The notes beneath the pieces are model-generated. The model saw only the letters and a program-made list of their open reading frames with translations. It did no database searches and had not been told where the DNA came from. Shown in pieces: positions 1 to 33,940 of a stretch of DNA of 33,940 nt. Each line of letters opens with the position of its first letter. Positions within the stretch are counted from its first letter, which is position 1. The position numbers and the translations under genes are program-made. This DNA comes from Bacteroidales bacterium (lineage in GTDB: Bacteria; Bacteroidota; Bacteroidia; Bacteroidales; UBA932): assembly GCA_017627955.1 (NCBI GenBank), contig JAGAFU010000002.1, positions 1 through 33,940 of the forward strand. Direction: 5' to 3'.

Positions 1-104
1 CCGCTTTGGGAAGTTTGTTTACCGAGGATTTTTATGAGTCTCATGTGCATCGATCTCTTCGAGACCGATGGATTGTTATTGTTTCGCTCACAATCAATCA
101 TTTT

Positions 105-779
105 TCAAATGCTTGATTTATAGCGATTTATTAAAAAGCTGAAAATATTTTCAACTTTTATTTGGATTTCAACTGGGAACTCCAATTCATCGACAACGAA
201 GTGCGGGGTAAGGGCCTCCAGCAGCCTTTTGCGGAAACTGGGGTCAGTATTGATGTAATTGTTTATCAGAACGCGATTCCCTTCAATCCACTGAACCATC
301 CCGTCGGAATGGCCGAAGATTTCGTAGCGGTCCCAGGGAATGATGACAATCTGGACCTGCATATAATCCTCCAGAGCCAGCAGCAGTTCTTTCCTCTCCA
401 TCCAGTCATTCTCCTTGAAGATCTTGTCGGTCATAATGACCTTGTCTCCGCATTTGACAAAGTTGCCGCCGTCCAGAATGAAGTCCACTGGAATTCGGCC
501 GAGGTGCAAATGGTCAATGATCTCCAGAACATTCGGGATGTAGCCATCATAGCCCAGCAGATAATCCGGCCAATACTCAAAGTAGAAAACCAGCGTCTTC
601 TCTAGTTGAATCGGCATATAGTCTCTCGCCCATACGTGCTTGTAGGATGATGTGTAGGGCAGGAATTCGGCGTGGATATGCTCCCGGTGCAATGCTTCCA
701 GCAGATTCCGGCAGACTGGCACGTAGTGGCTCAGGCCGTGAGCAATATACACCATATTAGTTTGATAATCCTGAATCAT
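105..779 (-). pseudogene. Agmatine deiminase / peptidylarginine deiminase-like protein, C-terminally truncated
   Basis: The 224-residue product matches the N-terminal two thirds of the agmatine deiminase / bacterial PAD fold (guanidine-modifying superfamily). Visible motifs in order are VWARDYMPIQ (about residue 50), LDGGNFVKCGD (about residue 103) and PWDRYEIFGHSDGMV (about residue 150), which supply the substrate-binding and catalytic Asp and His residues. Family members run on for about 70-120 residues to a C-terminal catalytic cysteine in a GG-x-x-C-type motif. Here the frame turns after FVVDELEFPVEI into an unrelated AT-rich tail and stops, so the cysteine is absent. I see no remnant of the lost end in the 104 bases downstream. 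It is probably inactive, although a binding role cannot be excluded. There is no signal peptide, so it would be cytoplasmic. It has its own well-formed promoter at 840-871. Confidence 0.75.
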
Positions 780-839
780 AATTCTATTTGAAAATAATAA
801 TTAAATTATTAAAAATCAATTAGTTATAGGATGCGTAGA

Positions 840-871
840 CAAAGATAGGCGGTCCTTTTGAGACCGCCAAA
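840..871 (-). promoter_or_regulatory. Bacteroidota-type promoter with palindrome in the spacer
   Basis: On the minus strand a -33 box TTTG (868-871) is followed after exactly 20 nt by a -7 box TATCTTTG (840-847), matching the TTTG-N19-21-TAnnTTTG consensus of the Bacteroides primary sigma factor. The spacer holds a perfect inverted repeat, GGCGGTC and GACCGCC (848-854 and 862-868), which could bind a repressor. It drives the deiminase-like gene, leaving a leader of about 55 nt. Confidence 0.7.
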
Positions 872-919
872 CGGAATTTGTTAAAAGATGTTAAAGGATT
901 CGAAAAAGAGCGTCTGTCC

Positions 920-941
920 ACGTCCACGTATGTGTGGACGT
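920..941. repeat. Inverted repeat ACGTCCAC / GTGGACGT
   Basis: An 8-bp perfect inverted repeat (920-927 and 934-941) with a 6-nt centre lies in the divergent intergenic region. A further GTGGACG copy at 952-958 and GTCCAC just upstream make a cluster of the same half-site. The rest of the 780-1166 gap is AT-rich promoter DNA with no gene that I can see. An operator role is inferred only from symmetry and position. Confidence 0.45.
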
Positions 942-1067
942 TTTGTAAAGCGTGGACGGTATGGACAAAAGTGGGCTGGGCATCTTCTTTAGAATAACTC
1001 CGAATACTTCCATTCCTCTCCCTGGATATATTTCATGTCGGCCACATTTTGCTTCTCCCTACAAGAA

Positions 1068-1156
1068 TTTTGTAAAAATGTTGCGATGTAATTTGTAAAT
1101 TACATTTTACTATTTTACATTTGCAACAGAATTTAACGAATAACATTTTTACAAAA
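1068..1156 (+). promoter_or_regulatory. Promoter embedded in nested palindromes
   Basis: A -33 box TTTG (1092-1095) lies 20 nt before a -7 box TACATTTG (1116-1123), giving a start of transcription near 1130. A 20-bp palindrome, ATGTAATTTGTAAATTACAT (1086-1105), covers the -33 box. The whole promoter is bracketed by a perfect 15-bp inverted repeat, TTTTGTAAAAATGTT (1068-1082) and its complement (1142-1156). The downstream arm would lie in the leader of the next gene. The arrangement suggests a looping or double-operator repressor. The transcript could not form the full hairpin because only one arm is transcribed. Confidence 0.65.
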
Positions 1157-1166
1157 ATAAATTATT

Positions 1167-1832
1167 ATGGCTACAACGCTTGAAGAATTAACAGCCCTCC
1201 GGGAGCAAATGGCTGTTGCAGGGCTCTCTACTGCCGAAATCGACGCTAAAATCGAAACTCTGAAAGGAGAGATGGCCATCGAGAATGACTATCCTTCTAT
1301 CCTTGAATCTGTACAGGAGCTTATAGAGCCTGTTGTGAGCAAATGGCCCTACAAGAATAAAAACCTGACTTTCCGGTTTGATAACAAAGGGCTTTCACTC
1401 GCTTTTTCTGAGCTGGATGGTGATAACAAAGTCTTCTATCAAAGGGAGGACGTACCTGAGGTACAATTCCGTCAGGTGCGCGACACCTCTCGTTATCGTG
1501 TCAATGGTGCCGGTCCTCTGAATAAGAAAGAGATGGCGAGGACCGTTGTAGAACTGTATGTCCGTGACCACGCTGCAGATGACGAAATGACTGTTAAAAG
1601 GGCATTGATGGGCCTGGATGTGAACATTACCAAGTTTATCCGGACGAAGGAAGAGTATGACCTGGAGAAGAAGAAGTCCCGGGATAAGAACTTTGGCATT
1701 CGGGCTGTGCCTGTCACATGGGGTAAGGGTATCCTTTATGTTTCCACCCAGTGGTCAGTAGACCGTTCGGATGAACTGATGGAGAAAGTAAATGCCCAGC
1801 CCTGGGGGATTAAGATTGAGAAGATCCAATAA
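1167..1832 (+). CDS. Unrecognised 221-residue protein
   Basis: I do not recognise the family. The start is the ATG at 1167, 37 nt after the predicted transcription start and just past the operator-like repeat. Residues 1-40 are a charged predicted coiled coil (LEELTALREQMA, then EIDAKIETLKGEM). The rest is soluble, mixed alpha/beta and rich in charged residues, ending in a beta-like segment (AVPVTWGKGILYVSTQW). There is no signal peptide or membrane segment, so it is probably cytoplasmic. A small membrane protein follows 5 nt downstream and a strong terminator ends the unit, so these two genes form a self-contained cassette with its own tightly controlled promoter. That layout fits accessory or mobile-element cargo, but no function can be assigned. 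Confidence 0.75.
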   Translation: MATTLEELTALREQMAVAGLSTAEIDAKIETLKGEMAIENDYPSILESVQELIEPVVSKWPYKNKNLTFRFDNKGLSLAFSELDGDNKVFYQREDVPEVQFRQVRDTSRYRVNGAGPLNKKEMARTVVELYVRDHAADDEMTVKRALMGLDVNITKFIRTKEEYDLEKKKSRDKNFGIRAVPVTWGKGILYVSTQWSVDRSDELMEKVNAQPWGIKIEKIQ

Positions 1833-1837
1833 TCGCC

Positions 1838-2041
1838 ATGAAAAAGATCATCATGACTTCTGTCCTGCAAGTGGTTTGCATCGCGCTTGTGATAGTATCT
1901 ATTCAAGCCGAGGTCCTGGGCGGAGTCATAGGATTCGGAATTTGCACCTTACTATGCATCCCTACAATTATACGTTATTCGATAGAATATGGGGAAAAGA
2001 AAGCATGGAAAAGGTTCGATGATAAAGCTCAAGATGATTAA
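1838..2041 (+). CDS. Small two-helix membrane protein
   Basis: This 67-residue protein starts 5 nt after the preceding stop, so the two are co-transcribed. It has two hydrophobic segments (about residues 3-23 and 27-45) and a charged C-terminal tail (KKAWKRFDDKAQDD). It is probably an inner-membrane hairpin with its tail in the cytoplasm. An overlapping frame at 1792-2022 has no such pattern and is rejected. The family is unknown; its job is presumably tied to the 221-residue neighbour. Confidence 0.6.
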   Translation: MKKIIMTSVLQVVCIALVIVSIQAEVLGGVIGFGICTLLCIPTIIRYSIEYGEKKAWKRFDDKAQDD

Positions 2042-2046
2042 AGAAC

Positions 2047-2077
2047 AGCGCCCACTTTTGTGAGCGCTTTCTTTTTT
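2047..2077 (+). terminator. Rho-independent terminator
   Basis: The stem AGCGC-C-CAC / GTG-A-GCGCT has a TTTT loop (2047-2068), one mismatch, and a T-rich tail to 2077. It closes the 1167-2041 cassette. Confidence 0.8.
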
Positions 2078-2105
2078 CGTCAGTAGCTAACAGATAAAAC
2101 AGAGA

Positions 2106-2525
2106 TTATGATTTGATTCGTGATACATGTGCCTCTTTTGGATCTTTCCGGAAGTAATCGACCTCGCAGTAGGTGTGGGCGCAAAGGCGGGAGCGGTCGG
2201 TGAAGCCGAAGTAGTTCTTCAGGATGGTGGCAATGAGGCCGGGAAGACGTGGGTCTCCGGCAAGCACTGTCAGGTCGAAACTGTCCTGGCCATCGCCATA
2301 GGGGTCATCGAAGCCGACGCCTTCAGGAGAGTAGCGGAACCTATCGGCCTTCTCCTTGGTGTCAAAGTAAATGACCGTGATGTTCTGGTACATCGGCCCG
2401 CCGTTCTCTTGGTGGCCGCTGATGGTGATGTGCAGGTCTTCGTCGCTTTCGGTTTCGCCCAAGTCGGTGGCGATGAAGCCGCACAAAACATCAATTTTAC
2501 GCATAGTTTTACGCATAATGACCAC
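2106..2525 (-). CDS. Unrecognised 139-residue protein
   Basis: The product is small, acidic and soluble, without signal peptide or membrane helices. Residues 10-60 alternate like beta strands (KIDVLCGFIATDLG, DEDLHITISGH, NITVIYFDTKEKADRF). A helix-like segment follows (LPGLIATILKNYFGF), and the C-terminus contains Cys and Tyr (LCAHTYCEVDYF). The start could be the first ATG at 2525 or MRKIDV at 2504; the latter looks more natural. Its codon use resembles the GC-rich genes to the right, not the AT-rich cassette to the left, with which it converges. Function is unknown. Confidence 0.55.
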   Translation of the reverse strand: MVIMRKTMRKIDVLCGFIATDLGETESDEDLHITISGHQENGGPMYQNITVIYFDTKEKADRFRYSPEGVGFDDPYGDGQDSFDLTVLAGDPRLPGLIATILKNYFGFTDRSRLCAHTYCEVDYFRKDPKEAHVSRIKS

Positions 2526-2641
2526 TAAATCTTATTATGCCAAAATGAACTCTAACTGACTATTTGCGCTCTCTATCAAACAATTATAATACTCCACCAA
2601 ACCCTGTTAAACACTAAAAAAGGGCTTCCCAGCACCACGGT

Positions 2642-2673
2642 AACCCGCTCAGACAGAGCGGGTTTTTGTTTTT
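2642..2673 (+). terminator. Orphan Rho-independent terminator
   Basis: A perfect 9-bp stem AACCCGCTC / GAGCGGGTT with a 5-nt loop is followed by a T-rich tail. It is oriented for plus-strand transcription, yet both flanking genes are on the minus strand. The transcript it ends is not visible as an ORF. Confidence 0.7.
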
Positions 2674-2692
2674 GTTCTCACTTTAGTGTTTT

Positions 2693-2770
2693 CGGCCCGT
2701 ATATTCGGTATTTGGTCCCAAAGCTTTATTTATTACTGGTTTTGGGACCATAATCAGCGATTTTGGGCCG
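2693..2770. repeat. Large nested dyad symmetry
   Basis: TGGTCCCAAA (2713-2722) and TTTGGGACCA (2741-2750) form a perfect 10-bp inverted repeat with an 18-nt centre. Outside it, CGGCCC (2693-2698) and GGGCCG (2765-2770) are placed at exactly 14 nt on both sides and share the same centre (2731.5). It lies just past the GNAT gene. It lacks a T tract, so it is not a normal terminator. Confidence 0.6.
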
Positions 2771-2774
2771 TTTC

Positions 2775-3317
2775 TCAGTCTAATGCGTAATCCAGCCGCA
2801 TGACCTTCACCGGACGCTCGTCGCCCCGGTAAAGGTGGCTGCACCAGTTGACCTCACCGGTGTCGCGGAAGCCGCATTTCTCCATCACACGGCCGGAGGC
2901 GGGATTGTCCACGAAGAAATCGCTCCAGAGAACCTGGAAGCCCTTTACATTGAAACACCAGGTGACCATCGCGCGGAGCGCCTCGGTACATAGTCCCTGG
3001 TTCCAGTAAGGCCTCGCGATCCAGTAACCCAACTCCGCATCGTCCTCGCCTATGTCGATGTTGCTCTCCCCGAAAGCGTAATAGCACATGCACCCGACCG
3101 GCTCCCCGGTCTCTTTCAGCTCCAAGGCCCAAGTGTGGCCGTTGGAGAAGATATCCCGGATGACGGACAAGCTCTCTTCCACGCTCCTATGCGGTGGCCA
3201 CCCCGCGCGCTGGCCAACCTCCGGGTCGCTGGCGTACTTGAAAAGTGTCTCCGCGTCGGAATCTCTCCAGGGCGTGAAACGCAGCCGCGGTGTCTCTATG
3301 TTCAACTCTTCTTCCAT
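2775..3317 (-). CDS. GNAT family N-acetyltransferase (RimJ/RimL type)
   Basis: This 180-residue protein matches the COG1670 / Acetyltransf_3 group, which transfers an acetyl group from acetyl-CoA to the N-terminal amine of a protein or to a small-molecule amine. It opens with the typical ETPRLRFTPWRDSDAETLF. The acetyl-CoA-binding motif A appears as ELGYWIARPYWNQGLCTEAL (about residues 93-112), followed by NPASGRVMEKCGFRDTGE (about residue 137), the usual C-terminal signature. It is full length for the family and cytoplasmic. Its ATG overlaps the stop of the upstream flavin-reductase-like gene by one base, so translation is probably coupled. The substrate cannot be told from the sequence. Confidence 0.9.
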   Translation of the reverse strand: MEEELNIETPRLRFTPWRDSDAETLFKYASDPEVGQRAGWPPHRSVEESLSVIRDIFSNGHTWALELKETGEPVGCMCYYAFGESNIDIGEDDAELGYWIARPYWNQGLCTEALRAMVTWCFNVKGFQVLWSDFFVDNPASGRVMEKCGFRDTGEVNWCSHLYRGDERPVKVMRLDYALD

Positions 3318-3772
3318 CAGGGCTCAATCATATAAGAGGCGACTATCTCCCCGTAGAAGCAGAAGTGGTCGTTGCTCTGGATCCGGTAGAATCTGTCACG
3401 GAGTTCCTCCGGGAGCCTGCTGTCGTCCTGCTTCTGGTCGAGGAGCCCCAAAGCCTTCCTGTCGAACTCCCCGACAGGGATGTTGACGGTGAACTCAGGA
3501 TTCTTCTGCAGCATTTCCCATGTGTACCTGCAATCCCTGACGTAAGCGATGAAGACGGGTTTCTCCCATACGACACCGAGTGTACCCCACCCGATGGTCA
3601 TGGAGTTGATCTTGTCACCGGTCTTCGTGGTGACGAGGATGCCCGGCTGCCGGCAACGCTCGATGATCGCCGGAGGATAGTTGAAGACCGTCTTCACCGG
3701 GTCCCTGGACATCAGGAAGACGAACAGGGAGAAAAGGGCGCAGGCGGCGAGGGATTCGAGTAGGAAGGTCAT
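3317..3772 (-). CDS. Flavin reductase-like domain protein, internally shortened
   Basis: The N-terminal half fits the flavin reductase-like / FMN-binding split barrel (PF01613): PGILVTTKTGDKINSMTIGW, LGVVWEKPVFIAYVRDCRYT, then FTVNIPVGEFDRKALG. The C-terminal part RLPEELRDRFY...YGEIVASYMIE also fits. Family members are roughly 180-200 residues. Here about 30-45 residues are missing between KALG and the SRLPEE region, and a few more before YGEI, giving 151 residues. The first 20 residues form a hydrophobic segment unusual for this cytoplasmic family; an alternative start MSRDPVKTVF at 3712 would remove it and leave about 131 residues. It may be a degenerate gene or a trimmed flavin-binding protein. 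It lies in a run with the genes on both sides. Confidence 0.6.
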   Translation of the reverse strand: MTFLLESLAACALFSLFVFLMSRDPVKTVFNYPPAIIERCRQPGILVTTKTGDKINSMTIGWGTLGVVWEKPVFIAYVRDCRYTWEMLQKNPEFTVNIPVGEFDRKALGLLDQKQDDSRLPEELRDRFYRIQSNDHFCFYGEIVASYMIEP

Positions 3773-3799
3773 GGCTCAGTCTGTGGGCTTATCATTGTC

Positions 3800-4138
3800 T
3801 TATCCCATCCTTGCTTCATTCAAGGGATGCTTCCAGTCAACCACCGCATCATGCTCTGCGGCAATGGCATCGATCTCGCTCCGAAGGGACTCCAGGAAGG
3901 CGGTTTCACGCTTTTTGGAACGTCGACCTGGAGCATGGTAGATCTCCTTCTCGAAATATGCGTCGTACGACACTCCGAAATCCTCGGCATCCCGATGGGG
4001 GAAGAAAGAGACCGCGACCTTGTACGAGATCATACCTGCCTCCGAGTCGGAGATCAGAAGGACTAGGGCGCCCCGACGCTCCACGCCGGAGAAGCGGGCT
4101 TGGGCTTGGAAGTATTGCGAATATACGTTGATGACCAT
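3800..4138 (-). CDS. Conserved-looking 112-residue protein of unknown function
   Basis: The protein begins MVINVYSQYFQAQARF and contains RRGALVLLISDSEAGMISYKVAVSFFPH, suggesting a small beta-rich domain. A basic patch follows (PGRRSKKRETAF), then a C-terminal helix (FLESLRSEIDAIAAEHDAVVDW). There is no signal peptide or membrane helix. The frame was chosen over three competing ORFs because its composition is protein-like and it lies 27 nt upstream of the flavin-reductase-like gene on the same strand. A promoter-like element lies upstream at 4237-4244. I have a vague memory of similar Bacteroidales hypothetical proteins but cannot name a family. Confidence 0.6.
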   Translation of the reverse strand: MVINVYSQYFQAQARFSGVERRGALVLLISDSEAGMISYKVAVSFFPHRDAEDFGVSYDAYFEKEIYHAPGRRSKKRETAFLESLRSEIDAIAAEHDAVVDWKHPLNEARMG

Positions 4139-4224
4139 GATAACAGATGCTAGAGGTTATGTGAGTTGCGGCGCTTCTTCTCGGCTGCGAGGTGTTTGCG
4201 TGATTCCATAAGAGACGAGTCAAA

Positions 4225-4244
4225 GATTCCAGGAATCAAATTTA
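4225..4244 (-). promoter_or_regulatory. -7-like box TAAATTTG beside a 13-bp palindrome
   Basis: On the minus strand TAAATTTG (4237-4244) fits the -7 consensus. It is immediately followed by the palindrome GATTCC-A-GGAATC (4225-4237), with a third GATTCC at 4202-4207. The -33 box is poor. It could drive the 4138-2775 run with a leader of about 95 nt. Confidence 0.35.
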
Positions 4245-4288
4245 AGAATTCTTTGCGGGAAAGTAAAAGCCTGAATGGTTTGCTGACC

Positions 4289-5506
4289 CTATATCAGCCC
4301 CAGGTCCTTGGCTGTAGAGGTAAGCTCCACGGTGTTCGCGACATCAAATTTAACTAGGAGTTTCTTCCTGTACCACTTGATGGTTTCCGGGCTGAGCCCA
4401 AGACCTTCGGCGATTTGTGGCGTAGTGTAGCCCTTGGTCAGCAGGTCCAGGATTTCTTTTTCCCGCGGGGAAACCTGTGGAATGTCTTCACCTGAATGGG
4501 GGCGACGGGTTTCCTGGATAGTCTCTTCCAGGACGGCGGAGACTTCGGCCTGTTCCTTCCTCGAGCGACGCAATTTCTTTCCAATCAGCAGTACCGCAAG
4601 GAAAAGCAACAGAATGAGAATCGCACCTATGGCTATGAGTATCAGCTGTTTCCTTTGGGTAAGAAGCGCTGCCGACATGTACTCGTAATTCTCTTTGGTA
4701 AAGGTCAACTCCTCCTTGTCATGCGAAGAGAAATACTCGTCGGCCTTATGGAGATGCTTGAGCGCTTTCCCGCTTTTCCCTTGCTCCATATACACGCGTC
4801 CGAGGCCTTTCTGAGCCATTGCTACCATAAGGGAGTCTCCTTGAGCATATTCCATAGCTCTCTCATAAGCCTGAGAGGCTTTCCGTAGCTCGCCCTGTTC
4901 CACCCAGGTTTCCCCGATGTTATAGTAGAGGATGGCGTTGCTCTGGTTCCATCCATATTTGTCGAAAATGGCGCCGGCTTTCCCGTACCAGTCCATTGCC
5001 TGCGGGATGGAGTCCATCATATTGTAAAGGTTGCCGATGGCCCCGTAAAGAGCCGAACGGGTGTCATCGATGGCAAGCTCGGAATAACCTTCCGGAGCGG
5101 TGGGGGAAGTTGCCCCTTCCGCCATCCTTTCCACGGCAGAGAGCGCTTTCCTGTAATAAAAGAGCGAGCTGTCATATTTCTCGGAAGCCCAGAAGCACTG
5201 CCCAAGGTAGCGGAAGGCATCAGCGTTGGCTTCCTCCCAACCTCTCGGCTCAGAGACGGAGAGCGCCTTTCGGGCATAGAAAGCGCATTTCTCGCCGTTC
5301 AAGGCGCTGTAACCCAGCATGAGGTCCCGAAAGGCCCGGTTCAGGTCCACCAGTTCCCTGGTCGAAGCGAGGTCTATGGCATCAGGAGTCCATCTCGCGA
5401 CGACTCTTTCAAGGGAATCAAGGTTGTGTCCCCTATGGTCATTGTACGCTAAAACCCGTGCGCTTGACAAAGCTGTCAGCAGCAAAATGATACCTATTCT
5501 TCTCAT
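4289..5506 (-). CDS. TPR membrane protein with C-terminal LuxR-type HTH
   Basis: A membrane-anchored regulator of the Bacteroidota TPR-TM-LuxR type. The start was set at MRRIGIILLLTALSSARVLA (405 residues), a clean signal peptide right behind a -7 box; an ORF extension to 5680 crosses that promoter and is rejected. Residues 25-270 are periplasmic TPR-like helices (e.g. AILYYNIGETWVEQGELRKASQAYERAM, here only partly quoted as YYNIGETWVEQGELRKA). A transmembrane helix (about 288-309) and a basic linker follow. The C-terminal HTH (345-405) carries VSPREKEILDLLTKGYTTPQ and GLGLSPETIKWYRKKLL. No receiver domain is present. It is divergent from a small protein with a near-identical HTH at 5628, so mutual or shared control is likely. 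The ligand is unknown. Confidence 0.85.
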   Translation of the reverse strand: MRRIGIILLLTALSSARVLAYNDHRGHNLDSLERVVARWTPDAIDLASTRELVDLNRAFRDLMLGYSALNGEKCAFYARKALSVSEPRGWEEANADAFRYLGQCFWASEKYDSSLFYYRKALSAVERMAEGATSPTAPEGYSELAIDDTRSALYGAIGNLYNMMDSIPQAMDWYGKAGAIFDKYGWNQSNAILYYNIGETWVEQGELRKASQAYERAMEYAQGDSLMVAMAQKGLGRVYMEQGKSGKALKHLHKADEYFSSHDKEELTFTKENYEYMSAALLTQRKQLILIAIGAILILLLFLAVLLIGKKLRRSRKEQAEVSAVLEETIQETRRPHSGEDIPQVSPREKEILDLLTKGYTTPQIAEGLGLSPETIKWYRKKLLVKFDVANTVELTSTAKDLGLI

Positions 5507-5511
5507 AGAGA

Positions 5512-5519
5512 CAAAGATA
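5512..5519 (-). promoter_or_regulatory. -7 box TATCTTTG, near-leaderless
   Basis: A perfect TAnnTTTG element on the minus strand ends 5 nt before the ATG at 5506. The transcript would start at or next to the start codon. A -33 box is weak (GTTG at 5542-5545, 22-nt spacer). Confidence 0.6.
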
Positions 5520-5551
5520 GTAAATATAAATCGACCATATTCAACCCTTTG

Positions 5552-5584
5552 GGGTGGAGTTTGCCACCCGAAAGGGTGGTGTTT
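5552..5584. repeat. Direct repeat and hairpin in the divergent LuxR intergenic region
   Basis: GGGTGG-w-GTTT occurs at 5552-5562 and again at 5574-5584, exactly 22 bp apart (two helical turns). The inverted copy CCACCC (5564-5569) with GGGTGG (5574-5579) makes a 6-bp hairpin with a GAAA loop. It lies between two LuxR-HTH genes, so it is a candidate operator for either product. Confidence 0.5.
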
Positions 5585-5627
5585 AAGACAAATAAATAGC
5601 CGAAATTCGCGAAAACGAAAACCACAA

Positions 5628-5843
5628 ATGGACGAAATCACAGCAAATGACATTAAACTGACAAGAAGGGAGAAGTCCATCCTTCAGGAAGTTGCCATCG
5701 GCCGAACCACACCTCAGATCGCCCAAGACTTGGGGTTGAGCCCGGAGACCGTCAAGTGGTACAGGAAGCAGCTTCTTGTCAAATTCTCCGCGTCCACATC
5801 AGCGGAAATCGTGCGGAAAGCCTTTGAGATGAAAATCCTTTAA
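5628..5843 (+). CDS. Stand-alone LuxR-type HTH protein (71 residues)
   Basis: The gene product is nearly only a LuxR/GerE helix-turn-helix: LTRREKSILQEVAIGRTTPQ, then QDLGLSPETVKWYRKQLLVK. The start is the ATG at 5628; the longer frame from 5319 runs antisense to the TPR-LuxR gene and is rejected. It has no sensor, receiver or membrane segment. The HTH is strikingly close to the C-terminus of the divergent TPR-LuxR protein (shared GLSPET-KWYRK-LLVKF core), which points to duplication of one domain. The OmpA-like gene starts 11 nt downstream, so this is probably the first gene of that operon. It may act as an autonomous regulator or as a competitor for the membrane protein's operator. Confidence 0.75.
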   Translation: MDEITANDIKLTRREKSILQEVAIGRTTPQIAQDLGLSPETVKWYRKQLLVKFSASTSAEIVRKAFEMKIL

Positions 5844-5854
5844 TATGTTAGAAT

Positions 5855-6964
5855 ATGAAAAAGATTGCTTTGATCACCGCCGGTGTCATCCTTGCCGGTA
5901 ATCTTGCCTTCGCGCAGAAGAGTGAAACCCAGACCGCATACGCCAAGACCGACTTTGTCCCTGGTGACGAGATTTTCTTCGAGGACACCTTCGAGAACGA
6001 GAAACTTGGAGAATTCCCGCTGCGCTGGGACTTGCTGGACGGTTATGTGGAGACAGCGTCGGTGAAAGGCCGGAAAGTGCTGGCATTTACAGACAATGGC
6101 CTTGGGCAGGTGATGCCACTCATGAAGGATAAATGGAGCTGGCTGCCTGAGATATTTACCCTGGAATTCGACCTTTATGTCGCTCCCATGTCGGAAGACG
6201 GCGGCTCTGAACTTGGCATGGAGCTTAGGTTTGGAGACCGCGGCGCCTCCGACTATTACAATGCTTCCAGCTATGTTATTTTCCGCTATAGGGAAGACGG
6301 ATCTTCAGACATGGAATGGAGTCTTCGCAAACCCGGTTCGGATTCCGAAACTTACGGCAAAAAAGAACTGGGTCTCAACCCGGGTCTCGGTGGATATAAT
6401 GGAAAGGACAATCCGCTGAAGGCTGGCGAATGGAACCATTATGCCTTTTCCTTCAACAAGAGAGCCTTCAAGGGTTATATCAACGGTGTGCGCATCATCA
6501 ATGTGCCGGCCATGGAAGCCCCCGGATATCTCTATTTCAACAGTGCCGCACAATATAAATACAGCGGCATCAGCAATGTCCGTCTGGCGAAGGGGGCAGT
6601 TCCCCTTTATGACCGTCTGGCCTCCGACGGGAAGATCGTCACCTACGCCATCACCTTCGACACCGGAAAGGCTACCTTGAAGCCCGAATCCGCAGTCGAG
6701 ATAAGCCGCATCACTGAATTGATGAAGAAAGACGCCAGCCTCAAATTCGAGGTCCAGGGCCACTGCGACGCGACTGGCAGCGACGCCGTCAATGATCCGC
6801 TGAGCCAGAAGCGTGCGGAGGCAATCGTAGCTGCCCTTGTAAAGAACGGAATCGCGGCCGACCGTCTCACCGCCGTAGGCAAGGGATCACACAGCCCCAT
6901 CGCTGACAACGGCACCGAAGAAGGAAGGGCCAAGAACCGCCGGGTTGAGTTCGTGAAAAAATAG
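5855..6964 (+). CDS. LamG-like / OmpA-family envelope protein
   Basis: This 369-residue secreted protein has the signal peptide MKKIALITAGVILAGNLAFA. Residues about 30-245 form a beta-sandwich reminiscent of LamG/concanavalin-like domains (FEDTFENEKLGEFPLRWDLL, YVIFRYREDGS, EWNHYAFSFNKRAFKGYING). Residues about 260-369 are an OmpA C-terminal peptidoglycan-binding domain (ITFDTGKATLKPESAVEI, EVQGHCDATGSDAVN, LSQKRAEAIVAALV, GRAKNRRVEF). It should sit in the periplasm or outer membrane, anchored to peptidoglycan, with the sandwich displaying a ligand-binding face. It follows the small LuxR-HTH gene by 11 nt and ends 19 nt before a convergent lipoprotein gene. The family role (envelope anchoring) is known; the ligand is not. 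Confidence 0.88.
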   Translation: MKKIALITAGVILAGNLAFAQKSETQTAYAKTDFVPGDEIFFEDTFENEKLGEFPLRWDLLDGYVETASVKGRKVLAFTDNGLGQVMPLMKDKWSWLPEIFTLEFDLYVAPMSEDGGSELGMELRFGDRGASDYYNASSYVIFRYREDGSSDMEWSLRKPGSDSETYGKKELGLNPGLGGYNGKDNPLKAGEWNHYAFSFNKRAFKGYINGVRIINVPAMEAPGYLYFNSAAQYKYSGISNVRLAKGAVPLYDRLASDGKIVTYAITFDTGKATLKPESAVEISRITELMKKDASLKFEVQGHCDATGSDAVNDPLSQKRAEAIVAALVKNGIAADRLTAVGKGSHSPIADNGTEEGRAKNRRVEFVKK

Positions 6965-6983
6965 CTAAGTGAAGTAAATGTGT

Positions 6984-7571
6984 TTATAACTGGACCGCTG
7001 GCCAGCCGTAATCTTTGTAATACTTCACGGCCAAGTTGTTCTTTTTGACGAATTCAGAAATGGCCGATTTCCGGATTCCCTCACGGGCCTCGTTATCGGA
7101 ATATGCTTTCTGGAATTCCTCGAACCTGTCACCGAAGATGGCTTTCGCCGTGGGCAGGAATTCGCTTCCGTCCCCGACGGCATCGAGACCGGAGGCGAAG
7201 TAGTTCCCCTCGGAATCCTTCTTGATGTGCATCTTTCCGGAATGGTTGCCACCCGAGACAAACATGAGGGTGTCGCCGACGATGTTGTAGTTCTCCACCC
7301 AAAAGTCGCCCAAGACCTGGATGTCATCCGGGTTGCTGTCATCGACCGCCGCATAGTCGTTGTAGGTGACGCTGATCTCGGCCGGAGAGTACTGCGGTGC
7401 GATTTCGTCCGTGACATACCGGTCGATGGCCTGGAAATACTTGTCGGTGAGTGTCTGCGCCGCTTCCGGTTCTACAGGAGCGGCGTTCTTGTCTCCCTTC
7501 TTGTTCCCGCAGGAGGAGACAAGAATGGCCGTGAAAGCCATGAAAACTAAAATCTTGAATGTCCGTTTCAT
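6984..7571 (-). CDS. Lipoprotein of unknown function
   Basis: The start is placed at MKRTFKILVF (7571) because the upstream ATG at 7580 lies inside a -7 box. A lipoprotein signal ends in ILVSSC (lipidated Cys at about residue 21), followed by a Gly-Asn-Lys stretch. The mature part (about 175 residues) starts with a helix (TLTDKYFQAIDRYVTDEIA) and has a central beta-rich region (DDIQVLGDFWVENYNIVGDTL, KMHIKKDSEGNYFASGLDAV) resembling small lipocalin-like or NTF2-like folds. A helical end follows (FEEFQKAYSDNEAREGIRKS). It is probably an outer-membrane lipoprotein. No family is recognised. Confidence 0.75.
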   Translation of the reverse strand: MKRTFKILVFMAFTAILVSSCGNKKGDKNAAPVEPEAAQTLTDKYFQAIDRYVTDEIAPQYSPAEISVTYNDYAAVDDSNPDDIQVLGDFWVENYNIVGDTLMFVSGGNHSGKMHIKKDSEGNYFASGLDAVGDGSEFLPTAKAIFGDRFEEFQKAYSDNEAREGIRKSAISEFVKKNNLAVKYYKDYGWPAVQL

Positions 7572-7573
7572 TT

Positions 7574-7581
7574 CAAACATA
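7574..7581 (-). promoter_or_regulatory. -7-like box TATGTTTG
   Basis: TAnnTTTG on the minus strand, ending 2 nt before the ATG at 7571 and overlapping the alternative ATG at 7580. GTTG lies 18 nt upstream as a possible -33 box. If used, the mRNA is leaderless. Confidence 0.4.
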
Positions 7582-7686
7582 TTGAATATTATACATTGTC
7601 AACCATGGCTTCATCCAAGACGTGAAGGATCTTATCCACCCTGCTAAGTTACATAATTTGATGCGGATCCCGCAAAAAGGCAGGGG

Positions 7687-8919
7687 CTATCGGATCGCGG
7701 CTTCGAGGAACGCGGCGCGTTCTTTGTCCCATAGGGGCTCCTTCCACATGGCGTGGTCGCAGGTCGGAACGCATAGGAAGCGCTTCTTGCGGGTCCCCAA
7801 GTTGTTGTAAATGGCGAAATTGGTGTGTGGCGGGCAGGTCGGGTCCTGCAGGCCGAAACTCATGTACACCGGACACTTTACCTTCGGTGCGAAATTCTTG
7901 ATGTCGAAATATCTGAGCATCTGGAGGACCTTCTCTCTCGGCAGGCCGGAGGCGTCAGCTTCCCCGAAGACTTCATGCACCGGCCACCAGACGATGCGGG
8001 CATAGTCTCTGTAATCTCCCATAAACGGTACGGACGGAGCGATGGCTTTGATTCGTTTGTCTATCGCCGCCGCCAGGAACGTGAACGCTCCGCCCTGGCT
8101 CTCACCCCATGCCACCATCCTGTCCGGGTCTGCCTTGTCCAGAGCGGCGACGAAATCCACCGCCCGCTTCACGTCACAAAAAGCGCCCCTGTAATAGAAG
8201 CTCTCCTTGTCTTCGATTCCCCGGTCGATCCATCGGTCCTGCCCGGCTTTGAATATGCCCTGGTCGCGAACACTCACAAGGAACTGAATCTGCTCCGGAG
8301 ATGACGAAGGATCAATATAATACGGTTCCGCCCCATAGCCCATGAACATAATCTGCGCAGGATACTTGCCGGGGGCGTTCGGGACGGAGAGGATGCCGCC
8401 GGAAACAGCCCCGCCCCAAGAGGCGTACCGCACCTCATAGCATGTCCTCAACTCGTTGGAGTAGGAGGGGATTACCTTGAATTCGGGAGACAATTGAACC
8501 ATGTCAAGCTCCCTGAAAGTCTTTTTCCAGAATTTGTCGAAATCTTTCGGAGGGTCTGGAGGACTCACTACGTCGTCCGGGCGCACACCGATGTTCCATC
8601 TCAGGCTGTCCCGGAGACGCGCCTGGTAAAAACCCGGAGCCAGAGACCCAAGGTCCACTCTAATCATGCTGTCAGCCGCCACAGTGACCTGCGTGTTCAG
8701 GACCGTGTCCTGAACCGGATCCATCAGGGATAGATCCTTCACCAGCACGAAGGAAGCGTTACCAGGGGGCGCCTCAACATGGGTGACAAGCGTGTAGGGA
8801 CCTTCATCAAGGAATAGCCAACCCAAGTCTGGGTTTGAGTTCCCCGTCACCTTAACCGCTCCAGGCGGTATGAAGGAGGCGAATACTATGAGAAACCCGA
8901 GGAGGAGCGATCTTCTCAT
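7687..8919 (-). CDS. Acetyl xylan esterase / cephalosporin-C deacetylase family (CE7)
   Basis: A 410-residue secreted alpha/beta hydrolase of the AXE1 family (PF05448), which removes acetyl groups from xylo-oligosaccharides and related sugars. After a hydrophobic leader, residues 25-112 form an extra N-terminal beta domain. The CE7 core begins near PPDPPKDFDKFWKKTF (about 120-135). The triad is visible: Ser274 in GESQGG, Asp359 in FGLQDPTCPP and His389 in TCDHAMW. The RGAFCDVKRAVDF helix (about 244-256) is typical. Its start codon overlaps the stop of the DUF362 gene by 4 bases (8916-8919), so the two are translationally coupled. The substrate is inferred from the family only. Confidence 0.9.
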   Translation of the reverse strand: MRRSLLLGFLIVFASFIPPGAVKVTGNSNPDLGWLFLDEGPYTLVTHVEAPPGNASFVLVKDLSLMDPVQDTVLNTQVTVAADSMIRVDLGSLAPGFYQARLRDSLRWNIGVRPDDVVSPPDPPKDFDKFWKKTFRELDMVQLSPEFKVIPSYSNELRTCYEVRYASWGGAVSGGILSVPNAPGKYPAQIMFMGYGAEPYYIDPSSSPEQIQFLVSVRDQGIFKAGQDRWIDRGIEDKESFYYRGAFCDVKRAVDFVAALDKADPDRMVAWGESQGGAFTFLAAAIDKRIKAIAPSVPFMGDYRDYARIVWWPVHEVFGEADASGLPREKVLQMLRYFDIKNFAPKVKCPVYMSFGLQDPTCPPHTNFAIYNNLGTRKKRFLCVPTCDHAMWKEPLWDKERAAFLEAAIR

Positions 8920-9914
8920 AAATTGACTATGTGGTATTTCCTGCCGCCAAGGCCGATGCTCTCCGCATATTCAAGAATATGCAGTCCGTGCTGGCGGTTG
9001 ATCCTCTGCTGGAGAGGGGTGGCGGTGTCGCCTTCGGTGTCTTTGTGGTTGAATACCAAGTCTATGCATGCCTGGTCAAGAGCGACGGGGTCAGTCGAGG
9101 CCAGGATGCCGATGTCTTTCATGCGGGGCTTGTCGGGGTTGCCGTCGCAATCACAGTCCACGGACATGTTGTTCATCACATTGATGTAAATGATATTTTT
9201 CCCGTCCTTCTTGAAATAATCATGAACAGCCTGCGCCGCCGCTGCCATCGACTCGAGGAAACCGTCCTGATCGTCGTCAATCCATTTGGTGGTGCTGCGT
9301 CCTGCCGAGTGGATGTAAAGCTTCCCGGACGACGAGGCTACCCCGATACTCTGGTTCTTCAGAACGCCTCCGAAACCTCCCATCGCGTGGCCTTTGAAAT
9401 GGGCTAGGTTAATCATGAAATCGTAGTTCTGGATGTGGCTGCCTACAATGTCGTGTTGGATGTGGGATTTGTCCTTGACCGGAATCTGGATTTCTCCTTC
9501 CTCATCCATGATGTCCACATGGGCGACAGACTCGAAACCTCTCTCCACTATGGCTTTGCGGTGTGCCGCCGTGTTTGCCCTGCTGCCACCATAAGCGGTG
9601 TTGCACTCCACAAGGGTTCCGTTCACCTCATGGACAAGGTCGGAGATCAGCTCGGGACGGAGATGATTGCTCTTTGACGATTCGCCGGTCGAAATCTTGA
9701 CGGCGACTCTGCCTTGAGGCTTGACACCGAGGGCTTTATAGATCTCTACAAGTCCTTTTGAGCTTATGTCCGAAGTGAAGTACACGGTCGCTCCATCCTT
9801 AGAACTGTCGAATCCGGTGCTTGATTGGGGAACATTCTTGGAGCCGGCGCAAGAGGAAATCAAGATCGCCGCGGAAACAAGGGAAAATAAAAAAGTTCTG
9901 CGTCTCATTGTCAT
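8916..9914 (-). CDS. DUF362 domain lipoprotein
   Basis: A 332-residue protein with a twin-arginine-like start (MRRRTFLFSLVSAAILISSC) that also ends in a lipobox, so it is probably a membrane-anchored lipoprotein, perhaps Tat-exported. The core fits DUF362 (PF04015): VAVKISTGESSKSNHLRPEL, GTLVECNTAYGGSR, the central FMINLAHFKGHAMGGFGG and the C-terminal GILASTDPVALDQACIDLV. The 4Fe-4S ferredoxin extension found on some members is absent. The DCDCDGNP stretch could bind a metal such as Ca2+. It is the first gene of a two-gene unit with the CE7 esterase. The biochemical role of DUF362 is unknown. Confidence 0.88.
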   Translation of the reverse strand: MTMRRRTFLFSLVSAAILISSCAGSKNVPQSSTGFDSSKDGATVYFTSDISSKGLVEIYKALGVKPQGRVAVKISTGESSKSNHLRPELISDLVHEVNGTLVECNTAYGGSRANTAAHRKAIVERGFESVAHVDIMDEEGEIQIPVKDKSHIQHDIVGSHIQNYDFMINLAHFKGHAMGGFGGVLKNQSIGVASSSGKLYIHSAGRSTTKWIDDDQDGFLESMAAAAQAVHDYFKKDGKNIIYINVMNNMSVDCDCDGNPDKPRMKDIGILASTDPVALDQACIDLVFNHKDTEGDTATPLQQRINRQHGLHILEYAESIGLGGRKYHIVNL

Positions 9915-9933
9915 TGACTGGTTTTTCTTGACG

Positions 9934-9941
9934 CGAATTTA
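9934..9941 (-). promoter_or_regulatory. -7-like box TAAATTCG for the DUF362 gene
   Basis: On the minus strand TAAATTCG lies 19 nt before the ATG at 9914. It is the same variant used on the other strand at 10012-10019. The -33 region is only T-rich. Confidence 0.45.
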
Positions 9942-9985
9942 GTCAAAAATCTTGATGGATAAATTGTTGATAAAAAATAAACTTA

Positions 9986-10019
9986 TCGCTTTAATTTAAG
10001 CCAAAAGCGAGTAAATTCG
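9986..10019 (+). promoter_or_regulatory. Promoter with inverted repeat before the phosphate-transporter fusion
   Basis: TAAATTCG (10012-10019) ends 4 nt before the ATG at 10024, giving a leaderless or nearly leaderless mRNA. Immediately upstream, TCGCTTT (9986-9992) and AAAGCGA (10004-10010) form a perfect 7-bp inverted repeat covering the -33 region. It is a candidate operator, possibly for the gene's own winged-helix domain. Confidence 0.5.
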
Positions 10020-10023
10020 CGTT

Positions 10024-11973
10024 ATGATAATGACTATATTCAAGCTGCTCGGCTCTATCGCCCTCCTGATGTACGGAATGAAGGTGATGAGCGAGGCCCT
10101 GCAGAAGATGGCCGGCCCCGGCCTGCGCCACATTCTAGGGGCGATGACAACCAATCGTTTCACCGGAGTACTCACTGGAATGCTCGTCTGTGTGGCTGTC
10201 CAATCTTCCGCCGCGACGACAGTCATGACCGTCTCTTTTGTCAACGCCGCTCTCCTGACTCTAGCCCAGGCCATCTCAGTCATTATGGGAGCGAATATCG
10301 GAACGACTCTCTCGGCTTGGATAATGTCGGCCGGATTCTCATTTAACATCACGAATCTCGTATGGCCGGTATTCCTTATCGCTGTGATCCTGATCAATTC
10401 GAGGAAGCACCGTTATCTGGGAGACTTCCTCTTCGGACTTTCATTCCTTTTCTTCGCCCTCGGCACCTTGAACGTGACCGGCAGGGAAATGGACCTGGCG
10501 CATAATGAGGGTGTGGTCAACTTCTTCTCATCCTTTGATTCAGGCAGTTATCTCACCATCCTCCTCTTCCTGGTCATAGGTGGCATACTCACTGTGATCG
10601 CCCAGTCGTCGGCCGCTTTGATGGCCATAACCATGGTCCTTTGCACCACCGGGGTCCTTACCATCTATCAAGGCATCGCCCTGGTCATGGGGGAGAATAT
10701 CGGTACGACCGTGACCGCCAATGTGGCGGCTCTCTCGGCCAACTCACAGGCTCGCAGGGCGGCTCTGGCCCACTTGCTGTTCAATGTGTTCGGAGTCCTT
10801 TGGGTGCTGTGCGTGTTCTATCCTTTCGTCAATACGGCTTGTTCCATAGTCGGGGTCGACCCTCATGCGGAGTCCCAGAGCGCCGCCAGATTGTCTTTCG
10901 TGTTGGCCACCTTCCACACGATGTTCAATGTGACCAACACCGCTATCTTGATCTGGTTCATTCCCCAGATCGAGAAGATAGTGACCTACCTGATTCCGCA
11001 GAAGACACAGGACGAGGAATTCCGTCTCCAGTACATCCAGACCGGTATCATGCGTACACCTGAGATCTCTGTCCTGCAGGCCCAGAAAGAGACCAGCCTG
11101 TTCGCGGACAGGATGCGCCAGATGTTCGCCCTTGTCCGGGATTTGTATGGCGAGACCGACGAGGCTGCCTTTGAGAAAAAGATCGTCAGGGTGCGAGAGA
11201 TGGAGCAAATGTCCGATCGCCTTGAGAGCGAGATAGGCAGTTACCTGGCCCAGGTCTCCAGTGCCCACCTCAGCGACGAGACAAAGAGGAAGATCCGCGC
11301 GATGCTCCGTACCGTCAGCGAGCTTGAGAGTATCGGCGACAGCTGTCTTAACCTTTCCCGTATGATAGACAGGCGCAATAAGGAGAAGGAGCATTTCCTC
11401 CCCGAGCAGGAAGCGGGCATCTCGGCGATGTTCGATCTTCTTGAAAAAGCCTTTGACAATATGGTGGAAGTCCTTGAGGGTGAGGGAGATCCCGATGTCT
11501 CATGGACCGTTGAGAACGACATCGACTCAATGCGTGACAAACTCCGCTCCCAGAACACCATCGACGTGGATTCCGGCAAATATTCCTTCGCTCTTGGAAC
11601 CGTGTTCGTGGATATTGTCAGGGAGTGCGAGAAGTGCGGTGACTATGTGATCAACGCTGTGGAGGCTAAGATGGGAAAAAGGGAAGACGCCGACAATTTT
11701 GGAGCCTTGGCGATTGATCACCAGCGCAAGACAGCTACTTTGTACGGAAAGCCTATTGACTTTACCAAAACAGAGTTCGAGCTCCTCAGCCTGCTGGTCT
11801 CAAATCCAGGGCGTGTTTTCTCGAAGGAAGAGCTTCTGGAATCCATCTGGCCCAAGGATGAGCCTGCGGGTATAAAAGATGTGGACGGCAGCATCAAGGA
11901 CATCCGGGCCAAACTGGGCGACGTTGCCGGCCATATCACTTTGAAACCTGGGTTCGGTTATTATTTCGAATAA
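10024..11973 (+). CDS. Na+/phosphate symporter fused to PhoU repeats and an OmpR/PhoB-type DNA-binding domain
   Basis: One uninterrupted 649-residue frame with three modules. Residues 1-about 320 are a Na/Pi-cotransporter membrane domain (PF02690 type) with its two inverted repeats: QSSAATT (60-66) with GANIGTT, and QSSAALM (194-200) with GENIGTT. Residues about 340-550 are PhoU-like helices (FADRMRQMFALVRDLYG, LESIGDSCLNLSRMID, IVRECEKCGDYVINAV). Residues about 558-649 are a winged helix of the OmpR/PhoB class: DFTKTEFELLSLLVSNPGRV, FSKEELLESIWP, VDGSIKDIRAKLG and the terminal wing LKPGFGYYFE. The usual symporter of this group ends after PhoU, at about 550-570 residues. The wing domain must be cytoplasmic, so the protein could report phosphate flux directly to DNA. 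DUF4301 starts 19 nt downstream. The transport function follows from family; the regulatory role is inference. Confidence 0.92.
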   Translation: MIMTIFKLLGSIALLMYGMKVMSEALQKMAGPGLRHILGAMTTNRFTGVLTGMLVCVAVQSSAATTVMTVSFVNAALLTLAQAISVIMGANIGTTLSAWIMSAGFSFNITNLVWPVFLIAVILINSRKHRYLGDFLFGLSFLFFALGTLNVTGREMDLAHNEGVVNFFSSFDSGSYLTILLFLVIGGILTVIAQSSAALMAITMVLCTTGVLTIYQGIALVMGENIGTTVTANVAALSANSQARRAALAHLLFNVFGVLWVLCVFYPFVNTACSIVGVDPHAESQSAARLSFVLATFHTMFNVTNTAILIWFIPQIEKIVTYLIPQKTQDEEFRLQYIQTGIMRTPEISVLQAQKETSLFADRMRQMFALVRDLYGETDEAAFEKKIVRVREMEQMSDRLESEIGSYLAQVSSAHLSDETKRKIRAMLRTVSELESIGDSCLNLSRMIDRRNKEKEHFLPEQEAGISAMFDLLEKAFDNMVEVLEGEGDPDVSWTVENDIDSMRDKLRSQNTIDVDSGKYSFALGTVFVDIVRECEKCGDYVINAVEAKMGKREDADNFGALAIDHQRKTATLYGKPIDFTKTEFELLSLLVSNPGRVFSKEELLESIWPKDEPAGIKDVDGSIKDIRAKLGDVAGHITLKPGFGYYFE

Positions 11974-11992
11974 AACTTTAAACCACATAATA

Positions 11993-13498
11993 ATGTTCAC
12001 TAAAGAAGACATCGCCCAGATCAAGGGGCGTGGGGCCGACCTCCATAAAGTCGAGGAGCAGGTCGAGCGTTTCAAGAAGGGCTTCCCTTGGATGAAGATA
12101 GTAGCGCCGGCTACTCCAGGCAATGGAATTAAGGTCCTTTCTGAAGAAGATGCCCGGGAGTCGGTTGATTATTACCGGCGGGCCTCCTTCGAGGGTAGCT
12201 GCAAATTCGTGCCCGCGTCAGGAGCCGCCTCAAGGATGTTCAAGGACATGTTTTCAGGGCTTGAGAAACTCAAGGCGGGTGAGGATCTTCCCGCTGACGC
12301 TCCGGGAGCGAAACTTGCCGCGAGGATAAAGGATTTCGCTTTCTACGACGAGGCTGTTTTCGGAGAACCGGATGACAGCAGGGCGTACAGGCTCAAGGCG
12401 CTGACCAAACTTTTGGGGGATGAGGGCCTCGCTTATGGTTCCAAACCCAAAGGAGTCCTGAAGTTCCACCGCTATCCTTCTGAGGTCAGGACGGCTATCG
12501 CCGAGCACCTTGTTGAGGCGCAGGAATACATGCGTGTTACTGATCCATTTACTGACGAGGATTCCTGCAAACTTGTCGTCACAATCTCACCGGAGCACAG
12601 GGAACTTTTCGAAAAAGCTGTCGCTGAGGTGGTTCCGGAATATGAGAAACGCTATGGCGTCCATTATGACATCACGTTCACCTATCAGGACAAAGCCACC
12701 GACACGATAGCTGTCGATATGGACGGGAATCCGTTCAGGACCTCAGAAGGTGAGCTTTTGTTCCGTCCCGCCGGGCATGGAGCCTTGATTCACAACCTGA
12801 ACAAGGTGGAAGAAGAGTTGGTCTCGATCAAGAATATCGACAATGTCTCCCATGAGAAATACTTGGGCGAGACTTCATTCTATAAGAAAGTCCTGATGGG
12901 CGAGGCGCTCAAATTGCGAGACTGGATAACCCTTTACATCAGGAGGCTGAACGCCAATCATTCTGAAGAGATTTGCGATGAGATTGAGGATTTCCTCAGC
13001 AGTGTCCTTTGTGTCAAGGTTCCCGAGGCCAGCAACTTGGAAGAAAGGGTGGCATTGCTGCGCTCGAAGCTGAACCGTCCGATCCGCGTCTGCGGAATGG
13101 TACGTAACGAAGGTGAGCCCGGTGGTGGCCCGTACATCATCGAAGGTAAGGACGGCTGTACATCGCTCCAGATTCTGGAGAGCGTTCAGATCAACAAAGA
13201 TGATCCGGAAGCCCTCGCGGCTATGTCAGGGGCAACCCACTTCAATCCGGTCGACATCATCTGCCTGCTTAGGGATTGTAGGGGAAATAAGTTCGATCTC
13301 CTTTCCTATGTTGACCAGGAGGCCGGTTTCATCAGCCAGAAGAGTTATCAGGGTAGGGAACTCAAGGCACTCGAGCTGCCCGGACTATGGAATGGGGCGA
13401 TGAGTGACTGGAACACCCTTTTCGTGGAGGTTCCTATCCAGACATTCAATCCTGTTAAAGTGGTCCTTGACCTGCTGCGTCCGGCGCATCAGGGCTAG
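11993..13498 (+). CDS. DUF4301 family protein
   Basis: A 501-residue cytoplasmic protein that I recognise as DUF4301, a family found mainly in Bacteroidota. It begins MFTKEDIAQIKGRGADLHKV. An early motif CKFVPASGAASRMFKDM (about residue 67) resembles the nucleotide-binding loop of sugar-nucleotidyltransferases. PKGVLKFHRYPSEVRTAIAE and LLFRPAGHGALIHNLN follow, and GEPGGGPYIIEGKDG lies near residue 370. Nucleotide- or sugar-phosphate-directed chemistry is plausible but unproven. It lies 19 nt behind the phosphate-symporter fusion with no terminator between, so it is probably co-transcribed and phosphate-regulated. It ends 4 nt before the convergent DUF554 gene. Confidence 0.88.
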   Translation: MFTKEDIAQIKGRGADLHKVEEQVERFKKGFPWMKIVAPATPGNGIKVLSEEDARESVDYYRRASFEGSCKFVPASGAASRMFKDMFSGLEKLKAGEDLPADAPGAKLAARIKDFAFYDEAVFGEPDDSRAYRLKALTKLLGDEGLAYGSKPKGVLKFHRYPSEVRTAIAEHLVEAQEYMRVTDPFTDEDSCKLVVTISPEHRELFEKAVAEVVPEYEKRYGVHYDITFTYQDKATDTIAVDMDGNPFRTSEGELLFRPAGHGALIHNLNKVEEELVSIKNIDNVSHEKYLGETSFYKKVLMGEALKLRDWITLYIRRLNANHSEEICDEIEDFLSSVLCVKVPEASNLEERVALLRSKLNRPIRVCGMVRNEGEPGGGPYIIEGKDGCTSLQILESVQINKDDPEALAAMSGATHFNPVDIICLLRDCRGNKFDLLSYVDQEAGFISQKSYQGRELKALELPGLWNGAMSDWNTLFVEVPIQTFNPVKVVLDLLRPAHQG

Positions 13499-13502
13499 AG
13501 GC

Positions 13503-14186
13503 TCAGAACAAGCCTTTGATCAGGAACCATAGTACCGGCACGAGTAGTGCCGGTAAATAATTAAGTGTCTTACAGTCTTTTATCTCGAGAATAGACAAGC
13601 CCGAGGAAATGATCAGCACTCCGCCCACAATGGCGAGCTCGTTGACCAAGGTCCCCTGGAGCAGGGGACTGGACGAGGCCAGAATGGCGATCAGGTAAAA
13701 CATACCCTGCCAGAGAAACAAGATCGGAGCGGCAAGGATTATTCCGATGCCATAAGTCGTGGCGAAAACCATCGATGTCACAAGGTCCAGTGTGGAGTTT
13801 GTGAAAAGGAACGTGTTGTCTCCTTGCAACGCGCTCATCACCGGACCCACAATCGAGAATGTGCCTACGCAGAAGAGAAGGCAGGCTGAGATCAGCCCTT
13901 TGGCGAAAGAGTCTCCTCCGAAACGGGACACCAGGCTTTTTGTCCTGCCGTCGATGTCCAGGGCGGTCCCGACGACTCCGCCGATCGCGAGGCTCAGGAT
14001 GCAAAGCACGGGGAACTCGCTTTTGGGCATATTCTGGACAAAAGAGTTGGCCCCGAGAGCAAGTGAAGCCAGTCCCATCGCGTTGAATAGGGTCTTGCGG
14101 TACTTCTCTCCGAGGCCCTTCCGGAAGATGGTCCCTACCACAGAGCCGCAGATGATGCAAGCGGTGTTGACGATTGTCCCGATCAT
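13503..14186 (-). CDS. DUF554 family membrane protein
   Basis: A 227-residue integral membrane protein of the DUF554 family (PF04474), with about seven hydrophobic segments. It begins MIGTIVNTACIICGSVVGTI and carries the family's GLGEKYRKTLFNAMGLASLA and GGVVGTALDID. The start is 14186, because a complete promoter (14195-14225) sits directly upstream; the extended frame to 14261 would run through it. The function of the family is unknown, with a transport-like role often assumed. Near its 3' end (13533-13555) the coding sequence contains a perfect 9-bp hairpin, TACCGGCAC / GTGCCGGTA. Confidence 0.88.
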   Translation of the reverse strand: MIGTIVNTACIICGSVVGTIFRKGLGEKYRKTLFNAMGLASLALGANSFVQNMPKSEFPVLCILSLAIGGVVGTALDIDGRTKSLVSRFGGDSFAKGLISACLLFCVGTFSIVGPVMSALQGDNTFLFTNSTLDLVTSMVFATTYGIGIILAAPILFLWQGMFYLIAILASSSPLLQGTLVNELAIVGGVLIISSGLSILEIKDCKTLNYLPALLVPVLWFLIKGLF

Positions 14187-14194
14187 ATCATCCG

Positions 14195-14225
14195 CAAATA
14201 TAATAGAAATACTCTGCTCGTCAAA
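14195..14225 (-). promoter_or_regulatory. Promoter of the DUF554 gene
   Basis: On the minus strand TTTG (14222-14225) precedes TATATTTG (14195-14202) by 19 nt, a full consensus match. The -33 box overlaps the stop codon of the upstream lipoprotein gene. The -7 box ends 8 nt before the ATG at 14186, so the leader is 0-4 nt. Confidence 0.7.
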
Positions 14226-14673
14226 TTTTCTTCCGGCCCGTGAATGATGTCGGGTAATCACCGAAATTCAAGGAGAAAGACATTTCGTCCCCGACGATTT
14301 TCCCTTTGAGTCCCGTGACGGTGTAACGGGGATATTCCCCGCCCATGGCAAGTGGAACCACCTGGTCTTTGGACAGGCTCATCACCTCACCGGTGACCGT
14401 GACATTGACATTGGGGATTGTCACGTCGATGGTCACCGGCATTTGCGGTACGAAGCGGATCTTGTAGATAGTTATCGATGCCGTTTTTCCGTCCTCGGAA
14501 GGGGTGAAATTAACATCGATGTTCTCGTTGTCAAATGGACTTCCATTGAAGATGACGGACACTGTGCCGTTGAAATCGGCGTTGATGGGGGTAATCGGCT
14601 CATCTTCTTTTTTTCCGCAACTGATGAGGATGACGATGGCCGCGAGAGCGGCGAATAATTTGTTAAGTCGCAT
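14221..14673 (-). CDS. Calycin-like lipoprotein
   Basis: A 150-residue lipoprotein whose signal ends in VILISC (Cys19). The mature part is almost all beta strand: INADFNGTVSVIFNGSPF, IDVNFTPSEDGKTASITIYK, VTIDVTIPNVNVTVTGE, and the close GDEMSFSLNFGDYPTSFTG. This fits the calycin-like domain (PF13944) common in Bacteroidota lipoproteins, a beta-barrel thought to bind a ligand. It starts 4 nt after the stop of the TonB-dependent receptor, so it is in that operon and may be the receptor's surface or periplasmic partner in place of a SusD protein. Confidence 0.75.
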   Translation of the reverse strand: MRLNKLFAALAAIVILISCGKKEDEPITPINADFNGTVSVIFNGSPFDNENIDVNFTPSEDGKTASITIYKIRFVPQMPVTIDVTIPNVNVTVTGEVMSLSKDQVVPLAMGGEYPRYTVTGLKGKIVGDEMSFSLNFGDYPTSFTGRKKI

Positions 14674-14677
14674 AATA

Positions 14678-16864
14678 TTAAAGTTTTATTTGTATACCTG
14701 CTATTATTGATCTCGGCCGGGCCAAGGCTAGAAACTCGTTTCCGACTGACTTGAAGTAGAAAGCCCCGGCCTTGGTGCCTGTCAGATTCGTCCCTTCCAG
14801 ATAAAGATCGTATTTTGTCATTTTAAAAGATATCCTCCCCTCAAGAGTCATGTACCAAGGCTCCAACCTCGTGCCAGTCTCGTTCCATGAGATGGGCCCC
14901 GTGCCCTTCAGCGCGGCGTCAATTTCCAGGGAATTCTCACCGACAGGCAGGCTCAGACCTGCTCCAGCGTACAACGTGTGCTCGGGAACGTAGGGGACAC
15001 GGTTCCCGCTATAGTCGTTATTTCCGTCGTTATATTCAAGGAACCTGGCGTCGCAAAAAGAGTAGGTGAGGGAAGTGTGGAACTTTTCCCCATGCCATCC
15101 CGCTTCGGTCTCGACTCCACGGCTCCTGCTTTTACCGGCGTTCGTCATCATTCTTCCGATGGACATCCCCGGAGGGAAAACCGTCAGTTGCTGATCTTTT
15201 ACATTTATCTGATAGACAGATATTTCCGAACGGAATCCGCCATTTGAATACCTTGTTCCCAGCTCATAGTTCCACGCCACCTCCGGGTCGTATCTGGTGT
15301 TACTGGCTCCAACAGAAACGGTCGGCCTGTCGAGATGGACTCCAAGGTCATTCATGAGCCCGTTCATCATCAGGTTCTGCAGGATGTCGGAAAATATCTG
15401 GGTGTTGAATCCTCCAGCGCGGCTGCCTTTAGTGGAATTGGCGTAGATAAAAAGCCCTTCCGAGGCATTGCACATGACTGAGAGCTTCGGAAGGACTTGA
15501 AAACGGGAGTGGCCGAGGCTCCCGTCGTAGGGTATGCTGAAGGCCTTCTCTGAGACCATAGTAGGGTTGAACCTGTAATGGAGGGACGCGAGGCAGTCGT
15601 AGTCCATGACGGCCCCTTCATAGTCGAGCCGGAGTCCGGCCGTGAGTCTCCATTTGCCGAAGGTGAACGCTGACTCATGGAACAGCGCCGCGCCCCAGGA
15701 TGTTATCCTGAAATCTGAGGCGACCGGTAATTCGTTGTCGCTGATTTCGAGGAATCCTATCTGTGAAGGAATATTCCGATTGGCGTTGTCAAGGATAAGG
15801 GATTCGATCCCGTCTCGCAGGAACGAGACTGGAGCGCTCATGCCGTTATATCTTCCGAAAAGGAATACACCGCTGAGGGGAGCCCACCGGCCTGTCTCAT
15901 CGGCTTTCCTGGCGAGCGCCTCGAAAGTGGCGGCAGCGTTTTTCTGCTTCTGCTGTAGGGTGAAAACACTTCTGGGCGTGTAATCCTGATCCATCCTCAT
16001 GTCGTCCAGGAGGGCTTGAACGGAACCCGAGAAGTCGAACGCGATCTTTTCTCCGGCGAACCTCGCCCTCATGCCTTCAATTATGGAAAGTCTTGAATAT
16101 CCGCTATCTCCGTCGTAAGAGACCGGCAGAAGCTCCTCTCCATCGAGTTTCCCGTAGGCGAAGCCTCCTTCTTTAGACGCCGAGACGGAAAGCGTGTTTG
16201 ACAGGAAAGGGCGTCCCTCGTCCGATCTTTCCCATTTCCATCTAAGGGTAGCCCCGTTGTACGGGTCGCACGCCTTCCCTTTGTACTCGTTCCGGAAGAA
16301 ACCGTCAGTGTGGCGAAGGCTGACGCTAAGTGCGTTTTTCCCGAATATGACCGAGCCGCCAGCCCGTACGCTGTTCGCGGTGCCATATCCAAGATAAGCC
16401 TGCTTTCCATCTCTGTCGGTGGGGGAGAGTGTCCTCAGGGCCAGTACTCCTCCCATCGTGTTCCTGCCATAGAGAGTGCCTTGTGGCCCCCGGAGCATTG
16501 TCGCGGATCTAACCGCTGTCCAGTCTATGTCGTAAGCGTTTTTGTCAAGGACCGGTATTCCGTCTATGTACAAGCCCATCACTGGGTTATCCATCCTGGA
16601 GCCAAGCCCTCTGATGTAGATTGTGGAGGTGAGAGAAGCCCCGTATTCAGGAATAAGGAGGCCGGGGATCCGGCTGGACAGCCTGTCCTGACGATAGATT
16701 CCGGAGCGTCCGATCTCTTCGGCGGTTATTCTTGAGACAGGGGCTGGGATCATGGAGAGCGGCATTGACTCTTTCAGCGCCGTCACCCTTGCCGGAGGGA
16801 TAAGGGTATCACTTCCGGCCGAGATGGTCAGCATCGCTCCTATGATGAGATTGTTCAGGATCAC
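14678..16864 (-). CDS. TonB-dependent outer-membrane receptor
   Basis: A 728-residue receptor that imports a scarce nutrient with energy from TonB-ExbBD. The predicted start is a GTG at 16864, with a short leader peptide (LIIGAMLTISAG) and a possible TonB-box region near residues 20-32. The plug domain is clear: PVSRITAEEIGRSGIYRQDR, STIYIRGLGSRM, MGLYIDGIPVLDK, MLRGPQGTLYGRNTMGGVLA (to about residue 150). The barrel ends in a C-terminal strand closing ARPRSIIAGIQIKL. It lacks the carboxypeptidase-regulatory domain of SusC proteins and no SusD follows, so it resembles cobalamin- or siderophore-type receptors more than glycan systems. An AraC gene lies 60 nt upstream and a calycin-like lipoprotein 4 nt downstream. 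The substrate is unknown. Confidence 0.9.
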   Translation of the reverse strand: MILNNLIIGAMLTISAGSDTLIPPARVTALKESMPLSMIPAPVSRITAEEIGRSGIYRQDRLSSRIPGLLIPEYGASLTSTIYIRGLGSRMDNPVMGLYIDGIPVLDKNAYDIDWTAVRSATMLRGPQGTLYGRNTMGGVLALRTLSPTDRDGKQAYLGYGTANSVRAGGSVIFGKNALSVSLRHTDGFFRNEYKGKACDPYNGATLRWKWERSDEGRPFLSNTLSVSASKEGGFAYGKLDGEELLPVSYDGDSGYSRLSIIEGMRARFAGEKIAFDFSGSVQALLDDMRMDQDYTPRSVFTLQQKQKNAAATFEALARKADETGRWAPLSGVFLFGRYNGMSAPVSFLRDGIESLILDNANRNIPSQIGFLEISDNELPVASDFRITSWGAALFHESAFTFGKWRLTAGLRLDYEGAVMDYDCLASLHYRFNPTMVSEKAFSIPYDGSLGHSRFQVLPKLSVMCNASEGLFIYANSTKGSRAGGFNTQIFSDILQNLMMNGLMNDLGVHLDRPTVSVGASNTRYDPEVAWNYELGTRYSNGGFRSEISVYQINVKDQQLTVFPPGMSIGRMMTNAGKSRSRGVETEAGWHGEKFHTSLTYSFCDARFLEYNDGNNDYSGNRVPYVPEHTLYAGAGLSLPVGENSLEIDAALKGTGPISWNETGTRLEPWYMTLEGRISFKMTKYDLYLEGTNLTGTKAGAFYFKSVGNEFLALARPRSIIAGIQIKL

Positions 16865-16924
16865 GGACGCGAATATCCGCTAATCCAACGGAATATTTCA
16901 GAAGGTAGGGTGCTATAATTAGGA

Positions 16925-17719
16925 TTATCCGTGCATCATTTTCCGAAATGCGGAAGGCGTCATGCCCGTTTGCCGCTTGAAAAACCTGGCGAAATAGGAC
17001 TGGTCGTCAATTCCGACCGCCGCAGCCACGTCAATTATCTGAATTGATGGGTCTTCAAGTAACTTCTTCGCCCTTCCGATGCGGGCAATGTCCAGCCAGT
17101 CGCTGACAGGCCTCCCCGTGGCTTCTTTCACAAGACGGTTGAGATAGTTGCCAGAAAGGTTTGTCTGCCCGGCATATTCAGAAGGCCTGGAGAGAGTTGA
17201 CTTGTCGTCGAATATGGAGTCCAGGAATTTGGTTACCCTTTCCGGGAGGCGCGACCCCGTCCCTGACTTGATCCTGGACACAAGAAGGTCCAGGCCTTTC
17301 CCGATGAACACCATGTCGTTCCTCTCGAAAGAAAGGGCGAGCATGTTGAACAGTTCCGCCATGAATATCCCTTCGTCAAACCAGAAAGCCTGTTGGATGG
17401 GCTCTCTCATTGCAGACAGTCTTCTGGCGTCGTTGACCAATGATGTGGCAAAGCAGCCGGTGTAACCCACAGTGTCAAAATAATGCGGGATAGTGAAAGG
17501 TTCCTTTTTCGGAATCAGCAGAAGGTGGCCGGCCGAGCAGAGATAAGACTGGCCACAGGCCTCCACAAGCAATTCCCCGTCCGTAAGGTAAAGGAAGCCT
17601 ACCATCGGAAGTGAGGCGGACGGCATTTTAGCGGCTTTGCTGAAGCCGTGGGTATCCATCCTCCTTATGTAGAAATTGCTGGAGGACAGATCAACTCCGA
17701 AAGTCGTCCGGTTAGTCAT
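16925..17719 (-). CDS. AraC family transcriptional regulator
   Basis: A 264-residue cytoplasmic regulator. The N-terminal half is a cupin-like sensing domain (MVGFLYLTDGELLVEACGQS, CSAGHLLLIPKKEPFTIPHY). The C-terminal 100 residues are a double HTH of the AraC/XylS class: TNLSGNYLNRLVKEATGRPV as the first HTH and IIDVAAAVGIDDQSYFARFF followed by KRQTGMTPSAFRKM as the second. It starts 4 nt after the dipeptidase stop and is followed after 60 nt by the TonB-dependent receptor, its most likely target. The effector is not evident. Confidence 0.92.
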   Translation of the reverse strand: MTNRTTFGVDLSSSNFYIRRMDTHGFSKAAKMPSASLPMVGFLYLTDGELLVEACGQSYLCSAGHLLLIPKKEPFTIPHYFDTVGYTGCFATSLVNDARRLSAMREPIQQAFWFDEGIFMAELFNMLALSFERNDMVFIGKGLDLLVSRIKSGTGSRLPERVTKFLDSIFDDKSTLSRPSEYAGQTNLSGNYLNRLVKEATGRPVSDWLDIARIGRAKKLLEDPSIQIIDVAAAVGIDDQSYFARFFKRQTGMTPSAFRKMMHG

Positions 17720-17723
17720 GGGA

Positions 17724-19346
17724 TTATTCGGGTATGCGGTACCTTTCGCCGCTGTCCCTGACCATGGCGTCGTAGAAGTCCTGGCTATATCCTCCCGGCT
17801 GGTCGTTGTACTTGACTACCAACTCTTTCCAGAGGCGGTCCCAGCGAGCCATCATCTTTTCGGTGTAGGAGGCTGTCTTCGACGTCAGGAATGAGATCCT
17901 GTCCAAAGGATTCAGGTCTTTCACCCTCTCCGCCACCTCGTCCTGTTCTGAGGCATAGAAATCCTCAAGCTCGCTCTGGGCGGCCCGGAGATCCCCGATC
18001 ATAGCGCCATATCTTGGATATATGAAATTGGAGACCATGTTGCACATCCAGTAAGCCCCGTCGAGATTGAAGACCTCACTCTTGTTGTTCTCCTCCCTGA
18101 AGGCCAACGGAATCTCCCGCTCGCAGCAATACACCGGGACGTAAGCGACCATGTCCGCGTCGTCACAGTTAAACCACATCAACCCTCCGACCTCGTCGGG
18201 AAGCCATCCCCTCAACTGGGAAACCATGGTAAACCCGGCTTGCGGAGATGCTATCGGCCTCTCCCTGAAGTACTTCTGTCCGCCTGACTCGAAGGTTTTC
18301 GCCCTCGGTCTGATGGGCATACCCCAAGGTCCGGCACCAAGATCCTTGGTCATGTCAAGGGGCGTTCCCTCGTAGTGATCACGCATGTCCGCCATCACGT
18401 CCCTGACCGAAAGTTTGGAATCTGGTTTGATCCAAAGCGGCAGGTGATCGATCTGGTCGAACTTGCCGTCCAGGTAGGGGAGGTATTTGTCCATCTCGGC
18501 CGGATCGGTGTGATGGCGGAAGAAACTCCAGACCCTGGCGTCGCACTGCCTGACACCGAGGAAAGTGATAGGGCAGTATGCGTCCCGGAAGCTGAAATCA
18601 GTCTCCTTCCCGGAGAAGAAACCCATCTCCCTGGCGAAGGCGATCACATCGCTGGAATATATGCTCTCGCCCTCAACTTCTTGATAAAGAGAATTCTTCC
18701 GGACTTTAGCGACCTGGGGGAACTGCCTGATCCTGCTGATGTTGGCGTGGGCGCTGACGCAGTCGTCAGGAATCCTCACCGCCACCCAGACCGCTCCTTT
18801 GCGCCCCGGACCTTTCCCGACGATTTCCATGATCCAGGCCTCATTCTTGTCGCAGACCGTGAAAGTCTCTCCCTTGTCGTTGTAGCCGTACTTGTCCATC
18901 AGCTCTCCCATGGTGCGGATAGCTTCCCTCGCGGAGGAGCAACGCTGGAGCGCGAGCTGGATGACATTGTCGTACGCGAGGATTCCCTCGGGATTGACCA
19001 GCTCGGGCCTGCCCCCGAAAGTGGTCTCGACGATGCAGAGCTGTTTCTCGTTGATGTAGCCTATGACATTGTAGGTGTATTCCACCTGATCGACATATCC
19101 CTTTATCTCAGCCGGGTGCCAGAATGACCTGATGGGAATATTATCACCATCGGGATGCTTTCCGGCGAAGGAGTGGGTCAGCCATCCCGAATAGCCGAAA
19201 GTGTCGCAGTTGTAGGTGCAGATGACCGATCCGTCGGTCGAGGCGGCTTTCCCCACGATTATGTTTGTGCAGGCCTTCCCAGAAGGGTTGATGGACAGCG
19301 CCAGCGTCAGCAGGCAGATGGCTTTGGCTAAACGGAACCGGCTCAT
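17724..19346 (-). CDS. Secreted C69-family dipeptidase
   Basis: A 540-residue peptidase of family C69 (PepD-like, Ntn-hydrolase fold). The signal peptide (about residues 1-25) is cut directly before Cys26 in GKACTNIIVGKAASTDGSVI, which makes that Cys the N-terminal nucleophile. Other family landmarks are CTYNCDTFGYSGWL, EWIMEI-like DKNEAWIMEIVGKGPG, DDCVSAHANISRIRQF and VQLRGW-like SQLRGWLPDEVGG. It should act in the periplasm or at the surface, cutting dipeptides taken from the host diet or from proteins. It sits 11 nt behind DUF3737 and 4 nt before the AraC regulator, in a long minus-strand run. Substrate range is inferred from family. Confidence 0.92.
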   Translation of the reverse strand: MSRFRLAKAICLLTLALSINPSGKACTNIIVGKAASTDGSVICTYNCDTFGYSGWLTHSFAGKHPDGDNIPIRSFWHPAEIKGYVDQVEYTYNVIGYINEKQLCIVETTFGGRPELVNPEGILAYDNVIQLALQRCSSAREAIRTMGELMDKYGYNDKGETFTVCDKNEAWIMEIVGKGPGRKGAVWVAVRIPDDCVSAHANISRIRQFPQVAKVRKNSLYQEVEGESIYSSDVIAFAREMGFFSGKETDFSFRDAYCPITFLGVRQCDARVWSFFRHHTDPAEMDKYLPYLDGKFDQIDHLPLWIKPDSKLSVRDVMADMRDHYEGTPLDMTKDLGAGPWGMPIRPRAKTFESGGQKYFRERPIASPQAGFTMVSQLRGWLPDEVGGLMWFNCDDADMVAYVPVYCCEREIPLAFREENNKSEVFNLDGAYWMCNMVSNFIYPRYGAMIGDLRAAQSELEDFYASEQDEVAERVKDLNPLDRISFLTSKTASYTEKMMARWDRLWKELVVKYNDQPGGYSQDFYDAMVRDSGERYRIPE

Positions 19347-19356
19347 GGTGTGAATA

Positions 19357-20205
19357 TTACTTGTCTTCTACAATGATCTCGCAGTTGCCGGGAGCCTTGA
19401 TGTTCTCGTCGATGATGATCTCGCCGACGCTTCCGACATGAATATGCCCCGAGCGGGGATTCTTGATGGAGACGACATGGCCTTTTACGGTTGCCTCGAC
19501 GGATGAATATTCGAAGGCCAGGTCGCAGTCGGATCCGAATGTGCAGTCTTCCATCACCAGGTTGTCACAGTAGCAAAGCGGCTGGGTCTCAGTGATGTGG
19601 CAGCGGACCAGCTTCACGTTCTTCGAGTACCATGCCAGGTACTCGCCGTTGATGACCGAGTCGTAGATCTCGACATTCTCGGCCTCCCAGAAGGAATCCT
19701 TGGAGTTGAGGACGCTGTTCCTGACGACGACATTCTTGGCGTACTGGAAGCCGTAGTTGCCCTGGAGCTTGACATTCTCAAGGACGATGTTCTCGCAGTG
19801 CATGAAGACATAGTCAGCCCTCTCGATAACGCAGTCCTTGACATCGATGTTGGAGCAGTCCCAGAAGGTCTCGGTTCCGCCGGGAATCCAGCAGTCCCTC
19901 ATCTTGATACCGTCCATCCTGCGGAAAGTCTTGGGCGCGTCAATGATGGTGTTGTAGAGTTCCCCGTTCCTTGAGTACCACAGCCCAGAGCGCGCTCCAA
20001 CCGTCAGGATGCTGTCCTTGACCACGAAGCCGTCGCACTCCCAGAGGGGATATTTCCCCTCAAAGCGGCACTTGACGCAGGTAATATTGGCGGTCTCCTT
20101 GAGACCCGACTCGCCGGGGTGGATGACCACATTCTCAAGATAAAGGTCCTTCTTGCAATATAGCGGCCTCTCGCCGCCGAATTCTTGTCCGATGATTTTT
20201 TCCAT
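19357..20205 (-). CDS. DUF3737 right-handed beta-helix protein
   Basis: A 282-residue protein starting at MEKIIGQEFGGERPLYCKKD (20205), 13 nt after the MATE gene; the longer frame to 20247 would overlap that gene. It matches DUF3737 (PF12541): a ladder of short repeats with regular hydrophobic spacing, such as LYLENVVIHPG, IKMRDCWIPGG, IDVKDCVIERADYVFMHCEN, VVVRNSVLNSKDSFWEAEN and VEIYDSVINGEYLAWYSKN. Such repeats build a parallel beta-helix with aligned Cys, Trp and Tyr side chains. There is no signal peptide, so it is cytoplasmic. The function of the family is unknown. Confidence 0.88.
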   Translation of the reverse strand: MEKIIGQEFGGERPLYCKKDLYLENVVIHPGESGLKETANITCVKCRFEGKYPLWECDGFVVKDSILTVGARSGLWYSRNGELYNTIIDAPKTFRRMDGIKMRDCWIPGGTETFWDCSNIDVKDCVIERADYVFMHCENIVLENVKLQGNYGFQYAKNVVVRNSVLNSKDSFWEAENVEIYDSVINGEYLAWYSKNVKLVRCHITETQPLCYCDNLVMEDCTFGSDCDLAFEYSSVEATVKGHVVSIKNPRSGHIHVGSVGEIIIDENIKAPGNCEIIVEDK

Positions 20206-20218
20206 TATATTCAGTTCG

Positions 20219-21631
20219 TTATATTTCAGTATATTCCAAGTTGTCACTTTCTTTCGCGATCAGACGGTGCTTCATCCATCTGTCGCCCTTCAGCCTCCAG
20301 AGGAACAGGATTCCCCTGACGTTGAGTTCAGCGCACATCGCTATCCAGTAGCCCTGCAGTCCCAATTTCGGTGTAAGGATAGCCGCCAGGCCTATTCTCA
20401 CGAGCCACATGCTGCAGAAATTCATCAGGCTTGGCATGAGCGTGTCACCTGCTCCCACGCAGCACCCGTAACCGACAATGGAGATGGCGTACATCGTCTC
20501 GGCGAAAGCCTCGATCCTCAGCACTTTGGCACCAAGTTCAACCACCTGCGGATCCACGCTCAAAAGGCCCATCAGCTGCCTCGCGAATATGAACATCAGT
20601 ACAGCGAGGCAAGTCTGGATCAAGGCTCCCATGGTCATAGTGATCCTTGAGAATCTCTTCGCCACTTCTTTCCTGCCTGCCCCCAGGCTCTGGCCTATCA
20701 ATGTCGTCGATGCTTCCTCAATCCCGTATGAGGGCATGTAGCAAAAACTTTCGGCTGTGATAGCGAACGCGTTGGCAGCTATGGCGATGGCCCCGAGTGG
20801 TGCTACAATAATCGTGCTCATGACGTAGGCTCCTCTCATTATGACATTCTGCAGCCACATTGGAGCGGTGATGCCCCAAGCGTTCCCGATCGTGCGCCGT
20901 TTGGGGATGAATGAGCCTTTTTCTCCTTTGATGTTCAGCTCCTTGGATCTGTACAGGACGTACCACACCGAGAATGCCGAGGTGACCAGTTCGGACAGGC
21001 CAGTCCCGAGAGCGGCCCCTGTCACACCCATCCCACACACGAATATGAATATGTAGTTGAAGATCACGTCCAGAGCGCACATCGAGGCGTACATTATGCT
21101 CGGGACCTTCATGTTGCCGCTGGCCTGAAGCATCGCGCTCGCGGCCCAGCCGATCGCCCCAACCGGGATGAAAGCTGAATAGATGAGGAAATATTTCGAA
21201 GCGTCGGAGATGATCTCCGGGCTGCCTCCCAGCCACCCCGGGAGAGGTCCGCTCAACGCGACCCCGATGGCGCCGAGAAAAAAGCTCAGGACCAGGACAG
21301 AGGTCAATCCCTCGCGAAGCACGGCCCTCGCTCCCTTGAAATCCTTGGCGCCGCAAAGGTGCGCTACCTGGACTGAGAAACCCGAGCAGGCCCCGGCCGT
21401 GAATCCTCCCAGGATCCAGGTGCTCGTCGAGATAAGACCTATCGAGGCCGATGGATTGGCTCCCAGACGGCCGACCATCCCGGTGTCGATGTACTGCATC
21501 AACATCGAGGAAGTCTGGGCGAGGATGGCAGGGAGACTGAGCATCAGGGCGAGTCGCACCTGTTGCCCGAGAGTCATCTGTTTGCCCTCTCGGATCAATC
21601 CTAAAAGTATGTCTTTTTGACCTTTCGCCAT
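20219..21631 (-). CDS. MATE family efflux transporter
   Basis: A 470-residue transporter with twelve hydrophobic segments, driving export of organic cations or drugs by Na+ or H+ exchange. The start is MAKGQKDILLGLIREGKQMT (21631), 19 nt after a -7 box; the frame extending to 21706 runs through that promoter and is rejected. Typical MATE elements are LMLSLPAILAQTSSMLMQYI, DTGMVGRLG, and the second-half repeat IAIAANAFAITAESFCYMPS followed by SLGAGRKEVAKRFSRI. DUF3737 follows after 13 nt. The substrate is unknown. Confidence 0.92.
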   Translation of the reverse strand: MAKGQKDILLGLIREGKQMTLGQQVRLALMLSLPAILAQTSSMLMQYIDTGMVGRLGANPSASIGLISTSTWILGGFTAGACSGFSVQVAHLCGAKDFKGARAVLREGLTSVLVLSFFLGAIGVALSGPLPGWLGGSPEIISDASKYFLIYSAFIPVGAIGWAASAMLQASGNMKVPSIMYASMCALDVIFNYIFIFVCGMGVTGAALGTGLSELVTSAFSVWYVLYRSKELNIKGEKGSFIPKRRTIGNAWGITAPMWLQNVIMRGAYVMSTIIVAPLGAIAIAANAFAITAESFCYMPSYGIEEASTTLIGQSLGAGRKEVAKRFSRITMTMGALIQTCLAVLMFIFARQLMGLLSVDPQVVELGAKVLRIEAFAETMYAISIVGYGCCVGAGDTLMPSLMNFCSMWLVRIGLAAILTPKLGLQGYWIAMCAELNVRGILFLWRLKGDRWMKHRLIAKESDNLEYTEI

Positions 21632-21649
21632 TGGAAAAAAGAGGCGGCG

Positions 21650-21680
21650 CAAAGATACTATTATTTTTCTGATATAGAAA
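21650..21680 (-). promoter_or_regulatory. Internal promoter of the MATE gene
   Basis: A -7 box TATCTTTG (21650-21657, minus strand) has TTTC (21677-21680) 19 nt upstream as a near-consensus -33 box. It overlaps the 3' end of the flavoprotein gene, so the MATE-DUF3737-dipeptidase part can be transcribed separately. Confidence 0.6.
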
Positions 21681-22854
21681 CGGCCGCGAGGTAACCTGTG
21701 GACCATGCCGCCTGGAGGTTGAATCCTCCCGTAATGGCGTCAATATCAAGTACTTCTCCCGCAAAATACAACCCCGGATATTTCTTCGCCTCCATGGTCT
21801 TGTAATCTATCTCTTTGAGAGATACCCCTCCGCAAGTGACAAACTCCTCCTTGAAGCGGCTTTGGCCTTTGATGTGGTAGGAATCGTTTGTGAGGGTCTC
21901 AACCAGCCTGTTGAGCCCTTTTTGGCCGATTTCAGCCCATCTGGCGTCTTGGCGGATCTTGCTTTTCGCGACCAGATAGGTCCAGAGCCTTGAAGGTAAA
22001 CTATCGGGCCTGGAGTTCGTTATTTGTTTGAGAGGATTCTTTACGGCTGTTTTCCCGATGTCTTGGCGTGCCTGGTCCGGATTCATGCCCTCAAGCCAGT
22101 TGACAAGAAGGGTCGCGTCATAACGCGACTCCGCCAGATAGCGGGCGGCATAGGACGAGAGTTTCAGGACCGATGGCCCGCTCATGCCCCAGTGGGTGAT
22201 CAGAAGAGGACCGGATGCCTTGAACCTGGTCCCCGCAAGCGAGACCTCGGCGTTTTCTACCACGGTCCCCATAAGATCCCGGACCGGGCTTGAAGGAAGG
22301 TTGAAAGTGAACAGTGACGGTACAGGGGGAACTATCTCAAGATCAAGACCTTCGAAAAGATCCCCGGTCGAACTTGAGGCGACGGGCTTATGGTACCCTC
22401 CGGTGGTCACGACGACAGCGTCATATTGATCCAAAAGGGCTTTGACTGATGTCACCTTGCTGTTGACGAGGACATTCACACCCAGCTGCCGCATCCTGGT
22501 TTTAAGCAGGTTTACTATCTCCATGGCGTCCTGCGAAGCGGGGAATACGCAGTTGTCCTCTTGCAGGACGAGTTTCACCCCTTCGTTCTCGAACCATTCC
22601 CACGTGTCTTTGTTGTCGAAAGACGTGAATACCCGGCGCATGAGTTTGTCTCCCCGGGGATAGGCTTCCCGGAGGTCATTAATATTCTCGAAGGAATTAG
22701 TGAGATTGCAGCGTCCTCCTCCTGTTACCGCGACTTTGGCGAGAGGCCGTTTCCTGGCCTCGAAGATCTCTACCACCGCGTCGGGCAGCCTGCGCTTCAA
22801 CTCGATAGCGCAGAAACATCCGGCCGCACCAGCGCCTATGATGGCTACTTTCAT
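21661..22854 (-). CDS. YhiN/HI0933-family FAD flavoprotein
   Basis: A 397-residue NAD(P)/FAD-dependent oxidoreductase of the HI0933-like family (PF03486). The Rossmann ADP-binding motif is at the start (VAIIGAGAAGCFCAIEL). The family's KVAVTGGGRCNLTNS lies near residue 40, AVVVTTGGYHKP near residue 145, and the FAD-binding end FAGEVLDIDAITGGFNLQAA near residue 370. It is full length and cytoplasmic. The physiological substrate of this widespread family is unsettled. Its ATG overlaps the stop of the secreted FMN-binding protein by 4 bases, so the two flavoproteins are translationally coupled. Confidence 0.92.
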   Translation of the reverse strand: MKVAIIGAGAAGCFCAIELKRRLPDAVVEIFEARKRPLAKVAVTGGGRCNLTNSFENINDLREAYPRGDKLMRRVFTSFDNKDTWEWFENEGVKLVLQEDNCVFPASQDAMEIVNLLKTRMRQLGVNVLVNSKVTSVKALLDQYDAVVVTTGGYHKPVASSSTGDLFEGLDLEIVPPVPSLFTFNLPSSPVRDLMGTVVENAEVSLAGTRFKASGPLLITHWGMSGPSVLKLSSYAARYLAESRYDATLLVNWLEGMNPDQARQDIGKTAVKNPLKQITNSRPDSLPSRLWTYLVAKSKIRQDARWAEIGQKGLNRLVETLTNDSYHIKGQSRFKEEFVTCGGVSLKEIDYKTMEAKKYPGLYFAGEVLDIDAITGGFNLQAAWSTGYLAAVSISEK

Positions 22855-23252
22855 TCTTCTTTACGCATCGCCCTGGCCAAACCGGCACGTACATTCTCAA
22901 TCAGGGCGTTGGATGAGAAAGTCGCTCCGGAGACAGCATCGACCTCCAGATCAAGCCCCTTGGCCGGGGTGAGACCGATCCATTTCTTCAGGAGCTTCGC
23001 GGCCTCGTAGAAATACCCTGGAGTCTCGTCGTTCGCCAGGGGAGTGATGTCAGCGATTGTGTCTTTTCTGATCCTGATCTCAACGGGAGTAGGCCCCATG
23101 AATCCTTCAACATTGTTGCACAAAGTCGTAGTGTTGATCACAATGGTGCCATTCCCTTGGATTGTCTTGGACGGGTCCTTCTCCTTTGTCTGCGCGTTGG
23201 CCACCGCTCCGAGGCATACCGTCATAGCCAAGATGATAAGAATCTTTTTCAT
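22851..23252 (-). CDS. Secreted FMN-binding domain protein
   Basis: A 133-residue protein with a signal peptide (MKKILIILAMTVCLGAVANA) and a single FMN-binding domain (PF04205). DAVSGATFSSNALIENVRAG (105-124) carries the flavinylation motif; Thr111 is the expected site where ApbE attaches FMN covalently through a phosphoester. The rest (VEGFMGPTPVEIRIRKDTIA, YFYEAAKLLKKWIG) fits the domain. It probably works as a periplasmic one-electron carrier or flavin-dependent sensor, and no partner membrane protein is seen next to it. It starts the long minus-strand run and is translationally coupled to the YhiN-like gene. Confidence 0.85.
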   Translation of the reverse strand: MKKILIILAMTVCLGAVANAQTKEKDPSKTIQGNGTIVINTTTLCNNVEGFMGPTPVEIRIRKDTIADITPLANDETPGYFYEAAKLLKKWIGLTPAKGLDLEVDAVSGATFSSNALIENVRAGLARAMRKEE

Positions 23253-23256
23253 GCCG

Positions 23257-23264
23257 CGAATTTA
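23257..23264 (-). promoter_or_regulatory. -7-like box TAAATTCG, leaderless
   Basis: On the minus strand TAAATTCG ends 4 nt before the ATG at 23252. TTTC lies 18 nt upstream as a weak -33 box. The spacing matches that of the 10024 gene on the other strand. Confidence 0.5.
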
Positions 23265-23323
23265 ATCTATTCCATCCTAAAGGAAAAATTAGTAACTTGC
23301 AATTCATCATAAATAATGATGTC

Positions 23324-24565
23324 ATGAGAAAACTTTTAGCCATTTTCGTGCCACTTGCGGCCATGTTGTGCCTTCGGGCAGAAGCACAGGAGATCAGCGG
23401 CCCCTGGAATGGAGAGCTTCAGGCGGGAGTGTCGAAAATCTCCATTGTTTTCCGTTTCGAGAATGGGAAGTGCACGATGGACAGCCCGGACCAAGGGGCC
23501 AAGAACATTCCGGCCGAGCTTGAATATATGTCCGCGGATTCTGTGCGTGTCGTTCAACGACAGATGGACGCCGTCTTCTCCGGCCGATTGAAGAATGGCA
23601 AGATCGCGGGACGTTTCTCGCAAAGAGGTCTGACCATGCCTCTTGTCCTGTCGCCAGGCGAGGTGGTCCGGAACCGTCCTCAGACCCCCGCGGAGCCTTT
23701 CCCTTACAAGACCGAGGAGGTCACTTTCACAAGCGGTGACGCGACATTGGCCGGTACCCTGACTTATCCGGAGGGCTGGAACGGAAAGAAGAAGGTCCCT
23801 GTAGCCATAATGGTGACAGGTAGCGGTACGCAGAACCGGGATGAGGAACTTTTCGGTCACAAGCCTTTCCTTGTGATCGCGGACTATCTGGCCCGGAACG
23901 GGATCGCCACTTTGAGATATGACGACAGGGGAGCGGGAGCCTCGACAGGCGATCCGGAAAAGGCGACCACTCATGACTTCATGCTTGATGCGGCGGCAGG
24001 GGTTGATCATCTACGCTCTCTGGGCAAGTTTAAAAAGGTCGGAGTCATCGGCCACAGCGAAGGAGGCTCAATCGCTTTCATGCTCGGGGCGAGGGAAAAG
24101 GTTGATTTTCTTGTAAGCCTTGCCGGCCCGGGTGTTCAGGGCGACAGCATCCTGCTGCTTCAGAATCTCAATGCGTTGAGACAGGCTGGAATGACCATGA
24201 GGTTGACCAAGGAATATGTCCGGGCCCAAATTAAGGCTCAACACAATCCATGGCTTGATTACTTCATTGATTATGACCCTCTTACTGACATAGGGAAAGT
24301 CCGTTGTCCAGCATTTGTCCTCAATGGGGACAAGGATACCCAGGTCGATGCGTCGGTGAATACCACACCGATATTTGAGAATCTTCCCAAGAACCGAAGT
24401 GGCAAACGCTTTGTCAACAAACACACGAGAGGGAAGATCTACCCTGGTCTGAATCACCTTTTCCAGCATTGTCAGACTGGTCAGGTCGTTGAATATTCTC
24501 AGATCGAGGAGACGATCTCTCCCGAGGTGCTTGAGGATATCGCCAGGTGGATTAACGAATTATAG
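23324..24565 (+). CDS. Secreted alpha/beta hydrolase
   Basis: A 413-residue hydrolase starting at MRKLLAIFVPLAAMLCL (23324); the frame reaching 23297 begins at a TTG inside a promoter-like stretch. The signal peptide ends near AEAQ. Residues about 20-120 form an N-terminal beta domain (WNGELQAGVSKISIVFRFEN, VVQRQMDAVFSGRLKNGKIA) often attached to Bacteroidota peptidase-like hydrolases. The catalytic domain has the oxyanion region AIMVTGSGTQNRDEEL, nucleophile Ser in IGHSEGGS (about residue 245), Asp in LNGDKDTQVD and His in GLNHLFQHC. It is periplasmic, probably an esterase or peptidase of unknown substrate. Confidence 0.88.
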   Translation: MRKLLAIFVPLAAMLCLRAEAQEISGPWNGELQAGVSKISIVFRFENGKCTMDSPDQGAKNIPAELEYMSADSVRVVQRQMDAVFSGRLKNGKIAGRFSQRGLTMPLVLSPGEVVRNRPQTPAEPFPYKTEEVTFTSGDATLAGTLTYPEGWNGKKKVPVAIMVTGSGTQNRDEELFGHKPFLVIADYLARNGIATLRYDDRGAGASTGDPEKATTHDFMLDAAAGVDHLRSLGKFKKVGVIGHSEGGSIAFMLGAREKVDFLVSLAGPGVQGDSILLLQNLNALRQAGMTMRLTKEYVRAQIKAQHNPWLDYFIDYDPLTDIGKVRCPAFVLNGDKDTQVDASVNTTPIFENLPKNRSGKRFVNKHTRGKIYPGLNHLFQHCQTGQVVEYSQIEETISPEVLEDIARWINEL

Positions 24566-24582
24566 GTTATTAAACATAAAGG

Positions 24583-25365
24583 ATGATTGTAGAAAGAATA
24601 ATTCCGATTGTCCGGGAGGCTTCCGGACTGATGGTGCGCTCCGGCTTCGAGGTGATGGAGAAAGGCTCTAACGTGAACATTGTGACATCCTCTGATATCG
24701 CTGTTCAGGAATTCCTGGTGGGAAAACTGTCGGAGATTGTCCCCGGGGCGGGTTTCTTTTGCGAGGAAGAGGATCTGAATGACGTCTCCCATGAATATGT
24801 CTGGATAATCGATCCGATCGACGGGACAGCCAATTACGCCAGGGGAATAGACCATTGCAGCATAAGCGTCGCTCTCGCCAAAGGTGGCGAGGTCATAGCC
24901 GGGGTAGTGTTCAGCCCATGGAGAAACGAATTGTTCCATGCTGAGAAAGGGACAGGCGCCTTCCTTAACGGCAAGCCCATCAGAGTCTCCGGCAAGCCTT
25001 TCAAAGACGGGCTGATGTGCACCGCGATGAGCACATATAGAAAAGAATACGCCAAGGTTTGTTCTGACATAATATTTGACGTGTTCATGAGATGCAATGA
25101 CTTGCGGCGTTTCGGATCGGCCGCCTTGGAGCTCTGCCTGATGGCCGCCGGCCAGATCGACCTTTATTTCGAGATGCGGCTGCAGCCTTGGGACTATGCC
25201 GCCGCATCATTGATTCTTTCCGAGGCGGGAGGAGCTTCTTGTGGTTTCGACGGAGGGCCTTTGAGCCTCACAAAACAGAGCCTTGTTCTTGCCGCCAACA
25301 GCAGGGACAATTTGGACGACTTGCTTGCCACGGTGCATCGTTATCTTTCGGAACTTCCTTATTGA
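24583..25365 (+). CDS. Inositol monophosphatase family phosphatase
   Basis: A 260-residue cytoplasmic Mg2+-dependent phosphatase of the IMPase/SuhB/CysQ superfamily. The metal site is visible: FFCEEED (Glu61-Glu62), WIIDPIDGTANYARG (Asp77, Asp80) and the C-terminal QPWDYAAASLILSEAGG (Trp203-Asp204). It could hydrolyse inositol phosphates, 3'-phosphoadenosine phosphate or sugar phosphates; the sequence does not decide. It is the second plus-strand gene in the run, 17 nt after the hydrolase and 9 nt before the HD-domain gene, in a tight group that includes a glycerophosphodiesterase. Confidence 0.92.
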   Translation: MIVERIIPIVREASGLMVRSGFEVMEKGSNVNIVTSSDIAVQEFLVGKLSEIVPGAGFFCEEEDLNDVSHEYVWIIDPIDGTANYARGIDHCSISVALAKGGEVIAGVVFSPWRNELFHAEKGTGAFLNGKPIRVSGKPFKDGLMCTAMSTYRKEYAKVCSDIIFDVFMRCNDLRRFGSAALELCLMAAGQIDLYFEMRLQPWDYAAASLILSEAGGASCGFDGGPLSLTKQSLVLAANSRDNLDDLLATVHRYLSELPY

Positions 25366-25374
25366 TAAATCGAT

Positions 25375-26010
25375 ATGCCAGAGCTTAATCCTTCTTTGCG
25401 AAGCTATGTCGAGGAGGAGATCATCCCCCGATATGCCGCTTTTGACAAGGCCCACAGGGAAGACCACGCATGTAGCGTGATTTCCGAAGCCTTGAGGCTG
25501 GCCGGTTTTTATGATGTGGACATGAATATGGTCTATGCCGCGGCAGCTTTCCATGACACCGGCCTTGTCGAGGGCAGGGAGACGCATCATCTGGCTTCCG
25601 GAAGGATAATCAGGGAAGATCCCCGTCTTCCGGAATGGTTCTCTCCCGGCCAGATAGAGAGCATCGCCCAGGCCGCGGAGGATCATCGGGCTTCCGGAAC
25701 CTGCGAACCCAGAAGTATTTACGGAAAGATAATCGCTGAGGCGGACAGGGATATAATCCCCCTGAAGATTCTTCGCCGGACGGTCCAGTATGGGATGGAA
25801 CATTATCCTGAGCTGGACAAGGAAGGCCATTGGCGCCGTTTCGTTGAGCATCTCCACGAGAAGTACTATTATGGGGGATATCTCAAATTGTATATTCCCG
25901 AATCCCGCAATGCCGCCGCTCTGGAGGAATTGCGCGGGATGATCGGTGACGAGGTCGCCCTTAGGAAGACCTTTGATGGCTTGTTTGACCAGGAATACAT
26001 TAAACAATAA
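25375..26010 (+). CDS. HD domain phosphohydrolase
   Basis: A 211-residue metal-dependent phosphohydrolase of the HD superfamily. Likely metal ligands are His27 or His31 (KAHREDHACSV), the His60-Asp61 pair (AAAFHDTGL), His104 (AAEDHRAS) and Asp124 (AEADRD). It has no signal peptide. The HD fold hydrolyses nucleotides or cyclic nucleotides, but the substrate cannot be named. It starts 9 nt after the IMPase-like gene and ends 6 nt before the GDPD gene, so it belongs to the same transcript. Confidence 0.88.
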   Translation: MPELNPSLRSYVEEEIIPRYAAFDKAHREDHACSVISEALRLAGFYDVDMNMVYAAAAFHDTGLVEGRETHHLASGRIIREDPRLPEWFSPGQIESIAQAAEDHRASGTCEPRSIYGKIIAEADRDIIPLKILRRTVQYGMEHYPELDKEGHWRRFVEHLHEKYYYGGYLKLYIPESRNAAALEELRGMIGDEVALRKTFDGLFDQEYIKQ

Positions 26011-26016
26011 TCAATT

Positions 26017-26949
26017 ATGAGACGAATAGCGTTATTGTCGGCTTTTGTCACGATTGCCGCCGCTTTCATTTCCTGCGGCGGGAAGTCCAGTGAGCCCACC
26101 CCGGCCGCCAAGGCCAGGGCAATCCTGCTTGATCCCGCCGCGGAAAAGATTCTCGTGGCGTCCCACAGGGCGGACTGGCGGCACCATCCGGAGAATTCCA
26201 TCCCGGCGATCGAGTCGGTCATCAAGATGGGGGTTGACATTGTCGAGATCGATGTGGCGATGACATCGGACGGAGTTCTGGTCCTTTCCCACGACAGTAC
26301 CGTGGACAGATGTACCAACGGATCGGGCCCTGTCTCCTCCTTTACTCTGGACTCTCTTAAACAGTTGAGGCTCAAGGGAACACATGGAGAGATTATGGAT
26401 TCTCTCGCTATTCCCACCCTGGAGGAGGCTCTCACGGTTTGCAAGGACAAGATCCTTGTCAATGTGGACCATGGCTGGAACTATTTCCCTCAGGTCCTGG
26501 AAATCGCCCGGAAGGTTGATTGCGTGGACCAGATCATATTCAAGTCCGGCGGAACCAGGCAGGCCACGGCTGAAGCCATGAAACAGTGTGGAGAGACTGG
26601 TATCATCTTCATGCCGATTGTCACTGTGGCGAAAGATGGAACCTCCGAGACGATAGACAGTTACCTTGACGGGGGAGAGATGCCTGTCATGTTCGAGGTC
26701 TGTTTCTCCAAGGATTCCACGGCCATCGACACTTACATGAAAGCTTTGACTGACGCCGGTTCCAAGATCTGGGTGAATTCGATCTGGGGCTCGCTTTGCG
26801 GAGACAATGACGACGAGCGGGCATACAAGAGCCCGGAGGACGCTGATCTCTACTATGGACGCCTTCTCTCTTTGGGTTTCAAGGCTTTCCAGACCGACAG
26901 GCCTGAATATTTGATTGGATATCTTAGGAAGAAAGGTTTGCATGATTGA
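26017..26949 (+). CDS. Glycerophosphodiester phosphodiesterase lipoprotein
   Basis: A 310-residue GDPD-family enzyme that releases sn-glycerol 3-phosphate from deacylated phospholipids. The signal ends in a lipobox (AAAFISCGG, Cys20), so it is anchored on the outside of a membrane. Catalytic residues are in place: His50-Arg51 (VASHRADW), Glu59-Asn60 (HHPENSIPA), Glu77 and Asp79 (VEIDVAM) and His92 (LVLSHDSTVDR). Later elements NVDHGWNYFPQVLEIARK and GFKAFQTDRPEYLIGYL fit the TIM barrel. Only 6 nt separate it from the HD gene and 1 nt from the GH38 gene. Confidence 0.92.
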   Translation: MRRIALLSAFVTIAAAFISCGGKSSEPTPAAKARAILLDPAAEKILVASHRADWRHHPENSIPAIESVIKMGVDIVEIDVAMTSDGVLVLSHDSTVDRCTNGSGPVSSFTLDSLKQLRLKGTHGEIMDSLAIPTLEEALTVCKDKILVNVDHGWNYFPQVLEIARKVDCVDQIIFKSGGTRQATAEAMKQCGETGIIFMPIVTVAKDGTSETIDSYLDGGEMPVMFEVCFSKDSTAIDTYMKALTDAGSKIWVNSIWGSLCGDNDDERAYKSPEDADLYYGRLLSLGFKAFQTDRPEYLIGYLRKKGLHD

Positions 26950-26950
26950 T

Positions 26951-29806
26951 ATGAAAAAAAGGATTATCGTATTGTCAGCCCTGCTGGTGGGAGCGATGTG
27001 TGGGGCGCAGGCCCAGAATGTCTTGAGGACAAGCCCTGTGGAACCGCTCCGGTACGAGCGTCAGGAAGGACGTTTGAAGATCCTTGAGAGCGTTGTGTTT
27101 GACAAAGAGATCGCCCCTGGGACCATATTCCTGCTTGACGGGAAGGAAATAAGCTTCTCCGCTACTTCCAGAGGCGACAGCGTGCTTGTCTGGTGTCCGA
27201 TGGTGGGCGATGTCAATGTCTTGGAAATGAGGCTTGGTGGGAAAAAGCTCTCTTCAGTGGGCATCCAGTCGCCTATAAAGAAGGATTGGGGCGTGTTCCA
27301 GAATGGCGAGATCCACATAATCCAGTCCTCCCATCAGGACATCGCCTGGATGGACACTCCGGAGTACTGCAGGACCGAAAGGATCAACGATATCATCATC
27401 CCGGCTCTCAAGATGATGGACGAGGACCCTGATTTCACCTTTGAGATGGAGCAGACGCTCAATCTCATGGAGTTCCTGGAGGCTCATCCTGAACGTAAGG
27501 ATGAGGTCATCAAGAGGTATAAGGAAGGCCGCTTCAACTGGGGCGCCACTTTCAACCAGCCTTATGAGGGGCTGGCCTCCGGCGAACAACTGGTCCGCCA
27601 GGCTTACTTCGGCCGCAAGTGGATAAAAGAGAACCTCCCGTGGTGTGATGACCGCACGGCCAACAACATGGATGTGCCTGGCAGGGCACTCCAGATGCCC
27701 CAGATCCTCTCGAAGAGCGGAGTATCCAACCTTTTCATCTCCCGGATGCATGAAGGCCTTTATGACTGGTACAGTCCTGACGGATCTTCGGTGCGGACCA
27801 TGTCCGTGGGACATTATGGCTGGGAGACAATGGTTTGGCATTTCTTCGACCGGGGAATCTTGCATGCTTTCAAGAAGGTGGGGGACAGAATGGGCCTGTG
27901 GGAAGACATATTCCAGGAAAACTCTCTGCCTCCTTGCTACGCCATCCTTGTCAGCAACGACGCCTCCAAGCCATATTCCTTCACTCAGGTGATCAACGAA
28001 TGGAATGACATCGTCTCCAAGTCCGAAGTTCCTCTTCCCAAGATGAGGTATTCCACTGCCGAAGCGTATTTTGCGGCCATGGACACTCCTGATGCGAAGT
28101 TCCGCAAGATCATGGGAGAACGTCCCGACCTGTGGCTTTATATTCATGGACCGGCCCACTACGATGAGACTCTTGACAAGCGCCGGGCAGCTGTGGCGCT
28201 TCCTGCCGCGGAGTTCTTCTCGACGCTTTGTTATCTGGAAGGTTCTGAATATCCCAGGGCTGAGCTTGACAGGGGATGGATGGCCTCGATTTATCCCGAC
28301 CATGGTCTTGGCGGAAAGAACGGTGAGATCACGGACCGGATTTTCGCCGATTCGCTAGCTGTAGGGCGGAAGATAGGGGAGAGCGTACTGGCGCGGGCCG
28401 TCGGGAATATCGCCTCGTCTGTCAAAGGCGCGAAGGGCGACTACGTCATATTCAATGACTTGACTTGGTCTAGACAATCCATGGTGGAAGTGTGGTCCCG
28501 TTTCGAAAATCCTGTTGTCAAGGATGACAAGGGAATGGAGCTGCCTTCCCAGGTGGTCAAGAGGGGAGATTCCACCTTCGTCCGGTTCCTGGCCCAGGTT
28601 CCGGCGATGGGCTACGCGCGGTTCAGCGTCTCTCGGTCAAAGAGGAATGCGTCCGATGAGGTCCCCGCGGGTGTCACATTCGGATCAAATCATTATTCCA
28701 ACGGGTTTTACGATGCCGTCCTTGGTGATGGTGGAATAGTCCATCTTTATGACAAGCAGATCGGGAAAGACGTTCTCGCGAAGGAGAAGTTCGTGTTTGG
28801 TGACATCATCGACGTCTTGTACACCGGTAACGGGGCCGGCGAGTTCGTGCGTATCACTGACGTCTCTCATTCTGACATGGTCGCTCTTCACGAGTTCCCC
28901 TCCAATTGGAGAATAGTCGAGAGCGGACCTTTGACAGTCAGCTTCGAGAACCGTGTCCCGATGAGAAACTCGACAGTTGTCCAAAGAATCACATTCCATA
29001 ATACTGTCAAGAAGATTGATTTCGACATCCGCCTTGAGGATTTTACTGGCGAGCATAATCGCCAGTACAGAATCATGTTCCCGACCGCTCAGACAATAAA
29101 GGGAGGGGACATCTGTTATGAGGTCCCCATGGCTGTCTCGCACGTTGGCCGTGATGAGCTTGACATGGTGCCCATGGGCTATTCCGCATGGGGAACTTAT
29201 GTCCACCATCCTGAGGACAGCCATCCCCGCGAGGTTGGGAATTTCATCTCCTCCAACGGAAATGGTTTCGGGGTGACCATGTCATCTTGCGTGGCTGTTT
29301 GCGATTGGATTGATCCTTCGAGGGAAGTCGCTGATTATCCAGTGCTTCAGGGAATCCTGCTATCTTCCCACAAGAGTTGCCATGGCGAAGGGAACTGGTA
29401 CCACCAGACCGGGACCCATGATTACCATTTCTCCGTCACCACACATCCTGAGGGGTGGAAGAATGGTTATGCCGCCGCATTGGAGGAAAACCATCCCTTG
29501 ACCGTGGTCGCGAAGGAAAACAAAAGTGGGTCCCTCGAGGGAACCCACTCATATATGGAGATTTCCGATCCTTATGTCGGATTGTGCGCCATGAAGAAGG
29601 CTGACGGTGATGAGGCCGTGATCCTCCGGCTGGTTGAGATGGAAGGAGTTGACAAGGACATCAAGGTCAGGCTTCCTTTCAAGGTCAAGTCAATTGTGAA
29701 GTGCAACCTTGTGGAAGAGGAGACCGGCTCACCGGTTCCGGTAGATAGCGATGTCCTGGAAATCCATCTCTGGCACAACTCGATCGAGACGTTTAAACTT
29801 ATTTAA
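26951..29806 (+). CDS. Glycoside hydrolase family 38 alpha-mannosidase-like protein
   Basis: A 951-residue secreted enzyme. The start is MKKRIIVLSALLVGAMCGAQ (26951), one base after the GDPD stop. Residues 110-400 form the GH38 barrel: IIQSSHQDIAWMD supplies zinc ligands His128 and Asp130, and ANNMDVPGRALQMPQILSKS supplies the candidate nucleophile Asp241. EMEQTLNLMEFLEAHPE and RFNWGATFNQPYEGLASGEQ are also typical. The second half is the beta-sandwich region (SNHYSNGFYDAVLGDGGIVH, NRQYRIMFPTA). GH38 enzymes remove alpha-mannose with retention. It acts in the periplasm or at the surface, and it overlaps the convergent lipoprotein gene by 8 bases. Confidence 0.88.
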   Translation: MKKRIIVLSALLVGAMCGAQAQNVLRTSPVEPLRYERQEGRLKILESVVFDKEIAPGTIFLLDGKEISFSATSRGDSVLVWCPMVGDVNVLEMRLGGKKLSSVGIQSPIKKDWGVFQNGEIHIIQSSHQDIAWMDTPEYCRTERINDIIIPALKMMDEDPDFTFEMEQTLNLMEFLEAHPERKDEVIKRYKEGRFNWGATFNQPYEGLASGEQLVRQAYFGRKWIKENLPWCDDRTANNMDVPGRALQMPQILSKSGVSNLFISRMHEGLYDWYSPDGSSVRTMSVGHYGWETMVWHFFDRGILHAFKKVGDRMGLWEDIFQENSLPPCYAILVSNDASKPYSFTQVINEWNDIVSKSEVPLPKMRYSTAEAYFAAMDTPDAKFRKIMGERPDLWLYIHGPAHYDETLDKRRAAVALPAAEFFSTLCYLEGSEYPRAELDRGWMASIYPDHGLGGKNGEITDRIFADSLAVGRKIGESVLARAVGNIASSVKGAKGDYVIFNDLTWSRQSMVEVWSRFENPVVKDDKGMELPSQVVKRGDSTFVRFLAQVPAMGYARFSVSRSKRNASDEVPAGVTFGSNHYSNGFYDAVLGDGGIVHLYDKQIGKDVLAKEKFVFGDIIDVLYTGNGAGEFVRITDVSHSDMVALHEFPSNWRIVESGPLTVSFENRVPMRNSTVVQRITFHNTVKKIDFDIRLEDFTGEHNRQYRIMFPTAQTIKGGDICYEVPMAVSHVGRDELDMVPMGYSAWGTYVHHPEDSHPREVGNFISSNGNGFGVTMSSCVAVCDWIDPSREVADYPVLQGILLSSHKSCHGEGNWYHQTGTHDYHFSVTTHPEGWKNGYAAALEENHPLTVVAKENKSGSLEGTHSYMEISDPYVGLCAMKKADGDEAVILRLVEMEGVDKDIKVRLPFKVKSIVKCNLVEEETGSPVPVDSDVLEIHLWHNSIETFKLI

Positions 29807-30893
29807 GGGCTTTCGCCAGAGCGTCCCAATGCTCAGGCGTCATGTCGCCGGGAGTGAATAGGCAGATGCCTGCCGCTCCATTATCCAGTGACCCGCGGAC
29901 TGCTGTCTCGATTTCGGAAGGCAGCAGTCCTGAGTTTTCAGGATCTATCACCTTGTCCTTGTTCCTCCAATCCTTGCAGATGAACAGGCCGCTTATGACA
30001 GGGACTCCCTCCGGGGCAGCCTCTGATTCCTCCTTGCAGACGGTGGCCAGCCAATCGGCGCCTTCCATGTAGAAGTCGTTGTAGTTCATGGGGAAGAGCA
30101 TATCGACATTCCACTTGCTCCACTCCTGGCGGACCATCCAGTAGGAATATGACATCGGGCCGGGGAACACGTCGGCGCTGACCTTCTTGCCCTTCGCGTG
30201 GACTGCGTCAACGATGGCGTTGACCAGGTCGGTCACCTTATCGCAACGGAACTGGGCCCATTCCTTGACCTTGGAGGGGTCCTCGACAGATTTGATGTCA
30301 ATCCCGGTCTTCTCCTTGAACTCGGCCACGCAGTCGTCGCAGTAGCAGTAGTCCGCGGGGGCATATTCCTCATCCATCACAAGGCCATATTTGTCCCACA
30401 GGCCGCGGGCGAGGATGACGTCGGCGTAGCGGATGTAATCCAGCTGGACATAGTCCACTTCCGGGATTTCGGCGATTCCGCAATAGAGGTCTATCAGGTA
30501 TTGGCGGACATCCGGATCGGCAGGATCAAGTGTTTTGTAGTAATCAACATAGGCGGGATATTCATCAGCGGGCTGTCCGAGCCTGTTCACGGTGTACCAT
30601 CCATGAGGTTTACCTCCCCTTGTCATGGCGCCGATCCAAGCATGGTACTCAAGTCCTTCAGCGTGAGCCCTCTTGGCGGCTTCCCTGACCACCACGGGGT
30701 TGTCACTTCCCATGCAAACACCGACAAGCCCCTGGGACTTCCAGAAGCGGAACTTCTCGGATAGTTTGTCCATGTCGGTTTTCTCATTGATTCCTTCCCA
30801 TGCGTAGATAGGGGTCTTCGCTTTTTGGTTGTCGGCACAGGCGGCAAGTGTGAGAGCGGCCGCGGCGGCCATTAAAAGTTTAAAGAATTTCAT
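29799..30893 (-). CDS. Glycosidase-like TIM-barrel lipoprotein (GHL10 / COG1649-like)
   Basis: A 364-residue lipoprotein whose signal ends in LTLAAC (Cys19). The mature part is a TIM barrel similar to the putative glycosyl hydrolase GHL10 group: FWKSQGLVGVCMGSDNPVVV, YHAWIGAMTRGGKPHGWYTV, the barrel core VDYVQLDYIRYADVILARG and KVSADVFPGPMSYSYWM, and NVDMLFPMNYNDFYM near residue 265. A YCYCDDCVAEF cluster may bind metal or form disulfides. VQLDYIRYAD carries the acidic residue expected at the active site. It faces the GH38 gene tail to tail with an 8-bp overlap, so both may serve the same glycan. The substrate is unknown. Confidence 0.8.
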   Translation of the reverse strand: MKFFKLLMAAAAALTLAACADNQKAKTPIYAWEGINEKTDMDKLSEKFRFWKSQGLVGVCMGSDNPVVVREAAKRAHAEGLEYHAWIGAMTRGGKPHGWYTVNRLGQPADEYPAYVDYYKTLDPADPDVRQYLIDLYCGIAEIPEVDYVQLDYIRYADVILARGLWDKYGLVMDEEYAPADYCYCDDCVAEFKEKTGIDIKSVEDPSKVKEWAQFRCDKVTDLVNAIVDAVHAKGKKVSADVFPGPMSYSYWMVRQEWSKWNVDMLFPMNYNDFYMEGADWLATVCKEESEAAPEGVPVISGLFICKDWRNKDKVIDPENSGLLPSEIETAVRGSLDNGAAGICLFTPGDMTPEHWDALAKALK

Positions 30894-30941
30894 GGTTGAT
30901 TATAATTTTCAGTAAATATATCACTTTTTATGATTTTTTAC

Positions 30942-30949
30942 TATCTTTG
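30942..30949 (+). promoter_or_regulatory. -7 box TATCTTTG of the tRNA cluster
   Basis: A perfect TAnnTTTG lies 19 nt before the mature 5' end of tRNA-Val. The region upstream is AT-rich without a clear TTTG -33 box. Confidence 0.6.
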
Positions 30950-30968
30950 CATCCGCATTCGCGACAAT

Positions 30969-31043
30969 AGGGGCGTAGCTCAGTCGGTTCAGAGCGCTTC
31001 AGTCACATTGAAGAGGTCATCGGTTCGAGCCCGATCGTCCCTA
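30969..31043 (+). tRNA. tRNA-Val (CAC)
   Basis: All four arms pair. The acceptor is AGGGGCG / CGTCCCT with one G-U pair, and the D-stem is GCTC / GAGC. The anticodon stem CTTCA / TGAAG has the 7-nt loop GTCACAT, giving anticodon CAC (valine, GUG). The T-stem is ATCGG / CCGAT with loop TTCGAGC. The discriminator is A31043 and no CCA is encoded. Confidence 0.93.
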
Positions 31044-31065
31044 CGGGTCAACAAAATGTTGATAT

Positions 31066-31141
31066 CTGGATGTAGCGCAGTTGGTAGCGCACCTGGTTAG
31101 GGACCAGGAGGTCGCTGGTTCAAGTCCAGTCATCCAGACCA
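31066..31141 (+). tRNA. tRNA-Pro (AGG)
   Basis: The acceptor CTGGATG / CATCCAG pairs fully. The D-stem is GCGC / GCGC. The anticodon stem CCTGG / CCAGG carries loop TTAGGGA, giving anticodon AGG (proline, CCU). The T-arm is GCTGG / CCAGT. C1-G72 and discriminator A73 agree with proline identity. CCA is encoded at 31139-31141, unlike in its neighbours. An A at position 34 is unusual for bacterial tRNA-Pro. Confidence 0.9.
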
Positions 31142-31143
31142 AG

Positions 31144-31180
31144 GGCATGTCGAGAGATCCTTTCCGTCATGCCTTTTTTA
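31144..31180 (+). terminator. Terminator-like hairpin after tRNA-Pro
   Basis: GGCATG (31144-31149) pairs with CATGCC (31168-31173) and is followed by a run of Ts. The 18-nt loop is long. It may end the Val-Pro transcript or help processing before tRNA-Ser. Confidence 0.5.
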
Positions 31181-31189
31181 ATACTAACT

Positions 31190-31274
31190 GGTGAGTTGTC
31201 CGAGTGGTTGAAGGAGCCTGCCTCGAAAACAGGTGTACGGCAACGTACCGGGGGTTCGAATCCCTCACTCACCG
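31190..31274 (+). tRNA. tRNA-Ser (CGA)
   Basis: A class II tRNA with acceptor GGTGAGT / ACTCACC. The anticodon loop CTCGAAA gives CGA (serine, UCG) on a stem with a C-A mismatch at its base. A long variable arm GTACG-GCAA-CGTAC is present. The T-stem is GGGGG / CCCTC with loop TTCGAAT. Discriminator G73 fits serine. No CCA is encoded. Its last 16 bases are repeated at 31445-31460. Confidence 0.92.
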
Positions 31275-31460
31275 CGCTATACAATGCATTACAGGTGCCG
31301 CACGTCAGTGCGGCATTTGTGTTTGACGGAGTATCCGTCGTGAGCTGGCTCACGTAAGGATATGACGGCAGGCACAAAGCGACGTAGTCGCACCTGGTAA
31401 TGCATTGTTCCCGGTCATCAAGGGATGTCGGAGCGCAGCGACGAAATCCCTCACTCACCG
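31259..31460. repeat. Direct repeat of the tRNA-Ser 3' end (att-like sites)
   Basis: AATCCCTCACTCACCG occurs at 31259-31274, within tRNA-Ser, and again at 31445-31460. The copies are 186 bp apart start to start and flank non-tRNA DNA. This is the footprint expected of attL and attR after integration of an element into a tRNA gene. No integrase gene lies between or beside them. Confidence 0.7.
31281..31408. other. Highly structured multi-helix element next to tRNA-Ser
   Basis: An 18-bp closing helix pairs 31281-31298 with 31390-31408, with one bulged G. Inside it are hairpin GCCGCAC-GTCA-GTGCGGC (31297-31314), helix TTTGTG / CACAAA (31316-31321 with 31373-31378), GACGGA-GTA-TCCGTC (31325-31339), CGTGAGC-TG-GCTCACG (31339-31354) and GCGAC-GTA-GTCGC (31379-31391). 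Neighbouring helices share or overlap 1-2 bases at their ends. No ORF explains it. It may be a structured RNA co-transcribed with the tRNAs, or a mobile palindromic DNA element. Confidence 0.6.
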
Positions 31461-31545
31461 TTCCGCTGCGGCGCCGACGCGCTTTCGCGTTGCTCAAAGT
31501 GCCCAGTGGGAGACCATTTTTCAAACCGAAAGATGGCCGCTTTTC

Positions 31546-31719
31546 CTAAGTGATTGCTCCATAAGCATTTACAAATTCTTCATGTGAAAACATCGGGAAT
31601 AAACACGGCATGTTTTCGTATGGAATCAGGTTATAGTGCAGATTATCAACTATTTCCCAGATAGCTCTCATCTCCCGGTTTGAAAAAATACCTTCAACTT
31701 TTGGCCATTTCGCCTGTGA
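31546..31719 (-). pseudogene. Frameshifted 3' remnant of an unidentified gene
   Basis: On the minus strand a 57-codon open stretch without a usable early start reads like real protein: VEGIFSNREMRAIWEIVDNL, then PYENMPCLFPMFSHEEFVNA. Just upstream, in another frame, RISDLITGEMAK runs into a stop at an AAAA tract, suggesting a one-base frameshift at about 31703-31706. The rest of the gene is not visible. The family is not recognised. Confidence 0.4.
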
Positions 31720-31753
31720 TTAAGTCGCTAATCCGCACCCACGGAGACTATAT

Positions 31754-32059
31754 CTATATGCGTGGACAGACTGGACTGTACCTGATTAGGTTCCCCTCCA
31801 GTCTGTACCCTCCTGCCCGGAGTTCTTCCGCAGAGACAATCCGTGGAAAGCCCCTGTCGTCCCTCTCCTCAAGGTAAACAGGCCGGACACTCGACACCCT
31901 GCCGGTGTACCCCTCCGGGACCTCGAACATGTCCCCGGAAGACACCGAGACCCTCACGGCCGGGCCACCGATCGCCGCCATACCAGTCTGATAGGTCTCG
32001 GCATCTCCCATGAAGGTCCTGGATGCAGTCTCTTTGTCCGGGTGCATGAATATTGTCAT
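31754..32059 (-). CDS. Unrecognised 101-residue protein
   Basis: The start is set at MTIFMHPDKETASRTFMGDA (32059), 16 nt after a -7-like TATATTCG; the frame extends to 32167 but gains a Cys/Arg-rich, unlikely N-terminus. The product is soluble. Its second half is beta-rich (VRVSVSSGDMFEVPEGYTGR, VSSVRPVYLEERDDRGFPRI) and it ends in EGNLIRYSPVCPRI. No signal peptide or known motif is seen. It lies on the same strand as the FKBP gene but 140 nt away, and its 3' end borders a gene remnant. Confidence 0.5.
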   Translation of the reverse strand: MTIFMHPDKETASRTFMGDAETYQTGMAAIGGPAVRVSVSSGDMFEVPEGYTGRVSSVRPVYLEERDDRGFPRIVSAEELRAGGYRLEGNLIRYSPVCPRI

Positions 32060-32199
32060 GGTAGTGCCTTTTTCGCGAATATAGCCCCCGGATGTGCCAA
32101 ACCAAGGCGCGACCTGGCATTGCCGAACTTGCAAATACCCTGTTTTTTTTTGGCAGCAGCGCCTCAAACCTTGCGAAGGAAGGATCCCGTTGACGGCTC

Positions 32200-32619
32200 C
32201 TACACCCGCTCGATTTTGACGAGCTCAATCTCGAATATCAGAGTGCTGTTGGCGGGAATGCCGTCCAGCTTCATGGAACCGTAGCCCCATTTGGCAGGGA
32301 TATAGACCTCGAAGATGTCGCCCTCCCGCATTCTGACCAGGGCCACCTGAAACCCCATGATGAGGTCCCGGACTGTGAACAGGGCCGGAAGCGGCTGGCC
32401 CTCAGTTGTGTCGAACACGGTGCCGTCGATAAGCCTTCCCGTGTAATTGACATACACCACCCCTGACGGGGACGGCCTCCTGGTTCCGTGTCCCTCTTTG
32501 AGCCTCCTGTACATTATTCCGCTATCGAGGACTACCACGCCTTCCTCCTTGGCCTTCTCCGCCAGGAACGCCTCATTCGCCTCCTTGTAGGCGTTCGACT
32601 TATTCTTTTTCATTCGCAT
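32200..32619 (-). CDS. FKBP-type peptidyl-prolyl cis-trans isomerase
   Basis: A 139-residue protein with one FKBP domain (about residues 50-137): VVYVNYTGRLIDGTVFDTTE, LIMGFQVALVRMREGDIFEV, YIPAKWGYGSMKLDGIPANS and LIFEIELVKIE. These are the active-site strand, the central helix and the closing strands. In place of the usual Phe-Asp pair it has VFDTT, which is intact. It lacks a signal peptide and starts with a Lys/Asn-rich helix, so it is a cytoplasmic folding catalyst. The second ATG (MKKNKSN, 32613) is an equally possible start. Confidence 0.92.
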   Translation of the reverse strand: MRMKKNKSNAYKEANEAFLAEKAKEEGVVVLDSGIMYRRLKEGHGTRRPSPSGVVYVNYTGRLIDGTVFDTTEGQPLPALFTVRDLIMGFQVALVRMREGDIFEVYIPAKWGYGSMKLDGIPANSTLIFEIELVKIERV

Positions 32620-32655
32620 AATAAAACTCTTCCCTTTACCAGCAATAATAGTATG

Positions 32656-33792
32656 TCAATATAAGAAACCAAAGGCCCAGAGGGGGATTTTCCGGAACAC
32701 GGCGCTCTCTATGTCATCGGCGGCCACATATCCGTTCTTCGCATCCTTAACCTGCCTGAACCCTTTGTCTTCGCCACCGACCTCTACCACGATATCTCCA
32801 TCTATCTTGAAATCCCCTCCAGCGATACCGCCGTATTCCACAAGGTGGCCGGTTCCCGCAAGTTGATTGCAGAAGAAACTCTCGCGGACCGTCCCTATAT
32901 CAGGAGTCACGGAGGACAATGTGTAGATGAGGTTAGGGTTGTCGAGAAGAATCTTGTCCGGCTTCTGCAGGTCGCTAGTGGATGCGAGGTCGCTGAACAG
33001 TCTTCTTATCAGTTTCGCCTCCTCAAGGTTTTTCATGTACTTCAGAGTTGTTGGACGCTGTATGCCAATATTCCTTGATATCTTCGAGATGTCCACTTGG
33101 AACGGCACCAGTCGAGAAAGCACCTGCAAGAGCGCTTTAACTTTCCTGGTGTTGCCGACTTCCAATCCCCGGTGAGCCGTCAGTTCTGATTCGATTATGT
33201 AGTTTACGACTCCCTGCACTTTGTTTTGATAGACACCTTTTTCCTCAAAATAAAACGGGTAGTAACCGGCTTTGAGGTAATTCTTGAAATACTCGAGAGG
33301 CTTGATGTACTTCCTTATCCGCATGCAAAAGCCTGCGGGATCGGATAATAGGTCATCCAAGGAGATTGGATCCAGCTGGATACCTGTCTCAAACCAAAGA
33401 TATTCCCGAAAAGACAGCCCAGGCATCTCATACTCCACAAGTCGGCGAGACAAATCCGCTTGGCCGTCGTTGAAACGGATCAATGAAGAGCCACTCGCGA
33501 CGACATGAAGATCCCGGTACAGATCATATATTTCCTTCAGTTCACGGCTCCAGTTGTCGTACTTGTGGATCTCGTCAATGAACAAGTGGGTTCCTCCTTC
33601 GCGGACGAATCGCATTGCTGTTTCTGTAAGTGTGTGCTCCGTGAAATATCCAGTATCCGCCGAGCAATATAGGACATGGCGATCACCAGCCTTGAAATGC
33701 TTCCTGATGTATTGCTGGATCAGGGTTGATTTGCCGACTCCTTTCGGTCCCTTTATCCCGATAAGCCTGCTGTTCCAGTTGATCTTATCCAT
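32656..33792 (-). CDS. AAA ATPase with DUF4143-type C-terminus, 5' end altered by an insertion
   Basis: A 378-residue ATPase. The start is taken as MDKINWNSRLIGIKGPKGVG (33792), the last ATG before Walker A GPKGVGKST (residues 15-23). Walker B follows as THLFIDEIHKYDNW, then ASGSSLIRF as sensor 1 and EYEMPGLSFREYLWFE, typical of the family. The C-terminal half carries a winged helix (QRPTTLKYMKNLEEAKLIRR) and a PD-(D/E)XK-like end (DIVVEVGGEDKGFRQVKDAK). Relatives usually have about 20 more residues before Walker A. The frame upstream of 33792 is antisense to an insertion sequence, so the native N-terminus is probably lost. Expression from the new start is uncertain. Confidence 0.8.
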   Translation of the reverse strand: MDKINWNSRLIGIKGPKGVGKSTLIQQYIRKHFKAGDRHVLYCSADTGYFTEHTLTETAMRFVREGGTHLFIDEIHKYDNWSRELKEIYDLYRDLHVVASGSSLIRFNDGQADLSRRLVEYEMPGLSFREYLWFETGIQLDPISLDDLLSDPAGFCMRIRKYIKPLEYFKNYLKAGYYPFYFEEKGVYQNKVQGVVNYIIESELTAHRGLEVGNTRKVKALLQVLSRLVPFQVDISKISRNIGIQRPTTLKYMKNLEEAKLIRRLFSDLASTSDLQKPDKILLDNPNLIYTLSSVTPDIGTVRESFFCNQLAGTGHLVEYGGIAGGDFKIDGDIVVEVGGEDKGFRQVKDAKNGYVAADDIESAVFRKIPLWAFGFLY

Positions 33793-33940
33793 TTGACCCC
33801 TGACTTGAACTGAAAAAAGTTGACACTTTGTGAGGGCCAAAAACAAAGAGTCAATGGAACAGAAAACAGTCAAGCAGAGGTTCTGGAATGAGGACCTTGG
33901 ATGGTACGATGAACGGGAGATTGCGACCGGGAAGTACAAG
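33793..33940 (+). mobile_element. Left end of an insertion sequence (partial)
   Basis: Starting right at the altered ATPase start, the sequence TTGACCCCTGACTTGAACTG begins a terminal region with repeated TTGAC and AACT motifs, followed by a plus-strand ORF that runs off the window. The layout (terminal repeat, about 60 nt, transposase-like start) fits an IS, possibly of the IS3 type. The right end is outside the window. Confidence 0.55.
33854..33940 (+). CDS. N-terminus of a putative transposase or its helper ORF (partial)
   Basis: The ATG at 33854 opens a frame of 29 codons to the window edge, MEQKTVKQRFWNEDLGWYDE and on. The length is too short for a family call. The IS-like context immediately upstream makes a transposase or OrfA-type protein likely. 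Confidence 0.4.
   Translation, partial: MEQKTVKQRFWNEDLGWYDEREIATGKYK

Follow-up and report, generated by a model that had tools for sequence, protein, structure and literature searches.

Architecture of the fused gene and its neighbourhood

The window (the whole stretch of DNA analyzed, 33,940 bases) contained a gene joining a Na/Pi symporter, PhoU and a PhoB-type winged helix at positions 10024 to 11973 of the forward strand, as displayed by its frame and profile matches. The gene formed a single ATG-to-stop frame of 649 codons with zero internal stops. The NptA/SLC34-like symporter part (residues 1-330; 10024 to 11013) was supported by Pfam, NCBIfam, alignment and solved structures. Na_Pi_cotrans matched in two stretches (E 7e-53, 178.7 bits against a Pfam cut-off of 29.1), the NptA-type NCBIfam model TIGR00704 scored above its cut-off (212.1 against 210.1 bits), solved SLC34 structures matched this part, and its Q60-S61-S62 and Q194-S195-S196 motifs were invariant across 53 aligned proteins. 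A PhoU-like region, identified through Pfam and NCBIfam, covered residues 364-546 (11113 to 11661), with the Pfam PhoU domain itself at residues 362-446 (E 1e-11); the full PhoU model TIGR02135 gave 41.1 bits, under its cut-off of 130.25.

The OmpR/PhoB-type winged helix occupied residues 558-649 (11695 to 11970) and was supported by Pfam, NCBIfam and solved-structure matches, both to PhoB and to further OmpR-family domains. Trans_reg_C (PF00486) was complete at residues 575-648 (profile 1-77 of 77, 62.4 bits, Pfam cut-off 26.2). A preliminary description of this DNA had read the symporter, PhoU and a complete OmpR/PhoB winged helix at residues 558-649 as one polypeptide; the Pfam and NCBIfam search confirmed this, and the frame was unbroken between PhoU and the winged helix, also in relatives. 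The top NCBIfam model for the tail was that of Bacteroidales PhoB (NF053854), of which positions 128-225 alone aligned, the receiver being absent, and the score of 79.2 bits stayed far below the 270 bits that define a PhoB response regulator. The recognition helix, located by alignment at residues 618-632 (11875 to 11919), read KDVDGSIKDIRAKLG in the window, while that of unchanged clade-B relatives read RTVDVNITRIRKKIG. Hydrophobic segments were not found past residue 340, which places PhoU and the winged helix on the same membrane side; judging from the behaviour of such domains elsewhere, this side would be the cytoplasm.

The fused gene was flanked by a divergent DUF362 gene (8916 to 9914, reverse strand; Pfam) and, 19 bp downstream, by a DUF4301 gene on its own strand (11993 to 13498; Pfam and neighbourhood comparison), with which it is probably co-transcribed. 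Only within the window's subclade did DUF4301 adjoin the fused gene (besides the window, in L003, L032-L038 and L041); it was not seen in the available flanks of more distant relatives, and could possibly be a partner of the fused-gene circuit. Further upstream (4289-6964), a TPR-LuxR protein, a small LuxR-type regulator and an OmpA-like protein were encoded together, a set that recurred in L032 and L033.

Distribution and origin of the fusion

A census of the architecture across relatives showed that the fusion recurs. Among the best 80 loci, the winged helix was present in 51 and absent in 29, the latter stopping soon after PhoU. The 51 fused loci were frames of more than 600 amino acids, all with a winged-helix match (the contig of L039 ends inside the domain). 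In whole-genome samples, the fusion was found in 10 of 149 genomes of the family, in at least 2 of 393 genomes of the order and, among 395 genomes of the phylum, in the window's own genome only, at most the three best candidates per genome being scored in the latter two samples. The second match within the order (G580, locus L205) came from another family group and displayed a nearly unchanged PhoB-type helix. Most record titles of the fused and unfused loci referred to rumen and other ruminant-gut assemblies (RUG presumably standing for rumen). The window's genome also encoded a second Npt-PhoU protein without winged helix (G000:C17:7274-8743, L002), 31% identical to the fused one. Some Npt homologues (G055:C84:5254-7023 and similar ones in G038, G081, G115 and G136) harbored an insertion of at least about 30 residues near residue 288, with the frame remaining open.

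In a tree of winged helices, the fused domains sat within the PhoB regulators. A topology with two separate fusions, in which the PhoB of L066 was sister to the domains of the window's clade (support 88), was also considered, but a single clade of fused winged helices was not rejected (p 0.75) and scored higher. The linker had equal length in nearly all printed rows of both large clades (it was two residues longer in L037 and shorter in the outlier L102), and several unfused relatives retained linker residues and then stopped. In a phylogeny of the transporter part, the state of the domain (present or absent) switched 11 times, at least 8 of them via well-supported branches. Behind the unfused genes, a search for winged-helix remnants returned only the intact phoB of L066 and three chance-level matches. 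According to these alignments and trees, the winged helix descends from Bacteroidales PhoB, and we read its history as one fusion event with repeated losses thereafter.

In L066, an unfused relative, npt, phoB and phoR stood in one tight row, which shows a functional neighbourhood between these genes, although L066 need not be the donor of the fusion. Many near-identical units flanked this row (L066 1-2700 and 8060-9540), with repeated peptides in several frames.

Phosphate regulators in genomes with and without the fusion

In the window's genome (G000, a draft of 60 contigs, 92.58% complete), the fusion was the sole Trans_reg_C domain found. Searches of this genome gave no PhoB, no PhoR-like kinase at 1e-15 and no PstB at 1e-70, and the pair of PhoR-like kinase and PhoB that makes up a two-component phosphate system was not found in its 92.58% complete sequence, which encoded two other HisKA proteins. 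Stand-alone PhoU was also sought there and not found, the two matches at 1e-7 both being Npt proteins. Of the preliminary proposal of a kinase-free and receiver-free regulator tethered to a symporter, this part was supported, with no PhoBR pair found in the genome; the operator suggested for it was not (see below). More generally, the fusion was the only Trans_reg_C domain found in 15 of the 17 fused-type genomes examined, G177 and G180 harboring a full regulator as well, and PstB (E ≤ 1e-70) was detected in none of the 17.

PhoB was less frequent where the fusion occurred. At 1e-60 it was found in 107 of all 149 genomes of the family and in none of the 10 fused ones (Fisher p 1e-6, kinship ignored), and a PhoB-like regulator was found at the same threshold in 3 of 34 genomes with the fusion against 11 of 30 without (64 genomes, p 0.014). 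Despite these counts, the idea that the fusion replaced a lost PhoB was not retained: tree-independent pairs, from which rows L061 and L111 were left out because their genomes held both copy types, gave no support for a link between fusion and PhoB loss, and a causal link is therefore not claimed. Neither fusion nor PhoB was found in 19 of the 64 genomes, which together with the repeated loss of the domain (at least 8 state changes) indicates that it is dispensable.

Promoter of the fused gene and candidate Pho box

A tandem direct repeat (GATAAAT-N4-GATAAAA, 11-bp period) was located at positions 9958 to 9975 of the forward strand, a position equivalent to that of the Pho box of relatives, and represents a candidate operator. 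A Bacteroidetes-type -7 element (TAAATTCG; 10012 to 10019, forward strand), for which we take the consensus to be TAnnTTTG, followed 36 bp beyond the end of the second half-site. The pattern, which was derived from the site itself, had no second match in the 33,940 bases at two mismatches (0.03 expected). The preliminary description had proposed a 7-bp inverted repeat at 9986-10010 as the operator. This repeat exists, but inverted repeats of at least 7 bp arose in 55% of order-1 shuffles, and by eye it was unconserved in relatives; it is unlikely to serve as the operator, for which the direct repeat at 9958-9975 is the better candidate. A longer inverted repeat of 11 bp (9931-9941 and 10012-10022), a length reached in 1% of shuffles, lay between the divergent genes and looks like two facing -7 elements.

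Fused genes of clade B were preceded by an almost invariant GTTAAAATTCTGTTACAATTG, made of two 7-bp direct repeats with an 11-bp period, whose entropy was 0.22 bit against 1.13 in the flanks (11 clade-B promoters, selected for having the box). In some of the PhoB-bearing relatives, the tandem repeat GTTAMAATNNTGTTACAA, with the same period, was located ahead of phoB. It also preceded most fused genes whose recognition helix is PhoB-like, with a nearly constant distance to the -7 box; its occurrence in front of both kinds of gene is new here. A like box stood before the pst cluster and a PiT gene of PhoB-bearing genomes. Sites of the candidate Bacteroidales Pho box GTTACAATNNTGTTACAA ahead of phoB, pst, PiT and npt genes included L109 1490, L110 5933, phoB promoters among L119-L153, L190 5770 and L194 3365. 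In L194, L196, L197, L145 and L146, a PiT-type phosphate transporter, identified by eye, adjoined the PhoB/PhoR genes.

Of the 43 phoB promoters examined, 19 had box scores of at least 12, a level reached by 3 of 258 control windows; the other 24 phoB promoters, including that of L066, were without a box at this threshold, and the npt promoter of L066 had none either. Among 81 non-redundant npt promoters (51 fused, 30 unfused), scores of at least 10 were reached by 16 of the 22 fused genes whose helix is PhoB-like, 6 of the 29 whose helix is changed, none of 19 unfused genes without PhoB and 2 of 11 with PhoB, leaving 6 of the 22 and 9 of the 11 without a box. The two unfused cases were L110, whose genome has PhoB, and its near relative L109, for which PhoB was assumed from kinship to L110. 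Box score followed helix integrity (Spearman 0.58 over 51, kinship ignored). The first matrix, which served for these counts, for the pst and PiT sites and for the genome scan described below, was built with 14 npt promoter sites (9 of clade B, 3 of clade A2, L109 and L110) that were themselves counted, so that these figures are partly circular for npt promoters, though not for phoB. A matrix from clade B only gave 12.7 for L109 and 8.4 for L110. With a matrix from phoB, pst and PiT sites only, themselves originally found with the npt-derived matrix, 18 of the 51 fused promoters and 2 of the 30 unfused ones exceeded the 99% null. Independently of any matrix, 24 of the 51 fused promoters had a 7-bp repeat (at least 6 of 7 matching) at spacing 11, as did 2 of the 30 unfused ones, while spacings of 8-10 and 12-14 gave 4-9 of the 51 fused ones.

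Between the end of the second half-site and the -7 box, 15 of the 16 box-bearing clade-B promoters had 36 bp and one had 35. Four clade-A2 promoters had 35-37 bp and nine from the window's subclade 36-38 bp, the window itself having 36. This search covered genes that had been selected for their box, at start-to-start distances between 30 and 60 bp. Over 21 phoB, pst and PiT sites taken in their own orientation, the spacing was 36 in nine (eight of them near-identical promoters), 46-47 in three, 39 in one and 25 in one, seven having no -7 box in range. Spacing between Pho box and -7 element was often 36, and a few cases deviated in either direction by roughly one 11-bp step.

The site of the window kept the Pho-box geometry and spacing with a shifted sequence, and its score of 12.9 with the phoB/pst/PiT matrix fell just below the 99% null of 13.8. 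Its half-sites were both GATAAA, not GTTAAA. Across nine promoters of its subclade, the second half-site was always GATAAA and the first variable. L036 and L040 of this subclade, and the remaining clade-A2 genes, displayed no clear box. The joint change of helix and box could possibly reflect a shift in specificity, although as a single event it could also be explained by coincidence.

In the clade-B genome G051 (1.82 Mb scanned of about 2.1 Mb), one very strong box was found (27.3), located in the promoter of the fused gene itself. Another thirteen sites were weaker, with scores of at most 18.8, against six in one shuffled control whose best was 14.9; six of the thirteen exceeded this best control value, and a few weaker targets are therefore possible.

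Proposed function and alternative explanations

Architecture, recurrence, descent, selection and promoter box can be read directly from the sequences. From these, the fused protein is predicted, with a probability of roughly 60%, to be a membrane-tethered, self-regulating phosphate symporter and one-component regulator whose DNA-reading domain was acquired from PhoB, and some uncultured rumen bacteria probably switch the gene of this protein through the protein itself, without the usual kinase-regulator pair. A Na/Pi symporter with PhoU would have gained the DNA-binding domain of PhoB in an ancestor of a mostly ruminant-gut group of Bacteroidales, many present members of which appear to be without PhoB, PhoR and Pst. 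The transporter/PhoU part would report phosphate supply; low phosphate, sensed via transport or PhoU, would release the winged helix, which would then bind the Pho-box-type tandem repeat some 36 bp ahead of the -7 element in the protein's own promoter. The bound domain would most likely activate its own gene under phosphate scarcity, a sign suggested by the precedent of PhoB and by the box lying upstream. For relatives whose PhoB recognition helix is unchanged, this would be the same box as ahead of phoB. As both helix and box changed in the window's subclade, its copy most likely still autoregulates with altered specificity. A fuller version, in which an entire phosphate-starvation system collapsed into one self-regulating gene, the transporter combining the roles of sensor, PhoU switch and transcription factor, its own promoter being the main or only target, and operator and helix of the window's lineage having shifted together, is plausible at somewhat below even odds.

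The winged helix is under purifying selection. Among 26 pairs compared, 25 gave a value for its dN/dS (Nei-Gojobori), which never exceeded 0.21 and was 0.03-0.06 for the five pairs from the window's quartet; in most pairs it was above that of the symporter, still far from neutral. Conservation of the DNA contacts, for which positions and numbering of E. coli PhoB are presumed, differed between lineages. Contact columns of PhoB regulators were much more conserved than others, with 0.52 bit against 1.45, a value matched by a fraction of 0.000 among 5000 random column sets. For clade B the figures were 0.89 and, elsewhere in the domain, 1.06 (fraction 0.23), and in the window's subclade the order was reversed (0.85 against 0.50), contacts being more variable. 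The window displayed R201 to D, T194 to D and K204 to A, contacts kept in many clade-B relatives, and its recognition helix thus lacked these PhoB-type contact residues, a trait outside the Pfam definition of the domain. At position 201, 50 of 55 regulator rows (some duplicates) had Arg, 12 of 59 fused rows had an acidic residue (Asp or Glu), and the window's subclade had Asp, Glu or His. The low dN/dS, the contact-column pattern and the change at position 201 together indicate that the fold was held while PhoB-style DNA reading changed in the window's lineage. Given these changes and several losses of the domain in relatives, DNA binding is likely for the window's copy but less certain.

The most serious alternative, a minority option to be kept in mind, is that the winged helix of the window's lineage no longer reads DNA and was kept as an intramolecular or protein-protein module, e.g., gating transport through PhoU. 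Lost or acidic contacts, the more variable contact columns, a net charge of -2 for the domain, strong purifying selection despite the lost contacts, and the dropping of the domain by members of other fused lineages would all fit such a role; it fits less well with the tandem repeat at Pho-box spacing in nine genes of the subclade, with the two GATAAA half-sites of the window, and with positions 193, 200, 203, 205 and 218 still basic and Y223 still Tyr in the subclade. Another possibility is that the repeat belongs to promoters in general (a UP element) or is bound by a different factor, the fused domain not reading it, as its AT-richness and near-fixed distance to the -7 element might suggest. 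This appears improbable given like sequences before many phoB genes and one pst cluster, the repeat in only two of 30 unfused npt promoters (L110 and L109), and the lack of any other Trans_reg_C protein found in 15 of 17 fused-type genomes. A decaying leftover, functionless in every lineage, would account for the repeated losses and the linker remnants of unfused relatives, but hardly for the low dN/dS within the window's quartet and in 25 of 26 pairs or for box scores that track helix integrity (kinship ignored), and is very unlikely. Although the window belongs to a 60-contig draft, a chimeric contig or mis-joined frame can be dismissed, as neither frameshift nor chimeric assembly explains an unbroken frame in 51 of the best 80 loci from many separately named assemblies.

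Relation to known systems and significance

The self-regulating symporter proposed here shares traits with several known systems. ToxR, CadC and TcpP likewise tie a PF00486-type winged helix to the inner membrane without phosphorelay. Their winged helix is N-terminal and is combined with a single membrane helix and a periplasmic sensor; the fused protein differs from this arrangement, its winged helix being C-terminal behind a polytopic symporter that would act as sensor. CbrA, a transporter domain fused to a histidine kinase, also uses a transporter as input of a signalling protein, but signals via kinase and regulator, whereas here the transporter is joined directly to the DNA-binding domain. 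NptA-type symporters with C-terminal PhoU (TIGR00704, NF037997) are alike in the transporter and PhoU part; unfused relatives stop after PhoU, while the DNA-binding domain of PhoB follows here.

The winged helix is of the same descent as PhoB of the Bacteroidales PhoB/PhoR system (B. fragilis BF1576/BF1575), in which PhoB is reported to bind the pstC promoter and to control phosphate genes in B. fragilis (PMC3547664). Where the recognition helix is unchanged, fused genes have a candidate operator similar to the box that stands ahead of phoB in PhoB-bearing relatives. In contrast to that system, the fusion has neither receiver nor kinase, and one very strong target was found in the one genome scanned, not a large regulon.

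In the largely open-access literature searched, no description of the fusion architecture or of a Bacteroidales Pho box was found. The text of a 2026 survey of the PhoU/NptA family contained no word starting with "fused", "winged" or "DNA-binding", and excluded Na/Pi-cotransporter proteins from its PhoU trees (PMC13170248). In a two-hybrid study in S. aureus, contact between NptA and PhoR was considered and not found (PMC11705898). The fusion and the npt-phoB-phoR row of L066 tie NptA-PhoU directly to PhoB output, a link testable with one gene and one promoter, and a candidate Pho box for Bacteroidales is gained. If the proposed reading is right, a two-component pathway would have been reduced in these bacteria to a DNA-reading transporter, whose relatives display losses and a possible switch in specificity.
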